This document shows positions 1-64,000 of a stretch of DNA of 64,000 nucleotides, in pieces (position 1 is the stretch's first letter; each line of letters begins with the position of its first letter). Below the pieces are notes generated by a model. That model was not told the origin of the DNA. It did no database searches and saw nothing but the letters and a program-made list of their open reading frames with translations. The DNA lies in assembly GCF_030813715.1 (NCBI RefSeq), contig NZ_JAUSUZ010000001.1:3472001-3536000 (forward strand), read 5' to 3'. The position numbers and the translations under genes are program-made. This DNA comes from Catenuloplanes indicus. Lineage in GTDB: Bacteria > Actinomycetota > Actinomycetes > Mycobacteriales > Micromonosporaceae.

Positions 1-681
1 GTGCTGGGGGTCCGGCAGCCGCACCACCGTCGGCTCCGGCCGCACGGGCAGCATGTGTGCCAGGATCTCGGCGGCCACCTCGTCCTCGGTGCCGTCGCCG
101 TCGATCAGCACGAACGAGTCGTGCTCCGGAAGCGAGGCGTAGGACGCGGAGGCGCGCGTCAGGTACTCGATCGTCTCGTGGTCGGTGCCGCGCGCCTCGA
201 TCCGCCGGTACGCCGCACCCGGGCTGACGACCAGCAGGAACGTGACGTCCGGCGCCGGGAACAGCCGGTACGCGAAACGGGCCAGCCGCTCGGCGGCACG
301 CCCCCGGCCGAGCTGGGTGCGGATGCTGGCGTACTGGCAGTAGCTGTACCGGTCCATCACCGCGATCCGGCCGGAGTGCCGGTTGCGCAGCAACGTGCGG
401 GCGATGGCGAGCCAGCGGAGCACCGACTCCACGACCGGCCAGCCGCGCCGGCCGAACAGGTGCTGCGCGTCGTCCACACCGAGTCGCTGGGCGACCCTGC
501 CGAACCAGGCGCGGCCGCCCGCGTTCTGCAGGTAGTCGGCGGGCAGGCCGGCTGCGGTGAGCGCGTCCGCGAGGCGGTGCGCCTGGGTGGTCTTCCCGGA
601 GCCGTCGACGCCGATCAGCGCGACGATCTTGGGCGGATGTCCGGAGTCGTCGTCACGGGTGGATTCAAAGATCGGCGCCAT
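1..681 (-). CDS. dTMP kinase-like P-loop nucleotide kinase, cut at its 3' end
   Basis: Reading the minus strand from the ATG at 681 gives 227 codons with no stop, so the C-terminus lies outside the window. A Walker A loop, GVDGSGKTT, sits near residues 25-33. It is followed by a DRY-type motif (MDRYSYCQY, about residue 120) and a lid-like segment, the usual order in thymidylate kinase-like proteins that phosphorylate dTMP. The spacing and the weak match of the middle to housekeeping Tmk suggest one of the longer actinobacterial thymidylate-kinase-like paralogues. No Shine-Dalgarno is obvious, but coding bias stops at this ATG. It is divergent from the sigma-factor gene, so the roughly 200 bases between them hold both promoters. 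The true substrate is not proven. Confidence 0.8.
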   Translation of the reverse strand, partial: MAPIFESTRDDDSGHPPKIVALIGVDGSGKTTQAHRLADALTAAGLPADYLQNAGGRAWFGRVAQRLGVDDAQHLFGRRGWPVVESVLRWLAIARTLLRNRHSGRIAVMDRYSYCQYASIRTQLGRGRAAERLARFAYRLFPAPDVTFLLVVSPGAAYRRIEARGTDHETIEYLTRASASYASLPEHDSFVLIDGDGTEDEVAAEILAHMLPVRPEPTVVRLPDPQH

Positions 682-816
682 ACTCCGACACGGTAGCGAG
701 TCGAGGCATCTTTTCGCTGAAAGTCATAGTCGGCCATCCGCTATTTTTTCCGGCAAATCACCTTAAAGAAGCCTGGATATCTATCATCCTTTCGGCTGGA
801 TTTCCACCGTCCAACC

Positions 817-826
817 GGACTAAAGT
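817..826. promoter_or_regulatory. GGACTAAAGT motif resembling a DosR/DevR-box core
   Basis: GGACTAAAGT lies about 50 bases before the sigma-factor start. It matches the central part of the mycobacterial DosR box (GGGACTWWAGTCCC, known from the literature) but the right arm is degenerate. A second GGACTAAAG occurs at 6274-6282 upstream of the alpha-glucoside operon. A role in hypoxia or stress control is inference. Confidence 0.3.
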
Positions 827-878
827 TGTTTGCTGTACGCGAAACGATCCCCGACCCCCTTCAGTGGGGAGGCCGTTC

Positions 879-1643
879 GTGAGCACACCCCCGGAACGCC
901 GGCACCGCGCCGTCCGCCTGCTGGCCACGCTGTCCGAGATGCCGTCGCGGCATCCCGACCGCGCACGCGTCCGCGCGGAGGTGATCGAGGCGTGGCTGCC
1001 GCTGGCGCATCACCTGGCGAACCGGTTCGCCGGCCGTGGCGAGCCGCGCGAGGACCTGGACCAGACCGCGATCGTCGGGCTGATCAAAGCGGTCAACCGG
1101 TACGACCCGGACCGCGGCGTGGAATTCGCGGCGTACGCGATCCCGACCATCGCCGGCGAGATCAAGCGGCATTTCCGGGACCGGTGCTGGGACGTCCGGG
1201 TGCCGCGCCGCCTGCAGGAGCTGCGCGCCGCCACGTCCGAGGCGACCACCACGCTGACCCAGACGCTGGGCCGCTCCCCCACCGTGGCCGAGCTGGCGGA
1301 GCACCTGGACCGCGGCGAGGAGGAGATCCTGGAGGGACTGGAGGCGTCCCGGGCGTACAGCGCGATCTCGCTCTCCGCACCGGCGGGCGAGGGCGAGACG
1401 CCGCTCGGTGACCTGCTCGGCGCAGAGGACGAGGAGCTGGCGACCGCGGAGCTGCGGGTGGCGCTCGGGCCCGCGCTCGCCGGGCTCGACCCACGCGAGC
1501 AGCGCATCCTGACGCTGCGCTTCTACGGCAACCTGACCCAGTCGCAGATCGCGGACCGGATCGGCATCTCCCAGATGCACGTGTCCCGGCTGCTCGCCCG
1601 CGCGCTGACCAAGCTGCGGGGACGGCTCGCCGACGACTTCTGA
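879..1643 (+). CDS. RNA polymerase sigma factor, SigB/SigF/SigG (group 3) family
   Basis: The protein is 254 residues. Region 2 (about 35-105) carries the DLDQTAIVGLIKAVNRYD helix used for core binding and -10 recognition. Region 3 covers about 110-185. Region 4 holds a helix-turn-helix ending SQMHVSRLLARALTKLR. This order and length fit the SigB/F/G stress and development sigma factors, which recognise alternative promoters. I chose the GTG at 879 because GGGGAGG at 866-872 lies six bases before it; an in-frame GTG at 864 lies within that ribosome-binding region. No anti-sigma or anti-anti-sigma gene is adjacent, unlike sigB/rsb operons, so control must come from elsewhere or from the promoter (see the motif at 817). 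The nucleotidyltransferase operon follows about 90 bases later on the same strand. Confidence 0.9.
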   Translation: MSTPPERRHRAVRLLATLSEMPSRHPDRARVRAEVIEAWLPLAHHLANRFAGRGEPREDLDQTAIVGLIKAVNRYDPDRGVEFAAYAIPTIAGEIKRHFRDRCWDVRVPRRLQELRAATSEATTTLTQTLGRSPTVAELAEHLDRGEEEILEGLEASRAYSAISLSAPAGEGETPLGDLLGAEDEELATAELRVALGPALAGLDPREQRILTLRFYGNLTQSQIADRIGISQMHVSRLLARALTKLRGRLADDF

Positions 1644-1732
1644 GGCGTCCGAAATGCCGGTTTCCCGGTGTGTGAAGCGGTGTCCCGCCGGGTAGGTGGA
1701 CAGGACACCGCCACACACGACGGGAGATCGCC

Positions 1733-2356
1733 ATGCCGTACCGGGTGGACGCCGGGCTAGTCAATACGCTCAAGCGCGTCGCCGCCATCTTCAAGCAGGC
1801 CGACGTGCCGTTCGCACTGGGCGGGAGCTTCGCGGTCTACGCGCACGGGGGCTACTCCAGCGACCACGACGTGGATTTCATGATCCGCGAGCAAGACGTG
1901 GACCGCGCGCTGGAGGAGCTGACCGCCGCGGGCTTCACCAGCGAGCGGCCACCGGAGGACTGGCTGGTCAAGGTCTACGACGACGGGCGGATGGTGGACC
2001 TCATCTTCCGGCCGGTGGAGACGCCGGTGACGGACGAGACGCTGGCCGACTCCGTGGTCCGGCCGGTCGACGCGATCCAGATGCCGTGCATCTCCGCGAC
2101 CCAGCTGATGGTGCACAAGCTGCTCAGCTTCTCCCAGCACTACTGCGACTTCGCGCGCGGCCTGCCGGTCGCCCGGTCGCTGCGGGAGCAGATCGACTGG
2201 GCGCGCGTGCGCCACGAGACCGCGGACTCGCCGTACGCGGAGGCGTTCCTGGTGCTCCTCGACCGGCTGGACGTGGTCTCCACCGAGGAGTCGGACACGC
2301 CGGACGCGGAGGGACACGGTCAGCGCAGCACGCTCCGCCTCGCCGCCACACAGTAA
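1733..2356 (+). CDS. nucleotidyltransferase-fold protein
   Basis: This 207-residue protein has the minimal nucleotidyltransferase signature: GGSFAVYAHG (about residues 29-38) followed by the acidic pair in DHDVDFMI (about 43-50), with a further Asp in MVDLIF. Proteins of this type transfer NMP groups to RNA, protein or small molecules; the family includes AbiEii-like and tRNA nucleotidyltransferase-like enzymes. There is no membrane segment or signal peptide. It begins a tight three-gene run: 15 bases separate it from the BON-like gene, which overlaps the metallophosphoesterase by 4 bases. The cluster suggests making and removing a nucleotide modification, but no substrate can be read from sequence. 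No antitoxin-like partner such as AbiEi is adjacent, which argues against a classical abortive-infection pair. Confidence 0.8.
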   Translation: MPYRVDAGLVNTLKRVAAIFKQADVPFALGGSFAVYAHGGYSSDHDVDFMIREQDVDRALEELTAAGFTSERPPEDWLVKVYDDGRMVDLIFRPVETPVTDETLADSVVRPVDAIQMPCISATQLMVHKLLSFSQHYCDFARGLPVARSLREQIDWARVRHETADSPYAEAFLVLLDRLDVVSTEESDTPDAEGHGQRSTLRLAATQ

Positions 2357-2371
2357 GGAAGGTGACATCAC

Positions 2372-2656
2372 GTGACGACACAGCATCATGCGGACATCGG
2401 GACCAACCGCCCGCTGGACGAGTACGCCGAGGCCGAGGTGCAGCGCCTGCTGACCGAGGACGGGCGGGTGGCCGAGCAGGGCCTGACCGTCTCGCGGCGC
2501 GAGCACACGCTGATCCTCTGCGGTGACGTGGAGAGCGCCCAGCGGCGCGACGAGATCGTCCGGCTGATCCGGGAGCAGTTCCCCGGCATCGACCTCCAGG
2601 TCGACATCGGCCTCACCCGGGCGAACGCGCCGGCCGAGGCGGAGGAGCTGTCGTGA
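2372..2656 (+). CDS. small BON-like domain protein
   Basis: The product is 94 residues with no signal peptide or membrane helix. Residues about 16-85 alternate helix and strand, in the pattern AEVQRLLTEDGRVAEQGLTV followed by ILCGDVESAQRRDEIVRLI. This resembles a BON domain (helix-strand-strand-helix-strand, with GxV in the middle), a module usually linked to membrane or phospholipid association. Here it is a single cytoplasmic copy, so BON-like is a fold guess. It starts at GTG 2372, preceded by AAGGAAGG. Its TGA overlaps the GTG of the metallophosphoesterase by four bases, so the two are translationally coupled and likely act in one process. Confidence 0.65.
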   Translation: MTTQHHADIGTNRPLDEYAEAEVQRLLTEDGRVAEQGLTVSRREHTLILCGDVESAQRRDEIVRLIREQFPGIDLQVDIGLTRANAPAEAEELS

Positions 2657-3411
2657 TCCGGATCGCGGCCGTCGGCGACGTGCACATCGACAAGGACGTG
2701 GTCGGGCGTTACCGGCCCGCGCTGGAGGAACTGCCGGACAAGGCGGACGTGCTGCTGCTGGCCGGCGACCTGACCCGGCACGGCACGGAGGACGAGGCGC
2801 GCTGCGTGGCCACGGAGTTCGGCGGGCTCGGCGTACCGGTGATCGCGGTTCTGGGTAATCACGACCACCAGTCGGACCAGCCGGACGCGGTCACCCGGGT
2901 GCTCACCGACGTCGGCATCACCGTGCTGGAGGGCACCGGGACCGTGCTGGACTGCGGCGGCACCCGGCTCGGCGTGGCCGGCGTGAAGGGCTTCGGCGGC
3001 GGCTTCGCCGGGCGGTGCGCCAGCAACTTCGGCGAGCCGGAGATGAAGGCGTTCGTCGGGACCACCGAGCGGATCGCGGACAGCCTGGCCGACGCGCTGC
3101 ACGCGCTCGACTGCGACGTGAAGGTGGCGCTCACCCACTACGCGCCGGTGCCGGACACGCTGGCCGGCGAGCCGCTGGAGATCTATCCGTTCCTCGGCTG
3201 CTACCAGCTGGGGCGGGCGATCGACTCGGCCGGCACCGCGCTGGCGCTGCACGGGCACGCGCACCATGGCACCGAGCGCGGCACCACGCCGGGCGGCGTC
3301 CGGGTGCGGAACGTGGCACACCCGGTGATCAAGCAGGCCTACAGTGTCTACCACCTCCTCCGCGACGAGGCAGACATCGACAGTCATTCATTGGTCCACG
3401 CCGGACAGTAG
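2653..3411 (+). CDS. calcineurin-like metallophosphoesterase
   Basis: This 252-residue cytosolic enzyme shows the full metal-ligand series of the calcineurin-like phosphoesterase family: GDVH near residue 8, GDLTRHG near 39, GNHDH near 74, THYAP near 161 and HGHAHHG near 201. The dinuclear metal site hydrolyses phosphomonoesters or diesters; known relatives act on cyclic nucleotides, Ap4A or DNA. The GTG start at 2653 overlaps the previous stop (GTGA), giving coupled translation with the BON-like gene. A strong hairpin terminator follows at 3433-3454 and closes the unit. Whether the phosphoesterase reverses a modification made by the nucleotidyltransferase two genes upstream is an open but attractive idea. 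Confidence 0.9.
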   Translation: MIRIAAVGDVHIDKDVVGRYRPALEELPDKADVLLLAGDLTRHGTEDEARCVATEFGGLGVPVIAVLGNHDHQSDQPDAVTRVLTDVGITVLEGTGTVLDCGGTRLGVAGVKGFGGGFAGRCASNFGEPEMKAFVGTTERIADSLADALHALDCDVKVALTHYAPVPDTLAGEPLEIYPFLGCYQLGRAIDSAGTALALHGHAHHGTERGTTPGGVRVRNVAHPVIKQAYSVYHLLRDEADIDSHSLVHAGQ

Positions 3412-3432
3412 CCGGGCGTGCTACCCGGCAGA

Positions 3433-3454
3433 GGCGGCCTACGGGCCGCCTTTT
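3433..3454 (+). terminator. Rho-independent terminator with UACG tetraloop
   Basis: A perfect 7-bp stem, GGCGGCC (3433-3439) with GGCCGCC (3444-3450), is closed by a TACG tetraloop and followed by TTTT. It ends the metallophosphoesterase transcript. Confidence 0.85.
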
Positions 3455-3506
3455 CGCTGCTCACAGCGATGTTTTGCGATCCTGGCGGTCGGGTACAGAA
3501 CAGAAC

Positions 3507-3659
3507 ATGGGAGCTTTCGATACTCTTCTGTGGATCCTGGCAGTGGTGCTCGTGGTCGCCGGCGTGGTCTCGCTCGTCCGGCGGCAGATTCTCTGGGGAA
3601 TCGTCCTGATCGTGGTGGGCCTGCTCGTCGGTCCCGGTGGTGTCAGCATCTTCACGTAG
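3507..3659 (+). CDS. GPGG-motif small membrane protein
   Basis: The product has 50 residues and is almost entirely two hydrophobic helices: about residues 6-22 (LLWILAVVLVVAGVVSLV) and 28-42, separated by the basic turn RRQ. It ends in VGPGGVSIF, the diagnostic GPGG tail of a family of very short actinobacterial membrane proteins of unknown function. The ATG at 3507 gives the family's usual length; longer in-frame extensions run into the upstream terminator region. It stands alone between that terminator and the MHYT gene, so it is probably monocistronic. Confidence 0.8.
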   Translation: MGAFDTLLWILAVVLVVAGVVSLVRRQILWGIVLIVVGLLVGPGGVSIFT

Positions 3660-3893
3660 GCCGCCCGCATCCCGCCCCGCCGACCCCCGGGGTCGTCGCA
3701 CATCGGACCGGAGTCCTCCCCCGACCGGCCGGTCCACCGCGACGACCCCGGCCCCATGTCCGCGATCAGCGCCTCCCCCGTCCGTGCGGGCCGGACGAGA
3801 TGTGCGACGGACGGCACCCGCGATGTGACTGAATCTTCGACCGAATGACCCTGATGTCCGATCGGGTCTTATTTGTCGAGGTGTCAGCGCGCG

Positions 3894-4799
3894 ATGGCCG
3901 AGGTCCACCACTTCACGCACGGGGCGTTCAACCCCATCGTCTCCTTCCTGATGGCGTTTCTCGGCTCACTGCTGGGGCTCGCCTGCACGGTCCGCGCGCG
4001 TGAGTCACAGACCCGCGGCCGGCGAGCACGCTGGCTCGGAATCGCCGCGTTCGCGATCGGCGGCGCCGGCATCTGGCTCATGCACTTCATGGCCATGCTC
4101 GGCTTCGACGTGCCGGACTCCACGCTCCGCTACGACCTCGGCCTCACGCTGGCCAGCGCGGCCATCGCGGTGGGCACCGTCGGGTTCGGACTGTTCGTGG
4201 TCGGCTTCGGCCCCCGGTCCTGGCAGCGCATCCTGACCAGCGGCGTGCTGACCGGCGCCGGTGTGGTGGCGATGCACTACACCGGCATGCGGGCGATGCG
4301 CGTGGTCGGCGTGATCCACTACGACCCGGGCCTGGTGGCCGCGTCCTGCGTGATCGCCGTGGTCGCCGCGACCGTCGCGCTCTGGTTCACCGTCACGATC
4401 AAGGGCTGGGGCCCGATCATCGTCGCCGCCGCGATCATGGGCGTCGCGGTGACCGGCATGCACTACACCGGCATGGCCGCGATGCGCGTCGAGCTCTGGA
4501 ACGACGGCCGTGGCCACGTCGAGGGCCTGGCGCCGTACATCCTGCTGGTCCCGATCACGCTGCTGGCCGCCGCCACGCTGATCGGCATGGCGTTCAGCGG
4601 CCTCCAGGCGATGACCCAGGAGGAGTTCGCCGCGGGCGCACCGGTCCTGCCGCTCCGCTCGCACGGCGCCCACGCCGAGCAGACCTGGTCCGTCCGCGCG
4701 ACCGAGCCGGTCATCCCACCGGCGCCCGCGGTCGACCGCCTGGCCACGTCGTCCGCCGCCGCGGCCGCCACCGCCGGGGCCAGCCGCGCCCGCACGTGA
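3894..4799 (+). CDS. MHYT-domain integral membrane sensor without output domain
   Basis: This 301-residue protein has seven predicted hydrophobic helices between residues about 8 and 235. It carries the repeated MHYT signature: MHFMAM near residue 65, MHYTGM near 127 and MHYTGM near 192. The conserved Met and His residues are proposed in this family to bind a metal (copper) and sense O2, CO or NO at the outer membrane face. Homologues often carry GGDEF/EAL, kinase or LytTR output domains; here only an 80-residue Ala/Pro-rich cytoplasmic tail follows (about 220-301), so signalling needs a partner. I chose ATG 3894; a TTG seven codons upstream is possible. A 12-bp hairpin after the stop separates it from tspO, which converges on it. 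Confidence 0.88.
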   Translation: MAEVHHFTHGAFNPIVSFLMAFLGSLLGLACTVRARESQTRGRRARWLGIAAFAIGGAGIWLMHFMAMLGFDVPDSTLRYDLGLTLASAAIAVGTVGFGLFVVGFGPRSWQRILTSGVLTGAGVVAMHYTGMRAMRVVGVIHYDPGLVAASCVIAVVAATVALWFTVTIKGWGPIIVAAAIMGVAVTGMHYTGMAAMRVELWNDGRGHVEGLAPYILLVPITLLAAATLIGMAFSGLQAMTQEEFAAGAPVLPLRSHGAHAEQTWSVRATEPVIPPAPAVDRLATSSAAAAATAGASRART

Positions 4800-4812
4800 C
4801 CGACGGTGAATC

Positions 4813-4840
4813 GGGGTGCCGGCCGGACGGCCGGCACCCC
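4813..4840. terminator. bidirectional hairpin between the MHYT gene and tspO
   Basis: A perfect 12-bp inverted repeat, GGGGTGCCGGCC/GGCCGGCACCCC, is closed by GGAC. It lies between two convergent genes and has no T tract, which is common for actinomycete terminators. Confidence 0.75.
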
Positions 4841-4861
4841 GCACCGGACGGAGAAACGACG

Positions 4862-5350
4862 TCAGTTCATCGACCAGATGGCCGCGTTGAGCGCGGTCGC
4901 GTAGGTGACCCACAGCAGGTACGGCACCAGCAGCAGCGCGGCGACGGCGGAGATGCGGCGGAAGAGCGCGATCGTCGCGGCGATGGCGAGCCACAGCAGG
5001 ACGATCTCGGCCAGCGCGAGGCCGTACTGGCCGGCGCCGAAGAACAGCGGGGTCCAGAGCGCGTTCAGGGCCAGCTGCACCGCGTAGACGGTGAGCGCGG
5101 TGGTCCAGCCCGCGCGGCGCCAGGCGAGCCAGCCGGCCAGCGCGATCATGACGTAGAGCACGGTCCAGACCGGACCGAACAGCCAGGACGGCGGCGCCCA
5201 GGAGGGCTGGGCCAGGCTGTTGTACTCGGCGGCCGTACCCTGGACGCCGAGGCCGCCGATCGCCGCGGCCGCGAACGCGGCGAGCGCGAAGCCGGCGAGG
5301 GCGAGCCATGGGACGGGACCATGATGGTGGCGGGCGCTCAGCGTGGACAT
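4862..5350 (-). CDS. tspO: TspO/MBR family tryptophan-rich membrane protein
   Basis: This 162-residue membrane protein has five predicted helices, the TspO norm. Diagnostic elements are the Trp/Pro-rich loop QPSWAPPSWLFGPVWTVLY (about residues 47-65), NALWTPLFFG (about 97-106) and the final VPYLLWVTYATALNAAIW with its tail. TspO proteins bind porphyrins and cholesterol-like ligands and influence tetrapyrrole and stress responses. The gene lies 28 bases downstream of the HD-domain gene on the same strand, so the two are probably co-transcribed, a pairing I do not recognise as standard. Its start, MSTLSARHHHG, is the only reasonable in-frame ATG before the first helix. Confidence 0.92.
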   Translation of the reverse strand: MSTLSARHHHGPVPWLALAGFALAAFAAAAIGGLGVQGTAAEYNSLAQPSWAPPSWLFGPVWTVLYVMIALAGWLAWRRAGWTTALTVYAVQLALNALWTPLFFGAGQYGLALAEIVLLWLAIAATIALFRRISAVAALLLVPYLLWVTYATALNAAIWSMN

Positions 5351-5378
5351 GTGCGCATAGTTCCCCGTGGCCGGGCCG

Positions 5379-6110
5379 TCAATCCAGGATCGCGGCGAAC
5401 CGCTCCTCGGCCAGATCGAGCTGGTCCATGATGTGCGACCTCGCCTCCGGCGCCAGCGGCGTGTCCGGCCGGGAGATCAACTCCCGGAACGTGGGCACCA
5501 GCGGGCGGTACTTCCGGGCGCTGGACTCCAGCTTCGGCCCGGTGGTGTGGATGATGCCGACGCCGTTGTCGGTGAAGTCGCTGACCTTGATCACCCGGGC
5601 CCACGGGTCGCGGTCCAGGCTCTCCGCCACGTGTTCCCGGTACTGCTCGTAGCGGTCCCGGCCGGGCTCGTACGCCGGATTGGTGACCGAGCGGACCAGG
5701 TCGGCGACGCGCTTGTTGAACCGGCGGGCGACCTCGGCGAGCGCGGCCTCGGTGGCGGCGTCGTGCGGCTGCGGCTCCGGCAACCCGGCCAGCTCGCACG
5801 GGTGGTCCTCGACCGCGTCGTGCAGCAGCGCCGCACACAGGACGTCCACGTCCTCGACCCGGTAGTAGCACATGATCCGCAACGCGACCCGGAGCAAATG
5901 GTTCAGATACGGCTCGCGCACCCGGCGGTCGTCCCGGTGGAGGTGCGTGGCGAGCGTGAGCGCGTCGGTGAGCGCGTCCCGGTGCGCGCCGGGGAAGCGG
6001 GCGATCTCGTCGAGGAAGCGCTGCCGCAGACCGGGCTCGCCGTACACCTCGGTGATGGCGTGCAGCGGCATGGTGCGCAGGATCTCGGATTTCAGCGTCT
6101 GGCCGGACAT
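5379..6110 (-). CDS. HD-domain phosphohydrolase (RelA/SpoT hydrolase-like)
   Basis: From the ATG at 6110 the protein is 243 residues. It has the HD metal-binding pattern: a conserved His in EPYLNHLLRVA (about 67-77), HD in AALLHDAVEDH (about 93-103) and a later Asp in IKVSDFTDN. This arrangement is that of the SpoT/MESH1-type HD fold, which removes pyrophosphate from (p)ppGpp or related nucleotides; no synthetase or TGS domain is present. The frame extends upstream to a GTG at 6173, but those 21 codons have poor GC at the third position, so I favour 6110. It is probably co-transcribed with tspO. A role in alarmone breakdown is inference from the fold. Confidence 0.8.
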   Translation of the reverse strand: MSGQTLKSEILRTMPLHAITEVYGEPGLRQRFLDEIARFPGAHRDALTDALTLATHLHRDDRRVREPYLNHLLRVALRIMCYYRVEDVDVLCAALLHDAVEDHPCELAGLPEPQPHDAATEAALAEVARRFNKRVADLVRSVTNPAYEPGRDRYEQYREHVAESLDRDPWARVIKVSDFTDNGVGIIHTTGPKLESSARKYRPLVPTFRELISRPDTPLAPEARSHIMDQLDLAEERFAAILD

Positions 6111-6273
6111 GGCGCCCACATATACCCGATATTGCCTGGTCAGGGTAGCCGCCATATCGCCGTTAACCACCACGAAGACGCACGTTTGAGACGAGAATGG
6201 TCCTGTGACGCAGAGCGGTCCACGGTCCTTGCCAGGTTTCTGAATTGTTACCGATCAAGGTCTGCCGACCGCT

Positions 6274-6300
6274 GGACTAAAGATCCTGCAAGCGCTTACA
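6274..6300 (+). promoter_or_regulatory. LacI-family operator and GGACTAAAG motif upstream of the alpha-glucoside operon
   Basis: TGCAAGCGCTTACA (6287-6300) is a near-palindrome centred on CG, the classic LacI/GalR operator shape. It lies about 77 bases before the binding-protein start, and the LacI gene at 9939 is the obvious owner. Five bases upstream, GGACTAAAG (6274-6282) repeats the core seen before the sigma-factor gene. Confidence 0.65.
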
Positions 6301-6376
6301 TGTGAGGACGCCCACAGGAACGGGATCCGGCGGACGGGCTTCCATTGCCTCGCGCCGGCTAGGGAAGGAGGACGCC

Positions 6377-7717
6377 ATGGCGGTCAAGTCTCGACCTCGC
6401 CAGGCCCTTGCGGTCGCCACCGCTCTCGGACTGGCGCTGACCGCCGCCGCGTGCGGCGGCGGAGACGACAACAGCAGCGCGGGCACCGGCGACTGCTCGA
6501 CATACGACGCCTACAAGCACGACGGCACCGAGGTCTCCATCTACGCATCGATCCGCGACACCGAGGCAGATCTGCTGGAGGAGTCGTGGTCCGAGTTCAG
6601 CGAGTGCACCGGCATCACGATCAACTACGAGGGCAGTGGCGAGTTCGAGGCGCAGTTGCAAGTGCGCGTGGACGGCGGCAACGCGCCGGACATCGCGTTC
6701 ATCCCGCAGCCGGGCCTGATCAAGCGGTTCGCCGACTCGGGCAAGCTCAAGGCCGTCTCGGCGGACACCAAGACCCAGGCCGAGGCGAACTACTCGGCCG
6801 ACTGGCTGAAGTACGCCACGGTCAACGGCCAGTTGTACGGCGCCCCGTTCGGCTCGAACGTGAAGTCCTTCGTGTGGTACTCGCCGAAGACGTTCACCGA
6901 GAAGGGCTACAAGGTCCCGACCACCTGGGACGAGATGATCGCGCTGAGCGACCAGATCGCGGGCACCGGCGAGAAGCCGTGGTGCGCGGGCATCGAGTCC
7001 GGTGACGCGACCGGCTGGCCGGCCACCGACTGGCTCGAGGACGTCATGCTGCGCACGCAGACGCCCGAGGTCTACGACCAGTGGGTCAACCACGAGATCC
7101 CGTTCAACGACCCGAAGATCGCGGAGGCGCTCGACCGGGCCGGCACGATCCTGAAGAACGACAAGTACGTCAACGGTGGGTACGGCGACTCCAAGTCCAT
7201 CTCGACGACCGCGTTCCAGGAGGGTGGCCTGCCGATCCTCGAGGACAAGTGCACGCTGCACCGCCAGGCCTCGTTCTACGCGAACCAGTGGCCCGAGGGC
7301 ACCAAGGTGGCCGAGGACGGCGACGTATACGCGTTCTACTTCCCGGCGATCGACGCGGCCGGTGGCAAGCCGGTGCTGGGCGCCGGCGAGTTCACCGTGG
7401 CGTTCGCGGACCGTCCCGAGGTCCAGGCCGTGCAGACGTACCTGGCCAGCGGCGAGCACGCGAACACCCGCGCCAAGCTCGGCAACTGGGTCTCGGCGAA
7501 CAAGAAACTGGACATCAACAACGTCCAGAACCCGATCGACAAGCTCTCCGTGGGCATCCTGCAGGACGCCTCGACCGTGTTCCGCTTCGACGGTTCGGAC
7601 CTGATGCCGGCCTCGGTCGGTACGGGCACGTTCTGGAAGGGCATGGTCGACTGGATCAACGGCGGCAAGGACACCGCGGGCACCCTCAAGTACATCGAGG
7701 ATTCCTGGCCCAAGTAG
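6377..7717 (+). CDS. aglE: alpha-glucoside ABC transporter substrate-binding lipoprotein
   Basis: The 446-residue precursor opens with a lipoprotein signal peptide: basic MAVKSRPR, hydrophobic core, then lipobox LTAAAC with the acylated Cys near residue 23. The mature protein is a type-1 extracellular solute-binding domain. Segments such as NYEGSGEFEAQLQVRVDGG and PDIAFIPQPG match the AglE-type alpha-glucoside binders that capture maltose, trehalose or sucrose-like sugars. GGAAGGAGGA at 6363-6372 fixes the ATG at 6377; the frame upstream is non-coding. It is the first gene of an operon with two permeases; a 16-bp hairpin after its stop probably stabilises this high-copy cistron. No ATPase gene is present, as is common where a shared MsiK-like ATPase serves many sugar transporters. 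Confidence 0.9.
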   Translation: MAVKSRPRQALAVATALGLALTAAACGGGDDNSSAGTGDCSTYDAYKHDGTEVSIYASIRDTEADLLEESWSEFSECTGITINYEGSGEFEAQLQVRVDGGNAPDIAFIPQPGLIKRFADSGKLKAVSADTKTQAEANYSADWLKYATVNGQLYGAPFGSNVKSFVWYSPKTFTEKGYKVPTTWDEMIALSDQIAGTGEKPWCAGIESGDATGWPATDWLEDVMLRTQTPEVYDQWVNHEIPFNDPKIAEALDRAGTILKNDKYVNGGYGDSKSISTTAFQEGGLPILEDKCTLHRQASFYANQWPEGTKVAEDGDVYAFYFPAIDAAGGKPVLGAGEFTVAFADRPEVQAVQTYLASGEHANTRAKLGNWVSANKKLDINNVQNPIDKLSVGILQDASTVFRFDGSDLMPASVGTGTFWKGMVDWINGGKDTAGTLKYIEDSWPK

Positions 7718-7724
7718 GGCACCC

Positions 7725-7759
7725 GATCCGGGCCGGGCGCTGGGCGCCCGGCCCGGATC
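7725..7759 (+). terminator. 16-bp intercistronic hairpin after the binding-protein gene
   Basis: A perfect inverted repeat pairs 7725-7740 with 7744-7759 around a three-base loop, followed by TCTCTTT. It lies inside the operon, so it is more likely a partial terminator or 3'-end stabiliser that raises binding-protein mRNA over permease mRNA than a full stop. Confidence 0.75.
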
Positions 7760-7806
7760 TCTTTACCGGTACAAGAACCCGCATGGGTCAGCTCTGGGGA
7801 GCGGTG

Positions 7807-8868
7807 ATGAACTTCGACCTCGCCGATCAAGCCGATAAATTCGTGATGTTGCTGGGCGGCCTGATCGCCTTCGTGGTGCTGGTCGGCGGCCTGCTCCTGG
7901 TCCTGGACGTGATCCCGACCAAACTGGCCGAGCGCCGGGAAGCCCGGCTGGCAGCCGCGGCCGAAGCCGGTGCGCCGATTCCGGCCGGTGCCGCCCGCGG
8001 CCGGGAGGGCTGGCTGGCGTTCGGCTTCCTGGCGCCCGCGCTGCTGCTGCTGTCGATCGGCCTGATCTTTCCGGCGATCCGCACCACGATCCTGTCGTTC
8101 ATGAACGGCAACAGCACGGAGTGGGTGGGCTTCGACAACTACACCTGGATGTTCGGCCAGCCCGACATCCAGAACGTGCTGCTGAACACGCTGGTCTGGG
8201 TGCTCGTGGTGCCGGCGTTGGCGGCCACGATCGGCCTGCTCTACGCGATCATGGTGGACAAGGCGCGCGGCGAGGCCGTGGCCAAAGCCCTGATCTTCCT
8301 GCCGATGGCGATCTCGTTCGTCGGCGCCAGCATCATCTGGAAGTTCGTGTACGCGTACCGGTCGGGCGAGCAGGACCAGATCGGCCTGCTCAACCAGATC
8401 GTGGTCTGGTTCGGTGGCGAGCCGAAGCAGTGGCTGCTGGAGGAGGGCTTCAAGCTCAACACCCTGCTGCTGATCGTCATCATGATCTGGATCCAGGCCG
8501 GTTTCGCCATGGTGATCCTGTCCGCGGCGATCAAGGCGATTCCGGCCGAGATCGTGGAGGCGGCGAGGATCGACGGCACGAACGCGTGGCAGATGTTCTG
8601 GCGGATCACGTTGCCGGCGATCCGGCCCGCGCTGATCGTCGTGGTCGTCACGATCACGATCGCCACGCTGAAGGTCTTCGACATCGTCCGCACGATGACG
8701 AACGGCAACTACGACACCAGCGTCATCGCGAACGAGATGTACAACCAGTCCTTCAGGTACGGCGAGACCGGTCACGGCTCCGCGCTGGCCGTCTTCCTCT
8801 TCGTCCTGGTGATCCCGATCGTGATCTTCCAGATCCGGAACATCCGCAAGCAGCGGTCGGAGGCCTGA
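7807..8868 (+). CDS. aglF: alpha-glucoside ABC transporter permease 1
   Basis: The product is 353 residues. An N-terminal helix (about 12-35) and a charged cytoplasmic loop precede the six-helix MalF/AglF-type transmembrane domain. The EAA loop that contacts the ATPase reads AIPAEIVEAARIDGTNAWQM (about 240-260), a textbook EAA---G motif. Spacing from GGGGAG (7796-7801) favours the ATG at 7807 over the overlapping GTG at 7804. The extra N-terminal helix is typical of the AglF branch. One base separates its stop from the ATG of the second permease, so the pair is made together and forms the sugar channel with the binding protein at 6377. Confidence 0.92.
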   Translation: MNFDLADQADKFVMLLGGLIAFVVLVGGLLLVLDVIPTKLAERREARLAAAAEAGAPIPAGAARGREGWLAFGFLAPALLLLSIGLIFPAIRTTILSFMNGNSTEWVGFDNYTWMFGQPDIQNVLLNTLVWVLVVPALAATIGLLYAIMVDKARGEAVAKALIFLPMAISFVGASIIWKFVYAYRSGEQDQIGLLNQIVVWFGGEPKQWLLEEGFKLNTLLLIVIMIWIQAGFAMVILSAAIKAIPAEIVEAARIDGTNAWQMFWRITLPAIRPALIVVVVTITIATLKVFDIVRTMTNGNYDTSVIANEMYNQSFRYGETGHGSALAVFLFVLVIPIVIFQIRNIRKQRSEA

Positions 8869-8869
8869 C

Positions 8870-9847
8870 ATGACGACTACCAATCCTCCCGCCGCAGCGG
8901 TCCCGGTCACGAAGGGCGGCGGTGACCGGCCGGGCACGCCCGCCGGGCGCGTCCGGAAGAAGCTGTCCAGCCCGCTGGCGACCGGCATCGCGATCCTCAT
9001 CGCGGCGTTCTGGAGCGTGCCGACGTTCGGCCTGCTGATCAGCTCCTTCCGCCCGGAGGACGAGATCAAGACCAGCGGCTGGTGGTCGTTCTTCACCGAC
9101 CCGCAGCTGACCCTGGACAACTACAGCGAGGTGCTGTTCGGCGGCAGCGCCAGTTCCGGGCAGCTGGCCGGCTACTTCATCAACTCGCTGGTGATCACGA
9201 TCCCGGCCGTGCTGTTCCCGATGGCGATCTGCGCGCTGGCCGCGTACGCGCTGGCCTGGATCGACTTCCGTGGCCGTGACTGGATCTACATCCTGATCTT
9301 CGCGCTGCAGATCGTGCCGCTGCAGATGGCGCTGGTCCCGCTGCTGCGCTTCTTCTCCCAGGGCGTGGAGCTGTTCGGTGTGCAGCTGCTGCCGGCCTGG
9401 GGGCTGAGCGGCGAGGAGCTGTTCATCCAGGTGTGGTTCGCGCACACCTGCTTCGCCATCCCGTTCGGTGTCTACCTGCTGCACAACTTCATCTCGGAGC
9501 TGCCGAAAGACGTGATGGAGGCGGCGCGGGTGGACGGCGCGAACCACCCGAAGATCTTCCGGACCATCGTGCTGCCGCTGATCACGCCGGTGCTCGCCTC
9601 GTTCGGCATCTTCCAGTTCCTCTGGGTCTGGAACGACCTGCTGGTCGCGCTGATCTTCGCCAGCGGCGGCGGCCGGGACACCAACCCGATGACGGTACGG
9701 CTGGCCGAGCTGGCCGGTACCCGCGGCAACGAGTGGCAGCGGCTCACCTCCGGCGCGTTCGTGTCGATGATCGTCCCCCTGATCGTCTTCCTCTCGCTCC
9801 AGCGGTACTTCGTCCGCGGTCTCCTGGCGGGCAGCGTCAAGGGATAG
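8870..9847 (+). CDS. aglG: alpha-glucoside ABC transporter permease 2
   Basis: This 325-residue MalG/AglG-type permease has a Pro/Gly-rich cytoplasmic N-terminus (1-35), six predicted helices and the EAA motif in SELPKDVMEAARVDGANHPK (about 203-222). It pairs with the preceding permease to form the transport channel. The ATG at 8870 follows the previous TGA by one base, giving coupled translation. A long hairpin at 9875-9908 ends the transport unit before the LacI gene. Residues WQRLTSGAFVSMIVPLIVF near the C-terminus are typical of the alpha-glucoside and maltose group. Confidence 0.92.
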   Translation: MTTTNPPAAAVPVTKGGGDRPGTPAGRVRKKLSSPLATGIAILIAAFWSVPTFGLLISSFRPEDEIKTSGWWSFFTDPQLTLDNYSEVLFGGSASSGQLAGYFINSLVITIPAVLFPMAICALAAYALAWIDFRGRDWIYILIFALQIVPLQMALVPLLRFFSQGVELFGVQLLPAWGLSGEELFIQVWFAHTCFAIPFGVYLLHNFISELPKDVMEAARVDGANHPKIFRTIVLPLITPVLASFGIFQFLWVWNDLLVALIFASGGGRDTNPMTVRLAELAGTRGNEWQRLTSGAFVSMIVPLIVFLSLQRYFVRGLLAGSVKG

Positions 9848-9874
9848 CGTTTCCGTACACGACAAAAGCGACAG

Positions 9875-9908
9875 GACGGCCGGCCGCGGGCAGAAGCGGC
9901 CGGCCGTC
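9875..9908 (+). terminator. 13-bp hairpin after the permease genes
   Basis: GACGGCCGGCCGC (9875-9887) pairs perfectly with 9896-9908 around an 8-base loop. It separates the transporter genes from the LacI regulator gene. Confidence 0.7.
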
Positions 9909-9938
9909 GTCCGCAACGCGCCTCGTGAGGGTGGCGAC

Positions 9939-10949
9939 GTGACCAGGATCGATGATGTGGCCCGGGCGGCCGGTGTCTCCACCGCCACCGTCTCCCGGGC
10001 GTTACGTGGCTTGCCGATGGTGTCCGAGACGACCCGCCGGCGGGTGCTCGAGGCGGCGACCCGGCTGGGCTACATCGCCTCGCCGAGCGCGTCCCGGCTG
10101 GCCGGTGGCCGTACCGGCTGCGTGGGGGTGGTGGTCCCGAGGATCACCCGCTGGTTCTTCTCGACCGTGGTCGAGGCGGCCGAGGAGAGCCTGCACGAGG
10201 CCGGGTACGACGTGCTGCTGTTCAACCTCGGCGGCAGCGAGCAGGCGCGGCTGAAACTGCTGCACACCGGCGCGCTGCGGCAGCGGGTTGACGCGGTCAT
10301 GATGATCTCGATGCCGCTGCTCGCCGAGGACTTCGCGGCCGTCAGCCAGCTGGAACTGCCCGGCGTGACGGTCAGCTCCGGCACGCCGGTGCCCGGCTGG
10401 CCGAGCGTCCGGATAGACGACGTGGCCGCGGCGCGGGACGCGGTCGAGCACCTGATCGGGCTCGGCCACACCCGGATAGCGCGGGTGTGCGGCAAGTCCT
10501 CGGACGAGCTGGCGTTCACCACGCACGTGGACCGGCAGGACGGCTACCACGCGGCGCTGCGCCGGGCCGGGATCCCGCCGGACCCGGCGCTGGAGGTGGA
10601 GGGCCCGCTGGACCTGGCCGGTGGCGTGGCCGCGACCGAGGAGCTGCTGCGCCGCGGCGTACCGTTCTCGGCGATCTACGCCATCTGCGACGAGGCCGCG
10701 ATGGGCGCGCTCACCGCGTTGCGCCGGCACGGTCTGCGGGTACCCGAGGACGTGAGCCTGATCGGCATCGACGACCACGACCTGGCGCCGGCGATCGGGC
10801 TGACCACGGTGGCGCAACCGGCTGCGGAACAGGGCCGGCGCGCGGTCGAGACGCTGCTGTCACCGACCGCGCCGGAGGGCGATGTGCTGCTACCGACACG
10901 CCTGATCATTCGCGAGTCGACGGCCGCACCGCGCAGCACACTTGGATGA
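9939..10949 (+). CDS. aglR: LacI-family regulator of the alpha-glucoside locus, with a TTA codon in the HTH
   Basis: The product is 336 residues. The N-terminal LacI helix-turn-helix (about 2-24) has the IDDVARAAGVSTATVSRALRG core and is followed by a periplasmic-binding-protein-like sensor (60-330) that binds a sugar effector. It lies between the transporter genes and the GH13 gene, so it most likely controls both through the operator at 6287-6300. The GTG at 9939 places the start directly before the HTH, as in the family. Codon 22, inside the recognition region, is TTA (10002-10004), one of only three TTA codons I found in the window. Translation may therefore depend on the rare UAA-decoding leucyl-tRNA, as with bldA in Streptomyces. 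Confidence 0.9.
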   Translation: MTRIDDVARAAGVSTATVSRALRGLPMVSETTRRRVLEAATRLGYIASPSASRLAGGRTGCVGVVVPRITRWFFSTVVEAAEESLHEAGYDVLLFNLGGSEQARLKLLHTGALRQRVDAVMMISMPLLAEDFAAVSQLELPGVTVSSGTPVPGWPSVRIDDVAAARDAVEHLIGLGHTRIARVCGKSSDELAFTTHVDRQDGYHAALRRAGIPPDPALEVEGPLDLAGGVAATEELLRRGVPFSAIYAICDEAAMGALTALRRHGLRVPEDVSLIGIDDHDLAPAIGLTTVAQPAAEQGRRAVETLLSPTAPEGDVLLPTRLIIRESTAAPRSTLG

Positions 10950-10983
10950 GCACGGAACAACTCTTCACGGGACGGAGAAGACC

Positions 10984-12633
10984 CTGAACACGCACAAGGG
11001 CAGCGAGTGGTGGCGGCACGCCGTGATCTACCAGGTCTACCCACGGTCCTGGGCGGACAGCGACGGCGACGGCCTCGGTGATCTGCCCGGCATCACCGGC
11101 CGGCTGGACCACCTGGTGGAGCTGGGCGTGGACGCGCTCTGGCTGTCTCCGTTCTACCCGTCCCCGCAGGCGGATGCCGGGTACGACGTGGCCGACTACC
11201 GCAACGTCGACCCGATCTTCGGGCAGCTGGAGGACGCGGACAAGCTGATCGCCGAGGCGCACGCGCGCGGCCTGAAGCTGATCGTCGACCTGGTGCCGAA
11301 CCACACGTCCAGTGCGCACGAGTGGTTCCAGGAGGCGCTGGCGTCGGAGCCGGGCAGCCCGGCCCGCGACCGGTACGTCTTCCGGGACGGCAAGGGCGCG
11401 AACGGCGACGAGCCGCCGAACGACTGGAGCGCGGTCTTCGGCGGTTCGGCGTGGCAGCGGATCACCGAGCTGGACGGCACGCCCGGCCAGTGGTACCTGC
11501 ACCTGTTCGATCCCGCTCAGCCGGACCTGAACTGGGACAACCCGGAGATCCGGGCGGACTTCGTGAAGACGCTGCGGTTCTGGCTCGACCGCGGCGTGGA
11601 CGGGTTCCGGGTGGACGTGGCGCACGGCCTGATCAAGCAGCGCGACCTGGCGAACTGGCACTACCCGATCGGCGGTGCGACCGGCGACGGCGTCGAGGGG
11701 CGCCGGGCGCCGATGTGGGACCAGGACGAGGTGCACGAGGTCTACCGCGAGTGGCGTCAGGTGCTCGACTCGTACGAGGGTGAGCGGATCCTGGTCGCGG
11801 AGGCGTGGGTGCAGCCGGCCGAGCGGCTCGCCGCCTACGTGCGCCCGGACGAGATGCACCAGGCATTCAACTTCGAGTACCTGGAGGCGCACTGGTCCGC
11901 GGACGCGCAGCGATCGGTGATCAGCCGCTCGCTGGCCGCGAACGGCGCGGTGGGCGCGCCGACCACCTGGGTGCTCTCCAACCACGACGTGCTGCGGCAC
12001 GCGTCCCGGCTGGGCCTGCCGATCGGCACGCCGCGGCCGGACGGCATCGGCATCGGCGACCCGCAGCCGGACCCGGTGCTCGGCCTGCGCCGCGGCCGGG
12101 CGGCCACGCTGCTGATGCTGAGCCTGCCCGGCGGCGCCTACCTCTACCAGGGTGAGGAGCTGGGCCTGCCGGAGCACATGACGATGCCGGACGAGGCGCG
12201 GCAGGACCCGACGTGGGAGCGGTCCGGGCACGAGCGCCGCGGCCGGGACGGCTGCCGGGTGCCGATCCCGTGGGAGGCGGACGCGCCGTCGTACGGCTTC
12301 GGGCCGTCGGACGCCAGCTGGCTGCCGCAGCCGGAGCTGTGGGCGGAGTACGCGCTGGATCGGCAGCGCGACGTGCCGGGGAGCACCTACGAGCTGTACC
12401 GGGAGGCGCTGCGCCGACGTCGCGAACTCGGCCTGGGCAGCGGCGACCTGACCTGGGACGCGGACGCGGGCGACGCGGTGCTGTCGTTCGTCAACGGCGG
12501 CGTACGGGTGCTGACCAACTTCGGGCCGGACGACGCGGTACTGCCGGACGGCGCGGAGGTCATCCTGACCAGCCATCCGCTGGAGACGCCGGGCCGGGTG
12601 CCGTCCGACGTGACGGTCTGGCTGCGCGCGTAA
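10984..12633 (+). CDS. aglA: GH13 alpha-glucosidase, probably starting at CTG
   Basis: About 549 residues form a family-13 (beta/alpha)8 glycosidase. The conserved regions are DLVPNHTS (about 108), GVDGFRVDVAHG with nucleophile Asp (about 200), VAEAWV with acid/base Glu (about 265) and LSNHDVLR (about 330). This set matches alpha-glucosidases or oligo-1,6-glucosidases that split imported maltose-like sugars. No signal peptide is seen, so it acts in the cytoplasm. Start choice is unusual: GGACGGAG at 10971-10977-ish lies six bases before an in-frame CTG at 10984. The only other candidate is a TTG at 10942 inside the end of the LacI gene, and the next GTG falls within the conserved HAVIYQVYPRSW segment. 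Confidence 0.88.
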   Translation: MNTHKGSEWWRHAVIYQVYPRSWADSDGDGLGDLPGITGRLDHLVELGVDALWLSPFYPSPQADAGYDVADYRNVDPIFGQLEDADKLIAEAHARGLKLIVDLVPNHTSSAHEWFQEALASEPGSPARDRYVFRDGKGANGDEPPNDWSAVFGGSAWQRITELDGTPGQWYLHLFDPAQPDLNWDNPEIRADFVKTLRFWLDRGVDGFRVDVAHGLIKQRDLANWHYPIGGATGDGVEGRRAPMWDQDEVHEVYREWRQVLDSYEGERILVAEAWVQPAERLAAYVRPDEMHQAFNFEYLEAHWSADAQRSVISRSLAANGAVGAPTTWVLSNHDVLRHASRLGLPIGTPRPDGIGIGDPQPDPVLGLRRGRAATLLMLSLPGGAYLYQGEELGLPEHMTMPDEARQDPTWERSGHERRGRDGCRVPIPWEADAPSYGFGPSDASWLPQPELWAEYALDRQRDVPGSTYELYREALRRRRELGLGSGDLTWDADAGDAVLSFVNGGVRVLTNFGPDDAVLPDGAEVILTSHPLETPGRVPSDVTVWLRA

Positions 12634-12642
12634 CACGCGGAC

Positions 12643-12678
12643 GATGATCGGGGCGCCGGGCATGGCGCCCCGATCATC
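12643..12678. terminator. 15-bp hairpin between convergent GH13 and MFS genes
   Basis: GATGATCGGGGCGCC (12643-12657) pairs perfectly with 12664-12678 around a six-base loop. It sits between converging genes and probably works in both directions. Confidence 0.8.
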
Positions 12679-12702
12679 CGGCCGTGGCGGGACAGCGGGG
12701 GC

Positions 12703-14130
12703 TCAGGCCGAGGCGGCGGCCGTACCCTCGGACGGTTGTTGATCTTTCGGTGTCGCGGCCCGGGCGAGCAGCGTGGCGTGCACGTCCGCGATGTCCCCCG
12801 GCGCGGTGCGTGAGGCCAGGTAGTACATGACACCGGTGGGCACGAAGAACAGCTGGAACAGCGCGAGCCCGGCCGCGTAGTTCAGCGGCGGCGGGAACGC
12901 GCCGGCCAGCGCCCTCGCGGCCACGCCGATCAGCGCGTTGCCGCCGGCCCGGCCGAGGCTGTTGACCAGGTTGCCGATCGAGTACACCGTGCCCCGGTGC
13001 TCCGGCAGGTTGACGTCGCCGATCAACGCGAACCAGTTCGGCGAGTTCGCGGACGTGAACGCGAGCGCGGTGAACGCGGTGACCAGGCTCAGCGCGACGG
13101 TCGGCTCGGTGACCACGCTGGACAGCACCGCCGCGACCACCTCGCCGCTGGAGCCGCCGTGCGGCACGGTGATCCGCATCGGTACGTAGAACAGGATCGC
13201 GTAGAACGGCAGCGCGCCGAGCACACCCACGGCCGCGACCAGCGCCCGGCCCCGCGGGGTGCGCCGCTGAAGGCGGTCGCCGATCACGCCGCCGATGATC
13301 GACAGCGCGCCGCCGAGCTGGAACAGCGTGGTGAAGATCGTGCCGACCACGACCGCGGTGGAGTCGTCGTACCCCTGGTTCCGGGCCCGCTCGGTGAACA
13401 GCACCGGCAGCCAGACCAGCGAGCCGAACGCGACCTGCGCGGTGAGCCCCTGCGCGACCAGCCAGACGTTGGACCGGTTGCGCCAGATGCGCGGCAGGTC
13501 GGCGCGGGAGATCCGGTAGTCGTAGTCCGCGGTGCCGGCCAGTTCCGGCTCCGACTCGCCGCGCCGGATGTCGTAGGTGAACAGGTACGCCACGGTGGCG
13601 ACCAGCCCGGCCACGGTCAGCACCGCGAACGGGCGGCGCCAGTCCGCGTTGCCGAGCAGGCCGCCGAGCAGCGTGCCGGTGAGCGAGCCGACGCCCTGGG
13701 CCAGCCCGAAGAACGCCATCACCAGGCCGCGGCGGCGCGGCGTGATCAGGTCGGTGACCACGGAGAAGCCGACCGAGGAGACCGCGCCGAGCCCGGCCGC
13801 CGCGATCAGCTGGGCGATCACGAACATCGGGAAGTTGCCGGACAGCGCGGAGCCGGCGGTCCCGGCGGCCCAGACCAGCGTGCCGGACATCAGCAGCCGC
13901 TTGCGGTCGGTGCGGTCCCCGCTGTACGCCCAGGCGACCGACGCGACCGCGCTGACCAGATAGGTCACCGAGATGACGCCGGCGATCGCGCCGCGGCTGA
14001 CCTCGAGCCCGTCGCCGATCCGCCCGTAGAGCGGCGGCGCGACGCCGATGACCACGTTGTCCAGCGAGGCGAGCACGACGAAGACCACCACGCTGTACGA
14101 GCGGTGCACCCGCCCGCCGCCGCCCCTCAT
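12703..14130 (-). CDS. MFS transporter
   Basis: This 475-residue protein has about twelve hydrophobic helices and the MFS loop motif GDRTDRKRLLMSGT between helices 2 and 3 (about 62-75), plus RRRGLVMAFFG near helix 5. Helices 7-12 follow a long acidic cytoplasmic loop. Residues NWFALIGDVNLPEHRGTVYS suit the Spinster/organic-anion subgroup, but substrate is not predictable. The ATG at 14130 is chosen because upstream codons are antisense to the GNAT gene. That GNAT gene ends only 16 bases upstream on the same strand, so an acetyltransferase and an efflux-type pump are probably co-expressed, an arrangement often seen for drug tolerance. Confidence 0.88.
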   Translation of the reverse strand: MRGGGGRVHRSYSVVVFVVLASLDNVVIGVAPPLYGRIGDGLEVSRGAIAGVISVTYLVSAVASVAWAYSGDRTDRKRLLMSGTLVWAAGTAGSALSGNFPMFVIAQLIAAAGLGAVSSVGFSVVTDLITPRRRGLVMAFFGLAQGVGSLTGTLLGGLLGNADWRRPFAVLTVAGLVATVAYLFTYDIRRGESEPELAGTADYDYRISRADLPRIWRNRSNVWLVAQGLTAQVAFGSLVWLPVLFTERARNQGYDDSTAVVVGTIFTTLFQLGGALSIIGGVIGDRLQRRTPRGRALVAAVGVLGALPFYAILFYVPMRITVPHGGSSGEVVAAVLSSVVTEPTVALSLVTAFTALAFTSANSPNWFALIGDVNLPEHRGTVYSIGNLVNSLGRAGGNALIGVAARALAGAFPPPLNYAAGLALFQLFFVPTGVMYYLASRTAPGDIADVHATLLARAATPKDQQPSEGTAAASA

Positions 14131-14146
14131 GACACGGGAGGGTAGC

Positions 14147-14752
14147 TCAGGCGCGGGCCCCGGCGCTGTGGCTCGGCCGCCACATCGGCCAGAACGCGGC
14201 GCCGTCCGGCAGCAGGATCGGCGCGGACGACCGGTAGCCGTGCCGGGCGTAGAGGTCGCGCGCGGCGGGATTGCCGGAGACCAGGTAGGCGGGGATGCCG
14301 GCCGCGTCCAGCCGTGCGTGGTGCGCGTGGAGCAGCGCGCTGCCCAGTCCCTCACCGCGCCGGTTCGGCTCCACGGCCATGAACAGCAGGTGGTGGTGCG
14401 GCTCGGCCGGGTGATGCGCGGCGAGCAGCGTGGCGAGCTGGTGGAAGCGGGCGCCGAACTCCGCGGTGACCGCGTCCATCCGGGCGTCGTACCGCGCCGG
14501 CAGCGCGGGCCACGGGTCGCCGTGATGCGGCAGCCAGACCGCGACGCCGGTCCGGTCCGGTGTGCACAGCACCTCGCCGAGCGCCAGCGCCGCGTCCAGC
14601 GAGGCGCGGATCGCGGTGGAGAGGACCGCGTGGCGGCGGGCGCGCGGCGGGACCAGCCACACCGCGGGCGCCTGGCTCTCCAGCGAATGGGTTATCAGGT
14701 CGGTCGCCCAGAGCACGTCGGACGTATCGGCCTTCGTGACTGTCGGATGCAC
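14147..14752 (-). CDS. GNAT family N-acetyltransferase
   Basis: The product is about 201 residues. The acetyl-CoA binding motif A, MAVEPNRRGEGLGSALLHAH, lies near residues 127-146 (R/Q-x-x-G-x-G/A), and the C-terminal YARHGYR is the usual motif B segment. GNAT enzymes transfer acetyl groups to amines on antibiotics, proteins or metabolites. I chose the GTG at 14752 because a strong purine block (GAGGGGGG) lies just upstream of it; a longer frame from 14812 would put this ribosome-binding site inside the gene. It is co-directional with, and 16 bases from, the MFS gene, suggesting a modification-plus-export pair. The substrate is unknown. Confidence 0.85.
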   Translation of the reverse strand: MHPTVTKADTSDVLWATDLITHSLESQAPAVWLVPPRARRHAVLSTAIRASLDAALALGEVLCTPDRTGVAVWLPHHGDPWPALPARYDARMDAVTAEFGARFHQLATLLAAHHPAEPHHHLLFMAVEPNRRGEGLGSALLHAHHARLDAAGIPAYLVSGNPAARDLYARHGYRSSAPILLPDGAAFWPMWRPSHSAGARA

Positions 14753-14830
14753 GCCGACCCCCCTCGTGAGACGCGCCGCTAGCAGATTGGCATCTGTGCA
14801 CGCGTCCTGCAACTCCCACTATGGAGCAAC

Positions 14831-14853
14831 TTCCAAGGCTGGAACTTCTCCAG
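14831..14853. promoter_or_regulatory. overlapping small inverted repeats before the HTH gene
   Basis: TTCCA-AGGC-TGGAA (14831-14844) overlaps CTGGA-ACTTC-TCCAG (14839-14853), about 55 bases before the DUF5753 regulator. This could be an operator cluster in the divergent GNAT/HTH promoter region. Confidence 0.35.
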
Positions 14854-14906
14854 AATTCGTGGAGCCGGTTACCCGCTCATGACCTGTATCGGCGACACTC
14901 TGCGCT

Positions 14907-15764
14907 ATGGGAACCCATCCGACGGTGCGGCGGCGCCGGCTCGCATCCGAGCTGCGGCGGCTGCGGGAGGCGGCGGACCTGACCATAGAGCAGGCCGCTG
15001 CCGAGGCGAAGGTCAGCAAGTCCACGCTGTCCCGGATCGAGACGGCACAGATCCGGGTCCAGCCGCGCACGGTCGGCACGCTGCTGCGCGTCTACGGCGT
15101 CTCGTCGGAGGTGCGCGGCGCGCTGATGCAACTGGCCCGGGACGCGCGCGAGCACGGCTGGTGGGTGGACTACTCCGGTTCGATGCCGCCGTGGTTCGCG
15201 GGGTACGTGGCGTTCGAGGACGAGGCGTCCGGCTTCCAGATCGTCGACATCCAGCTGGTGACCGGCCTGCTGCAGACGCCGGACTACGCGCGGGCCGTGA
15301 TAGCGGCGGAGTTCCCGGAGGACTCGCCGGAACGCATCGACGAGCGGGTGGAGTTGCGGCTGGCGCGTCAAGCCGTGCTGCGCCGGGAGACGCCGCCGAA
15401 ACTGTGGCTGATCCTGGACGAGTCCGTGACGGAGCGCGTCATCGGCGGGCCGGACGTGATGGCGGCCCAGCTTCGGCATCTGGTGGACACCAGCCAGTTA
15501 CCGAACGTCACCATCCAGGTCCTACCGTTCGGGCAGGGGCCTTATGCCGGGATGGGGGTGGGTTTTACCATTATGGAATTCGCCAACCCCGGCGATCCCA
15601 CCGTGGTCTACCTGGAAAATCTCTCCGGGGCGTTGCTTTTGGACAGTCCTGAGCACGTGGCCACGCATGCCACCGCATATGACCATATGCGGGCGATTGC
15701 GCTCTCCCCGGTGGACAGCGTTAAACTACTAAGCGTGAAGGCGGACGCGTTCGCTCCCAGGTGA
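14907..15764 (+). CDS. XRE-type HTH regulator with DUF5753 (Scr1-like) domain
   Basis: The product is 285 residues. A Cro/C1-type helix-turn-helix occupies about 10-62 (LTIEQAAAEAKVSKSTLSRIE). The DUF5753 domain (about 95-275) includes VTGLLQTPDYARAV and IQVLPFGQGPYAGM, hallmarks of the actinomycete Scr1/WhiJ-type regulators. Such genes are typically paired with a small DUF397 gene, as here. In Streptomyces, Scr1/Scr2 and WhiJ pairs control development and antibiotic production, and the DUF397 partner antagonises the HTH protein. Codon 198 is TTA (15498-15500), so translation may be bldA-like. A perfect 13-bp inverted repeat lies between this gene and its DUF397 partner and is a likely binding site. 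Confidence 0.92.
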   Translation: MGTHPTVRRRRLASELRRLREAADLTIEQAAAEAKVSKSTLSRIETAQIRVQPRTVGTLLRVYGVSSEVRGALMQLARDAREHGWWVDYSGSMPPWFAGYVAFEDEASGFQIVDIQLVTGLLQTPDYARAVIAAEFPEDSPERIDERVELRLARQAVLRRETPPKLWLILDESVTERVIGGPDVMAAQLRHLVDTSQLPNVTIQVLPFGQGPYAGMGVGFTIMEFANPGDPTVVYLENLSGALLLDSPEHVATHATAYDHMRAIALSPVDSVKLLSVKADAFAPR

Positions 15765-15786
15765 AGACTGCCTGGGTTCGGACGAC

Positions 15787-15839
15787 CTCTGTTGATCTCT
15801 GTCCGTCCTCACAGCACAACGTCGGCGAGATCAACAGAG
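15787..15839. promoter_or_regulatory. perfect 13-bp inverted repeat between the HTH and DUF397 genes
   Basis: CTCTGTTGATCTC (15787-15799) and GAGATCAACAGAG (15827-15839) are exact reverse complements with a 27-base spacer. The right arm ends two bases before the AGGAGG ribosome-binding site of the DUF397 gene. It is either a two-site operator for the HTH protein or an RNA hairpin gating DUF397 translation. Confidence 0.75.
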
Positions 15840-15853
15840 TAGGAGGGCGCACT

Positions 15854-16051
15854 ATGGTTGCGCCGAATCCGTCCGAGGTCACGTGGCGCAAGAGCAGCCG
15901 CAGTAATGGCCAGGGACAGTGCGTGGAGTTCGCCCGGCTCGGCGACGCCGTCGTCGGGGTGCGCGACTCCAAGGACGTGCAGGGACCGACGCTGACGTTC
16001 GCCCCGGCAAGCTGGCGGACCTTCCTGTCCAGCGACCTCATCCAGCGATAA
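15854..16051 (+). CDS. DUF397 small protein, partner of the DUF5753 regulator
   Basis: The product is 65 residues. It shows the DUF397 signature: TWRKSSRSNGQGQCVEFA (about 10-27) with VGVRDSKD (about 35-42) and the terminal W in FAPASWRTFL. Family members are short cytosolic proteins encoded next to Scr1/WhiJ-like HTH proteins; the Scr2-type partner binds and neutralises its regulator. AGGAGG at 15841-15846 gives a strong start at ATG 15854. A 13-bp hairpin terminator with TTTT follows. The gene is separated from the HTH gene by about 90 bases that carry the large inverted repeat, so it probably has its own controlled promoter. Confidence 0.93.
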   Translation: MVAPNPSEVTWRKSSRSNGQGQCVEFARLGDAVVGVRDSKDVQGPTLTFAPASWRTFLSSDLIQR

Positions 16052-16063
16052 CGACTTGCAAGC

Positions 16064-16100
16064 GGGCCCGCCGTCCATGCTCCGGACGGCGGGCCCTTTT
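16064..16100 (+). terminator. Rho-independent terminator after the DUF397 gene
   Basis: GGGCCCGCCGTCC (16064-16076) pairs with 16084-16096 around a 7-base loop and is followed by TTTT. It also lies at the end of convergent xylB. Confidence 0.9.
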
Positions 16101-16105
16101 GCTGC

Positions 16106-17494
16106 CTAGTGACGGTCGACGGTCAGCTCGCGGGCCGCGGCGTACTGCTCGCGGATCGCCGGGACGGGCGTGCCGCCGTACTCCTGGGTGTCCGTGACCG
16201 CCCACTCCGGAGCGCGGCCGGTCGCGACCCAGGCGGCCTGGCGGGCGGCGCCGTCCGCGACGTACTCCCCCGGCGGCGGGACCACGACCGGCAGCCCGAA
16301 GACCGCGGGCGCGATCCGGCGGACCGCCTCGGACCGGGCACCGCCGCCGACCAGGATCACCCGGTTGACCGTGGCGCCCTGCGCGACCAGCGCGTCCAGC
16401 CCGTCCGCGAGCGCGCAGAGCATGCCCTCGACCGCGGCGCGGGCCAGGTGCCCGGGCGTGCCGGTGCGCAGCGTCAGGCCGTGCACCGCGCCGGACGCGT
16501 GCGGCTTGTTCGGCGTGCGCTCACCCTCCAGGTAGGGCACCAGCACCAGGCCGTCCGCACCGGCCGGTGCGCCGAGTGCCAGGTCGGAGAGCTTGTCCAC
16601 GTCGACGCCGAGCATGGTCGCGGCCGTGGTGAGCACCCGGGCCGCGTTCAGCGTGCAGACCAGCGGCAGGAACCGGCCGGTCACGTCCGCGAAGCCGGCG
16701 ACGATGCCGCTCGGGTCGTTCGCCGGCACGTCCGCCACCGAGAAGACGGTGCCGGACGTGCCGATCGAGACGATCACGTCGCCGGGCTGCGCACCGGCGC
16801 CGAACGCCGCCGCCGCGTTGTCCCCGGCGCCGGGTCCGAGCAGCGCGTCCCCCCGGTGGCCGGCCGTTCCGGTGGGGCCAAGGACGGCCGGGACGATCGC
16901 CGGCTTGCCGAGCGCGCGCTCCAGCAGGTCCAGCCGGTACTCGTTCGTGGCCGCCGACCAGTAACCGGTGCCGCTGGCGTCGCTGCGGTCGGTGTACAGC
17001 GCGTCCAGGCCGGGCGCACCGGCCAGTTTCCAGGTGAGCCAGTCGTGCGGCAGGCAGACCGCGGCGGTGCGGACCGCGTTCTCCGGCTCGTGGCGGGCCA
17101 GCCAGCGCACCTTGGTGACGGTGAACGAGGCGACCGGCACCAGGCCGACCGCGTCCGTCCACTGTTGCGCGCCGCCCAGCTCGTCGATCAGGTCGACCGC
17201 GGCCTGCGCGGACCGGGTGTCGTTCCAGAGCAGCGCGGGACGGACCACCTCCCCGTGCTCGTCGAGCGCGACCATGCCGTGCTGCTGGCCGCCGACGCTG
17301 ATGGCCGTGACATCGTCCAGGCCACCGGCCTGCTCCGCCGCCTCGTTCAGCGCGCTCCACCACGCGTCCGGGTGCACCTCGGTGCCGTCCGGGTGGGCCG
17401 CACGGCCCTCCCGGACGAGCGCGCCGGTGTCCGCGTCCCGGATCACGACCTTGCATGACTGGGTCGAGGAGTCGACCCCGGCGACGAGAGGCAT
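16106..17494 (-). CDS. xylB: xylulokinase
   Basis: This 462-residue FGGY-family kinase phosphorylates D-xylulose to xylulose 5-phosphate. It opens with the phosphate-binding [13 protein letters not shown] (about 6-18) and has [11 protein letters not shown] (about 66-76), the xylulokinase-type substrate loop. It also has LLWNDTRS, the FGGY ATP-binding [13 protein letters not shown] region and a C-terminal GGGARS. Its length is slightly short of the 480-500 typical of the family but complete. The ATG at 17494 lies three bases downstream of the xylA stop, so xylA and xylB are one operon. Control is expected from the ROK gene divergent from xylA. Confidence 0.95.
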
Positions 17495-17497
17495 GGG

Positions 17498-18685
17498 CTA
17501 TCGGGCCCCGAGCACGTGCTCGACCGCGAGCTGGTTGAGGCGGACGAAGCCGAAGCCGCGCTGGGCGGCCGCGTCCACGTCGTACTCCTCGAAGCTGCCC
17601 CGGTCGGCGAGCAGGTCGGCGAGCGTCTCGCCCTGGCCCAGCGTGGACTGGTTCAGCTCGGCGACGCCGCTGGCCGCGAGCGCCTCCTGCACCTCCGGAT
17701 CCGCGCGGAACGCGGCGGCACGCTCCTTGAGCAGCAGGTACGTCCGCATGTTCGCGGCCGCGGACGCCCAGACACCGTCGTAGTCCTCGGTGCGGGACGG
17801 CTTGTAGTCGAAGTGCCGCGGGCCGGAGTAGGCCTCGCCGCCGCCGGGCGCGCCGTTCTCCAGCAGGTCGACCAGCGCGAACGCGTTGAGCAGGTCGCCG
17901 TGACCGAAGACCAGGTCCTGGTCGTACTTGATGCCGCGCTGGCCGTTGAGGTCGATGTGGAACAGCTTGCCGTGCCAGAGCGCCTGCGCGATGCCGTGCG
18001 CGAAGTTGAGGCCGGCCATCTGCTCGTGGCCCACCTCGGGGTTGAGGCCGACCAGCTCCGGCTTGTCCAGCTCGCCGATGAACGCGATCGCGTGGCCGAC
18101 GGTGGGGAGCAGGATGTCGCCGCGGGGCTCGTTCGGCTTCGGCTCGATCGCGAAGCGGATGTCGTAGCCCTTCTCCGTGACGTACTGCGTGAGGAGGTTC
18201 AGGCCCTCCTTGTAGCGCTCGAGCGCGGCGCGCACGTCCTTGGCCAGGTCGTACTCCGCACCCTCGCGGCCGCCCCACAGCACGTAGGTGTTCGCGCCCA
18301 GCTCGGCGGCGAGGTCGATGTTGCGCAGCACCTTGCGCAGCGCGTAGCGCCGGACCGAGCGGTCGTTGCTGGTGAAGCCGCCGTCCTTGAACACCGGATG
18401 GGTGAACAGGTTCGTGGTCACCATGGGGACCTTGAGGCCGGTCTCGTCCAGCGCCTTCTTGAACCGGCTGATCTGCTCGTCGCGCGCCACGGTCTCGGCG
18501 CCGAACGGGATCAGATCGTCGTCGTGGAACGTCATGCCGTAGGCACCGAGCTCGGCCAGCTTGTGCACGGCCTCGACCGCGTCGAGCGGGGCCCGGGTGG
18601 CGTCGCCGAACGGGTCACGGGCCGTCCAGCCGACCGTCCAGAGGCCGAACGTGAACCTGTCCGCGGGAGTGGGCTGAGCGGCCAT
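17498..18685 (-). CDS. xylA: xylose isomerase
   Basis: The product is 395 residues, the size of class I actinobacterial xylose isomerases. Family signatures include [10 protein letters not shown] near the start, [20 protein letters not shown] (about 88-107), the catalytic-Lys/metal region [13 protein letters not shown] (about 178-190) and [13 protein letters not shown] (about 212-224), with [16 protein letters not shown] carrying further metal ligands. The enzyme converts D-xylose to D-xylulose with two divalent metals. GGAGG precedes the ATG at 18685. It leads the xylAB operon. The AT-rich segment upstream, shared with the divergent ROK gene, is the likely operator. Confidence 0.97.
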
Positions 18686-18709
18686 GCGATACCTCCACGT
18701 AACATCCGC

Positions 18710-18736
18710 GATTTGTTTATTGGTTGAATTATTTGA
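18710..18736. promoter_or_regulatory. xylO: AT-rich candidate ROK operator between xylA and xylR
   Basis: The segment 18711-18735 (ATTTGTTTATTGG followed by TTGAATTATTTG) is strikingly AT-rich in this genome and sits in the 75-base gap between divergent genes. ROK-type XylR operators are AT-rich, so this is the likely shared site. The exact half-sites are not clear. Confidence 0.5.
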
Positions 18737-18760
18737 GCGACGTGTGGCATTGTCAACCCC

Positions 18761-19951
18761 GTGATTTCCGGGATCTCCGCGGCCGGCACGCCGGTGCGGC
18801 AGGCGAGTCTGCGACAGCACAACCTTCGGCTGGTGCTGGCCCAGATCGCGCTGTCGAGCCCACAGTCGCGCGCCGACGTCGCCGCCGCCACCGGCCTCAC
18901 TCGCGCCACGGTCTCCACTCTCGTCGACGATCTCGTCTCCGGCAGGCTGTTGCGCGAGGTCTCGCCGGCTCCGCGCAGCGGCGCCGGCCGGCCCGGCGTC
19001 GGGCTGGTGCTCAACGACGCGGACGGACCGGCCGGGCTCGGTCTGGAGATCAACGTCGACTACCTGGCCGCGTGCGTACTGGACCTGGCCGGTGCGGTCC
19101 GGCACCGGGAGATCCAGCCCGGCGACCGGCGCGGCGACTCGCCCGCCCGGGTGCTGGCCGCGGCCGCCACGCTGGCCGAGCGCGCCCGCCTGGCGGCGGA
19201 GGATCAAGGACTGACCATCGCCGGTACGGCCGTGGCCGTGCCCGGCCTGGTCTCGCCGGACGGCACGATCCGCCTCGCGCCGAACCTGGGCTGGCGGGAC
19301 GTGGACGCGTCCGGCTTCACCCCGGGTCCACTGACCGTGGAGAACGAGGCGAACCTGGCCGCGATCGGCGAGCTGCACCACGGCTCGCCGGCCGGTTCGG
19401 CGAGCTTCCTCTACGTCTCCGGCGAGATCGGCATCGGCGCCGGCATCGTGCTGCACGGCAGCCTGTTCCGCGGCGCCCGCGGCTGGAGCGGCGAACTCGG
19501 CCACGTCGCGGTCGACCCGGACGGCCCCGCCTGCCGGTGCGGCGCGCACGGCTGCCTGGAGCAGTACGCGGGCCAGGAGGCGCTGCTCCCACCGGGCAGC
19601 ACGGTCGGCGACCTCGCGGCCCGCGCGTCGTCCGGCGACGCCGCCGCGCTCGACCGGCTGTCGGCCGCCGCGTCCGCGCTCGGCGTCACCATCGCCGGCG
19701 TGATCAACCTGCTGGACGTGGACACGGTGGTGCTCGGCGGGATCTACGCACCGCTCGCGCCGTGGCTCTCCCCCGGCATCGAGGCGCAGATCGCGTCCAG
19801 GGTGCTGACCGCGGGCTGGTCACCGGTGCACGTCCGGCCCGCCGGGCTCGGCAGCGACGCGGCCGTCGTCGGCGCGGCCGGTGCCATCATCCGCGCCGTG
19901 CACGAGGAGCCCGCCGCCTGGCTCGTCGAGACCTCACCCGGTACGCCATAG
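18761..19951 (+). CDS. xylR: ROK-family repressor of the xylose operon
   Basis: The product is 396 residues. An N-terminal winged helix (about 15-75, with [24 protein letters not shown]) precedes a sugar-kinase-like ROK domain. The ROK domain shows [37 protein letters not shown] and the zinc site [23 protein letters not shown] (given here in parts; about residues 245-267). This is the XylR layout: without xylose it represses xylAB. The GTG at 18761 lacks a strong ribosome-binding site; a GTG at 18794, 11 codons later, would also keep the whole HTH. Divergent transcription from xylA supports direct control. It is followed 38 bases later by the MarR gene. Confidence 0.92.
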
Positions 19952-19989
19952 AGACACGACACACATCGCGGGGGTACTCTCGGCGGACG

Positions 19990-20520
19990 ATGGCCGTACA
20001 GCACGGGCCAAACCGGCCGGATCCCATCCTCGCCCCAGCGTCGGCGGTCCCAGCAGCGACCGCCGTCTCGGCCGACGCCGCCGCGATCGACGAGGCAGCC
20101 GAGGCACTGCTGGGTGTCTGGGACACCGCCCGGGAAAAGGCCACCAATCGCCTCTCGGGCTCGCAGTTGCGGGCCCTGCTGGTCGTTGAGCAGGACGAGG
20201 GCATCAACCTGGGCCGCCTCGCCGGAAGCCTCGGCATGATCCTCTCTTCTGCCAGCCGCCTCTGCGACCGCCTGGTCGCGGCCGGCATGCTGGAGCGCGA
20301 GCCGGGCCGCGCGGACCGGCGGGAGATCGCGCTGATCCTCACCTCGGCCGGGCGCGCGCTGCTGGACGAGGTCCGCGCCGAGCGCCGTGCCCAGCTCTCC
20401 GGCGTCCTGGCGCGGATGTCGCCGTCCTCGCGCGCCGCGCTGGTGACCGGGCTGCAGGCGTTCAGCGCCGCGACCCGGCCGGCCGCCGAGGAGTCCGCCA
20501 CCGCTGCGCGCACCGCCTGA
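19990..20520 (+). CDS. MarR-family transcriptional regulator
   Basis: The product is 176 residues. A flexible N-terminus (1-30) is followed by a MarR winged-helix core (about 35-150): helices around SQLRALLVVEQDEGINLGRLAGSL, recognition helix region SSASRLCDRLVAAGMLERE and wing GRADRREIALILTSAGRALL. MarR proteins are dimeric sensors of small phenolics or oxidants. Ligand and targets cannot be read here. It follows xylR by 38 bases and may be read through from it. It converges on the sugar-transferase gene with only ten bases between their stops and no visible hairpin. Confidence 0.9.
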   Translation: MAVQHGPNRPDPILAPASAVPAATAVSADAAAIDEAAEALLGVWDTAREKATNRLSGSQLRALLVVEQDEGINLGRLAGSLGMILSSASRLCDRLVAAGMLEREPGRADRREIALILTSAGRALLDEVRAERRAQLSGVLARMSPSSRAALVTGLQAFSAATRPAAEESATAARTA

Positions 20521-20530
20521 CCGCGCCGGG

Positions 20531-22018
20531 TCAGTAGGCTCCGCGCGAGCGCACCACCGCGCCGACCGTCTTCCACAGGATGGTGAGGTCGGCGGCCAGC
20601 GACCAGTTCTCGACGTAGAAGAGGTCGAGCCGGACGCCGTCCTCCCAGGACAGGTCGGAGCGGCCACTGACCTGCCAGAGCCCGGTCATGCCGGGCTTGA
20701 CCAGGAGGCGCCGGGCGAGATCGCCGTCGTACCGGGCCACCTCGGAGGGCAGCGGCGGACGCGGGCCGACCAGGCTCATGTGGCCGAGCAGCACGTTGAA
20801 CAGCTGCGGCAGCTCGTCCAGCGACCACTTGCGCAGGAACCGGCCGACGCGGGTGACCCGCGGATCATTGCGCATCTTGAACATCAGGCCGTCGGTCTCG
20901 TTCTTGGCCGTCAGCTCGGCGAGCAGCGCGTCCGCGTTGGTGACCATGGTGCGGAACTTGTAGACGCCGAACTCGCGCGAGTCCAGGCCGACGCGGGTCT
21001 GGCGGAAGATGACCGGGCCGTGGCTGTCGATCTTGATGGCGATCGCGATGGCGGTCATCACCGGTAGCGCGACCAGCGTGAGCACCAGCGCGATGCTGCG
21101 GTCGAGCAGCTCCTTGATGAGCTTGCGGCCGCCGCGGAACTCCGGCGACTCGACGTGGATGAGCGGGAGACCGGCGACCGGGCGGGTGTGGATGCGCGGG
21201 CCGGCCACGTCGGTCAGCGCGGGCGCCAGCACCAGGTCGACGTCCGTGCCCTCCAGCTGCCAGCCGAGGCGGCGGAGACGGCCGGCGGTCAGTTCGCCGG
21301 ACGCGGTGACCGCGACCGTGTCCACGCCGGTGGCGGCGACCGCGTCCAGGATGCCACGGAACGACCCGACCACCGGCACGTCGCCGAGACGCTGCGGTAC
21401 CGGAGCGAGCAGCGCGTCCGGGATGCAGGCGCCGACCACCTGGTATCCGGCGTACGGCTCGCGGCGCAGCGTGTGTACCAGCTCCAGCACGTGCGGGGCG
21501 TCGCCGACGACCAGCACCCGGCGGGCCCAGCCGCGGCCGGTGCGGCGCTGGCGGTGCAGGTGCTGGCGGGCCGCCCACCGCGCGGCGATCAGCAGGACCG
21601 TGCCGAGCGCGAACGAGATGGCCAGGAAGCCACGGGCGACGCCGATGTCGATGATGTAGCCGGTGATCGCGACGCCGGCGGCCATCCGCCCGCTGGCCGC
21701 GAAGATCCGGCGGTACTCGTCCGCGCCGTAGCCGAGCACCCGGTCGTCGTAGCAGTGCGCGGCCTTCAGCGACAGCAGCCAGACCACCGCGAGGACCGGC
21801 AGGATCACGTAGTACGGCACGTCCACGCCGATGACCGGGGTGTCGTAGAACCGCCCGACGTAACCGGCCAGGACGGCAAGCGCGACCACGGCAGCGTCGA
21901 TCACCACGAGGGTACGGACGTAGCGGTGCTGCCGGCGACGGAGCGTGGCCACCGAGGCGTCCCGCTGGGTGTCGTCCGGCTGCGTCGCGGACGACGGCGC
22001 GAGCGTCACTGACGTCAT
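20531..22018 (-). CDS. polyprenyl-phosphate sugar-1-phosphate transferase (WbaP/WcaJ type)
   Basis: The product is 495 residues. Four to five N-terminal helices (about 35-165) and a CoA-binding-like domain (about 165-280) precede the bacterial sugar-transferase domain (about 295-495). Signature blocks are [40 protein letters not shown] and [18 protein letters not shown]. Such enzymes move a sugar-phosphate from a UDP-sugar to undecaprenyl phosphate and start exopolysaccharide or glycan assembly. No glycosyltransferase, Wzx or Wzy genes are nearby, so it is an isolated initiating enzyme. GGAGG before the ATG at 22018 supports the start. The VWA fusion gene lies 183 bases upstream on the same strand. 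Confidence 0.93.
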
Positions 22019-22201
22019 CGGACCTCCACACCCGTTGTGCCCGCGGAAGGCGGGAAGCCCATGATCGCTCAGTGGGGCCGGTCGCAGAATATCCGCGACT
22101 GATTACCGTCAGTTCCGCCGTACGGTGGAATTTCCGCTGGCCGGACGGGTTGGCGCCGGTAGCCGAGCGTTGGCTCAGCCGACCGGCGCCGGTGCCGTCG
22201 C

Positions 22202-23944
22202 TCAGCCGACCGTCGCGGCGCGGGAGGCGATCGCCTGCAGGAAGATCTCGTCGATCTTCGCCGGGTCCTGCGCGACGAACGCGCCACCGCCACCGGCCGC
22301 CGCGATGCTCTCCAGCTCTTCCTTGTTGACCTCGTTGCCGATGCCGATCAGGATCACCCGGACCGGGCGCTTGGCGTCCGACTTCTCCTTCAGCTGCGCG
22401 ATCAGTTCGTCGCGGCTGATGCTGTTCGCGTCCTCGTTCTGGCCGTCGGTGAAGAGCACCACCGAGTTGACCTTGTCGGCCTGGTAGCCCTCCTGGACCG
22501 CGAGGTAGGACGCGAGCACGGTGTCGTAGAGACCGGTGGCGCCGCCCTCGACCGGCTGGACTTCGCCGAGCGAGGCCTGCAACGCGTCCCGCTGCTTGCT
22601 GAGCTGGCCGATCGGGACCAGCTCGCGGTAGTCCCGGGAGCCCTGCAACTCGGTGGAGAACACCCAGACGCCGAGCCACCACTCGTTGTCGAGCAGGCCC
22701 AGGCCGCGGCCGGCCGCCTCGACCATCACCTCGTTGCGTGTCTTGTCCGCGGCCGTGGGCACCGGGCTGAGCATCGAGCCGGAGACGTCGAAGACCACGA
22801 GCATGCGGCCGGGCGACGTGATCGCGGTCCAGCTGGCCAGCGCGCGGCCGATCGCGGCCGCGTCCAGCCCGTTCGCCGCGCCGCCGCCGGTGGCGGGCGC
22901 CGACGCGGCGATCGCCTCCGGGCTGGGCGCGCCGGTCGGCGCCGTGAACCCGCCGCCCGCACTGCCGTCGGCGCCGCGCAGGCCGGCCTTGGCCAGCGAG
23001 TCACGGTACGCCGGGCTGGACGCCAGCTCCCCGAAGAGCAGGTCTGCCGCGTTGCCCTTGGTCGCGTCCGCCTCCGGCATCACGGCGAACGGGTAGTCCA
23101 GCGCGACCGCGGCCGGTTCGACGTAGAGCGCGGCCAGCGAGACCGGGGGCTGCGTCGCGTTGTACGCGATCACGTCCTCCTCGGAGAGCGCGGCCAGGCC
23201 GACACCGTTCGCCAGCGCGGCCGGGTCCTCCGACTTCGGGAATTTCGCCATCAGGTCGGCGCGCAGGTTGGACCGGTTCAGCGCGAGCGTGCGCAGCACA
23301 CCCACGCGGGCCGCGTCGTTGCCGTTGCCGGCCGAGGCCTGCCCGAGCGCGAGCAGACCGGACAGGCCGGACGCGTCCCGCGCCGGGTCGACGATGCCGG
23401 CCTTCAGCGGGGAGTCGCTGCTGGTCATCTGCCCGAGCAGCTCGGACCACTGGAGCTTCTTCTCCGGCCAGCCGACCATGGTCTTGGCCAGCGGCTCCGG
23501 CATGGCCACGACGACCGGGCTGGTCGCGACGGAGGCGCCGTTCAGCGGCTGGAAGCCGGGCGCGGCCTGCTCGAGGCGCTGCAGCCAGGTCGACGAGTCC
23601 GGCACCCAGACGTCGGGCAGCACGGTCGCGCCGCTGCCCTGGCCGACGCCGGTCAGCGTGGTGGCGTGCTTGGTGGCGATCGCGGCCGCGATCTCGACCG
23701 GCTCGGCGGCCTGCACGGTCACCTCGAGACAACGGCCGTCCACCCCGGCACCGGCCACGACCTTGGCATCGGCGGCGGCCTTGATCGGCTCGACGATCTC
23801 CGGCGACGCCGCGACGACCAGCGGCACCGATCCGGTGCAACTGGGCTGCGATAACTGTCGGTAACCGAGGTAGGAGCCGGAAACGACGGCGACCAGTGCC
23901 ATCGCCGCGGCGATGGCACCGGCTCCGCGAAAGCTGCTGTTCAT
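22202..23944 (-). CDS. solute-binding-like domain fused to a von Willebrand factor A domain
   Basis: The product is 580 residues. An N-terminal signal-anchor helix (about 8-26) is followed by an extracytoplasmic type-2 solute-binding-like region (about 35-340), with VVAASPEIVEP near its start. The C-terminal VWA domain (about 390-575) has MIDAS motif DVSGSMLS and later VVLFTDGQNED. VWA domains bind proteins through a metal. The fusion is found in actinobacteria but its role is unknown; surface binding or substrate capture is likely. Codon 31, just after the signal helix, is TTA (23852-23854), hinting at bldA-like dependence. The start ATG 23944 is favoured because the signal helix begins a few residues later. 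Ca-activated chloride channel-like annotations would rest only on the VWA part. Confidence 0.85.
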   Translation of the reverse strand: MNSSFRGAGAIAAAMALVAVVSGSYLGYRQLSQPSCTGSVPLVVAASPEIVEPIKAAADAKVVAGAGVDGRCLEVTVQAAEPVEIAAAIATKHATTLTGVGQGSGATVLPDVWVPDSSTWLQRLEQAAPGFQPLNGASVATSPVVVAMPEPLAKTMVGWPEKKLQWSELLGQMTSSDSPLKAGIVDPARDASGLSGLLALGQASAGNGNDAARVGVLRTLALNRSNLRADLMAKFPKSEDPAALANGVGLAALSEEDVIAYNATQPPVSLAALYVEPAAVALDYPFAVMPEADATKGNAADLLFGELASSPAYRDSLAKAGLRGADGSAGGGFTAPTGAPSPEAIAASAPATGGGAANGLDAAAIGRALASWTAITSPGRMLVVFDVSGSMLSPVPTAADKTRNEVMVEAAGRGLGLLDNEWWLGVWVFSTELQGSRDYRELVPIGQLSKQRDALQASLGEVQPVEGGATGLYDTVLASYLAVQEGYQADKVNSVVLFTDGQNEDANSISRDELIAQLKEKSDAKRPVRVILIGIGNEVNKEELESIAAAGGGGAFVAQDPAKIDEIFLQAIASRAATVG

Positions 23945-24194
23945 TCGATGGCGGCCTGGCACACGCCAATACTCCGCACGATCGTGGCCGAACGCCACAG
24001 ACGTTCGGACGAAAGTTACGGAGACGAAACCGATCTATACCAGCAGAATCACTGTTAGTAATTGATCAGTTTCCGCGCGTCGGCACATTGGGGAGGACCG
24101 GCACAGTAGTTTAGGAAAGCTTTAAGGTTGCCGTCCAGCCCCCATCTCGGTGCTCACCCACCAAATCGGACGTAACGCCGGCGAAATATGTCGT

Positions 24195-25253
24195 TCAAGC
24201 GCGAAGAATGCACGTCGGGGTGCCGAGCTCCAGCACAGGGCCGCCGGCGGCCGGAATTCCGGTCTCCGGGTCCAGGCGGAACGTGATCACGGTGTCCGAT
24301 CTCTCGTTCGCCACGTACAGGAACTCCGATCCGCCGGGCTCGATGCTCGTCATGATCGAGAAATGGCGCGGCCAGGCGCCGCCGGACGGCACCTCACCGA
24401 TCAGTGCGGGAATGCCGGAAGTCCCGGGCAACGCGAAAACGGCGATCGTGTCCGGGCCGCGGTTGGCGACATATCCGAATCGTCCGTCCGCGCCGAGACC
24501 GATCTCGGACGGCTGCACCGGCCCGTCCGCCTCGCTGGTCCGCGCCCGGCCGCGCTCACTCAGCGTGCCGTCCGCGGCCACGTCGTAACCGGTGATCGAG
24601 CCGTCCAGCTCGCCCACCAGATAGAGACGGCCGTCCCCGCGGGCCAGGTGCCGCGGGCCGGTGCCGGGACGGACGTGGAACGGCGCCGGCGGTGGCTCCA
24701 GCCGGCCGCTCTCCGGATCGAGCCGGTACGGGAAGAGCCCGTCCACGCCGAGGTCGATCACCCACACCCGGTCGCCGTCCGGGTCCGGCGTGGCCATGTG
24801 GGCGTGCGGCCCCTCCTGCCGGTCCTCGACCGGGCCGGCCCCGGCGTGCCGCCGCAGGTCGGTCCGCTCGCCCGGCACGCCGAGCAGGTCCAGCGGGTGC
24901 ACCGAGACGCTGCCGCTGCCGTAGTTCGCGGTGACCAGGTGCCGGCCGTCCGCGGTGACGGCCAGGTGGCACGGGTGCTCGCCGCCGGTGGGCTGCTCGC
25001 CGAGCAGCGTCAGGTCGCCGTCCGCCGCGATCGCCCACGCGGTGACCCGGCCCTCGGCCAGCTCACCGGCCGCGTACAGCACGGGCAGCCGCGGGTGCCG
25101 GGCCAGGAACGACGGGGACGGCGTGGTCGCGACCAGGCGCGGCGCGGAGAGCTCGCCGGTGCGCGGGTCGCGGCGGGCCACGGAGATGCCGTCACCGCGG
25201 CCGCCCGACTCGGAGGTGTAGCAGCCGATGAATACGAGTTCGCCGTCACTCAT
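24195..25253 (-). CDS. seven-bladed beta-propeller lactonase (6-phosphogluconolactonase/YbhE type)
   Basis: This 352-residue cytosolic protein has the repeated blade motifs of the lactonase family: HPRLPVLYAAGEL, GGEHPCHLAVTADGRHLV, ANYGSGSVSVHPL, GTGPRHLARG, and the C-terminal WPRHFSIMTS and LYVANERSDTV. YbhE-type enzymes open sugar lactones such as 6-phosphogluconolactone. Here the gene follows an aldose dehydrogenase by 37 bases on the same strand, and aldose dehydrogenases make lactones. A role in hydrolysing an unphosphorylated aldonolactone is therefore more likely than the pentose phosphate step. No good ribosome-binding site precedes ATG 25253, so translation may depend on the upstream gene. 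Confidence 0.88.
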   Translation of the reverse strand: MSDGELVFIGCYTSESGGRGDGISVARRDPRTGELSAPRLVATTPSPSFLARHPRLPVLYAAGELAEGRVTAWAIAADGDLTLLGEQPTGGEHPCHLAVTADGRHLVTANYGSGSVSVHPLDLLGVPGERTDLRRHAGAGPVEDRQEGPHAHMATPDPDGDRVWVIDLGVDGLFPYRLDPESGRLEPPPAPFHVRPGTGPRHLARGDGRLYLVGELDGSITGYDVAADGTLSERGRARTSEADGPVQPSEIGLGADGRFGYVANRGPDTIAVFALPGTSGIPALIGEVPSGGAWPRHFSIMTSIEPGGSEFLYVANERSDTVITFRLDPETGIPAAGGPVLELGTPTCILRA

Positions 25254-25290
25254 GATCCGATGAAACCAGAGTTGCCGGTGGTGCGCGCGG

Positions 25291-26274
25291 TCAGGTCGGC
25301 GTGGGCACGTGGGCGGGCAGCAGACCCTCGGTCCGCAGCGCGGTCCAGAGCTCGGCCGGGATCGGCAGCGCGGTCAGGTCCACGTTGTCGTCGACCTCGG
25401 CCGGGGTGCGCGCGCCGCAGACAACGGCCGCCACCGCCGGGTGGCCGAAGGCGAACTGGAGCGCGGCGGCGCGCAGCGGAATCCCGTACCCCCGGCAGAT
25501 GTCCTTGATCTTGAGGGCCCGGTCGAGCAGCTCGCGCCGGGCCGGTGCGTAGTCGAAGCGGGAGCCGGGTCGCGGGTCGGCCAGCAGGCCGGAGTTGTAC
25601 GGCGCCGCGGCCAGCACGGAGATGCCGCGGCGGGCGGCGAGCGGCAGCAGGTCGTCCAGGGCGGACTGGTCGAGCAGCGTGTAGCGGCCGGCGACCATGA
25701 CCGCGTCCGGGCCGGGCGCGCCCATCGCGCGGATGAACGCGGCCGGCATCGACGCCTGGTTCATCCCGATGCTGATCGCGCCGACCGCGCCGGACCTGCG
25801 CAGCTCGGCCAGGGCCGGCAGCGCCTCGTGCAGCGCGGGCAGATAGTGGTCGTCCGGGTCGTGCAGGTGCAGCAGATCCACCCGGTCCAGGCCGAGCCGG
25901 TCCAGGCTCTCCTCCACCGAGCGGCGGATCCCGGCGGCGGAGAAGTCGAAGACCGCGCGCGACGTCGACTCGGCCCACAGCGGGTCGCGCGCGCCGCCCG
26001 GGACGATCAGCCGGCCGGCCTTGGTGGAGAGCACGAGCTGGTGGCGCGGCCGGTCGCGGAGCGCGGCGCCGGCCCGCCGCTCGGAGAGCCCGTGACCGTA
26101 GAGCGGCGCGGTGCCGAACAGCCGGATCCCGCGCTCCCAGGCACGGTCGACGACGGCCGTGGCGGTCTCGTCGCCGACCGGGGCATAGAGGCCACCGATC
26201 GGGGCAAGACCGAGGCCGAGCCGGGTGACCAGCACGTCGCTGCCGCCGAGCCGGATGCGTGCCGCCGGGTCCAT
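25291..26274 (-). CDS. aldo/keto reductase, aldose 1-dehydrogenase type
   Basis: This 327-residue (beta/alpha)8 NAD(P)-dependent enzyme has catalytic Tyr in FGTAPLYGHGLSE (about 52-64), Lys in LVLSTKAGRL (about 80-89) and His in LLHLHDPDDH (about 128-137). The opening LGLGLAPIGGLY and the motif FDFSAAGIRRSVEESLDRLG place it with D-threo-aldose/L-fucose/pyridoxal dehydrogenases rather than general aldose reductases. Expected reaction: aldose to aldono-lactone plus NAD(P)H. AAGGAG lies eight bases before the ATG at 26274. It is divergent from the GntR gene with a perfect 14-bp palindrome between, and is followed by the lactonase, which fits successive steps of sugar oxidation. Confidence 0.88.
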   Translation of the reverse strand: MDPAARIRLGGSDVLVTRLGLGLAPIGGLYAPVGDETATAVVDRAWERGIRLFGTAPLYGHGLSERRAGAALRDRPRHQLVLSTKAGRLIVPGGARDPLWAESTSRAVFDFSAAGIRRSVEESLDRLGLDRVDLLHLHDPDDHYLPALHEALPALAELRRSGAVGAISIGMNQASMPAAFIRAMGAPGPDAVMVAGRYTLLDQSALDDLLPLAARRGISVLAAAPYNSGLLADPRPGSRFDYAPARRELLDRALKIKDICRGYGIPLRAAALQFAFGHPAVAAVVCGARTPAEVDDNVDLTALPIPAELWTALRTEGLLPAHVPTPT

Positions 26275-26295
26275 GGCCTTCTCCTTCGCACCGTA

Positions 26296-26309
26296 GATCC
26301 TATAGGATC
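26296..26309. promoter_or_regulatory. perfect 14-bp palindrome, candidate GntR operator
   Basis: GATCCTATAGGATC at 26296-26309 lies in the 72-base gap between the aldose dehydrogenase and GntR genes. It is exactly self-complementary and has the size of FadR-subfamily operators. It can control both directions at once. Confidence 0.75.
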
Positions 26310-26346
26310 CGTCTTCCGTGGTCCGCCTCACACAGATTAGGTCCCG

Positions 26347-26982
26347 ATGCGCCCGGTACGGAGACTCACGCTCACCGATGACGTCTACACGTCCGTGCAG
26401 ACACTGATCATGGATCACGCGGTCGCGCCGGGCGAGAAGATCAACATCGACGCGCTGGCACGCCGTCTGCAGGTCTCCCCCACGCCGGTACGGGAGGCGC
26501 TGGCCCGGCTGGAGTCCGACGGGCTGGTCCGCAAGCGCGCGCTGGTCGGCTACACCGCGTCGCCGCTGCTCAGCCGCGCGGAGTTCGAGGATCTGATCGA
26601 GATGCGGCTGCTGCTGGAACCGGCCGCGGCGGCGAAGGCGGTCCACGCCGAAGACCTGCGCGCCGAGGCGGACCTGCCGGTGCAGCCGGACGCGCCGGGC
26701 TTCCAGGGCATCGCCGGGTTCACCGCGCAGGACGCCCGGTTCCACCACCGGGTCGCGGAGCTGTCCGGCAACGGCATGCTGCACGACGCGATCGTCCGGC
26801 TCCGCTCGCACCTGCACCTGTTCCGGCTCAACTTCCCGCAGAGCCACTACGGGACCAGCGCGGCCGAGCACCACCGGATCGTCGACGCGATCGCGGCCGG
26901 GGACGGCGCCGCGGCCGGTGCGGCGATGCACGACCACATCACCGCCGCCCGCGAGCGGCACCTGTCCTACTTCGGGAGCTGA
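26347..26982 (+). CDS. GntR regulator, FadR subfamily (FCD domain)
   Basis: The product is 211 residues. The N-terminal winged helix (about 8-75) contains INIDALARRLQVSPTPVREALARLE, the standard GntR recognition segment. The FCD effector domain (about 90-205) has metal-ligand residues in DARFHHRVAELSGN and AAEHHRIVDAI. FCD regulators sense carboxylates such as lactate, gluconate or aldonates, fitting both neighbours: lutABC downstream and the sugar-oxidation genes opposite. Five bases separate its TGA from the lutA start, so it is the first gene of that operon and probably autoregulated through the palindrome at 26296-26309. Confidence 0.92.
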   Translation: MRPVRRLTLTDDVYTSVQTLIMDHAVAPGEKINIDALARRLQVSPTPVREALARLESDGLVRKRALVGYTASPLLSRAEFEDLIEMRLLLEPAAAAKAVHAEDLRAEADLPVQPDAPGFQGIAGFTAQDARFHHRVAELSGNGMLHDAIVRLRSHLHLFRLNFPQSHYGTSAAEHHRIVDAIAAGDGAAAGAAMHDHITAARERHLSYFGS

Positions 26983-26986
26983 TGCC

Positions 26987-27721
26987 GTGCGGATAGCGCT
27001 CTTCATCACCTGCGTGAACGACCTGATGTACCCGGACACCGGCAGGGCCGTGGTATCCATTCTGGAGCGCCTCGGGCACACCGTCGACTTCCCGGAGGCG
27101 CAGACCTGCTGCGGCCAGATGCACGCGAACAGCGGCTACCGCGCGGAGGCGATGCCGATGGTGCGCGGGTTCGTGGGCACGTTCCGGCGCTACGACGCGG
27201 TGGTGGCCCCGTCCGGCTCCTGCGTGGCGATGGTGCGCGACTCGTACCCCCGGCTGGCCCTCGGCGATCCCGATCTGGAGCGGGGTGTGGCGGAGGTGGC
27301 GCCGCGCACGTACGAACTCGCGGAACTGCTGGTCGACGTGCTGGGCGTGACGGACCTGGGCGCGGTCTTCCCGCACACGGTGACGTATCACCCGACCTGT
27401 CACGGGCTGCGCATGCTGCGCCTCGGCGACAAGCCGCTGGCGCTGCTGCGCGCGGTGCGCGGTCTCCAGCTGCGCGAGCTGGCCGGCGCGGCGGAGTGCT
27501 GCGGGTTCGGCGGCACGTTCGCGGTGAAGAACGCCGGGGTCTCGGCCGCGATGCTGGCCGACAAGTGCGGCGCGGTCGACGACACCGGCGCCGAGTACGT
27601 CGTCGCGGCGGACAACTCGTGCCTGACGCACATCGGCGGCGGGCTGTCCCGCCGTGCCACGTCGACCGCGAGACCGATCCACTACGCCGAGATCCTCGCC
27701 AGCACCGGGAGTGCATCGTGA
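26987..27721 (+). CDS. lutA: LutA/LldE: lactate oxidation complex, cysteine-rich subunit
   Basis: The product is 244 residues. Two CCG domains are evident: FITCVNDLMYP and AQTCCGQMHANSGY in the first half, and TYHPTCHG with ECCGFGGTFAV in the second, the heterodisulphide-reductase-type cysteine sets that bind Fe-S clusters. LutABC together oxidise L-lactate to pyruvate without the flavin enzyme LldD. It starts at GTG 26987 after GGGAG. It overlaps lutB by four bases (GTGA), giving strict coupling. The position directly behind a GntR gene matches the lut/lld arrangement known in many bacteria. Confidence 0.95.
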   Translation: MRIALFITCVNDLMYPDTGRAVVSILERLGHTVDFPEAQTCCGQMHANSGYRAEAMPMVRGFVGTFRRYDAVVAPSGSCVAMVRDSYPRLALGDPDLERGVAEVAPRTYELAELLVDVLGVTDLGAVFPHTVTYHPTCHGLRMLRLGDKPLALLRAVRGLQLRELAGAAECCGFGGTFAVKNAGVSAAMLADKCGAVDDTGAEYVVAADNSCLTHIGGGLSRRATSTARPIHYAEILASTGSAS

Positions 27722-29121
27722 ACGGGACCGGGAACATCGTCGCGCTGAAACCGTTCCCGGACGCGGCGCGGCTGGAGCTGGACGACGCGCAACTGCGGGC
27801 GAACCTGCGACGCGCCACGCACACGATCCGGGACAAGCGGCTGCGCGTGGTCGGCGAGGTCGACGACTGGGAGGCACTGCGCCGGGCCGGTGCCGCGATC
27901 AAGGACGACGTGCTGGCCCGCCTGCCCGAGCTGCTGGAACAGTTCGAGGCGTCGGTGACCCGGGCCGGCGCGGTGGTGCACTGGGCCCGGGACGCGGACG
28001 AGGCGTGCGAGATCGTCACCCGGCTGGTCCAGGAGACCGCGGCGCGCGAGGTGGTCAAGGTCAAGTCGATGGCCACCCAGGAGATCGGGCTCAACGAGGC
28101 GCTGGAGGCGGTCGGCATCGAGGCCACCGAGACCGACCTCGCGGAGCTCATCGTGCAGCTCGCCGACGACACGCCGTCACACATCCTGGTCCCGGCGATC
28201 CACTACAACCGCAGCCAGATCCGGGACATCTTCCGGTCCCGCATGCCCGGCGCCGCGGCCGACCTGACCGACGACCCGCCCGCGCTGGCCGAGGCCGCGC
28301 GCAAGCACCTGCGGGCCAAGTTCCTCAGCGCCACGGTCGGCGTCTCCGGCGCGAACTTCGCGATCGCGGACACCGGCACGCTGGTCGTGGTCGAGTCCGA
28401 GGGCAACGGGCGGATGTGCCTGACGCTGCCGCAGACGCTGATCTCCGTGGTCGGCATCGAGAAGATCCTGCCGACGTTCGCCGAGCTGGAGGTGTTCCTG
28501 CAGCTGCTGCCGCGCTCGTCGACCGGGGAGCGGATGAACCCGTACACGTCGATGTGGACCGGGGTCACGCCCGGCGACGGGCCGCAGGCCACGCACGTCG
28601 TGCTGATCGACAACGGGCGAACCGCGACGCTGGGTGACGAGGTCGGGCGGCAGGCGCTGCGGTGCATCCGCTGTTCCGCGTGCCTGAACGTGTGCCCGGT
28701 CTACGAGCGGGTGGGCGGGCACGCGTACGGGTCGGTCTATCCCGGGCCGATCGGCGCGATCCTGTCGCCGCAGATGACCGGCGAGGGTGCGAACAAGACG
28801 CTGCCGTACGCGTCGTCGCTCTGCGGCGCCTGTTTCGACGCCTGCCCGGTGCGGATCGACATCCCCCAGGTGCTGGTGCACCTGCGGCAGAAAGGGCCGA
28901 AACCCCCGGCGGAACGGGCCGCGTTCCGGTCGCTCGCCTGGATCATGCGGGACCGGCGCCGGTACGCCGCCGCGCTGCGTGCCGCCCGCCGGGGCAGCGC
29001 GCCGCTGCGCGGGTTCGGGCGCCTGCGCCGGCTGCCGTGGCCGGCCTCCGCGTGGACGGACAGCCGGGACGTGCCGCTGCCGCCGAAGCAGACCTTCCGG
29101 GAATGGTGGGCCAAGCGATGA
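27718..29121 (+). CDS. lutB: LutB/LldF: iron-sulphur lactate oxidation subunit
   Basis: The product is 467 residues. An LUD domain (about 60-300; VKVKSMATQEIGLNEAL, SGANFAIADTGTLVVVESEG) is followed by a bacterial ferredoxin-like double [4Fe-4S] region: CIRCSACLNVCPVYE (about 316-330) and SLCGACFDACPVRID (about 369-383). This is the electron-transfer subunit of the L-lactate oxidising LutABC complex. It overlaps lutA by four bases and lutC by four bases (ATGA at 29118-29121). The C-terminal 70 residues are Arg-rich and end FREWWAKR, usual for the family. Confidence 0.96.
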   Translation: MNGTGNIVALKPFPDAARLELDDAQLRANLRRATHTIRDKRLRVVGEVDDWEALRRAGAAIKDDVLARLPELLEQFEASVTRAGAVVHWARDADEACEIVTRLVQETAAREVVKVKSMATQEIGLNEALEAVGIEATETDLAELIVQLADDTPSHILVPAIHYNRSQIRDIFRSRMPGAAADLTDDPPALAEAARKHLRAKFLSATVGVSGANFAIADTGTLVVVESEGNGRMCLTLPQTLISVVGIEKILPTFAELEVFLQLLPRSSTGERMNPYTSMWTGVTPGDGPQATHVVLIDNGRTATLGDEVGRQALRCIRCSACLNVCPVYERVGGHAYGSVYPGPIGAILSPQMTGEGANKTLPYASSLCGACFDACPVRIDIPQVLVHLRQKGPKPPAERAAFRSLAWIMRDRRRYAAALRAARRGSAPLRGFGRLRRLPWPASAWTDSRDVPLPPKQTFREWWAKR

Positions 29122-29729
29122 GCGACGCGCGTACGGAGATCCTGGCCCGGGTCCGGGCCCGCCGCCCAGCCTCGGCGCCGCCGGTGCCCCGCGACTACCG
29201 GCGCGACGTGCCCGGCATCGACGTGGTCGAGGTGCTGGTGGACCGGCTGGCCGACTACAAGGCCGGTGTGCACCGGGCGTCCGCGGTGTCGCTGGCGGAC
29301 GTGCTCGGCGGCCTGCTGACGGCCTCGTCCACCGTGGTGGTGCCGCCCGGTCTGCCGGCCTCGTGGATCCCCGGCCCGGTCCTGCGGGACTCGCCCGGCG
29401 CACCGGTCCCGGTCGCCGCGCTCGACGCACCCGGCGTCACCGTGGTCACCGGCGTCGCGGTCGCGATCGCGGTCACCGGCACGCTGATCCTGGACGCCGC
29501 TCCGGACCAGGGCCGGCGGGTACTCAGCCTGGTGCCGGACCACCACGTCTGCGTGGTCTGGATGGACCAGATCTGCGGCGGCGTACCGGCCGCGCTCGGC
29601 CGGCTCACCGACCCGGCGCGGCCGCTCACGCTCATCTCCGGGCCGTCCGCGACCAGCGACATCGAACTCAACCGGGTGGAGGGCGTGCACGGCCCTCGCC
29701 GGCTGGACGTCGTCATCGCCACGCGCTGA
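29118..29729 (+). CDS. lutC: LutC/LldG: LUD-domain lactate oxidation subunit
   Basis: The product is 203 residues. It consists of a single LUD domain with VTGVAVAIAVTGTLILDAAP (about 109-128) and LVPDHHVCVVWMDQI, ending in the signature SATSDIELNRVEGVHGPRRL. It completes the LutABC complex that oxidises L-lactate to pyruvate. The ATG overlaps the lutB stop. No lactate permease gene (lutP/lldP) follows; the next gene is a lipoprotein on the other strand. The lactate handled here may therefore be produced inside the cell. Confidence 0.95.
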   Translation: MSDARTEILARVRARRPASAPPVPRDYRRDVPGIDVVEVLVDRLADYKAGVHRASAVSLADVLGGLLTASSTVVVPPGLPASWIPGPVLRDSPGAPVPVAALDAPGVTVVTGVAVAIAVTGTLILDAAPDQGRRVLSLVPDHHVCVVWMDQICGGVPAALGRLTDPARPLTLISGPSATSDIELNRVEGVHGPRRLDVVIATR

Positions 29730-29730
29730 A

Positions 29731-29747
29731 GGGGGCCGCGCGCCCCC
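29731..29747. terminator. short hairpin between lutC and the convergent lipoprotein gene
   Basis: GGGGGC (29731-29736) pairs with GCCCCC (29742-29747) around CGCGC. The region is C-rich without a T tract. It is plausible as a bidirectional terminator but weak. Confidence 0.4.
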
Positions 29748-29767
29748 GCGGCGCGACCCCCGGCTCA

Positions 29768-30565
29768 TCAGGCGTTGAACAGCTCGTAGAGGATCTCGGG
29801 TGTCTCCGCGGTCTCGGCCGCGGCCGGCGGTGCGACCGCGGTGGCGCCGCCGTACGCGTAGGTGACCTCGTAGGAGTACGCCGGCACGGCACCGATCGCC
29901 GGGATCTCGACGGTGAGCGCGGTCAGCTGACCGGCCGGGTCCACGGTGGCGGTGAACGGGACGGCCTCGACCGTGTCACCGGCCTTCGCCACGTCGATCT
30001 GCTCCCACCCGGTGACGCCGGTCAGGTCGAGCGTGCCGGCGTACGTACCGGTGCCGGTCCCGGTGACGCCGGACGCGGTGGCGAGCAGCGCACCGGCGTT
30101 GCCCGGGTCGACGTCGGCCGGCGTGAACGACGTGGGCAGCGCGTCGGCGTCGCCGCCGGTGCGGGCCGGGTCGACCTTCAGCCACCTGTCCGGCAGCTCC
30201 GGCAGACCCGGCAGGTCCCGGTCCGCGTCGAACGTGATGCGCACCCAGGACTCCGCGCCGACGACCCGGAACCGCATGTTCATCGTGAATCCGGCCTCCT
30301 TCTCCTCGTACGACGTGGCCAGGTCGTAGCTCTTCGCGACCGGACTGGAGACACCCGTCATGTGCTGGGGCGTCCCCTCGGCGTCCAGGCCGGCGACGGT
30401 GTAGCCGAACGGTGCCGCGCCCGGGCCCGGCGCGGACGCGGTCAGCACCTCCTCGGGGGTCTTCGCGGCCACGGCCGCGACCTCCTCGGTGAGGCCGCAG
30501 CCGGACAGACCCGCGACCATGAGGAGCGCGAGACCGGCGGCACGGGACGCTACTGCAGCAGACAT
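29768..30565 (-). CDS. LppX/LprG-like lipoprotein (putative)
   Basis: This 265-residue precursor has a lipoprotein signal, with lipobox VAGLSGC and acyl-Cys near residue 23. The mature part is rich in Thr, Gly and Asp and contains repeated beta-strand patterns: FGYTVAGL, FTMNMRFRVVGAESWVRITF and YSYEVTYAYGG. Together with the dominant beta character this resembles the half-barrel LppX/LprAFG lipoproteins, which carry lipids to the cell surface. The assignment is from shape, not close identity. The ATG at 30565 directly precedes the hydrophobic core. It is divergent from the SARP fusion gene with 162 bases between. Confidence 0.65.
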   Translation of the reverse strand: MSAAVASRAAGLALLMVAGLSGCGLTEEVAAVAAKTPEEVLTASAPGPGAAPFGYTVAGLDAEGTPQHMTGVSSPVAKSYDLATSYEEKEAGFTMNMRFRVVGAESWVRITFDADRDLPGLPELPDRWLKVDPARTGGDADALPTSFTPADVDPGNAGALLATASGVTGTGTGTYAGTLDLTGVTGWEQIDVAKAGDTVEAVPFTATVDPAGQLTALTVEIPAIGAVPAYSYEVTYAYGGATAVAPPAAAETAETPEILYELFNA

Positions 30566-30727
30566 GTCACATAGCTCTCTGTCGAAACGAAGGACGTGCC
30601 GGGAACCGTCGCGGACGCCGCTGCCGGATCGCTGCCGAGCCACTGCCGGATCCTGCCGATCGACTGCCACACCAGGGAAATGTGCTGCTAGAGTCGCCCC
30701 CGCGAGCCTTGGGGGGAGGAGACGCAG

Positions 30728-32299
30728 GTGCCGGTCCGCTATGGAATTCTCGGCCCGTTGCGGGCGACGGCCGGCGGCGGCGAGGTCGACCTCGGGCCGG
30801 CGAAACAGCGCGCGGTGCTCGCGCTGCTGCTCCTCGAAGCGAACCGCCCGGTCCCGGCCGCCGCGATCGTGGACGCGGTGTGGGCCGACGACCCACCGGA
30901 GAACGGCGCGAACGTGGTGCAGAAGCACATCGCCGGGCTGCGCCGGGCGCTGGAGCCGGACCGGTCGCCCCGCGCGCCCAGCAGCGTGCTCACCCTGGAC
31001 GGTGCCGGCTACCGGCTGCTCGTCGAGCCGGGCGCGCTGGACACCGACACCTTCGACTCGTCGGTACGCGGTGCCCGCGCGCTGCTGGCCGACGGTGACC
31101 CGGGTGCCGCTGCCACCGCGCTGCGGTCCGCGCTGCTGCTCTGGCGCGGCCAGGCGCTGGCCGGGTTCGGCGGTCGCGTCTTCGACACCGCGCGCCGGCG
31201 GCTGGACGACACCCGCGGCGCGGCCTGGGAGCTGCTGGCCGAGGCGGAGCTGGCGCTGGGCCGGCACGCGTCGCTCGGCGCGGAGCTGGCCCGGGTGGTC
31301 GAGGAGTTCCCGGCGCGGGAGGAACTGCGCGGTGCGCTGCTGCTGGCGCTCTACCGGCAGGGGCGGCAGGCCGAGGCGCTGACCGCGTTCCGCGAGGCGC
31401 GCGACTATCTGCACGACGAGTTCGGGGTGGAGCCGGGCGAGCGGCTGCAGGACCTGCACCGGCGGATCCTCCGCTCGGACGCGTCGCTGGCGCTCCCGGC
31501 GGCGGCGCCCGCGCCCGCGGTGTCACCGGCACCGGCGGTCGTCGTGCCGGTGCCCGCGCAGCCGGCCGCCGTGCCGCCGGTCGTCGTGCACCTGTCCGCT
31601 CCGGCCGCCCGGCGGGTGGACCTGTCCGGCCGGGCCTGGATGAAGGCCGTCCTGTTCGGCGGCATCGCGTTCGGGTCGCTCGGCTGGCTGACCTGGCTGG
31701 TCATCGGCATCGTGGCCTGGGTGCGGCGCAGCTGGGGGCACGGCGCCGCCGCCGTCCTCTACGCGATGTGCCTGGTCGGCATGATCGTGCTCATCGAGAG
31801 CGGCAAGCTCGACCCGGAGAGCGACCTGGTCTCCGTCTGGGACGTCTACATGGCGATCTGCGTGGTGGTCCCGATGCTGGCCGGCGCGCTGCACGGAGTG
31901 CTGCTGGCGTTCGTCCCGCGGCCGGCCGGCGGCGCGACCGGCGAGGTCCTCGCGGACGAGGTGCGGGAGGCCAACCGGCAGCAGGCCCGGCAGATCCTCA
32001 CCTACCGGCCGGACATCGCGGCCGAGCTGGGCATCGGCCGGCCGGACCTGATCCGCTGGTACGACGACGGTGGCCTGCTCGACGTGAACGCCGTGCCGGA
32101 GGCGCTGCTGGTGACGCTGCCCGGGGTGACCGCCGAGATGGCCCACGACCTGGCCGCGGAACGCGCGCGCGGCGGGCCGTTCGGCTCACCGGAGGACCTG
32201 GTGGCCCGCGGCGCGCTACCCCGGCGCCGCGCCGACGCGCTGCGGCCGTTGCTGATCTTCGGCGCCGGAACGCCTACGACGGCGCTCCGGCGAGACTGA
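30728..32299 (+). CDS. SARP/BTAD regulator fused to a three-helix membrane region and a helix-hairpin-helix domain
   Basis: The product is 523 residues. Residues 1-95 form an OmpR-type winged helix (VRYGILGPLRAT through LTLDGAGYRLL). Residues about 96-245 are the BTAD bundle typical of SARP/AfsR activators. A Pro/Ala/Val linker (250-295) leads to three hydrophobic helices (about 305-332, 340-357, 372-396). A cytoplasmic tail follows with a ComEA-like helix-hairpin-helix (about 451-497: LDVNAVPEALLVTLPG, then GGPFGSPEDLVARGAL). GGAGGA seven bases before the GTG at 30728 fixes the start. A SARP held in the membrane with a second DNA- or protein-binding domain is unusual. Its last 26 bases overlap convergent cvnD. 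Confidence 0.88.
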   Translation: MPVRYGILGPLRATAGGGEVDLGPAKQRAVLALLLLEANRPVPAAAIVDAVWADDPPENGANVVQKHIAGLRRALEPDRSPRAPSSVLTLDGAGYRLLVEPGALDTDTFDSSVRGARALLADGDPGAAATALRSALLLWRGQALAGFGGRVFDTARRRLDDTRGAAWELLAEAELALGRHASLGAELARVVEEFPAREELRGALLLALYRQGRQAEALTAFREARDYLHDEFGVEPGERLQDLHRRILRSDASLALPAAAPAPAVSPAPAVVVPVPAQPAAVPPVVVHLSAPAARRVDLSGRAWMKAVLFGGIAFGSLGWLTWLVIGIVAWVRRSWGHGAAAVLYAMCLVGMIVLIESGKLDPESDLVSVWDVYMAICVVVPMLAGALHGVLLAFVPRPAGGATGEVLADEVREANRQQARQILTYRPDIAAELGIGRPDLIRWYDDGGLLDVNAVPEALLVTLPGVTAEMAHDLAAERARGGPFGSPEDLVARGALPRRRADALRPLLIFGAGTPTTALRRD

Positions 32300-32876
32300 G
32301 GCCGCGGCGCTCGGCCACGTACTCCACCAGCGCGATCAGCACGCTCTTGCCGGACCGGCGGTCCCGGGCGTCGCACAGCACGATCGGCACCTCCGGGTCG
32401 AGGTCGAGCGCGGTCCGCAGCGCGGCCTCGGTGATCTGCTTGTGCCCCTCGAACATGTTGACCGCGACCACGAACGGCGTGCCGCGCTGCTCGAAGTAGT
32501 CGACGGACGGGAAGCAGTCCGCGAGCCGCCGGGTGTCGGCCAGCACGACCGCGCCGAGCGCGCCGAACGCCAGCTCGTCCCAGAGGAACCAGAACCGGTC
32601 CTGGCCGGGCGTGCCGAACAGGTAGATCTGCAGGTCCTCGCTGATCGTGATGCGCCCGAAGTCCATCGCGACCGTGGTGGTGCCCTTCTGCTCGACGCCG
32701 AACGTGTCGTCCACGTCCAGCCCGAGGCCGGTCAGCACCTCCTCGGTCTGCAGTGGCCGGACCTCGCTGACGGAGCCGACCAGCGTGGTCTTCCCGGCGC
32801 CGAAGCCACCCGCGATCAAGATCTTGAGAGCCGTCGGTACGGTGACCGACTGCTCGTCATAGCGCACGGAGCCCAT
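32274..32876 (-). CDS. cvnD: CvnD-type small GTPase of a conservon
   Basis: This 200-residue GTP-binding protein has the P-loop GGFGAGKTTLVG (about 20-31), a G3-like segment FGTPGQDRFWFLW (about 84-96) and a NKxD-equivalent AVNMFEGHKQ (about 132-141). This is the CvnD family of Streptomyces conservons, where CvnA (sensor kinase-like), B (roadblock), C (DUF742) and D form a membrane complex like eukaryotic G-protein signalling. The ATG at 32876 overlaps cvnC by 20 bases. Its 3' end overlaps the convergent SARP fusion gene by 26 bases. A P450 gene, often the fifth conservon member, is not adjacent. Confidence 0.95.
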   Translation of the reverse strand: MGSVRYDEQSVTVPTALKILIAGGFGAGKTTLVGSVSEVRPLQTEEVLTGLGLDVDDTFGVEQKGTTTVAMDFGRITISEDLQIYLFGTPGQDRFWFLWDELAFGALGAVVLADTRRLADCFPSVDYFEQRGTPFVVAVNMFEGHKQITEAALRTALDLDPEVPIVLCDARDRRSGKSVLIALVEYVAERRGLSLAGAPS

Positions 32877-33261
32877 TAACAACCGCCTTGAGGATGTCTT
32901 CGTCATGCCGGCGAGCCGCGGGCGGCTCGTACATGGAGATCAGGTCGGCGGCCAGCAGGTCGCCGAGGAGGACCCGGATCACGCCGAGCGCCAGGTTCAG
33001 TTTCGCGGCCACCTCGGCCACCGAGAGCGGCTCCCGCGAGGCTGCGAGGATCGCGCGCTGCTCCGGGCTCAGGTGGGCCGGCCACGCGTTCTCCCCGCCC
33101 CGGGAGACGACGAACGCCACCAGGTCGAACCCGCCGGCTACCGGGCGCACCCGGCCGCCGGTCACCGCGTAGGCGCGGACGACCGGGCCGGCGTCGTCGT
33201 CCATCCAGTGCGTCTCCGGCTCGTCCGGCCGCCGCGGCATGTCCGGTGGTCTATCCCGCAT
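32857..33261 (-). CDS. cvnC: CvnC-type DUF742 protein
   Basis: The product is 134 residues. DUF742 is a winged-helix-like domain; recognisable parts are VRAYAVTGGRVRP (about 27-39), EQRAILAASREPLSVAEVAAKL (in two blocks), LNLALGVIRVLLGDL and the closing DEDILKAVVNGLRAL. In conservons this protein bridges the roadblock protein and the GTPase. The gene overlaps cvnB by 11 bases and cvnD by 20 bases, the tight overlaps expected of cvn operons. The N-terminal Pro/Arg-rich 25 residues are variable in the family. Confidence 0.95.
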   Translation of the reverse strand: MRDRPPDMPRRPDEPETHWMDDDAGPVVRAYAVTGGRVRPVAGGFDLVAFVVSRGGENAWPAHLSPEQRAILAASREPLSVAEVAAKLNLALGVIRVLLGDLLAADLISMYEPPAARRHDEDILKAVVNGLRAL

Positions 33262-33673
33262 CAGTGTGCACCCCCGGGGTTCGCTGGGTGGCGCTCATGG
33301 TCTGCCCCACCCGGGTGACGAGCATGGCCATCTCGTACGCGATCAGCCCGATGTCGGAGTCCGACGCGGCGAGCACGGCGAGGCACGCACCCGCCCCGGC
33401 CGCGGTCACGAACAGGTACGCGGACTCCATCTCGACCACGGTCTGCCGAACCGGACCGGCGCCGAAGTGGCGGCTGGCGCCCTTGGCGAGGCTCTGGAAG
33501 CCGGCCGCCATCGCGGACATGTGCTCCGCGTCCTCCCGGCTCAGACTCCGCGACGAGCCCATCAGCAGGCCGTCGGAGGAGAGCACCACCGCCTGGTGCG
33601 CCGTCGGGACCCGGTCGATCAGGTCGTCGAGCAGCCAGTTGAGGTTGGCGGAGGAGGTCATCTGCTGTGCCAC
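33251..33673 (-). CDS. cvnB: CvnB-type roadblock/LC7 protein
   Basis: The product is 140 residues. The roadblock/LC7 fold covers nearly all of it: LNWLLDDLIDRVPTAHQAVV, SSDGLLMGSS, MSAMAAGFQSLAKGASRHFG and LFVTAAGAGACLAVLA. Roadblock proteins act as GTPase regulators or scaffolds; in conservons CvnB interacts with CvnA and CvnD. A GTG at 33673 with AGGGACG upstream abuts the cvnA stop exactly; an ATG at 33661, four codons later, is an alternative. It is encoded directly downstream of the sensor kinase. Confidence 0.95.
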   Translation of the reverse strand: MAQQMTSSANLNWLLDDLIDRVPTAHQAVVLSSDGLLMGSSRSLSREDAEHMSAMAAGFQSLAKGASRHFGAGPVRQTVVEMESAYLFVTAAGAGACLAVLAASDSDIGLIAYEMAMLVTRVGQTMSATQRTPGVHTDAG

Positions 33674-36292
33674 TTATGCGTCCCTGTCTGTCACCTGGTG
33701 CGTGCTGTGCTCTGCCGCGTCGTTCTCCACGGCCGCGCTGGACTGCACGGTCGTCGGCGTGCCGACCGTGGGGATCTCGGCGTCCGGGGCCGGCGTCAGC
33801 ACCGCGCCGGGCGGCGGCGTCGCGGTGGCGCGCACGGCCTCGCTCCGCTGCTGCGGTACCGCCTGGCCGGCGGTCATCGCCTCGGCCGCGCGCCGGCCGC
33901 GCTTCGTGCCCGCCTGGAGCGCGGACATCAAACTGCGGACCTGATCAGGGGTACGCGGTGCGGCCTCCGCCGGCGCGGGGGGCGCCGCGGCACGCCCCGG
34001 GCGGAGCTGCGGTGCCAGGTTCGCCTGGCGCACGCGCTTGGGCAGGCCGTCCATCGTGGTGGTCTCCTCCGGGTCGTCCCCCGGGTTCGCGTCCGTCGTC
34101 TCCCGCCCCGGCTGCGGCATGGCGAGCGTCGGCGCGTCCTCGCCGTCCTCTGTCGTCCTATTCTCCGTGTCCGATGTGATGGCTGCGATCGGGGCCGCCT
34201 TGCGGCGTTTCGTCGACCGGCGCCCGGGGAGTTCCATCCCATCGACCACGACCGTGCCGATCGTCTCACCCACCGGCCGGGCGCTGCGCGCGGGTTCGAT
34301 CTCACGCGGCTGCGCCGGGCGGGCGTCGACCGCCGTGCGGCCGTTCTGCGGCGGGGTGACCGGCTGCGCCACGGCGAACCGGGGCAGCGCCGGCTCGACG
34401 ACGGTCACCAGCTCGCTCGGGACGAGCACGACCGCGGACACACCGCCGTAGGGCGAGGCGCGCAGGCTGACCTGGATCTGGTGGCGCGCGGCCAGCTGGG
34501 CGACCACGAACAGGCCGAGGCGGGCGCTGTTCGCCGGGTCGAACTCCGGTGGCTCGGCGAGCCGGCGGTTCGCGTCGGCCAGTTCCTCGGGTGTCATGCC
34601 GAGGCCGCGGTCCTCCACCTCGATCGCGTACCCGTTCGGCACCGGCTGGCCGCCGACCCGGACCCGGGTGTGCGGCGGCGAGAACGACGTCCCGTTCTCG
34701 ATCAGCTCGGCCAGCAGGTGGATCACGTCGCCGACCGCGCGGCCGACCACCGCGACGTCGTCCGCCACGCCGATGTCGACGCGCGCGTAGTCCTCGACCT
34801 CGGAGACCGCGCCACGGACCACGTCGATCATCGGGACCGGGTTGCGCCAGCCCCGGCCCGGGACCGCGCCCGCGAGGATCACCAGGTCCTCCGCGTGGCG
34901 CCGCATGCGGGTCGCCATGTGGTCGACGCGGAACAGGTCGGCCAGCTCGTCCGGGTCGGTGACCCGGCGCTCCATCCGGTCCAGCAGCGCGAGCTGGCGG
35001 TGCAGCAGCGTCTGGCTGCGCCGCGCGATGTTGAGGAAGACGTCGTTGAGGCCGCGGCGCAGCGCCGCCTCGTCCACCGCTGCCTGCACCGCGGTGCGCT
35101 GGACCTCGGTGAACGCGTTGCCGAGCTGGCCGATCTCGTCGGTGCCGAACTCCAGGCTGCGCGTCTCCGCGGTCACGTCGACCTCGTCGCCGCGCCGCAG
35201 CCGGGTGACCACCTCGGGCAGCCGGTGACCGGCCAGGTCGGTGGCGGCGGCGCGCAGCTCGGACAGGCGCTTGATCAGGGACCGGCCGACCTTGACGGAG
35301 ATCACCAGGGACAGCACGATCGCGGCCAGGCCGAGCAGACCGGCGACGGCGAGCAGCCCGAGCGTACGGACCGCGAGCGGGACCGCGTCCTCGGCCGCGC
35401 GGTCCGCGGTGAACTGCTCGAAGCCGCGCAGCTGCAACGCGACCTGGTCGTAGGTGCGGGTCCACTGGGTCAGCCCGATCGGCACCGCCTTGCCGTCCGC
35501 GCCGGACGTGATGAGCGCGTTCTCCATGTTGTTCATGCGCTCGAAGACCGGCGATTGGATCAACAGGTTGTAGCGCTGCCGCGTCTCCGCGTCGAGATCG
35601 GCCACCGCGGTGTCGTACAGGTACCGATACGTACCGATTATCTGCACCATTTGACCGTGCTCGCTGATCTGGAACCGGCCGGCCGTGGAGGCGCCGGCGA
35701 CCAGCGCGTCCACCTGGCCGAGCACCTCACGGGCCTGGCCGAGCTGCGCCATCGCGTTCGCCCGGCGGCTGAGTACCGGGTCGTCGTACTGGCTGACCAG
35801 GTCGAAGACCTTGAACATGTCGCCGATCACCGCACTGTAGAACCGCAGCGCGCCCGGCTTGTCCACCTCGCGCGAGTCGACGAACGCGCGCTGCCGCGGG
35901 ACCGCGTCCAGCGACGTGTACGCGGTCTCCAGCCGGCGGCCCAGTTCCTCAGCGGCGTCCGCGTGCTCCGCGGACAGCTCCCGGAACGAGGCCATCGCGG
36001 CGTCCGTACGCTCCCGCTGCTCGGTCAGCGCCACGCTGTCCTGCCGCGCGGTGGGCGTGCTCGCGGTGCCGGCCAGATAGACCAGGGACAGCCGGCGCTC
36101 CTGCTGCAGCTCCGCCACCAGCTCCTCGCCGGGACGGCCCACCCCGTCGAGCACGTCCTGCGACGCCAGCAGGCGCAGCGCCGGGTCGACGGTCAGCACG
36201 GTGGCGAAGACCCAGAGGGCCAGCAGCGCCACGAGCGGCACCGACACCAGCGAGATGATCTTCGATCGGATCGACCAGTTCCGGATGTTCAT
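33674..36292 (-). CDS. cvnA: CvnA-type nitrate/nitrite-sensing-domain histidine kinase-like protein
   Basis: The product is 872 residues. A first helix at about 13-33 and a second at about 312-335 enclose an extracellular NIT-like sensing domain (about 40-305, with GEELVAELQQERRLSLVYLAG). A HAMP region and coiled helix (340-430) follow. The HATPase domain (about 500-630) has ELIENGTSFSPP as N box and VEDRGLGMT as G1 box. The last 240 residues are a disordered Pro/Ala/Thr-rich tail. In conservons CvnA is the membrane sensor that recruits CvnB-D. The ATG at 36292 is chosen because upstream frame sequence is antisense to other genes. It is divergent from the paired membrane and acidic genes at 36554. 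Confidence 0.94.
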   Translation of the reverse strand: MNIRNWSIRSKIISLVSVPLVALLALWVFATVLTVDPALRLLASQDVLDGVGRPGEELVAELQQERRLSLVYLAGTASTPTARQDSVALTEQRERTDAAMASFRELSAEHADAAEELGRRLETAYTSLDAVPRQRAFVDSREVDKPGALRFYSAVIGDMFKVFDLVSQYDDPVLSRRANAMAQLGQAREVLGQVDALVAGASTAGRFQISEHGQMVQIIGTYRYLYDTAVADLDAETRQRYNLLIQSPVFERMNNMENALITSGADGKAVPIGLTQWTRTYDQVALQLRGFEQFTADRAAEDAVPLAVRTLGLLAVAGLLGLAAIVLSLVISVKVGRSLIKRLSELRAAATDLAGHRLPEVVTRLRRGDEVDVTAETRSLEFGTDEIGQLGNAFTEVQRTAVQAAVDEAALRRGLNDVFLNIARRSQTLLHRQLALLDRMERRVTDPDELADLFRVDHMATRMRRHAEDLVILAGAVPGRGWRNPVPMIDVVRGAVSEVEDYARVDIGVADDVAVVGRAVGDVIHLLAELIENGTSFSPPHTRVRVGGQPVPNGYAIEVEDRGLGMTPEELADANRRLAEPPEFDPANSARLGLFVVAQLAARHQIQVSLRASPYGGVSAVVLVPSELVTVVEPALPRFAVAQPVTPPQNGRTAVDARPAQPREIEPARSARPVGETIGTVVVDGMELPGRRSTKRRKAAPIAAITSDTENRTTEDGEDAPTLAMPQPGRETTDANPGDDPEETTTMDGLPKRVRQANLAPQLRPGRAAAPPAPAEAAPRTPDQVRSLMSALQAGTKRGRRAAEAMTAGQAVPQQRSEAVRATATPPPGAVLTPAPDAEIPTVGTPTTVQSSAAVENDAAEHSTHQVTDRDA

Positions 36293-36523
36293 CAGACCTC
36301 GTCCGCTGAGGGGTTCGGCAGGGCCGACGCGGCGCCTTCCCCGCTGGGCAGGATACGTAATCGACGGCGCCCGCACTACCTTGCCGGTGGTGCAAGTAGA
36401 CGGACAGGGAATGCGACACCGCACGCTGACCGGGAGTGAACAGGCATTGATCAATCTTTCGGTCAGGTCACCGCCGGGCGCGGCGAACAAACCCGCGGAA
36501 GGTGGATTGGGGATCACGTTCCG

Positions 36524-36549
36524 CCGGGCATTAGCCCGGGGAAGGAGGA
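36524..36549 (+). promoter_or_regulatory. hairpin next to the ribosome-binding site of the 36554 gene
   Basis: CCGGGC (36524-36529) pairs with GCCCGG (36534-36539) around ATTA. It is directly followed by GGGAAGGAGG (36540-36549). The stem ends where the ribosome-binding site begins and could modulate access. Confidence 0.35.
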
Positions 36550-36553
36550 AACC

Positions 36554-37150
36554 ATGTCCGGTACGCAGATCGCCGTCCTCATCGTCGTCGCCGTCATCGT
36601 GCTCGCCGTCGCGGCCGCCGCCGTCTTCCTCGGCCGCAACCGCTCCCGCCGGCGGCTCCAGGAACGCTTCGGGCCCGAGTACGACCGCACCGTGGAAGAG
36701 TCCGGCAGCCGCGAGGCCGCCGAGAAGGAACTGCTCGAACGCGAGCGCCGGCACGCCGAGCTGACGCTGACGCCACTGAGCGCGGAATCCCGCACCCGGT
36801 ACACCACCGAGTGGGAACGGGTCCAGGCCATGTTCATCGACTCGCCGGTCGAGGCAGTGGCCGAAGCTGATGAACTTGTGACCCAGTTGATTGCCGAGCG
36901 CGGATATCCTACGGAGAACTACGAACAGCAGCTCAGCCACCTCTCGGTCGAGCACGCGAACACGCTCGGCCACTATCGGGACGCGCACGGGATCAGCGTC
37001 GCCAGCGCCCGTGGTGAGGCAAGCACCGAGCAGCTGCGCAAGGCCCTCGTTCACTACCGCGCACTCTTCGGCGAGCTGCTCGAAGCCGATCCGGTGCCGC
37101 CGGTTTCTCCCGCCAGTTCTACCGAGAACACCCACACCAGCCACCGGTGA
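36554..37150 (+). CDS. membrane-anchored protein of unknown function, shares a C-terminal domain with the next gene
   Basis: The product is 198 residues. An N-terminal transmembrane helix (about 6-27, GTQIAVLIVVAVIVLAVAAA) is followed by RNRSRRR and a charged helical cytoplasmic region. The C-terminal part (about 75-180) has the pattern TEWERVQAMFIDSPVEAVAEA, then LVTQLIAERGYPTE and TEQLRKALVHYRALFGELLE. The same W-x-x-VQ-x-x-F-x-D-x-P pattern and TEQLR-x-LV-x-x-R ending recur in the next gene, so the two share a domain. AAGGAGGAAACC gives a very strong start at ATG 36554. I do not recognise a function. It opens a two-gene unit divergent from cvnA. Confidence 0.85.
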   Translation: MSGTQIAVLIVVAVIVLAVAAAAVFLGRNRSRRRLQERFGPEYDRTVEESGSREAAEKELLERERRHAELTLTPLSAESRTRYTTEWERVQAMFIDSPVEAVAEADELVTQLIAERGYPTENYEQQLSHLSVEHANTLGHYRDAHGISVASARGEASTEQLRKALVHYRALFGELLEADPVPPVSPASSTENTHTSHR

Positions 37151-37162
37151 GGAGATCCTTCG

Positions 37163-38689
37163 ATGCGTTTCTTCCAGAGCGAGTCCCACTCCAGGCCTGA
37201 CGACGACAAGAACGACGACACCGCGACCGACGACGGCGCCGCCGGCACCGTCCGCTCCGAGCCGGTGCCGGTCCCGCGCAGCTCCGGCGAGAACGACGTG
37301 ACCGACCGCGTACCGGACACCGACCGGGACGGTCACGACGACGACAGCGCGCGCCGGACCGGCGAGCCGGTCGACGTAGACGTGATACCGGACCGCCGGG
37401 ACGACGAGGAGCCGGTGTTCGTCGAGCCGGTGCCGCAGGAGACCGCGTTCGGCGCGGCCACGGTGGGCGGCGCGGTGGCGGCGTCGGAGCTGGCCGCACG
37501 CCGCGAGACGGACGACCCGGACACGACGGCGACGGTACGGCCGGCCTCGTCCGACGCGTTCGGCACGCCGGTCACGACGGGCGACCCGGCGGGATTCGAC
37601 GGCGACGCCCAGGCCCCGCACGACTTCGGCCGCACGGCCGACGCCACCGATGACGACACGACGCCGTCGCCGGACGACACCGGCCACGAGCACGCGGCGC
37701 AGTCGCCCCACGAGTACGGGCGGACCGGCGACGACCCGGCGTTCGCGACGGACGACTCCGGCGATACCACCGACGGCGCGGCGCAGTCGCCGCACGAATT
37801 CGGCCGCGCCGGTGAGCCGGCCGGCAGCCCGTCGGAGTTCGGCCGCGTCCACGACGACGGCACCGACGCCGACCGGGAGGGCTTCGGCCCCGCGGACGGT
37901 CGTGACACGGAGCCGGTCGAGGGCTTCGGCCCGGCCACCGGCGAGGCCGGGACGGACAAGCCGCTCCGGGCCGAGGGCGTGACCGCCGCCGAGGGCCTCG
38001 GCACCGCGGACGATCCGAACCGCTCCTCCGAGCGCCTCGCCGACGAGGACCGGCCCGAGGAGGAGCAGACGCGGTCGCACGCCGCGGAGACCGCGGCGCT
38101 CGGCGTCGCGGCCGGTGCCGCCGCGGGTGCCGCCGTGGCCGGTGCCGCGATCAGGGACCGGTCGGCCGGGCACCGCGACGGCGACGACCACACCGGCGCC
38201 GCGCCCACCGCGAAGGACCGGGACGGCGACGGCTGGCCCGACGCGGAGCCGATCTCGAACGATCGGGACGGCGACGGCCGGATCGACGGGGAGTCTGCCG
38301 GTGCGGCCGGGACAGCGGCGGTGCCGATCGAGCCGATCCCGGTGCCGGCCGACGCGCGGGAGACGCCGGCCACCGTGGACGAGCCGGTCGAGTTGCTTCC
38401 CGGTGACGTGCCGGAGCAGCCGGCGCTGGCCGCGTTCTTCAGTGCGGGCACGGCCGGCGACTTCCGCGACCGGTGGCGGGAGGTCCAGCTCCGCTTCGTG
38501 GACGACCCGGCGCAGGCCGCGTCGGACGCGGGCACGCTGATCGACGAGGTCGTGGCCGCGCTGAACGCGGCGATCACCCAGCAGCGCGAGGCGCTCGGCG
38601 GCTCGGCCACCGGTCAGGGCGACACCGAGCAGCTCCGGGTCCTGGTCCGCCGCCAGCGCGACTTCCTGGACCGCATTCTCGGTCTCTGA
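37163..38689 (+). CDS. large acidic repeat protein with DxDGDG loops and the shared C-terminal domain
   Basis: The 508-residue protein is Asp/Glu-rich and mostly disordered. Features in order: a loose repeat around AQSPHEYGR, AQAPHDFGR, AQSPHEFGR and GSPSEFGR (about 150-235); an Ala/Gly hydrophobic stretch GVAAGAAAGAAVAGAA (about 312-330) that could be a membrane or collapsed segment; and two loops, DRDGDGWPD and DRDGDGRID (about 352-378), of the thrombospondin-3/EF-hand calcium type. It ends in a C-terminal domain (about 425-508: FRDRWREVQLRFVDDPAQAA, then TEQLRVLVRRQRDFLDRIL) like that of the preceding membrane protein. Twelve bases separate the two genes. Function unknown; calcium-dependent folding is inferred from the loops. 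Confidence 0.82.
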   Translation: MRFFQSESHSRPDDDKNDDTATDDGAAGTVRSEPVPVPRSSGENDVTDRVPDTDRDGHDDDSARRTGEPVDVDVIPDRRDDEEPVFVEPVPQETAFGAATVGGAVAASELAARRETDDPDTTATVRPASSDAFGTPVTTGDPAGFDGDAQAPHDFGRTADATDDDTTPSPDDTGHEHAAQSPHEYGRTGDDPAFATDDSGDTTDGAAQSPHEFGRAGEPAGSPSEFGRVHDDGTDADREGFGPADGRDTEPVEGFGPATGEAGTDKPLRAEGVTAAEGLGTADDPNRSSERLADEDRPEEEQTRSHAAETAALGVAAGAAAGAAVAGAAIRDRSAGHRDGDDHTGAAPTAKDRDGDGWPDAEPISNDRDGDGRIDGESAGAAGTAAVPIEPIPVPADARETPATVDEPVELLPGDVPEQPALAAFFSAGTAGDFRDRWREVQLRFVDDPAQAASDAGTLIDEVVAALNAAITQQREALGGSATGQGDTEQLRVLVRRQRDFLDRILGL

Positions 38690-38701
38690 CCGCCCCCGTG
38701 C

Positions 38702-38729
38702 GCGGCCGCCCCGGATCCGGGGCGGCCGC
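38702..38729. terminator. perfect 28-base palindrome between convergent units
   Basis: The sequence at 38702-38729 is exactly self-complementary (GCGGCCGCCCCGG arm, centre GATC region). It lies 12 bases after the acidic-protein stop and 120 bases past the end of the Tad-operon LysM gene, and probably terminates both. Confidence 0.8.
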
Positions 38730-38848
38730 TTCGCATTCCAGGATCACGGCGGGACCGGTGCCCGCGGGAGCACCGAAACGCCACCACGCCGGAAGCGGGC
38801 ACAGCAGCTTGAAAGGTTTTCGTTCCGCGCCGTCCGGGCCCGATGTCG

Positions 38849-40171
38849 TCAGTGGCGTGGGCGGCGACGGTCGCGGAGGCCGAGAAGCGCGCCGACCTGG
38901 GCGCCGACCACGGCGGCCGCGGCCAGCACCGCGGAGACCGCGAGCGGAAGCGGACCGCGGTCGTTGCCGTCCAGGCCCTTGGCGCCGTTGAGACCGCCGA
39001 GCGGGTCCTCGCCGTGATGCGCCGGCGGCGCCGGTGTGGTGTGACCGCCGGGCGCCGGTGTGGTCGCGTTCGACCCGGGAGCCGGCGTGGTGGCGGCCGG
39101 GCCGGGCGCCGGCTTTCCGGGCGTGGCGGTGCCGGACGCGGCCGGCTCGGGTGCGGGCGCCGGCTTCTCCGGCGCGGGTTCCGGCTTCTCCGGCGCGGGC
39201 CCGCCGGGGCCGGCCACGCCGCCGGGCGCCGGGGCGGTGACCGGTGGCGGCGCGTCGACCAGGCCGGTCGCGTGCTCGCGTACGCCGCGGTCCCGGGCGT
39301 TCTCCGGCAGGCGCAGGAAGTCGCCGGCCTCGATCCGGTCCGGGTCGGCGATGCCGTTGAGCTGCGCCAGCTCCGGGTAGCGCTCGAAGTCGCCGAGGTA
39401 GCGGTCCGCGATCGTACCCAGGTAGTCGTCCTGCTCGACCCGGTACATCGGGTCGCCCGGCTGTGCCTCCTTGGCCGGTGCCCGATAGGCCTGGCCGCCG
39501 CCGGCCTCCCCCGCGGTGCTGTTCCCGGCCGCCGCGTGCATCGGGCCGGCCCCCGGCGTGCCGCTCCAGGGGCCCCGTTCCCACCCGTCCGGGGCGCTGA
39601 AACCGGCGCCGGACAGGTCCGGTGTGGCCGGTGCGGGGCCGAACCCGGCGGTGTACGCCGGTGCCGCGCTCTGGTAGCCGACGTGCAGCGGCGTGTCGCC
39701 CGGGATGCCGATGCTGGGCGCCGCCGCGGGCGCGAAGCCGGTGGCCGGTGCGTGCGTGGCGCCGAGGCCGAGCGCGGACGCGGAGGCGGCGGCGCCGGTG
39801 GAGACGATCAGCGTGACGGACGCCAGCAGCGCGGTCGCCATCCGCTGCTGGGTGCGCAAGCCGGGCAGGTGCGGCGCCGGCACGCGCAGGATCATCGCCA
39901 CCAGTTCGACCAGCACGGACAGCGCGAACGTGAGCCAGCCGAGCCAGCCGACCAGCGCGAGCGCGCGGAGGAAGAGCTGCCCGTCGTCCGGGCTGGTCAG
40001 CGTATTGATCGCCTGGTCGAGCGTGGGCAGCTGGTCCGGGATCGGGTTGCCCGCGACCGCGTAGAGCGCGACCGGCGCGCCGCCCAGCAGGCCGACGAGC
40101 AGCACGAGCCCGGCCAGTCCGGTCGCGATCCGCCCGATCCTCCGCGGTACGGAGATCTGTGTGCTGGTCAT
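38849..40171 (-). CDS. membrane protein with a LysM domain, last gene of the Tad operon
   Basis: The product is 440 residues. Three N-terminal helices (about 12-40, 66-92, 108-130) precede a long Ala/Pro/Gly linker. A LysM-like domain lies at about 243-288 (YRVEQDDYLGTIADRYLGDF, then QLNGIADPDRIEAGDFLRLP). A second Pro/Ala/Glu-rich linker and a C-terminal helix (about 410-430) follow, ending RDRRRPRH. LysM binds peptidoglycan, so this could clamp the Tad machine to the wall. It lies 23 bases after the TadG-like gene. Actinobacterial Tad loci sometimes carry LysM-plus-BTAD proteins at this place; here no BTAD is present. The ATG at 40171 directly precedes the first helix region. Confidence 0.85.
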   Translation of the reverse strand: MTSTQISVPRRIGRIATGLAGLVLLVGLLGGAPVALYAVAGNPIPDQLPTLDQAINTLTSPDDGQLFLRALALVGWLGWLTFALSVLVELVAMILRVPAPHLPGLRTQQRMATALLASVTLIVSTGAAASASALGLGATHAPATGFAPAAAPSIGIPGDTPLHVGYQSAAPAYTAGFGPAPATPDLSGAGFSAPDGWERGPWSGTPGAGPMHAAAGNSTAGEAGGGQAYRAPAKEAQPGDPMYRVEQDDYLGTIADRYLGDFERYPELAQLNGIADPDRIEAGDFLRLPENARDRGVREHATGLVDAPPPVTAPAPGGVAGPGGPAPEKPEPAPEKPAPAPEPAASGTATPGKPAPGPAATTPAPGSNATTPAPGGHTTPAPPAHHGEDPLGGLNGAKGLDGNDRGPLPLAVSAVLAAAAVVGAQVGALLGLRDRRRPRH

Positions 40172-40194
40172 GCCCCGTCGCCTTCTCTCGTGGG

Positions 40195-40635
40195 TCAGAT
40201 GTCCTCGTCGGTCAGGAGTTCCGCGGTGGCGCTGCCGTTGACGGTGACCGTCTCCGGGAAGCCGAAGACCGGCAACATCACCATCTGGTACGTCATCCGC
40301 ACGTCCACCCGCAGGCAGCGCGCGGTGTCGGCGCAGCCGGCCCCCCGGGTGATCCAGGTGGCGCTGCCGACCACGCCGGCCCGGTCCAGGTAGGCGCGTG
40401 CGGCCACCGCGGCCGCGTTCATGTCGACGACCTTCTGGCCGCCGCTCATCGCCGCCTCGACGTCGATCTGCTGGCCGCCGGCGCGGGCCGCCTCCGCCGC
40501 CAGGTTGTTGGCGCGTTGCAGCGTGCGCAGCCGCCCGGACGCGTCGAACGACAGGCCGATGATCACGAGTACGGCGAAGAGCGTGATCGCCAGGAAGATG
40601 CTCACCCGGCCGCGATCTCGATGATCAAAAATCAT
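40195..40635 (-). CDS. TadG-like pseudopilin of the Tad locus
   Basis: This 146-residue protein has an N-terminal class-III-signal-like segment DRGRVSIFLAITLFAVLVII (about 7-26): Gly before the hydrophobic helix, but Phe where the canonical +5 Glu stands. The rest is a periplasmic domain with two Cys in GAGCADTARCLRVD. It resembles the pilus-assembly protein TadG-like proteins that carry the Tad-like membrane anchor. It starts at ATG 40635, overlapping the previous stop by four bases. It is followed by the LysM gene. The missing Glu suggests it is not methylated or processed like the others. Confidence 0.8.
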   Translation of the reverse strand: MIFDHRDRGRVSIFLAITLFAVLVIIGLSFDASGRLRTLQRANNLAAEAARAGGQQIDVEAAMSGGQKVVDMNAAAVAARAYLDRAGVVGSATWITRGAGCADTARCLRVDVRMTYQMVMLPVFGFPETVTVNGSATAELLTDEDI

Positions 40636-41075
40636 GACCGGCTCCGGTACGTGTCCAGCACCGACTCATAGCGGGCCTGCTGCGTCCGGTTACCGGGTAC
40701 GCCCGGGAAGCCGAGATCCGCGAACGAGATCACGCACGTCACGGTCACCACCACGGACGCGGGCTGGCCGACCGGCGTACCGAACGCGCGGGTCAGCGAG
40801 TTCGGCGTACCGTAGTCGATGACGTTGGAATTCACGCAGGTCAGGCCCTGCTGGGCCAGTGCCGCCTGCACCGCGGCCCGGGCGGCCGCGTCCGCGTCGG
40901 TCACGTTCCGGGAGATGGACGCGGCCCGGGCCGCGTCGTGCGCGGCGAGGTCCACCGCGTTCGCCGCGGTGGCGGTCCGGCCGACCACGAACGCGGTCAC
41001 GATCAGCGCGATGAACGCGGGCGTGAGGATCGCGACCTCGACCGAGACCGACCCGCGGTCGGCGCGGCGGATCAC
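40632..41075 (-). CDS. TadE-family pseudopilin
   Basis: The product is 147 residues. The N-terminus carries DRGSVSVEVAILTPAFIALI (about 6-25). This is a prepilin-peptidase-type site with Gly at -1 and Glu at +5, followed by the hydrophobic helix that anchors minor pseudopilins of Tad systems. A periplasmic domain with paired Cys (LTCVNSN, TVTCVIS) follows. TadE proteins are minor components or assembly factors of Flp pili. It begins with GTG at 41075, overlapping the upstream TadE gene by four bases, and overlaps the next by four. Confidence 0.88.
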   Translation of the reverse strand: MIRRADRGSVSVEVAILTPAFIALIVTAFVVGRTATAANAVDLAAHDAARAASISRNVTDADAAARAAVQAALAQQGLTCVNSNVIDYGTPNSLTRAFGTPVGQPASVVVTVTCVISFADLGFPGVPGNRTQQARYESVLDTYRSRS

Positions 41076-41533
41076 GGTGCACCGCCCGGCGCGGTGACGC
41101 GCTCGATCGGCCCGCTCGCCGACTGGGTGACCGTGATCGTCCAGCCCGGGACGACGGTGAGCGCGTTGCCGGTGACGTCGCAGCTGACCACGCCGTTCAC
41201 GTCGTCGACGACGACGGTGACCGTGGGCTTGGTGAGCCAGTCGCCGGCGGTCTGGATGAAGGCGAGCGCGCGGGTCCGGCCGGAGCCCTCGTCCGCGTCG
41301 TACAGCCGCTGGGTACCGACCGCGGTCTGGGCGGCGGAGAGCGCGGTCGCCCGGGCCATGTACACCGCGGCGATCTGGATGGCCCCGAACAGCATGAAGA
41401 GGATGACCGGCATCAGGATGGCGAGCTCGATCGGAGAGGCGCCGCGCTGCGACCGGAGCCGCTCCCGGGCACGCACCGGCCGCGCGCGGTCCCGAATGGA
41501 CCGCACGCGGCGGGCAGTGATGCGCCTTGTCAT
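41072..41533 (-). CDS. TadE-family pseudopilin
   Basis: The product is 153 residues. A basic leader (about 1-30, Arg-rich) leads to QRGASPIELAILMPVILFML (about 29-48): the Gly/Glu+5 prepilin site and helix of TadE-like proteins. The exposed domain has Cys in VVSCDVTG and ends in SASGPIERVTAPGGAP. The ATG at 41533 gives the usual leader length; the longer frame upstream overlaps the Flp-like gene. It is directly coupled to the second TadE gene by a four-base overlap. Confidence 0.88.
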   Translation of the reverse strand: MTRRITARRVRSIRDRARPVRARERLRSQRGASPIELAILMPVILFMLFGAIQIAAVYMARATALSAAQTAVGTQRLYDADEGSGRTRALAFIQTAGDWLTKPTVTVVVDDVNGVVSCDVTGNALTVVPGWTITVTQSASGPIERVTAPGGAP

Positions 41534-41543
41534 CAGCAGGCGA

Positions 41544-41771
41544 TCAACCGGCTCCGCCCGCCGGCACGGGCGGGATGACACCGGTGTTGTGGTCCATGTA
41601 GTCCCTGGCCTTGAGGCCTGCCCAGGTGAGCACGCCGATGGCGAGAACCGCGAGGCCGGCGATGATGATCACTGTGGAGACCGGGCTCTCGCCGCGGTCT
41701 CGTTTCTCGGGGCTGTTGAGCTGCGCGAGCCGGGTGGTTACGGCGACGTATGCCTGAATGAGCAGAGGCAT
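41544..41771 (-). CDS. small single-helix protein at the Flp position of the Tad operon
   Basis: The product is 75 residues. A soluble N-terminus (MPLLIQAYVAVTTRLAQLN) is followed by DRGESPVSTVIIIAGLAVLA (about 25-44), a helix preceded by Gly like a prepilin, and a short polar tail. Its place between tadC and tadE and its size fit the major pilin Flp or a small assembly protein. However, the +5 Glu of true Flp pilins is absent (Ser there), and the leader is long. Whether it is the pilin cannot be decided from sequence; no better pilin candidate is seen in the locus. Confidence 0.72.
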   Translation of the reverse strand: MPLLIQAYVAVTTRLAQLNSPEKRDRGESPVSTVIIIAGLAVLAIGVLTWAGLKARDYMDHNTGVIPPVPAGGAG

Positions 41772-41798
41772 TGCGGGCCCTCCCTTCGGGGGTTGTGG

Positions 41799-42689
41799 TC
41801 AGACCCTGGCCATGAACGGGAACAGGACGAAACCGAGCAGGATAAAGACGAGCAGGGCACCGGGGATGTCGAGCCGGCTGGTCACGCCCTCGGCCCGGGC
41901 GAGCGCCTCGGTCCGGATCTGGTCACGCAGAGCGTCGGCGCGACTGCGCAAGGTGTCGTGCACCTGAGCGCCCTCGGTGCCGGAGGACTGCATGATCGCG
42001 CCGACGTCACCCAGCTCGGGCACGCCGATGCGCTCGGACAGCTCACGCAGTTCCTCCCAGGGAGAGCGCATCTGCAGCTGTGCGATGTGCAGCGCCTCCC
42101 GGATGCGTTCGAACACCCAGCCGTCGCAGATCTCGGCGGCCTGTTCGAGGGACTGGACCGGGCCGTGCGCCGCGGAGATCTGCAGCGCGACCAAGTCCAG
42201 GTAGGTGCAGACGGCCCGGCTGAACTCGCGGCGTGCGCGTTCGGCCTTGGTCAGCACGTCCTGGTGGGCCAGCCAGGCCGCCGCGGCCGCGCACAGCAGC
42301 CCGGCGAAGACCGGCACCACGAACGGCAGCCGGATCCCGGCCGCGGCCATGAAGGTCAGCGAGACGACCGGCGCGACCAGACCGACCAGCGCGGAGACCA
42401 GGATGGACAGCGCGTACTGCTCCGGTGTGCGGCCCAGCAGTTCCAGTTCCTGCTGCGGCGGGCGCAGCCAGCGGGCCAGGCCGCCGAGCCAGTCCAGGCG
42501 CCGGCGACGACGGATCTCCGCGGCCGGCGCGCGCGTCTCCCGGTGCAGGCGCCGGAGCGCGGGCGCGAGCGCGGGCGTCGCCGGGAGCAGCTCGCGGACT
42601 AACAGGAACACGCCGGCGCCGACGGCCGCACCGCCGCTGACCGCGATCGCCAGGTCGGTGTTGAGCACGAGGCCGAACGGGGCGATCAT
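41799..42689 (-). CDS. tadC: TadC: type II secretion F-domain membrane protein
   Basis: The product is 296 residues. Two central hydrophobic pairs (about 80-125) and a C-terminal helix (about 275-293) frame a cytoplasmic T2SSF helical domain (about 145-265), which includes LVALQISAAHGPVQSLEQAA and DTLRSRADALRDQI. TadB and TadC form the inner-membrane platform on which the ATPase works. Its ATG overlaps the tadB stop by four bases. The ORF is full length for the actinobacterial TadC branch. Confidence 0.92.
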   Translation of the reverse strand: MIAPFGLVLNTDLAIAVSGGAAVGAGVFLLVRELLPATPALAPALRRLHRETRAPAAEIRRRRRLDWLGGLARWLRPPQQELELLGRTPEQYALSILVSALVGLVAPVVSLTFMAAAGIRLPFVVPVFAGLLCAAAAAWLAHQDVLTKAERARREFSRAVCTYLDLVALQISAAHGPVQSLEQAAEICDGWVFERIREALHIAQLQMRSPWEELRELSERIGVPELGDVGAIMQSSGTEGAQVHDTLRSRADALRDQIRTEALARAEGVTSRLDIPGALLVFILLGFVLFPFMARV

Positions 42690-43594
42690 CGGAGCGCCTC
42701 CTCGGTCCGCGGTGCGTTCAGGAACCGGGGCACGACCGGCGGCATGCTCATTCCGCGGACCCAGGCCAGCAGCGCCACGAACGCGGCGCCGAGCGAGCCC
42801 ATGATGACCTGACCGACCACGGTTCCGTACGGCCGCATGTACTCGGGGTTGAGCAGGCCGATCACGAGCACGAGCAGCGTCACGCCGGTCAGGAAGCGGA
42901 CCGCGAACCGTGGCTGCGTGCGCTTCGCCTCCACCTCGCGCCGGGTGGCGACGTCGGCGGCAGCTCCGGCGGCGATCGAGCTCAGCACGTCGCTGAGGCG
43001 CTCGCCGCGGTCCGTCAGGTGCAGGATAAGCGCGGCCACCACCTGGTCCGCGACCGGATCGCCCATCTCGTCCGCGAACAGCAGCAGCGCGTCCCTCGGG
43101 TTCTCACCGGCGCGGAGCCGGGCGGCGAGCGTGCGCACCTCGTTGTTGATCGTGTCCGGTGCGGTCGCCGCCGTGCTCACGATCGCCTGCTGGAGGCCCT
43201 GGCCGATGTTGGAGACGTCCTTCAGCCGGCGGGTCCACTCGCCGAGCGCCTCGACGCGCGCGATGTTGCGCCGCTCCGCCCGGCCCACGGTGAACAGCCA
43301 GGGCGCTCCGGGGATCGCGATGCCGACCAGCACGCCGGCCACCGGCAGCCCGGTGAGCAGCCAGGCCAGCGCACCACCGGCGAACGCGGCCACGATGATC
43401 GCGTGATGCCGCCGCCGGCCGGACGCGCTCGGGTCGGCGCCGTTCCACAGCTGCCGCACCCGGACCGTCAGCGGCGAGTCCGGGCCGCGCGGGCCGGGCC
43501 GGCCGAAGAGCGCCACCCCGGCCAGGATCAGGCCGCCGACGATCGCGGCACCGGCCAGCGCCGCGATCAGCGAAAGGCTCGCCGTCTGGTTCAT
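42686..43594 (-). CDS. tadB: TadB: type II secretion F-domain membrane protein
   Basis: The product is 302 residues. The N-terminal helix (about 8-30) and a second pair (about 65-102) precede the T2SSF domain, with LGEWTRRLKDVSNIGQGLQQAI, RDALLLFADEMGDPVADQVV and HLTDRGERLSDVL. The last helices are at about 215-240 and 250-275. TadB pairs with TadC as the pilus assembly platform. The ATG at 43594 overlaps the tadA stop by four bases, so ATPase and platform are translated together. Confidence 0.93.
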   Translation of the reverse strand: MNQTASLSLIAALAGAAIVGGLILAGVALFGRPGPRGPDSPLTVRVRQLWNGADPSASGRRRHHAIIVAAFAGGALAWLLTGLPVAGVLVGIAIPGAPWLFTVGRAERRNIARVEALGEWTRRLKDVSNIGQGLQQAIVSTAATAPDTINNEVRTLAARLRAGENPRDALLLFADEMGDPVADQVVAALILHLTDRGERLSDVLSSIAAGAAADVATRREVEAKRTQPRFAVRFLTGVTLLVLVIGLLNPEYMRPYGTVVGQVIMGSLGAAFVALLAWVRGMSMPPVVPRFLNAPRTEEALR

Positions 43595-45150
43595 GACGCC
43601 GGCCTCAGCAGGCTCACCCGGGGGCGGCGCCAGGCGCCGGTCTTCGCGTCGATGTAGCGGCTGAGCAGGCGCGGGTCGTAACCGATCCGCAGCAGCTGGT
43701 CACGGACCCGCTCGGGCAGGTGCATCGGGATCGCGCGGCCGTCCCGGCCCGGGCCGAAGACCGTGGTGGTGGAGAGCCGGCCGCCCTCGCCCATGCCGAT
43801 GACCTCCTCGACGTGCGAGACGAAGCGGTGCTTGCGGCCACCGATCGCGGTCTCGTCCTCGACCGTGACGTAGACGATCAGGTCGAGCGCGTTGCCGGCC
43901 ATCCGGCGGGCCATCTCGACCGTCATCTCGCGGCCGTGCGACAGCGCCAGCTCGATGATGCGTTCCAGCACGCCGCTCGACGTACGCGCGTGGATCGTGC
44001 ACATCGAGCCGCGGCTGGTGGTCATCGCCTGCAGCATCGGGACGATCTCCCGGGACCGGACCTCGCCGACGATGATCCGCAGCACGCCCATCCGCAGCGA
44101 CAGCGGGATCAGGTCGGCGATCGTCACCTCACCGGCCGGGCGGCCGTCCGGGCCGCGCTCGCCGTGACCCTCCCGCGCCTCGAAGCTCATCACGGCCCGG
44201 TGGTAGCCGTTCTCGTCCCGCGCGGGCAGCAGCTCGCGGCTCTCCTCCAGCAGCACGAACGGCTCGTCCGGCGCGATCTCCCGCATCAGCGCGCGGATCA
44301 CCGTGGTCTTACCGGCACCGGCCAGGCCGGCGACCATGATGTTCAGGCCGGCGTGCATGGAGGCGCGGAGGAAGTCGCGCAGCAGCGGGTCGAGCATCTC
44401 GTCCAGGTCGGCGCGGCTGCCCGCGATGTCGTCCAGCGTCACGTCCAGCGTGTTGTGCCGCCGGATCACCGCGTACGGGCGGCGGCTGACCAGGTAGACC
44501 GCGGCGAGCCGGCTGCCGTCCGGCAGTTGCAGGTCGAGCGTGGGCTTGGAGGTGGACAGCGACCGCTCGGTGGCGCCGGCCCGGCGCGCGGCGGCCTGGA
44601 TCGTCTCGATCATCTCCTCGTCGCTGTCCGCGATCGGCTCGCCCCAGTCGACGCCGCCACCGCGCCGGGTGATCCGCACCCGGTCGCAGCCGAGCACGTG
44701 CACCTCCTCGATGGACGGGTCGGTGAGCAGCCGCTGGAGCCGGCCGAGACCGACCATCTCCGCGGTGACCAGGTCGAGCAGCACGCGCTCCTCGGCCGCG
44801 GAGATCGGCGTGCCGGTGCGGCGCTGGCCGTCCGCGTACTCGGCGACGATCCCGATCGCGAGCCGTTCCCGCTCCCGCCGTTCCTCCTCGGGCGTGAGGT
44901 TCTGGCCGCGCTCCAGGACGGTGATCCGCTCGCTCAGCCGCCGGCGCAGCTCCTTGACCACGGACCAGTCCCGGCGAGGCGTGCCGGCCGGGGCGGGCGA
45001 GACCGGCGGCGCCATGGTGGCACCGGCCGGCTGCGGCGCGATGTTGAACGCCTGCGCCGGGAACGCCGGGTGCCCGCCGTTGGCCGGCGGGTTCCCGTTC
45101 GCCGGTGGCGGGACCGGCCGGGGGTCCTGGGACAGTGGCTCAAACCGCAC
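43591..45150 (-). CDS. tadA: TadA/CpaF: pilus assembly ATPase
   Basis: This 519-residue hexameric secretion ATPase has a Pro-rich N-terminus (1-60), N-terminal domain (70-250), and a catalytic domain with Walker A AGLAGAGKTTVIRAL (about 274-288), Asp-box EESRELLP, Walker B-like MGVLRIIVGEVR and a His box TIHARTSSG. This is the CpaF/TadA family that powers Flp pilus assembly. GGAGGAG lies eight bases before the GTG at 45150. The gene overlaps the TadZ stop by 11 bases. The much longer upstream frame is low-complexity Arg-rich shadow of TadZ and is not coding. Confidence 0.94.
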   Translation of the reverse strand: MRFEPLSQDPRPVPPPANGNPPANGGHPAFPAQAFNIAPQPAGATMAPPVSPAPAGTPRRDWSVVKELRRRLSERITVLERGQNLTPEEERRERERLAIGIVAEYADGQRRTGTPISAAEERVLLDLVTAEMVGLGRLQRLLTDPSIEEVHVLGCDRVRITRRGGGVDWGEPIADSDEEMIETIQAAARRAGATERSLSTSKPTLDLQLPDGSRLAAVYLVSRRPYAVIRRHNTLDVTLDDIAGSRADLDEMLDPLLRDFLRASMHAGLNIMVAGLAGAGKTTVIRALMREIAPDEPFVLLEESRELLPARDENGYHRAVMSFEAREGHGERGPDGRPAGEVTIADLIPLSLRMGVLRIIVGEVRSREIVPMLQAMTTSRGSMCTIHARTSSGVLERIIELALSHGREMTVEMARRMAGNALDLIVYVTVEDETAIGGRKHRFVSHVEEVIGMGEGGRLSTTTVFGPGRDGRAIPMHLPERVRDQLLRIGYDPRLLSRYIDAKTGAWRRPRVSLLRPAS

Positions 45151-46669
45151 GCGGCAGCTCCTCCGTGATCGGGCCGTCCGGGGCGGGGTGCGACCCGTTC
45201 GGGCTTCCGTTCCTGGTGGGCGGCGGCACCGGTTGATCCGGCCGCCGCTGCGTGTGCGGTGTCCGCTGCGCCTGCTGCGGGACCGCCGGCCCCTGCCACA
45301 GACTCGACGCCGGCGCCGGTGTGGCTCCTTCCTGCGGCGCGTCCGGAGCCGGTCGCATGCCCGGCACCTGCGGCGACGCCGAGGACGCCGGTGCCGTGGC
45401 CTGCGCGGAGGCCGCTGCCGGGGCCGCGGCGGACGGACCTGGCTGCGCCGGGATGCCGGTCCCATGCGCGGGATCTGCGGTCTGATCGGCCGGGTTCGCC
45501 GTCTGATAGGCCGGGATCGCCGTCTGGTGGGCCGGCGTCGCGACCTGCTGAGCCGGCGTCGCGGCCTGCTGAGCCGGCGTCGCGGCCTGCTGAGCCGGCG
45601 TCGCGACCTGCTGAGCCGGCGTCGCGGCCTGGGGTGCGGGAGCCGGCTCCTGGTGCGTAGCGGCCGGAGGCTGCCGCACCGGCAGCGACGCCGTCGGACC
45701 CTGATGCGCCGCCGATTGCGCGTGCGGCGTGTGGTGCGCCGAGGGCTGCGCCTGCGGCGTCTGGTGCGCAGCGGCCTGAGCCGTGAACGCCGGATGAGCC
45801 GGGTGCGTCGCCGTCGGCTGCGTCTGGTGTGTCGCCGGGGCGTGCGGTGCCGCCGACTGGGCCGGCTGGGGCATCGATGGCATCGGCGCGACCATGGTGT
45901 TCCACGTGGAGCGCGCCCGCCGCCGGTCCACCATGGACCGGACCGGCATCTCAAGCGCCGCCGCCGCGCGCATCAGCGGCCGCCGCCCCCGGACCGTACC
46001 GCCGTAGCTGAGCACCTGCGCGGTCTGCCGGTCGATCGGCAGGTGCGCCGCGACCGGCACGCCCAGCGCCCGGCTGATCTCACCCTTGCCGTGTCCGCCG
46101 CCGACCACCACGAGCCGCACCGTCCCCGGCGGTACGCCGTTGTCGCGCAGGTCGCGGCCGATCGCCTCGAGCGTGGCCGCCGCGTTCGACAGGTCCGGCA
46201 GCCGGGCCGACGTGACCACCAGCACCGCGGACGCGGCGCGCAGAACCGGCCACGGCGGGTTCGCCACGTGCAGCCGGCCGCAGTCGGCCAGCACGTCGAA
46301 GCCCGGGTTCTCGTACTCGAGCCGGGTGAAGAAGTCCGCGAACCGGCCCCAGAGCGGCGTCAGGCTGCCGGCCTGTGCCGGGTTCGCCAGGCCGGGCAGC
46401 AGCAGGCGCTGCCGCTTCGGCGCGTCCAGGTCGACCAGCTGACCCCAGAAGTCCTGCTCCAGACGGCCGTCCCGCAGCTCGGAGACGGCCAGCTCGCCGA
46501 TGCCGCGCGGCCCTTCCAGCGCGCCGCCCAGGTATCCCGCCATCAGCGAGCCACCGGCCGGGTCGCACTCGGCCAGCACAACTCGGCTGTGCCAGGAGAG
46601 CGTGCAGGCCAGGGCCGTGGTGGTCACGCCGGGCGAGCCCTTCGGCGAGACGAACGCGATGATCGCCAC
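45140..46669 (-). CDS. tadZ: TadZ/CpaE-like ATPase with a long Pro/Ala/Gln-rich tail
   Basis: The product is 509 residues. The first 260 residues are a MinD/ParA-like fold: deviant Walker A SPKGSPGVTTTALA (about 8-21), EC-DPAGGSL switch region and LVVTSARLPDLSN. TadZ/CpaE proteins position the Tad machine at the pole. The remaining 250 residues are a disordered Pro/Ala/Gln/His tail, including near-identical ATPAQQ repeats encoded by 21-bp DNA repeats at 45489-45632. No receiver domain is present. The start at ATG 46669 is two bases after the cpaB stop. The tail may be a protein-interaction tether. Confidence 0.88.
   Translation of the reverse strand: MAIIAFVSPKGSPGVTTTALACTLSWHSRVVLAECDPAGGSLMAGYLGGALEGPRGIGELAVSELRDGRLEQDFWGQLVDLDAPKRQRLLLPGLANPAQAGSLTPLWGRFADFFTRLEYENPGFDVLADCGRLHVANPPWPVLRAASAVLVVTSARLPDLSNAAATLEAIGRDLRDNGVPPGTVRLVVVGGGHGKGEISRALGVPVAAHLPIDRQTAQVLSYGGTVRGRRPLMRAAAALEMPVRSMVDRRRARSTWNTMVAPMPSMPQPAQSAAPHAPATHQTQPTATHPAHPAFTAQAAAHQTPQAQPSAHHTPHAQSAAHQGPTASLPVRQPPAATHQEPAPAPQAATPAQQVATPAQQAATPAQQAATPAQQVATPAHQTAIPAYQTANPADQTADPAHGTGIPAQPGPSAAAPAAASAQATAPASSASPQVPGMRPAPDAPQEGATPAPASSLWQGPAVPQQAQRTPHTQRRPDQPVPPPTRNGSPNGSHPAPDGPITEELPRAV
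45489..45632 (-). repeat. 21-bp tandem repeat inside tadZ
   Basis: Four almost identical 21-base units run from 45531 to 45614 (unit GCCGGCGTCGCGACCTGCTGA on the plus strand, one or two base variants), with a partial fifth to 45632 and two diverged copies at 45489-45530. Each adds seven residues (ATPAQQx) to the TadZ tail. Copy number is likely to vary by slippage. Confidence 0.9.
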
Positions 46670-46671
46670 GA

Positions 46672-47346
46672 TCAGGACCCGCTCTGCAGCACGACCGAGA
46701 TGCGCCGCTGCGCATGCAGCAGCACCACGGCGGCCGCGTCCTTCTCGGCGACGGACACGTAGACCACGGTCATGTTGCCGGAGCCCGGGTTGTTCGCGTC
46801 CGGCCGCACGGTGTCGACCACGACGCCCTGGAACCGGGTGGCCTCGGCCGGTGCCGCGTTCTGGTTCGCGGGCGCGCCGACCAGCAGGATCTTGTCGCCG
46901 GGCCGCAGCGAGCGGGCCGGCACCTCCTGCGGGGACAGGCCCAGCGCGATCTGCTGCTGACCGGGGCCGAGCAGCTGCTTGTCGGTGATCTGGTCGGGGG
47001 TGAGCAGGCTGCCGGGCGAGAGCGCCACGGCGGCCCGTTTGCCGACCACGTTGACCGCGTCCGACGCGGCGATCGGGGTGAGGCCCTGACCGCCGCCGAG
47101 CTGCACGATCATCAGGTCCTCCGGCGCGATCTGCGCGCCGACCGCGACCGGCCGGGCGACCCCGAGGTACTCACCGGTCGCCCGCACCGAGTTCACCGCG
47201 TACGCGGCGGCGAGACCGCCCAGCGCCACCAGCAGAAGAGCAAGGCCGAGCAGACCCGGACGGGTACGCCGCTGCCGCACCACCTTCGGCGGAGCGATCG
47301 GCGCGTCGGCCTGACCTGGGGCGGGACGCGTCTGCGCCATCGTCAT
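46672..47346 (-). CDS. cpaB: CpaB-like SAF-domain pilus assembly protein
   Basis: The product is 224 residues. A cytoplasmic Pro/Arg-rich start and a helix (about 30-50, GLLGLALLLVALGGLAAAYA) lead to a SAF domain (about 60-130: VARPVAVGAQIAPEDLMIV, RAAVALSPGSLLT) and a RcpC/CpaB-type domain with LRPGDKILLVG. CpaB/RcpC proteins are Tad components of the envelope. The ATG at 47346 overlaps the upstream stop by four bases, which decides between it and the internal ATG at 47340. Confidence 0.9.
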   Translation of the reverse strand: MTMAQTRPAPGQADAPIAPPKVVRQRRTRPGLLGLALLLVALGGLAAAYAVNSVRATGEYLGVARPVAVGAQIAPEDLMIVQLGGGQGLTPIAASDAVNVVGKRAAVALSPGSLLTPDQITDKQLLGPGQQQIALGLSPQEVPARSLRPGDKILLVGAPANQNAAPAEATRFQGVVVDTVRPDANNPGSGNMTVVYVSVAEKDAAAVVLLHAQRRISVVLQSGS

Positions 47347-48254
47347 CGATTCACCACCTGGAGCTCGTTCACGGTGTAGTCCACGGTCGTGGCCGGGCTC
47401 GCGACATCGGCCAGTTCGCCGCTGTCCGACGAGGTGGACCACCTGATGTCGAAGAACGTCTGGACCGTCACCTGGTAGTCACCCGCCTTCTGATAACCGG
47501 CCAGACTCGCACCGGCCATCGGGTATCCACAGGTCGTCGAGCGGGCGGTGCCGTTGCCGCTGGTCCAGGCGTCGCCCCGGTGGGTGCAGACGACGGTGGA
47601 GCCGTCGCCCATCGTCCAGCGCGCCTCGCTCGGCGTCGCGACCAGCGTCACGGTCAGACCCGCTTCCGTCACCGACGGCGGCGTCTGCGCGGTGAACGCG
47701 TCGTTGGTGATCTGCATCCACACCGGCAGCCCCAGCACGCCGGGACTGGCCGGCGAGATCTTCACCGCGGGTGGCGCGATGGTCAGGCCGGCCCGGATGC
47801 GGTTGGCGATCTCCACCGGGTCCGGCGGCACCAGAGCCGGCGGATCCGCCAGAAACTCGGAGTCCTGCAGCATGTTGTTGTCGATGCACGACTTCCAGTA
47901 GTGCGTCATACCCTCGGGCGTGGCGTTCGACTGCGGATCGGCGACCCGGTAGTAGCAGCCGTCGTTCGCGTTGAACGACCCGGCGCCCTCGATGTAACAG
48001 GCGACCGGCTTGTCGCGCCACGAGCAGCCGCCCCCGCCGCCACCGCCGCCGCCGGGGTTGCCGGCGGGGCCTCCGGGCTGCGTGGTGCTGTTGCCGTCGC
48101 CGAGGCCGCAGTCCGTGGAATCCGGCGTGTTCTCACAGGTGGGCGGCGCGGCGAGCACCTCGGGACCGCGGATCGTCATGACGCCGGTGGCCGCGAGCAC
48201 GCCGGCCAGCAGCGTGGCGAGCGCCAGGCGGATGCGGGTCCGGCGGGTCAGCAC
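47343..48254 (-). CDS. secreted Tad-locus protein of unknown function
   Basis: This 303-residue exported protein has a signal peptide of RRTRIRLALATLLAGVLAA type (about 4-35, likely cleaved after LAA). A poly-glycine hinge (GGGGGGGGG, about 67-77) follows. The exported domain has several cysteines (CSW, CYIE, CYYR, CIDNN) that could form disulphides, and ends in beta-rich segments such as YQVTVQTFFDIRWSTSS that resemble PKD-like or immunoglobulin folds. I do not recognise a named family. It is translationally coupled to the lipoprotein upstream (7-base overlap) and to cpaB downstream (4-base overlap), so it is very likely a Tad pilus component or adhesin. Confidence 0.8.
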   Translation of the reverse strand: MLTRRTRIRLALATLLAGVLAATGVMTIRGPEVLAAPPTCENTPDSTDCGLGDGNSTTQPGGPAGNPGGGGGGGGGCSWRDKPVACYIEGAGSFNANDGCYYRVADPQSNATPEGMTHYWKSCIDNNMLQDSEFLADPPALVPPDPVEIANRIRAGLTIAPPAVKISPASPGVLGLPVWMQITNDAFTAQTPPSVTEAGLTVTLVATPSEARWTMGDGSTVVCTHRGDAWTSGNGTARSTTCGYPMAGASLAGYQKAGDYQVTVQTFFDIRWSTSSDSGELADVASPATTVDYTVNELQVVNR

Positions 48255-48820
48255 GGCTGGTCCTCGTGCGACAGGCCCTGGGTGACCAGCCAGCCCTCGT
48301 CGAACAGCGTCACGGTGGCGGTGGCGACGTAGCGGACGTTCCGCTTGTCGGGTACCGGCGAACGCGTCGTTTGGTAGACCATTTTGTAATCCGTCCCGTC
48401 GACACAGTCCTGGATCTGAACCGTCTTCGGTGTGCTTTCTAGATCAACAACGGTGACCGTCGGATTGATCTTCAACCGCCCCTCCCGAACCGCGCCTTCC
48501 CGCTCCAGGAGGCCGATTCCGGCCTGTACCCGCGCATATAGCGGATCGCCCAGGTATTTGCGCAGATCGGGATGACGCGGATCCGGGATCGCCGATGCCT
48601 TTTGGGCGGCCTGCATATAACCGTTGTAGGCGGCGAGTGCGGCGTCGGCCGCCTTCGACCGTTCGGTGTCGGCGGTCGCGGCCGGGGACGGCGGGGCGCC
48701 GACCGGAACCGGCCGGGGACCCTCCATGCCGCCGCCGCAAGCGCTCGCGGCAGCCAGGATCGCCAGGCTCACAAGGATCGCGAGGACCCTTCTCGTGGTG
48801 TGCTGCGGCACCCGGTGCAT
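48248..48820 (-). CDS. lipoprotein, first gene of the Tad operon
   Basis: This 190-residue precursor has a lipoprotein signal, with lipobox AAASAC and acyl-Cys near residue 28. The mature domain (about 50-190) looks like an NTF2/SnoaL-like or lipoprotein-LppP-type alpha+beta fold: AALAAYNGYMQAAQKASAI, ADPLYARVQAG-like helix and the strand-rich C-terminus with two Cys. It resembles the actinobacterial lipoproteins often found at the front of Tad loci; the specific fold is a guess. AGGGAGG-type sequence lies just upstream of the ATG at 48820. Some of its codons are less GC-biased than the rest of the operon. Confidence 0.78.
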   Translation of the reverse strand: MHRVPQHTTRRVLAILVSLAILAAASACGGGMEGPRPVPVGAPPSPAATADTERSKAADAALAAYNGYMQAAQKASAIPDPRHPDLRKYLGDPLYARVQAGIGLLEREGAVREGRLKINPTVTVVDLESTPKTVQIQDCVDGTDYKMVYQTTRSPVPDKRNVRYVATATVTLFDEGWLVTQGLSHEDQPC

Positions 48821-49563
48821 CGATGAAGGCCCTCCTCCCGTTCATCACAAGCGCGGATGGACGGACATGCTCAGACCGCGCCCGATTTGCGCAAGGCGCG
48901 CGTTTTCTTACCTGATCCCGATATCCGGTTGAGTGACTTCGCGCTCCCGTTCCCGCGCGGCCCTCCCCATGGGCCGTTGATCTCCGCACCCCGGCTGCCG
49001 GGGCGGGCCGCCGGTGGAGTTGCACCGACAAAGGGGGAGCATAGGCTCAGCGACGCCGATAGAACAGAGGCAATCCAAGTCCGTACTAAGAGTGACGATC
49101 TCCAGCTCACGGCCCCGATCTTCCGCTCTCAGTGCCGTCAATGTGCCGGACATCTCGCGCCCGGGTGCGCGTCATTCGCCCGGGGCGGCGCCGAGTACGG
49201 CGGGATTCCCGATGGCAGCGCGAAAACGCTGCGGAAGTGCCGGCGCCGACACCCACCGGCAGGCGGGCACGACGACCGCAATCGATCTACCGTCCGACCC
49301 GGACCCCGCGTCGCACCGGGCACCGCACCAGCCTCATGGATCACTTCCGCAACATGAAAAATACTCTGCGTAATTAGAACAGCAGACAGGTTCCGTACCC
49401 CTTATGGGGTCTTTGTCGGTTTGCCGCCTCAAGTTTCGCTTAAGTGGCGGGTGACCGTCTTTCCATGCCGCGACAAGATCGGCATCATGACAGCCGATCA
49501 ACCCGAGGCTCGCCTTCACGCGTCGAGCGGGGTCGGCTGCCACCGACTCCGCTCCGCAGCCGT
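48821..49563. other. 743-base gene-free region between the Tad operon and the LigD-like gene
   Basis: No open frame here has convincing codon bias or a ribosome-binding site. It should contain the Tad promoter (minus strand). Two small hairpins are visible: ACCCC-TTAT-GGGGT (49397-49410) followed by CTTT, and an imperfect CCGCC/GGCGG stem around 49424-49450 with a TTTCG loop. I saw no match to a known riboswitch. Confidence 0.6.
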
Positions 49564-50604
49564 TCACACGGAAACCCGCAGCCAGGAGCCCGGACGGTAA
49601 GGGGCGTCCAGTCGTTTGGCGATGACCGCGGGAAGCTCGTGCGCACGCGCCGCGTCCACCGCGTAGGCGCCGCCACCGGAGAAGTACGGCGGCGTCTGCC
49701 ACGATTCGCCGGACACGTCCAGATCGGCCAGTAGCGAGCGCCGGTCCGCATAGCCCAGGCCCTCCGTGGACCGCCCCTCCAGCCACAGCAGATCGAAGAC
49801 CAGCAACTGTACGGGCGCCCGCCCGGCCCGCCGCCGTGCCGCGCCCTCGAGCCTGGACCGCAGCGCCGCCCGGCTCACGTGCCCCTCCCGGTCGAACGCG
49901 ACCACCACGCCGTCCAGCACGCACTCGGTCGGGGCCAGCGCCTCCGCCAGCCCGCGCAGCTCGCCGAACGCGCCGCCGAGGTCGTGCCCGTCCGCGTCCA
50001 GCAGGCGCAGCCGGCCACCCTCCACACAGGCCAGCACGCGGGCGCCGTCCCACTCCATCTCGTAGGCCCAATCGGCGTCACCGGCCGGCAGCCGGGCGGC
50101 CGGGATCGGGCGGACCGGCAGCAGATGCTCGGGCATCGGCGTCCAGCCCGGGTCCGCCGGGTCCATCCGGTGAATCATCCAGTCCCGGTCCCGGGTCCGG
50201 AAGAGCGCGTACCGCCCGTGCACGCGATCGCCGCGGAGCAGCACGACGACCTCGTCGTCACCCCACTTCTGCACCTCGTACCGGCCACGGTCGAAGATCT
50301 TCATGGTGCCGCCGCCGTACTCGCCCGGGGGGATCTCGCCGGCGAACGTGGCGTACTCCAGGGGATGATCCTCGGTGTGCACCGCGAGGTGGTTGCGGTG
50401 CGGGTCGCGCGGCAGGCCACGCGGCACCGCCCAGCTGACCAGCACGCCGTCCCGCTCCAGCCGCAGATCCCAGTGCAGGCGGCGGGCATGGTGCTGGTGG
50501 ATCACGAACGAGTCGCCGGCCCCGAACCGGACCCGCCCCGGCATCGGTTCCGGGGTCCGCCGGGCGTCCCGCTTGCCACGATAAGCGTCGAGTCGGTCAC
50601 CCAT
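49564..50604 (-). CDS. LigD-like 3'-phosphoesterase plus degenerate ATP-dependent DNA ligase domain
   Basis: The product is 346 residues. Residues about 3-145 match the LigD phosphoesterase (PE) domain: FVIHQHHARRLHWDLRLE with its catalytic His, Asp and Arg, and HPLEYATFAGEIPPGEYGGG. Residues about 160-346 resemble an ATP-dependent ligase nucleotidyltransferase domain, with LLVFDLLWLEG and VIAKRLDAPYRPGSWLRV. The KxDG nucleophile motif here reads EWDG: Glu184 replaces the adenylated Lys (codon at 50053-50055). The OB-fold domain is absent; the protein ends just after motif V. It may end-clean DNA but should not ligate. I chose the ATG at 50604 by family N-terminus; GTG 50628 is possible. No Ku gene is nearby. 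Confidence 0.88.
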   Translation of the reverse strand: MGDRLDAYRGKRDARRTPEPMPGRVRFGAGDSFVIHQHHARRLHWDLRLERDGVLVSWAVPRGLPRDPHRNHLAVHTEDHPLEYATFAGEIPPGEYGGGTMKIFDRGRYEVQKWGDDEVVVLLRGDRVHGRYALFRTRDRDWMIHRMDPADPGWTPMPEHLLPVRPIPAARLPAGDADWAYEMEWDGARVLACVEGGRLRLLDADGHDLGGAFGELRGLAEALAPTECVLDGVVVAFDREGHVSRAALRSRLEGAARRRAGRAPVQLLVFDLLWLEGRSTEGLGYADRRSLLADLDVSGESWQTPPYFSGGGAYAVDAARAHELPAVIAKRLDAPYRPGSWLRVSV

Positions 50605-50675
50605 AGCCACATTGTGCGGCCGTTTCACCCAGATCGCCCTGTGATGGACGTGAATGAAAGGCTATCGTTACGGCC

Positions 50676-52250
50676 TCACCAGCGGAAGTGACCGGCGACC
50701 TGCACCAGCTCCGCAGCGACCTCGGTCAGCCGGTCCGCCTCCTCGCGGGTCGCCGCCGACTCCTCCAGCGTCACCCGCACCGACCTGGACATCTCGGCCA
50801 TCGTGCCCGCGATCTCGTCGCCCCGCCCGGACGCCTCCGACATGTTCCGGTTCATCTCGCCGGTCGTCGCGGACTGCTCGTCCACCGCGCCCGCGATCGT
50901 GGTCTGGAACTCGTTGATCCGCTCGATGATGCCGGTGATCTGCGCGATCGCCTCGCGCGCGGCCAGCGTGTCCGCCTGGATCTCCTGCACCTGCCCGACG
51001 ATGCCCTCGGTGGCCCGGGCCGTCTCCTGGGCGAGGTCCTTGACCTCACCGGCCACCACCGCGAAGCCCTTGCCGGCCGCACCGGCCCGGGCCGCCTCGA
51101 TCGTCGCGTTCAGCGCCAGCAGGTTCGTCTGCGCCGCGATGGCGGTGATGCTGCGGACCACGTTGTCGATCTCCGCGCTGGACGCGCTCAGCTGCGCCAT
51201 CGTGTCGTTCGTCCGGGCCGCCGCGGTCGCCGCCTCCGCGGCCACCCGGACCGCCTCGTTCGCGCTCTGCGAGATCTCCCGGATCGACGCGCCCATCTCC
51301 GTGCTGCCCTGCGCGATCGTGCCGATGTTGGCCGACATCAGCGCGGACGCCTCGGTGGCGGTGCCGGCCCGAGTGCTCGCGCCCTCGGCCGCGGCGGTGA
51401 TCCGGCCGGACGCGTCCGCCATCCGCCGCGCGGTCTCGCCCACCCGCTGGGCCGAACCGGCCAGCGCCGCGACCGCGGTCCGCACGCTCTCGATCGCGTC
51501 GTTCACCGCACCGGCCATCCGGCCGAGCTCGTCCCGGGAGGACACGGTGGCACGACGGGTCAGATCGCCACCGGCGAGCGCGCCGAGCACGTCGCAGACC
51601 TCCGCCAGCGGGCGCCGGATCGCCCGCAGCACGAACCAGGCGAGCACGGCCAGCAGCACCGCGCACGCCGCCTGGGACAGCGCGACCCGCCACAGCGCCG
51701 CGGACCGCTGGCTCCGGACCGCCGCGGACGCGGCCGCGGCGTCCGCAGCCAGCGCGTCGCTGACCGTCGGCAGCCCGTCCTCCACCGCGCCGAAGCTCTC
51801 CAGGAACGCGGCGTAGCCGGGCGGCACCTGACCCGGCGCCGTGATCTCACCGAGCGTCCGGGTCGCCAGGGCCGTGTAGTTCTCGATCTCCGGGAGTACG
51901 GCCGCCGCCGCCGTGTGCACGGCGGCGCTCTCCTCCGTTCCGGTCACGAAGTCCGAGACGGCCTGGGTGATGATTTCGATGTGCTCCGCGAGGTCGGTGG
52001 CCGCCTCCTGCCGTTCCGCCTCGGTGCCGGCGAGCAGCGCGCGCTGCACGTCGCCGCGGATGGCGTCGTGGGCCATGTCCGCCTCGAGCGCCTGCCGGGT
52101 GGAGACGGAGGCCTGTTCCAGCTCTCGGGCCCGCTCCGCCACGCCGTCCAGCGCGGACATCGCCATCCCGCCCGTCACCAGCAGCGCGACGAGTGCGAAC
52201 GCCACGATAGACCCGATCTTGGTCCCCACCGACCGGTCCCTGATCCCCAT
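50676..52250 (-). CDS. methyl-accepting chemotaxis protein
   Basis: The product is 524 residues. The first helix (about 12-34) and second helix (about 188-207) enclose a four-helix-bundle-type sensor of 150 residues. A HAMP domain (about 208-262) and a long coiled-coil signalling domain (about 280-515) follow. The hairpin tip carries [31 protein letters not shown] (given here in parts), the invariant MCP core. The sensor ligand is unknown. Its presence implies chemotaxis and flagella elsewhere, consistent with motile spores of Micromonosporaceae. The ATG at 52250 precedes the first helix. It is the second of three minus-strand genes but not obviously coupled to either neighbour. Confidence 0.95.
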
Positions 52251-52325
52251 AGCCCCATCGTGCTGGGCGATCAGTGCATATCCGGGAAAATCGGCAAATC
52301 GGAATCCCGGTCGGTGCGGGCGCGG

Positions 52326-53594
52326 TCAGGTGAGCGGGACCGAGGCCACCACCGTGTCCGCCATCGCCTGCATGCCGGCGTCGGTCAGGTGCAGGTGATC
52401 GGTGTGCGCGTAGGCGGGCAGCAGCGCGGTGGGGTCCGCCGGATCACGCATCGCCGCGTCGAAGTCGATCACCGCATCGAACGCGCCCGAGGTACGGATC
52501 CAGCCGTTCAGCGCCGCGCGGGTCGCCTCCCGGGCCGGCGTGTGTATCGCCACGCCGTCGACGGTGAAGCCGGCGTACGGCAAGATCGTCCCGCCGTACA
52601 CCGCGATGCCGCGGGCATGCGCCTGGTTGATCAGCGTCTGATAGGCCGCCCGCAGGTCCCACGAGGTGACCGGCAGCCCGTTGATCGTGCCGTTGATGTC
52701 GTTGACCCCCTCCAGCAGGATCACCGCGCGCACGTTCGGGTGAGCCGACAGCGCGTCGTGCGCGAAGCGGTTGAGCGCGCTGAGCCCACTGCCGGACCCG
52801 GAGTCCTGCAGCACCCGGTTGCCCGCGATGCCGGCGTTGACCACGCCGAACCGGGGCGCGCCACCGGTGTCCGCGTGCAGGCGGCGGGCCAGGTAGTCGG
52901 GGTACCGGCGGTTGGTCAGCGGGGTCGACGAGAAGCCGTCGGTGAGCGAGTCGCCGAACGCCACGATCGTCCCGGTCGCGCTCGCGCTGGTCACCTCGAC
53001 ACCGGCCAGGTAGTACCACCGGAAGTGCCGCGTGTCATCCTGCGTCGCCGGTGGCGGGAACGCCGTGCTGTCATCGTCGGCGGCGTGATCGCCGGTGGTC
53101 GAGATGTACGTCCGCGTCAGCCCGGCCGGATGCCACACCGACGGACCGGGTGCGTTCGCCACGTACATGCTGACCAGCAGGTTGACGCCGGCGGTGACGG
53201 TCATGAAGACCGGGTCGCTGAGGATCTCCGCACCGGCCGGCACCACCGCCCGGAACACCCCGCCGAACGTGACCCGGTGATGGGTGCCGGGCTTGGCGGT
53301 GCCACCGAGGTTCTGCTCGGCCAGATCCACGTGTCCAAGCACCAGCGTCTCGGTGCCGAACCGGTTGGAGATGCGCAGCCGCGGCCCGGTGCCCCCGCTG
53401 GACGCGTAGACGACGTGGCGGATGGTCTGGTTCGCGAAGCTCGGGCCGCCGCCGACGAGCGACGCGCCCCAGATGCCGACGGTGGCCGGTTCCGCGGCGG
53501 ACGCGGCGAGCGGTGCCGTCACCGTCGCGGCGGCGACCGCCGGGACAGCCGTGAGAAGCGTGCGCCTGGTAATGGATCGAGAGCCCCGGATCAT
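52326..53594 (-). CDS. Tat-exported SGNH/GDSL hydrolase
   Basis: The product is 422 residues. A twin-arginine signal, SITRRTLLTAVPAVAAA (about 7-23), is followed by an AxA-type site. The SGNH domain covers about 205-420: block I FGDSLTDGF with nucleophile Ser, block II Gly in NAGIAGNRVL, block III GVNDING with Asn, and block V DHLHLTD with Asp and His. A 170-residue N-terminal beta-rich accessory domain precedes it, the layout of actinobacterial secreted esterases and carbohydrate acetyl esterases. It probably removes acyl groups from polysaccharide or lipid. It is co-directional with araD but separated by a hairpin, so it is probably an independent unit. Confidence 0.92.
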   Translation of the reverse strand: MIRGSRSITRRTLLTAVPAVAAATVTAPLAASAAEPATVGIWGASLVGGGPSFANQTIRHVVYASSGGTGPRLRISNRFGTETLVLGHVDLAEQNLGGTAKPGTHHRVTFGGVFRAVVPAGAEILSDPVFMTVTAGVNLLVSMYVANAPGPSVWHPAGLTRTYISTTGDHAADDDSTAFPPPATQDDTRHFRWYYLAGVEVTSASATGTIVAFGDSLTDGFSSTPLTNRRYPDYLARRLHADTGGAPRFGVVNAGIAGNRVLQDSGSGSGLSALNRFAHDALSAHPNVRAVILLEGVNDINGTINGLPVTSWDLRAAYQTLINQAHARGIAVYGGTILPYAGFTVDGVAIHTPAREATRAALNGWIRTSGAFDAVIDFDAAMRDPADPTALLPAYAHTDHLHLTDAGMQAMADTVVASVPLT

Positions 53595-53599
53595 CGGCA

Positions 53600-53644
53600 G
53601 ATGATCTCATATCCGCCGATGTCCCGGGGCCCCGTGAGATGATC
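53600..53644 (-). terminator. imperfect 10-bp inverted repeat at the end of araD
   Basis: GATGATCTCA (53600-53609) pairs with TGAGATGATC (53635-53644) with one mismatch, and GGGGCCCC lies within the loop. The right arm overlaps the araD stop. Possible terminator for the ara operon. Confidence 0.45.
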
Positions 53645-54335
53645 AGGCAGCCGGTGCCGGGCGCTGGCCGTAGACGTTCTGGTACCGGTCGTAGAGCGAG
53701 TCGATGTGGTGCTGCGGCAGCGGCTGGACCGGGCCGCGGAGCGTGGCGAAGTGCACCGTACGCGCCACGTCCTCGCACATCACCGCGGCCTTGACCGCGG
53801 CCTTCGCGTTCTTGCCGATGGTGAACGGCCCGTGGCTGCGCATCAGCACGGCCGGCGAGCGATGGCCGGACAGCGTCTCGACGATGCCCTTGCCGATGTC
53901 GTCGCTGCCGATCAGCGCGAACGGGCCGATCGGGATCGGGCCGCCGAACTCGTCGGCCATCGCGGTGATCACGCAGGGGATCTCCTCGCCGCGTGCGGCC
54001 CAGGCCGTCGCGTACGGGCTGTGCGTGTGCACCACGCCACCGACCTCGGGCATCGCGCGGTAGACGTACGCGTGCGAGTCCGTGTCGCTGGACGGGCCGT
54101 GCGTGCCGTCCACCACGGTGCCGTCCAGGTCGCAGACGACCATCGACTCCGGCGTCAGGTCGTCGTAGGACAGGCCGCTCGGCTTGATCACCATAAGGTC
54201 GGCACCGGGCACCCGGGCCGAGACGTTGCCGCTGGTCCACGTGACGAGGCCCCAGCGGGTCAGCTCGGAGTGCAGCAGGCACACCTCGGCCCGCAGCTTG
54301 GCCACGGTCTCGGTCAGCGAGGTCGGGATGGTCAT
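53643..54335 (-). CDS. araD: L-ribulose-5-phosphate 4-epimerase
   Basis: This 230-residue class II aldolase-fold enzyme interconverts L-ribulose 5-phosphate and D-xylulose 5-phosphate. Signatures: TWTSGNVSARVPGADLMVIKPSG (in two blocks), the zinc site HTHSPYATAWA (about 99-109) and a third His in SHGPFTIGK (about 172). Length is usual for AraD. The ATG at 54335 overlaps the araB stop (ATGA), so kinase and epimerase are coupled. L-arabinose isomerase (araA), normally the third gene, is missing from the locus. Confidence 0.96.
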   Translation of the reverse strand: MTIPTSLTETVAKLRAEVCLLHSELTRWGLVTWTSGNVSARVPGADLMVIKPSGLSYDDLTPESMVVCDLDGTVVDGTHGPSSDTDSHAYVYRAMPEVGGVVHTHSPYATAWAARGEEIPCVITAMADEFGGPIPIGPFALIGSDDIGKGIVETLSGHRSPAVLMRSHGPFTIGKNAKAAVKAAVMCEDVARTVHFATLRGPVQPLPQHHIDSLYDRYQNVYGQRPAPAA

Positions 54336-55993
54336 GAGTTCACCGCCTGGTTACGGATGGCGCGAAGCCGGTGGAGGGACTTGCTGCTCCGGCCGAATTG
54401 CTCGTGCAGCTCGGTGTAGATCTCGTAGAGCGCGTCGTACGCGTCCGCGCGCGCGGGGTCCGGCGTGTAGACGTTCCGGCGGATCTTGCCCATCGCGGCG
54501 GCCGCGGCGCGGATGTCCGGGTACGCGCCGGCGGCGACCGCGGCGTGGATCGCGGAGCCGAGCGCCGGGCCCTGGTCGGAGTCGATCAGGTGCAGCGGCC
54601 GGCGCAGCACGTCGGAGTAGATCTGCATCAGGAACTCGTTCTTCAGCAGCCCGCCCGCCACGATGAACTCGTTCACCGGTACGCCGGAAGCCTCGAACGC
54701 GTCGACGATGGTCCGGGTACCGAACGCGGTCGCCTCGATCAGCGCGCGGTAGACGTCCTCCGGCCGGGTGGCCAGCGTCTCGCCGATGATCACGCCGGAG
54801 AGGTTGTGGTCGACCAGCACAGACCGGTTGCCGTTGTGCCAGTCCAGCGCGACCAGCCCGTGCTGGCCCACGGCCTGCTGGGAGGCGAGCGACGTCAGGT
54901 AGGTGTGCAGCGAGACGCCCTGGGTGGCCGCCTCGGCCGCATAGGACGCGGGCACGAAGTTGTCGACGAACCAGCCGAAGATGTCGCCGACGCCGCTCTG
55001 CCCTGCCTCGTAGCCGTACAGGCCGGGGATGATCCCGTCCTGCACCACGCCGCACATACCGGGTACCTCGGCGAGCTGGTCCGAGCTCATGATGTGGCAG
55101 GTGCTGGTGCCCATCACGGCGAGCATCTGACCGGGTTCGACCGCGGCGGCGGCCGGCGCGGTGACGTGCGCGTCGACGTTGCCGACCGCGACCGCGATGC
55201 CCTCGGGCAGCCCGGTCCAGGCCGCGGCCTCGGCGGAGAGCGTGCCGGCCAGCCCGCCGAGCGGCGACAGGTCCAGCCGGAGCTTGTCCACGAAGCCGGC
55301 GAAGCCGGGGTTGAGAGCGGCGAGGAAGGCGGTCGACGGCCACTCGCCGTCCTGGTAGATGCCCTTGTATCCGGCGGTGCAGATGTTGCGCGACTCGACG
55401 CCGGTCAGCTGCCAGACGATCCAGTCCGCGGCCTCGATCCAGCGGTCGGCGCGCGCGTAGACCTCCGGGTCCTCCTCCAGCACCTGCAGGCCCTTGGCGA
55501 ACTCCCACTCCGAGGAGATCTTACCGCCGTACCGGTTGATCCAAGGCTCCTTGCGCTCGTGCGCGAGCGCGTTGATCCGGTCCGCCTGCGGCTGGGCCGC
55601 ATGGTGCTTCCACAGCTTGACGTACGCGTGCGGCCGGTCGGCGAACCCGTCCACCTCGTTGAGCGGCGTGCCGTCCGCGAGCGTGGGCAGCACGGTGCAG
55701 GCGGTGAAGTCGGTGGCGATGCCGATCACCGAGGACGCGGGCACACCGGCCGCGGCCAGCGCCGCCGGCACGGTCACGCGCAGCACCTCGCGGTAGTCCT
55801 CCGGCACCTGCAGCGCGGTGTCCGGCGCGAGCCGCACGGCCGAGCCGGGCAGCGTGCGCTCGACGACCGCGTGCGGGTATTCGTGGACGGCGCTGGCCAA
55901 CTCGGCGCCGTCGGAGACGCGGACCACGACGGCGCGCCCGGATAGCGTGCCGTAGTCGACACCGATCACCACGCGATCGCTGTTAGCGCTCAC
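54332..55993 (-). CDS. araB: ribulokinase
   Basis: This 553-residue FGGY-family kinase matches the length of AraB. Early motif VIGVDYGTLSGRAVVV (about 9-24) binds phosphate. TDFTACTVLPTLADGTPLNEV carries substrate residues, and the ATP site is at TASLAAVMGTSTCHIM-like AVMGTSTCHIMSS and IVAGGLLKNEFLMQI near the C-terminus. The enzyme phosphorylates L-ribulose (or ribitol-type substrates) to the 5-phosphate. It starts at GTG 55993 with AAGGA upstream. A LacI-type operator (55981-55994) lies across the start codon. It follows araR by 10 bases. Confidence 0.96.
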   Translation of the reverse strand: MSANSDRVVIGVDYGTLSGRAVVVRVSDGAELASAVHEYPHAVVERTLPGSAVRLAPDTALQVPEDYREVLRVTVPAALAAAGVPASSVIGIATDFTACTVLPTLADGTPLNEVDGFADRPHAYVKLWKHHAAQPQADRINALAHERKEPWINRYGGKISSEWEFAKGLQVLEEDPEVYARADRWIEAADWIVWQLTGVESRNICTAGYKGIYQDGEWPSTAFLAALNPGFAGFVDKLRLDLSPLGGLAGTLSAEAAAWTGLPEGIAVAVGNVDAHVTAPAAAAVEPGQMLAVMGTSTCHIMSSDQLAEVPGMCGVVQDGIIPGLYGYEAGQSGVGDIFGWFVDNFVPASYAAEAATQGVSLHTYLTSLASQQAVGQHGLVALDWHNGNRSVLVDHNLSGVIIGETLATRPEDVYRALIEATAFGTRTIVDAFEASGVPVNEFIVAGGLLKNEFLMQIYSDVLRRPLHLIDSDQGPALGSAIHAAVAAGAYPDIRAAAAAMGKIRRNVYTPDPARADAYDALYEIYTELHEQFGRSSKSLHRLRAIRNQAVNS

Positions 55994-55994
55994 A
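55981..55994 (-). promoter_or_regulatory. LacI-family operator overlapping the araB start codon
   Basis: On the minus strand the site reads TGTGAGCGCTAACA, and its GTG is the araB initiation codon. It is the same type as the site upstream of araR at 57111-57124. Binding here would block araB transcription from any promoter inside araR, or act as a roadblock. Confidence 0.65.
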
Positions 55995-56003
55995 ACAAGT
56001 CCT

Positions 56004-57053
56004 TCACTGGTCGATGAAACGGGCGGTGCTGGATCGGATCGCCAGCCGCGCGGGCACGATGTCGCGCAGCGCGTCCGGCGGGTGGTCCGGCCGGGCGGAG
56101 TCGAGCTGCGCCAGCAGCATACGCATGCTGCGCCGCCCGACCTCGGTGAAATCCTGGGTGACCGTGGTCAGCGGCGGCGGGAAGAACTCCGCCTCCGGTA
56201 TGTCGTCGAAGCCGACCACGCTGACGTCCTCCGGCACCCGGATGTCGGCCTCGCGCAACGCCCGAAGCGCGCCGAGCGCCATCTGGTCGTTGCCGACGAA
56301 GATCGCGGTGATCCGGCCCGGCTCGGTGCGCGCGAGCGTGGCCAGCTCGGCGCCGGCCTGGTAGCCGGAGCGCGGGCTCCAGTCGCCGCGGATCGGCGGC
56401 GGCACCGGCCTACCGGCCCCGGTCAGTTCGGACTCCCACCCGCGCACCCGGGCGTCCGCCTCCAGCCAGTCGGCCGGGCCGCCGATGTGCCAGACCGTGC
56501 GGTGGCCGAGGTCGAGCAGGTACCGGGTGGCGAGTGCGCCGCCGCCGGCCTGGTCGACCGCGACGATCGGCACGTCGCCCGCGTTCGGCCCCTCGACCGC
56601 GACGACCGGCAGCCCGAGCGGCAGGTCGGTGATCGCCTCGATCGCGGCCTGCTGCGGCGCCAGCACGATGTACCCGTCGACGGACTGGGCGGCCAGGTAG
56701 TCCAGCGCCTTCCGCACCGTCTCACGGGTGATGCTCTTGAGACTCACGATCGAGACGAAGTATCCGGCCTCGCGCGCCGCCTGCTCGATGCCGTAGAGCG
56801 TGCTGGCCGGGCCGAACAGCGTGGTGTCGAACGCGACCACGCCGAGCGTCTGGGTGCGGCTGGTGACCAGCGCGCGGGCCGAGAAGTTGCGCCGGTAGGC
56901 CAGCTCCTCGATCGCGGCCAGCACCCGGTCGCGCGTCTCCGGCCGCACGTTCGGGTGCTCGTTGAGCACCCGGGAGACCGTCTGGTGGGAGACACCGGCC
57001 AGGCGGGCCACGTCGGCCATGATGGGCGGGCCGGATGTCCGTCTGCGCGGCAT
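56004..57053 (-). CDS. araR: LacI-family regulator of the arabinose locus
   Basis: This 349-residue LacI/GalR regulator has an N-terminal HTH (about 10-32; IMADVARLAGVSHQTVSRVL) and a sugar-binding sensor domain with LGVVAFDTTLFGP, GYIVLAPQQ and FVGNDQMALGALRALRE. It lies in one operon with araB and araD, making L-arabinose or L-ribulose the likely inducer. Operator-like sequences flank it at 57111-57124 and 55981-55994. Streptomyces and other actinomycetes use LacI-type regulators for ara genes. The ATG at 57053 is the first Met before the HTH; the upstream frame is non-coding. Confidence 0.9.
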   Translation of the reverse strand: MPRRRTSGPPIMADVARLAGVSHQTVSRVLNEHPNVRPETRDRVLAAIEELAYRRNFSARALVTSRTQTLGVVAFDTTLFGPASTLYGIEQAAREAGYFVSIVSLKSITRETVRKALDYLAAQSVDGYIVLAPQQAAIEAITDLPLGLPVVAVEGPNAGDVPIVAVDQAGGGALATRYLLDLGHRTVWHIGGPADWLEADARVRGWESELTGAGRPVPPPIRGDWSPRSGYQAGAELATLARTEPGRITAIFVGNDQMALGALRALREADIRVPEDVSVVGFDDIPEAEFFPPPLTTVTQDFTEVGRRSMRMLLAQLDSARPDHPPDALRDIVPARLAIRSSTARFIDQ

Positions 57054-57110
57054 GCGCGGCTCACCGCCTCCCGAAATCCGCCGTTCACAGCGCCGTGATG
57101 TGGGGAACAT

Positions 57111-57124
57111 TGTTAGCGTTAACA
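57111..57124. promoter_or_regulatory. LacI-family operator upstream of araR
   Basis: TGTTAGCGTTAACA at 57111-57124 is near-palindromic around CG and lies 58 bases before the araR start. It resembles the site over the araB start codon, so araR is probably autoregulated. Confidence 0.7.
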
Positions 57125-57212
57125 TCCGAGGTCGTCAAGGGCTGGTTTTTCCGCCCGGCACCCGCACCCCGGGAAACCAATTCATCAAAAGCCGCCGATG
57201 GTACGCACGACG

Positions 57213-57245
57213 GCCCCCGGCCCGGCTCAGCGCCGGGCCGGGGGC
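57213..57245 (-). terminator. 14-bp hairpin after the cellulase gene
   Basis: GCCCCCGGCCCGGC (57213-57226) pairs perfectly with 57232-57245 around a five-base loop. It lies 19 bases past the stop of the cellulase gene and separates it from the araR promoter. Confidence 0.8.
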
Positions 57246-57263
57246 ACAACCCCAGCGGAAGGA

Positions 57264-59027
57264 CTACAGGGCCGGGTAGGCGTTGTTCATCAGCTCGGTC
57301 AGCTGCGCCGGGAAGAACGCGCCGGAGATCGGGGCGTCCGGCAGCGCGCCGCTCATGCTGTTGCCGTTCCGGGCGTTACCGGTGTAGGTCGGGTCGCACA
57401 TCCGGTCGAAGCCCTTGCCCTCGGTGTTCGGGATCAGCTCGCTGGAGCCGTCCGACTCACCCGGCGGCTTGACCCAGACGTACGCGTCGATGCCCGGCTC
57501 CGGGGCCGCCTTCGGCCGCTCGCCCAGGCCCGCACCGGACTGGTTGCACCAGTTGCCGGAGTGGATGCGACGGTCGACGCGGGACTGGTTGACCCAGGTG
57601 TTCACGTCGGTCGAGGTGCTGGCCGCGGTCGGCCGGTTCGGGCCACCCCAGCCGTTGCGGCTGGTGTCGATCAGCATGCCGATGTTCGACTGGAAGCCCT
57701 TGGCGATCAGCTCGTTGCGGAACGCCTGCGCGAACGACAGCTCATCGACGTAGAAGTTCCAGTCCACCCACTTCGACTGCCGCACGGACTGGCCGTTGAC
57801 GGTGCTGCTGGCGGAGAAGAACGGCTCCTTCAGCGCGGAGTAGTTCGCGGTGTTGGTGATGAAGCCGTGTACGTTGGCCACGGTGCTGCCGGAGGCGTTG
57901 GCGGCCTGGGCGAACAGCGTCGCGGACGGGGCGAAGTTGGTGTCCCAGCCGATCCAGCCGTGGTGCGCCGCGTCCACGTAGTTGTAGACGTTGCCGATCG
58001 CGCCGAGCTTGGCCAGCGCGTAGCCGACACCATCGACGTACCCGTTGTTGGCCTTCATCGTGCGGCACATCTCGGTGCCGGCCGCGCCCTCGACGTTCGT
58101 CACCAGGTTCGGCAGCGAGTCGATCTCGACGATGTTGATGATCCGCAGGTTCTTGTACTTCGGGTCCGCCTGGATCGCCGCGATCGGGTCGATGTACTCC
58201 GTCTTGTACCGCGGCAGCTCCGTCGGGCCGAGCTCACCGTTGGAGGCGAGCGCGGCACAGTCCCGGCCGGGCAGGTTGTAGATGACGAACTGGATGTAGC
58301 CCGCGCCCTGCGCGAGCGCCGCGTCCAGGTGGTCCCGCACGCCCATCGAGCCGTTCGAGCTGCTGCCCTCGGTGCCCTCGATGGCCGCGATCCGGTCGAT
58401 CCACACCGCGGTCGGGTTGCTGGAGATCCGGTTGCCGCCGGCGACCGACTCCGCCTTCGCCTTCCACTCCGGGTTCACGTAGCCCTGAGCGCCCACGTAC
58501 GGGTTGTCGACCTTCTGGCCGGGCTGCGTGGACGGGCCGGGCGTGGTCGGGCCCGGCGTCGGCGTGCCGGGGCCACCGGTCGGCGAGGACGTGGGTGTGC
58601 CGCCGACCGAGCCGGTGCAGACCGTGCCGTTCAGCGAGAACGAGGTCGGCGCCGTGTTGGTGCCGGAGTAGGTGGCCTGGAAGCCGGGGTTCACCGACGC
58701 GTTCGTGCCGAGCGACGCGGCCCAGGACGGGTTCCGCACGGTCACCGACGTGCCGGACTGGCTGATCTCACCGTTCCAGCCCTGGGTGACCTGCTGGTTG
58801 CCGGCCCAGCTCCAGGTGACGTTCCACCCGTTGGTGATCGGGTCGCCGAGGTTGGTGACCGTCAGGTTGCCGGTGAAGCCGGTGCTCCACTGGTTCACCG
58901 AGTAGGTGACCCGGCAGCCCGCGGCCGCGCTGGCCTGCGAGGCGGCCACGACGATGCCGGTGGTGCCGAGCGCGAGCGCGGTGACGGCGGTCAGGCCGCG
59001 ACGCCATCGCTGCGAAGAACTCGTCAT
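57264..59027 (-). CDS. secreted cellulase: CBM2 plus GH6 (cellobiohydrolase/endoglucanase family)
   Basis: The product is 587 residues. A signal peptide (about 1-36, ending ASQASAAAG) is followed by a family-2 cellulose-binding module (about 37-138; Trp residues in NQWSTGFTGNLTV, GWNVTWSW, NPSWAASLG and a Cys pair). A Pro/Thr/Ser linker (about 140-172) leads to a GH6 catalytic domain (about 173-587). GH6 landmarks are AVWIDRIAAIEG, QFVIYNLPGRDCAALASNGE with the catalytic Asp, and a Trp/Asp-rich end ASGALPDAPISG. The loop lengths suggest an exo-type enzyme. AGGAG lies about ten bases before the ATG at 59027. A CelR-like operator lies about 240 bases upstream. Confidence 0.95.
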   Translation of the reverse strand: MTSSSQRWRRGLTAVTALALGTTGIVVAASQASAAAGCRVTYSVNQWSTGFTGNLTVTNLGDPITNGWNVTWSWAGNQQVTQGWNGEISQSGTSVTVRNPSWAASLGTNASVNPGFQATYSGTNTAPTSFSLNGTVCTGSVGGTPTSSPTGGPGTPTPGPTTPGPSTQPGQKVDNPYVGAQGYVNPEWKAKAESVAGGNRISSNPTAVWIDRIAAIEGTEGSSSNGSMGVRDHLDAALAQGAGYIQFVIYNLPGRDCAALASNGELGPTELPRYKTEYIDPIAAIQADPKYKNLRIINIVEIDSLPNLVTNVEGAAGTEMCRTMKANNGYVDGVGYALAKLGAIGNVYNYVDAAHHGWIGWDTNFAPSATLFAQAANASGSTVANVHGFITNTANYSALKEPFFSASSTVNGQSVRQSKWVDWNFYVDELSFAQAFRNELIAKGFQSNIGMLIDTSRNGWGGPNRPTAASTSTDVNTWVNQSRVDRRIHSGNWCNQSGAGLGERPKAAPEPGIDAYVWVKPPGESDGSSELIPNTEGKGFDRMCDPTYTGNARNGNSMSGALPDAPISGAFFPAQLTELMNNAYPAL

Positions 59028-59489
59028 GCTGATTTTCTCCTAGGTTGTCGCAGATAGCCGAGGGGCGCACTGGTTTCCGCTCGGCACGGCGTGCCGACCG
59101 CGGGGTGCGAGAGACCGCGGGAGAGACACCGGTTGACCTGCCCGACCGACCCGGACGGCGAGCAACACACGAAGAGAGGTCCGGCCCGCCTCGCGATCGG
59201 TGAAGACACCGCTCGCGTGCCCTTGGCGGCCGTGCGCATCGGCTCCGGATGCGACTGCGGTGAGTTTTGCATGGGAGGGCTCCCATGCACAAGGGATGAC
59301 GAAACGATTACCGCATCGTTGCACGTCAGTGCATCGAAACAGACAGCTGTCGATTTCAACAGGTCGCGACGCCGTCATCACTGTGGACGGTGGATGTGCC
59401 AACCACCCGTGCGCGCTCTTGTGACACTGCGAAACCGTGCACTAGCTTCAATGTCGGCCGGATCGCCGGCACGGCCGCAAGGGAGTGAC
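59028..59489. other. 462-base intergenic region upstream of the cellulase and the P450 pair
   Basis: No plausible gene. It holds the CelR-like palindrome (59269-59288) and a further TGCAC-GTCA-GTGCA repeat (59320-59333). A candidate promoter for the plus-strand pair has TTGTGA (59419-59424), an 18-base spacer and TAGCTT (59443-59448). If the cellulase promoter lies at the CelR site, its 5' leader would be about 230 bases. Confidence 0.55.
59269..59288. promoter_or_regulatory. CelR/CebR-like operator palindrome
   Basis: Nine-base arms GCATGGGAG and CTCCCATGC flank a central GG. The core TGGGAGGGCTCCCA differs by one base from the CelR operator TGGGAGCGCTCCCA known from Thermobifida cellulase genes. 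This marks cellobiose-responsive control of the GH6 gene. Confidence 0.8.
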
Positions 59490-59708
59490 GTGCTTCCACT
59501 CGTGATACCGCCGGGCACCGTGCTGCGGCTGACCAGGGACGAGCAGCGCGCCGGCGTGTGGCCGATCTGGATCCGGATCGACCGGCTGGGCCTGCGGGAC
59601 GACCGCTGGCAGCTCCTCGAGGGGCATCAGCTCGCGGACGACGGCACGCCGATGGGCAGCGTGCAGGTCTGGGCTGCCCTGGACGCACTCCGGAAGGGAC
59701 TTGCATGA
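59490..59708 (+). CDS. 72-residue conserved-type protein coupled to the P450 gene
   Basis: This small protein starts at GTG 59490 with AGGGAG five bases upstream. It has no signal or membrane helix. Segments such as IPPGTVLRLTRDEQRAGVWP and WQLLEGHQLADDGTPMGSVQ look like a compact beta-rich fold with a conserved Trp pattern. Its stop overlaps the P450 start by four bases (ATGA), so the two are made together. I do not recognise the family. In several actinomycete conservon-type loci a short protein precedes a P450, which suggests an accessory or regulatory role, but that is by analogy only. Confidence 0.75.
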   Translation: MLPLVIPPGTVLRLTRDEQRAGVWPIWIRIDRLGLRDDRWQLLEGHQLADDGTPMGSVQVWAALDALRKGLA

Positions 59709-60901
59709 CCACCACGCTGTACGGGCCCGTGTTCCGCGCCGACCCGCACGCCGTCTACCGGGCCATGCGCGAGGAAGGGCCGGTGCACCGCGTCGAACTC
59801 GCCGGCGACGTGGAGGCGTGGCTGATCACGCGGTACGACGACGCGAAGGCCGCGCTAACCGACCCGCGCCTGGTCAAGGGCGTGCTGCACCCGCCGAACC
59901 GGCTCGGCATCCCGAAGGACGTGCACTCCGCGATCACGCACCACATGCTCTCCGCGGATCCGCCGGACCACACCCGGCTGCGGCGGCTGGTCTCGGCCAC
60001 GTTCACGCCCCGCCGGATCGAGGCGCTGCGGCCGCGGATCACCGAGCTGACCGTGCAGTTGCTGGACGCGATGCATGGGCTCGGCGAGGCGGACCTGATC
60101 GAGACGTTCGCGTTCCCGCTGCCCATCGCGGTGATTTCCGAGCTGCTCGGCGTGCCGGTGGAGGACCGGGACTCGTTCCGCGACTGGTCGAACCTGGTCA
60201 CCTCGCCCGGCGACCGGCGTACGGAGTCGCCCGGGGCCGTGATCGCGCTGCACGGGTACGTACAGGAGCTGATCGCGCGGAAGCGGAGGGCACCCGGCGA
60301 CGACCTGCTCTCCGGCATGCTCGCGGTCCGCGACGACGGCGACCGGCTGACCGAGGACGAGCTGGCCTCCACCGTGTTCCTGCTGCTCATCGCGGGGCAC
60401 GAGACCACGGTCAACCTGATCGGGAACGGCGCCTACCGCCTGCTGGAGGAGCGGGAGCGCTGGGTGGAGCTGCGGGCGCGGCGCGAGCTGCTGCCGTCCG
60501 CGATCGAGGAGTTCCTGCGCTTCGACAGCCCGGTGCAGACCAGCACCACCCGGGTCAGCGCGGCACCGCTGACGGTCGGCGGCGTGGACATCCCGGCCGG
60601 CGCGATGGTGCTGATCAGCCTGCTCTCCGCGAACATGGACGGCGAGCGCTACCCGGACCCGGAACACCTCCGGCTGTCCCGGACCGGCACGCCGCACCTC
60701 GCGTTCGGCCACGGCATCCACTACTGCCTGGGCGCGCCGCTGGCCCGGCTGGAGGCGCAGATCGCGTTCACCGGCCTGCTCGACCGCTTCCCGGACCTGC
60801 GGATGGCGGTCTCCCCCGCCGACCTGACCTGGCGGCCCGGCTCGCTCATCCACGGCCTGGAGGCGCTGCCGGTGGCCGGCCTCACCCCGCGGCACAGCTG
60901 A
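59705..60901 (+). CDS. cytochrome P450 (bacterial class I)
   Basis: The product is 398 residues, typical of soluble bacterial P450s. The oxygen-binding helix has LLIAGHETTVNLI (about 228-240), the ExxR motif lies in SAIEEFLRFDSPV (about 263-275), and the haem-Cys loop FGHGIHYCLGAPLARLE (about 337-353) holds the axial thiolate. Similarity is greatest to CYP107-like enzymes that hydroxylate macrolides, steroids or fatty acids; the substrate is unknown. No ferredoxin gene is adjacent, so electrons must come from elsewhere. The start at ATG 59705 overlaps the 72-residue gene upstream. Confidence 0.95.
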   Translation: MTTTLYGPVFRADPHAVYRAMREEGPVHRVELAGDVEAWLITRYDDAKAALTDPRLVKGVLHPPNRLGIPKDVHSAITHHMLSADPPDHTRLRRLVSATFTPRRIEALRPRITELTVQLLDAMHGLGEADLIETFAFPLPIAVISELLGVPVEDRDSFRDWSNLVTSPGDRRTESPGAVIALHGYVQELIARKRRAPGDDLLSGMLAVRDDGDRLTEDELASTVFLLLIAGHETTVNLIGNGAYRLLEERERWVELRARRELLPSAIEEFLRFDSPVQTSTTRVSAAPLTVGGVDIPAGAMVLISLLSANMDGERYPDPEHLRLSRTGTPHLAFGHGIHYCLGAPLARLEAQIAFTGLLDRFPDLRMAVSPADLTWRPGSLIHGLEALPVAGLTPRHS

Positions 60902-61068
60902 CCCGGCCGACCTTCGCCGAGTGGCTGGCCGGGCGAGACAAATGACCTAGGGTGGATACGCCGGGCGCGTAACAGGACGGCGACAACCGGTATATCGGGA
61001 CGACACCTGCCCACGACAGCCTGAATCGCTCATTCCGTGGGCGGTGGGCGGACGGGAGCAGGTCAGGC

Positions 61069-61872
61069 GTGGATCTGAACACGATCTCCGAGGTCGTCAC
61101 GGCGCGGGACGTGCCGGACCTCGCCGCGTGGCGCCCCGGCGACGCCTGGCTCGGCGGCGGCACGTGGCTGTTCTCCGAGCCGCAGCCGCACCTGCGCCGG
61201 CTGATCGACCTGCCCAGCCTGGGCTGGCCCGCGCTGACCGTCACGGACGAGGGCCTGGAGATCGCAGCGACCTGCACGCTGGCGGAGCTGCACGCGTTCG
61301 CCGCGCCGGACGGCTGGCCGGCCGCCCGGCTCTTCCCACGGGCCTGCCGCGCGCTGCTGGGCAGCTTCAAGATCTGGAACGCGGCCACGGTCGGTGGCAA
61401 CCTGTGCCTGGCCCTGCCGGCCGGGCCGATGATCTCGCTGACCGCCGCGCTGGACGGCGTGTGCACGATCTGGGGTCCGGCCGGGCAGCGCACGCTGGAC
61501 GTCCGCGAGTTCGTCACCGGCCCGCAGCAAAACGCGCTGCGGGCCGGTGAGCTGCTGCGCTCGGTGTGGTTGCCGGCCGCGGCGCTGCGCGCACCGGCCG
61601 CGTTCCGGCAGGTGGCGCTGAGCCCGGTGGGCCGCTCCGCCGCGCTGCTGATCGGGCGGCGCACCGCCGGGCTGGAGCTGACCGTGACCGCGTCCGTGGT
61701 CCGGCCGCTGCGTCTGTCGTTCCCGGCGCCACCGGCCGCGGCCGAGCTGCGCGACGCGGTGGCCGCGATCCCGGCCGGGACGTACCACGACGACGTGCAC
61801 GGCTCGCCCGCCTGGCGGCGGCACATGACGTTCGAGCTGGCCGAGGAGATCCGTCATGAGCTATTCGATTGA
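61069..61872 (+). CDS. molybdenum hydroxylase FAD-binding (medium) subunit
   Basis: This 267-residue protein of the xanthine dehydrogenase medium-subunit family has an FAD site LGGGTWLFSEPQ (about 27-38) and SFKIWNAATVGGNLCLALPAGPM (about 98-120, in parts). It then has a C-terminal domain with FRQVALSPVGRSAALL. It transfers electrons from the molybdenum site to FAD. It starts at GTG 61069. It overlaps the following gene by 17 bases, so both subunits are coupled. Confidence 0.9.
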   Translation: MDLNTISEVVTARDVPDLAAWRPGDAWLGGGTWLFSEPQPHLRRLIDLPSLGWPALTVTDEGLEIAATCTLAELHAFAAPDGWPAARLFPRACRALLGSFKIWNAATVGGNLCLALPAGPMISLTAALDGVCTIWGPAGQRTLDVREFVTGPQQNALRAGELLRSVWLPAAALRAPAAFRQVALSPVGRSAALLIGRRTAGLELTVTASVVRPLRLSFPAPPAAAELRDAVAAIPAGTYHDDVHGSPAWRRHMTFELAEEIRHELFD

Positions 61873-64000
61873 CGGCACGGGGACCACGGCGACGCCGCGC
61901 CCCGGTCAGTGCCTGCGTACGTTCCTGCGCGAGCAGGGCGCGTTCGGCGTGCGCAAGGGCTGCGACACGGGCGACTGCGGCGCCTGCACGGTGTGGCTGG
62001 ACGGCACACCGGTGCACAGCTGCGTGACGCCCGCGTTCCGGGCCCGGGGCCGCGAGGTGACCACGGTGGCGGGCCTGGCCGACGGCGACGAGCTGCACCC
62101 GGTCCAGCGCGGGTTCCTGGCGGCGCAGGGCTTCCAGTGCGGGTTCTGCACCAGCGGCATGATCATGACAGCGGCCGCCCTGGACGACGCGCAGCGCGCG
62201 GACCTGCCGCATGCGCTCAAGGGCAACCTGTGCCGGTGCACCGGGTACCGCGCGATCGAGGACTCGATCAACGGCGTACCGCACGTGGCGGACCTGGAGC
62301 CGGGCCACGCCGCCGGGCACAACGCGCCGGCGCCGGGCGGGCGCGCGATCGTCACCGGGAAGGCGCTGTTCACCCTGGACCTGCCGCCGGCCGGGCTGCT
62401 GCACATGAAGCTGCTGCGTTCGCCGCACGCGCACGCGCGGATCGTGGCCATCGACACCAGCGCGGCGCTGGCCGTACCCGGGGTGCGCCTGGTCCTGACG
62501 CACGAGGACGCGCCGAAGCGGCTCTACTCCAGCGCGCGGCACGAGCACATGACGGACAACCCGGACGACACCCGCGTACTGGACGACGTGGTCCGGCACG
62601 TCGGGCAGCGAGTGGCGGCCGTGGTCGCGGAGACCGTGGCCGCGGCCGAGGCCGGCGTGCGCGCGCTGGTCGTCGACTACGAGCCGCTGGACGCGGTCTT
62701 CGACCCGGAGCTGGCGATGCGGCCGGGGGCGCCGGTGATCCACGACAAGCCGGCCGAGGAGTCGCGGATCGCCTTCCCGGAGCGGAACACGGTCGCGGAG
62801 ATCCACGGCAACCTGGGTGACGTCGCGGCCGGGTTCGACGAGGCCGACGTGATCTACGAGCAGATCTTCCACACCCAGCGGGTGCAGCACGCGGCGCTGG
62901 AGACGCACGGCTGCGTGGCCTGGGTGGACGAGCACGGCGCGCTCACCGTGCGGACCAGCACGCAGGTGCCGTTCCTGACCCGGCAGGCGCTCTGTGCGGT
63001 GTTCAACCTGCCGCCGGAGCACGTGCGGGTGCTCACCGTGCGGGTCGGCGGCGGCTTCGGCGGCAAACAGGAGATGCTGGTCGAGGACGTCGCCGCGCTG
63101 GCCGCGCTGCGGCTGGGCCGGCCGGTGCAACTGGAGCTGACCCGCGAGGAGCAGTTCACCGGCACGACCAGCCGGCACCCGATGGCCATCTGGGTACGTG
63201 CCGGTGCACGCGAGGACGGCACGCTGACCGCGCTGCAGCTGCGCGTGGTGTCGGACACCGGGGCGTACGCGAACCACGCGGTGGGCGTGCTGCACCACGG
63301 CTGCGGCGAGTCGGTCGCGGTCTACCGCTGCCCGAACAAGAAGGTCGACGCGTACGCGGTCTACACCAACACGGTCCCGGCCGGTGCGTTCCGCGGGTAC
63401 GGGCTGAGCCAGACCATCTTCGCGATCGAGTCCGCGATGGACGAGCTGGCCCGGCTGCTGCACCTGGACCCGATCGCGTTCCGGGAGCGCAACGTGGTCC
63501 GGCCCGGCGACCCGATGGTCTCGGTCAGCAACGAGCTGGACGACGTGGAGTACGGCAGCTACGGCCTCGACCAGTGCCTGACCCTGGTCCGCGACGCGCT
63601 GGCGGACGCGCCCGAACCCGCGCCCGGGCCGGGCTGGCTGACCGGCGACGGCGTGGCGCTCGCGCTGATCAACACGATCCCGCCGCGCGGGCACCACGCG
63701 GAGGCGGACCTGCGGCTGCTGGAGGACGGCACGTACCAGCTGATGGTCGGCACCACGGAGTTCGGCAACGGCACCTCGACCGTGCACGTCCAGCTCGCCG
63801 CGACCGCGCTGAACACCACGCCGGACCGGGTGGCGATCGCGCAGTCGGACACCGCGCTGGTCGCACACGACACCGGCGCGTACGGCTCGACCGGCATCGT
63901 GGTGGCCGGCAAGGCGACGCTGCTGGCCGCTGAGGCGCTGCGCGACCGGCTGCGGGCCGCGGCCGCGGTGCTGACCACGCTGGAGCCGGCGGAGTGCGAG
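61856..64000 (+). CDS. fused 2Fe-2S and molybdopterin-binding subunit of a xanthine dehydrogenase-type enzyme, cut at the window end
   Basis: The frame runs 715 codons from ATG 61856 to the window end without a stop. Residues about 15-60 bind the first 2Fe-2S cluster (Cys36, 41, 44, 56). Residues about 90-130 bind the second (Cys95, 98, 126, 128; CGFCTSGM and NLCRCTGYR). Then the molybdopterin domain follows directly (about 165 onward), with GGGFGGKQ, VPAGAFRGYG and TEFGNGTSTV. Enzymes of this family oxidise purines, aldehydes or other heterocycles. Separate small and large subunits are more common; here they are one chain, and the Cys-rich part is N-terminal. Substrate not determined. Confidence 0.9.
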   Translation, partial: MSYSIDGTGTTATPRPGQCLRTFLREQGAFGVRKGCDTGDCGACTVWLDGTPVHSCVTPAFRARGREVTTVAGLADGDELHPVQRGFLAAQGFQCGFCTSGMIMTAAALDDAQRADLPHALKGNLCRCTGYRAIEDSINGVPHVADLEPGHAAGHNAPAPGGRAIVTGKALFTLDLPPAGLLHMKLLRSPHAHARIVAIDTSAALAVPGVRLVLTHEDAPKRLYSSARHEHMTDNPDDTRVLDDVVRHVGQRVAAVVAETVAAAEAGVRALVVDYEPLDAVFDPELAMRPGAPVIHDKPAEESRIAFPERNTVAEIHGNLGDVAAGFDEADVIYEQIFHTQRVQHAALETHGCVAWVDEHGALTVRTSTQVPFLTRQALCAVFNLPPEHVRVLTVRVGGGFGGKQEMLVEDVAALAALRLGRPVQLELTREEQFTGTTSRHPMAIWVRAGAREDGTLTALQLRVVSDTGAYANHAVGVLHHGCGESVAVYRCPNKKVDAYAVYTNTVPAGAFRGYGLSQTIFAIESAMDELARLLHLDPIAFRERNVVRPGDPMVSVSNELDDVEYGSYGLDQCLTLVRDALADAPEPAPGPGWLTGDGVALALINTIPPRGHHAEADLRLLEDGTYQLMVGTTEFGNGTSTVHVQLAATALNTTPDRVAIAQSDTALVAHDTGAYGSTGIVVAGKATLLAAEALRDRLRAAAAVLTTLEPAECE

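Follow-up and report, generated by a model that had tools for sequence, protein, structure and literature searches.

The window analysed here is a stretch of 64,000 nucleotides from the actinomycete Catenuloplanes indicus (Micromonosporaceae). It contains a gene that joins a SARP regulator, in a single open reading frame, to a predicted membrane module and a C-terminal HhH tail. This fusion gene is flanked by a divergent lipoprotein gene and, on its 3′ side, by a convergent conservon, whose four genes we take to bear the names CvnA, CvnB, CvnC and CvnD. The relevant features are the following:

29768..30565, minus strand: lipoprotein gene, 265 aa, with a lipobox cysteine and a predicted LprG-like fold
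30621..30669, plus strand: direct-repeat array of CTGCC(G/A) units, proposed SARP operator
30689..30694, plus strand: TAGAGT, possible −10 element of the fusion gene, found by eye
30728..32299, plus strand: fusion gene (SARP, linker, membrane module and HhH), 523 codons in one open reading frame
30728..31477, plus strand: SARP half, residues 1-250, OmpR-type DNA-binding domain and BTAD (by Pfam, Foldseek and sequence)
31484..31627, plus strand: Pro/Ala-rich linker, residues 253-300, 48 aa
31628..31912, plus strand: predicted membrane module, residues 301-395, a split first segment and two long helices
31943..32296, plus strand: tail, residues 406-523, with a degenerate HHH_3-type HhH, predicted cytoplasmic
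32274..32906, minus strand: CvnD-like GTPase gene, convergent with the fusion gene
32857..33261, minus strand: CvnC-like gene
33251..33673, minus strand: CvnB-like gene
33674..36292, minus strand: CvnA-like sensor kinase gene

Two further genes lie beyond the lipoprotein gene in the window (27496-29729), and likewise in both fusion-bearing relatives within the genus; they are presumably the lactate-utilisation genes lutB and lutC.

The fusion gene starts with GTG, and a GGAGG-type ribosome site lies just 5′ of the start. Pfam places Trans_reg_C at residues 25-97 (7.6e-13, 48.8 bits) and BTAD at residues 104-248 (3e-39, 135.1 bits), both above cut-off, and HHH_3 at residues 451-493 (9.7e-6, 26.0 bits), just below the cut-off of 27.0; ATPase or TPR domains were not found in the protein by Pfam. 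An OmpR-type DNA-binding domain followed by BTAD, the arrangement that marks a SARP, is present. In the AlphaFold model of the fusion protein (mean pLDDT 87, pTM 0.58, 48 sequences) the SARP half superposes by Foldseek on the SARP part of AfsR (8k60) with a target TM of 0.92-0.93 at 38% identity. AfsR and EmbR were also matched by this half in sequence comparison, and the DNA-binding domain of CadC ranked eighth among the Foldseek matches (E 8.8e-3). The linker that follows has 48 aa in the window and 48-225 aa across 48 aligned fusions, and residues 272-294 within it are modelled with a pLDDT below 50.

Conservation of the fusion

The first-pass annotation of this DNA had described a SARP/BTAD regulator joined to membrane segments and an HhH. 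Related genomes confirm that this is a real, conserved gene. Three of the five genomes of the genus carry it at full length, namely that of the window and two with orthologues at 75% and 67% identity; the remaining two have other SARPs only. With the C-terminal part as query, 106 of 200 genomes of the family gave matches, spread over 22 of 44 genera; a number of the matches are modules without a SARP. SARP and C-terminal module share one open frame in 47 of 60 family loci that were fetched. The other 13 comprise one locus with the two halves in different frames (L079), one at a contig start (L068), one with no SARP within the 16 kb fetched (L083), and ten, picked among weaker matches, with modules lacking an in-frame SARP.

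A scan of named genomes using the C-terminus of the window's fusion protein as query gave no match; a profile-based scan found 384 relatives, the best 80 of which were kept. Fifty-five of these 80 are fused, 16 are membrane-HhH proteins without a SARP, seven lie at a contig start (L155, L162, L168, L172, L194, L204 and L227), one is in different frames (L184) and one has no SARP (L157). The family and named sets overlap and are not additive, and the genomes counted are related, so that the counts do not represent independent events. L079 and L184 are the same locus, from Micromonospora sp. PLK6-60, and L083 and L157 are likewise one locus, from Micromonospora marina, where the C-terminal module stands without the SARP half.

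Fused genera include Micromonospora, Plantactinospora, Catellatospora, Dactylosporangium, Actinomadura and Thermomonospora, and thus span two orders, the Micromonosporales and the Streptosporangiales. When 102 SARP domains were placed in one tree, the 75 from fusions grouped as a single clade (support 0.968), separate from the 27 non-fused SARPs, all of which come from the window's genus.

The membrane module and the HhH tail

Three hydrophobic segments are centred at residues 316-324, 345-353 and 374-389. AlphaFold models the first of them as a pair of short helices (301-316 and 322-333), with further helices at 336-357 and 370-395. Together they bear out, at the level of prediction, the earlier proposal that the SARP is tethered at the membrane. 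Mean counts in 48 fusions are 2.4 K/R and 0.3 D/E for the flank preceding the first segment, and 3.1 K/R with no acidic residue for the loop that follows this segment. The next loop, after the second segment, has 0.2 K/R and 3.8 D/E, and the flank after the last segment 6.3 K/R and 3.4 D/E. The predicted outer loop is acidic and only about 12-17 residues long. Since both flanks of the first segment are positive and the segment itself is split, it most likely dips into the membrane and returns, which would leave SARP and HhH both in the cytoplasm.

Support for this arrangement comes from three loci (L257-L259) that were opened among places matching only the membrane part of the profile. In these, the membrane module (profile E 1.2e-19 to 1.3e-17) is followed by a Ser/Thr kinase domain, recognised by Pfam in L257 and L259 and by eye in L258. 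The module itself has no Pfam match in L257 or L259, and HhH is absent from all three loci. The two genes recognised by Pfam are:

L257, 523-2055, minus strand: module-kinase gene (Pfam)
L259, 1360-2658, plus strand: module-kinase gene (Pfam)

A kinase inside the cell on the C-terminal side of the module, together with a SARP inside on its N-terminal side, provides independent support for both ends facing inwards. Judged from the charge pattern, the AlphaFold model and these kinase fusions, both ends of the module are probably cytoplasmic.

At four other loci (L111, L113, L116 and L118), module and HhH stand behind an N-terminal stretch that appears BRCT-like by eye, with sub-threshold Pfam matches in L113 and L118 and none in L111 and L116. 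The module profile was matched in 186 of 197 genomes of the class; most of the places listed correspond to HhH alone, and about 25, counted by hand, cover nearly the whole module. The module may be an input domain in general use among actinobacteria. It is combined with SARP, kinase and BRCT-like partners, has no Pfam match, and looks like an undescribed sensor domain.

The first-pass annotation had also regarded the C-terminus as a second nucleic-acid-binding motif. Of this claim the fold stands: searched against the PDB, a profile built from 35 sequences of the C-terminal module (A1) retrieved EEPD1 (1.5e-19) and ComEA (8dss, 9.6e-11). Weaker matches were PsbU and type II secretion protein K, which we take not to be DNA proteins. 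The DNA-binding role is doubtful. Across 48 fusions the tail has a mean net charge of −1.1 (range −5 to 3) and a mean of 0.46 lysines; that of the window protein is near-neutral and has no lysine at all. Of the G-h-G hairpin, the second glycine survives in only seven of the 48, the window protein not being among them. In Vibrio cholerae ComEA a lysine pair, K62/K63, is described as needed for DNA binding (PMC3879209); neither this pair nor the G-h-G hairpin is found in the fusion, and it is the HHH_3 fold, by profile, that the two have in common. EEPD1 and Tex likewise lack the second hairpin glycine in the alignment, so that its loss alone decides little. Upstream of the HhH, the tail contains an invariant GRPD...DDGGL.D.N. 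The HhH is lost altogether in one relative:

L273, 5021-6283, plus strand: SARP-membrane protein ending after the membrane part

This locus has kept the SARP (by Pfam), the membrane part (profile E 1.6e-15), the lipoprotein gene and the conservon. The tail and repeat-spacing analyses left out L196, where the gene starts at a contig edge. On its sequence, the tail is a doubtful second DNA binder. Its low charge and scarce lysines, and the existence of L273, make a role in protein contact or oligomerisation more likely.

The intergenic repeats and the neighbouring genes

The fusion gene and the lipoprotein gene are separated by 162 bp, which include the repeat array. Both the array and the divergent gene had been overlooked in the first-pass annotation. 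The array units start at 30621, 30632, 30643, 30653 and 30664, with spacings of 11, 11, 10 and 11 bp. SARP sites are described as direct repeats at 11 or 22 bp (PMC10936776), and 11-bp direct repeats are also given as SARP sites in a review of the family (PMC10972967); this spacing is found in the fusion's own upstream region. Of 48 upstream regions of the family, 38 contain one or more CTGCCG pairs spaced by exactly 11 bp, and ten have no such exact pair. In total there are 66 of these pairs in 48 × 220 bp against 3 in a 1.43 Mb control, made up of the same regions with both strands counted. In a random-window control a pair occurred in 108 of 20,000 windows, draws holding the last 50 nt before a gene having been skipped yet still counted.

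A motif-free test gave the same period. Lag 11 was the strongest on average in 48 Micromonosporaceae fusion upstreams (0.581; other lags 0.441, sd 0.017) and in 19 Actinomadura-type fusion upstreams (0.557; others 0.436, sd 0.027). In 27 other SARPs it reached 0.458, second to lag 24. In single upstreams lag 11 was best in 23 of the 48, 8 of the 19 and 5 of the 27, respectively. When 17 of these 48 upstreams, chosen by shared start, are aligned, the array and the ribosome sites appear by eye as the most conserved intergenic stretches.

The exact triple occurs once in its own genome, at the fusion promoter. Across 200 genomes of the family it occurs at 45 places, 29 of them within 2.6 kb of C-module places, as judged against 59 such places; the other 16 are close to the reversed-pattern background of 20. 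A large regulon was considered and dropped: allowing up to three mismatches, the triple occurs at 212 places in its own genome and the reversed control at 169, although weaker sites may exist.

How the array is placed relative to the promoter is less clear-cut. The 3′ repeat is described as lying 8 bp from the −10 element at SARP promoters (PMC10936776), whereas the possible −10 element TAGAGT, which is also seen in L062 and L063, sits 19 bp past the last array unit; a sigma-70 match was not found at the fusion promoter. The promoter geometry thus fits a SARP in its repeat spacing, but not obviously in its −10 distance. In many other genera TATGCT lies inside the array, and self-repression would therefore also fit.

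A divergent lipobox gene, recognised by start codon, lipobox and distance, adjoins the fusion in 45 of the 55 fused named loci, in both orders. The ten that fail this criterion include L196, at a contig edge, L174, where BLAST finds the gene, L195 and L200, which look positive by eye, and all four Catellatospora loci. As a BLAST query, the window lipoprotein itself finds a relative at 29 of the 55. It has no Pfam match and was not identified by sequence searches of the PDB; a fold search alone gave a match. With its AlphaFold model (mean pLDDT 84, 19 sequences), the five best PDB matches were all Mycobacterium tuberculosis LprG (1.2e-6 to 1.7e-5, target TM 0.59-0.63, 15-16% identity), and LolA and RseB ranked lower. 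The Actinomadura-type lipoproteins resemble it in position and layout, but not convincingly in sequence: hhalign of the two groups gave an unconvincing probability of 40, and 13 Actinomadura-type lipoproteins matched four Pfam families weakly (best 0.01). Beyond the lipoprotein, several Actinomadura-type loci (L183, L185, L189, L193 and others) show by eye a frame resembling a ZIP-type metal transporter; L191 was grouped with them, but the frame was not seen in its printed lines.

The lipoprotein family is present in 177 of 200 genomes of the family, with at least 1-9 copies per genome, only the best candidates having been scored; copies are sometimes close together on one contig. At 12 fetched loci a strong lipoprotein relative is present while fusion and array are absent, and none of the 12 has an 11-bp pair. 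By eye, a RecQ-like helicase frame follows instead at ten of them (L261-L270). Relatives of the lipoprotein thus survive without fusion and array, and the regulator is not a requirement for it.

The first-pass annotation had drawn attention to the conservon beside the fusion. It does adjoin the gene in the window, convergently and with a 26 bp overlap, but there is no general tie. A conservon was found at nine of the 60 family loci, in two genera (three fusion-bearing genomes of the genus, the window's among them, and six loci from a second genus), and near none of the best 80 named C-modules, with flanks of up to 5 kb. It was therefore rejected as a conserved partner; the commoner neighbour is the lipoprotein gene.

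Interpretation and comparison with known systems

On the fusion, its conservation, the array with its link to the fusion, and the lipoprotein neighbour, all computed directly, we base a reading that we consider rather probable: the protein is a membrane-embedded one-component SARP that controls its own gene and the lipoprotein gene. From the same data we infer its binding to the array, its function in the membrane, its topology, its signal and the sense of the control, activation or repression. The SARP half would bind side by side on the 11-bp direct repeats, as AfsR does, and from within the 162-bp region could control both genes. The Pro/Ala linker would give the SARP reach to the DNA, while the C-terminal module would hold the protein at the membrane. 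The membrane module, seen also alone, behind a BRCT-like domain and ahead of Ser/Thr kinases, would act as the input, an actinobacterial domain whose two ends both face the cytoplasm, and the HhH tail would more likely serve protein contact or oligomerisation than DNA binding. The signal would probably be the state of the membrane or cell envelope, given that the neighbouring gene encodes a lipid-carrier-like lipoprotein. Only tentatively do we extend this reading to an envelope-lipid sensing unit convergent with ToxR/ToxS: a promiscuous two-ends-in module, found also with Ser/Thr kinases, would provide the input to a SARP acting in place on a private operator, the LprG-like lipoprotein would be both target and co-sensor, and the HhH would have turned from DNA binding to signalling contact.

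The lipoprotein could instead be a co-component of the sensor, binding lipid outside the membrane and passing the signal on to the SARP by way of the membrane module, in the manner of VtrC with VtrA or ToxS with ToxR. A lipid-carrier-like fold beside a membrane-bound OmpR-type regulator, in a divergent pairing that recurs across two orders, suggests as much, and the neighbour in VtrA/VtrC is described as a lipid-binding, lipocalin-like protein (PMC9214523). However, the genes are divergent and form no operon, the outer loop of the fusion is tiny, and lipoprotein relatives exist without the fusion and as paralogues, all of which speaks against an obligate pair and makes this scheme unlikely. 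Still less likely is a regulator stored at the membrane and released by cleavage in the linker: all 48 fusions have a flexible Pro/Ala stretch between SARP and membrane module where a cut could fall, but its length varies widely, from 48 to 225 aa.

A device for tethering DNA, with SARP and HhH as its two binding ends, would draw on the kinship of the HHH_3 fold with ComEA and EEPD1 and on the predicted location of the HhH on the same side as the DNA, and the missing glycine, shared with EEPD1 and Tex, is a weak argument against it. The slightly negative, lysine-poor tail, the lysine pair on which ComEA depends (PMC3879209), the loss of the HhH in L273 and the weaker matches to PsbU and type II secretion protein K nevertheless render it improbable. 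That the fusion is an effector or partner of the conservon is very unlikely. Their adjacency in three genomes of the genus, at six loci of another and in L273 is outweighed by the 51 of 60 and 80 of 80 loci where no conservon was found near the C-module, and convergent genes would not be co-transcribed. As for a frameshift or assembly artefact, or a split of the orthologues at residue 250, which the first-pass annotation had named as grounds for abandoning the fusion, the split frames of Micromonospora sp. PLK6-60 and the missing SARP half of M. marina are the kind of case it would predict. The full-length orthologues and the single frame at most family and named loci refute it, and its probability is negligible.

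The known role of SARPs is to activate antibiotic clusters. If a membrane-embedded SARP is indeed maintained in two orders, together with a private 11-bp operator and a neighbouring gene for an envelope lipoprotein, actinomycetes would have a means of coupling the state of the membrane directly to SARP-type transcription. With its predicted operator and its small set of targets, this reading is directly testable. Among the titles and abstract openings listed by our searches of the open-access PMC literature, none names a membrane-bound SARP.

With the AfsR/SARP family the fusion shares the OmpR-type DNA-binding domain and BTAD, the AfsR fold and the 11-bp direct repeats upstream; it differs in its C-terminal membrane module and HhH and in having no ATPase or TPR domain that could be found. 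EmbR (2fez) is similar in being a SARP that carries another C-terminal domain, but is soluble, with an FHA domain, unlike the predicted membrane-anchored fusion. Small, medium, large and SARP-LAL forms are distinguished in the SARP review cited above, whose main text uses neither the word membrane nor the word transmembrane (PMC10972967).

VtrA/VtrC and ToxR/ToxS resemble the present locus in that a membrane-tethered regulator adjoins the gene for a lipid-binding-like beta protein, a likeness that here rests on a model with moderate fold similarity. The locus differs in its divergent genes, its lipoprotein, its tiny outer loop and a partner that is not obligatory; the operon or overlapping genes and the obligate partner of VtrA/VtrC are not found. 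The lipoprotein is similar to LprG/LppX in predicted fold (3mh8, Foldseek 1.2e-6, target TM 0.63), but at 16% identity and with no Pfam match. ComEA (8dss) has the HHH_3 fold in common with the fusion, whose HhH differs in being predicted cytoplasmic and in mostly missing the lysines and the second hairpin glycine.

ToxR and CadC share with the fusion an N-terminal OmpR-type DNA-binding domain and a membrane anchor in one chain, the anchor being predicted here. CadC is described as having an N-terminal HTH, a single TM helix and a sensor in the periplasm (PMC9214523), whereas the fusion has BTAD in addition and a multi-helix module with both ends predicted inside. Its C-terminal side being predicted cytoplasmic, it has no place for the C-terminal extracytoplasmic sensor of ToxR/CadC, and is for this reason not classed with them despite the similar layout. 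Because it has the defining domains and the repeat spacing of a SARP, we would class it, on sequence grounds, as a variant form of that family.
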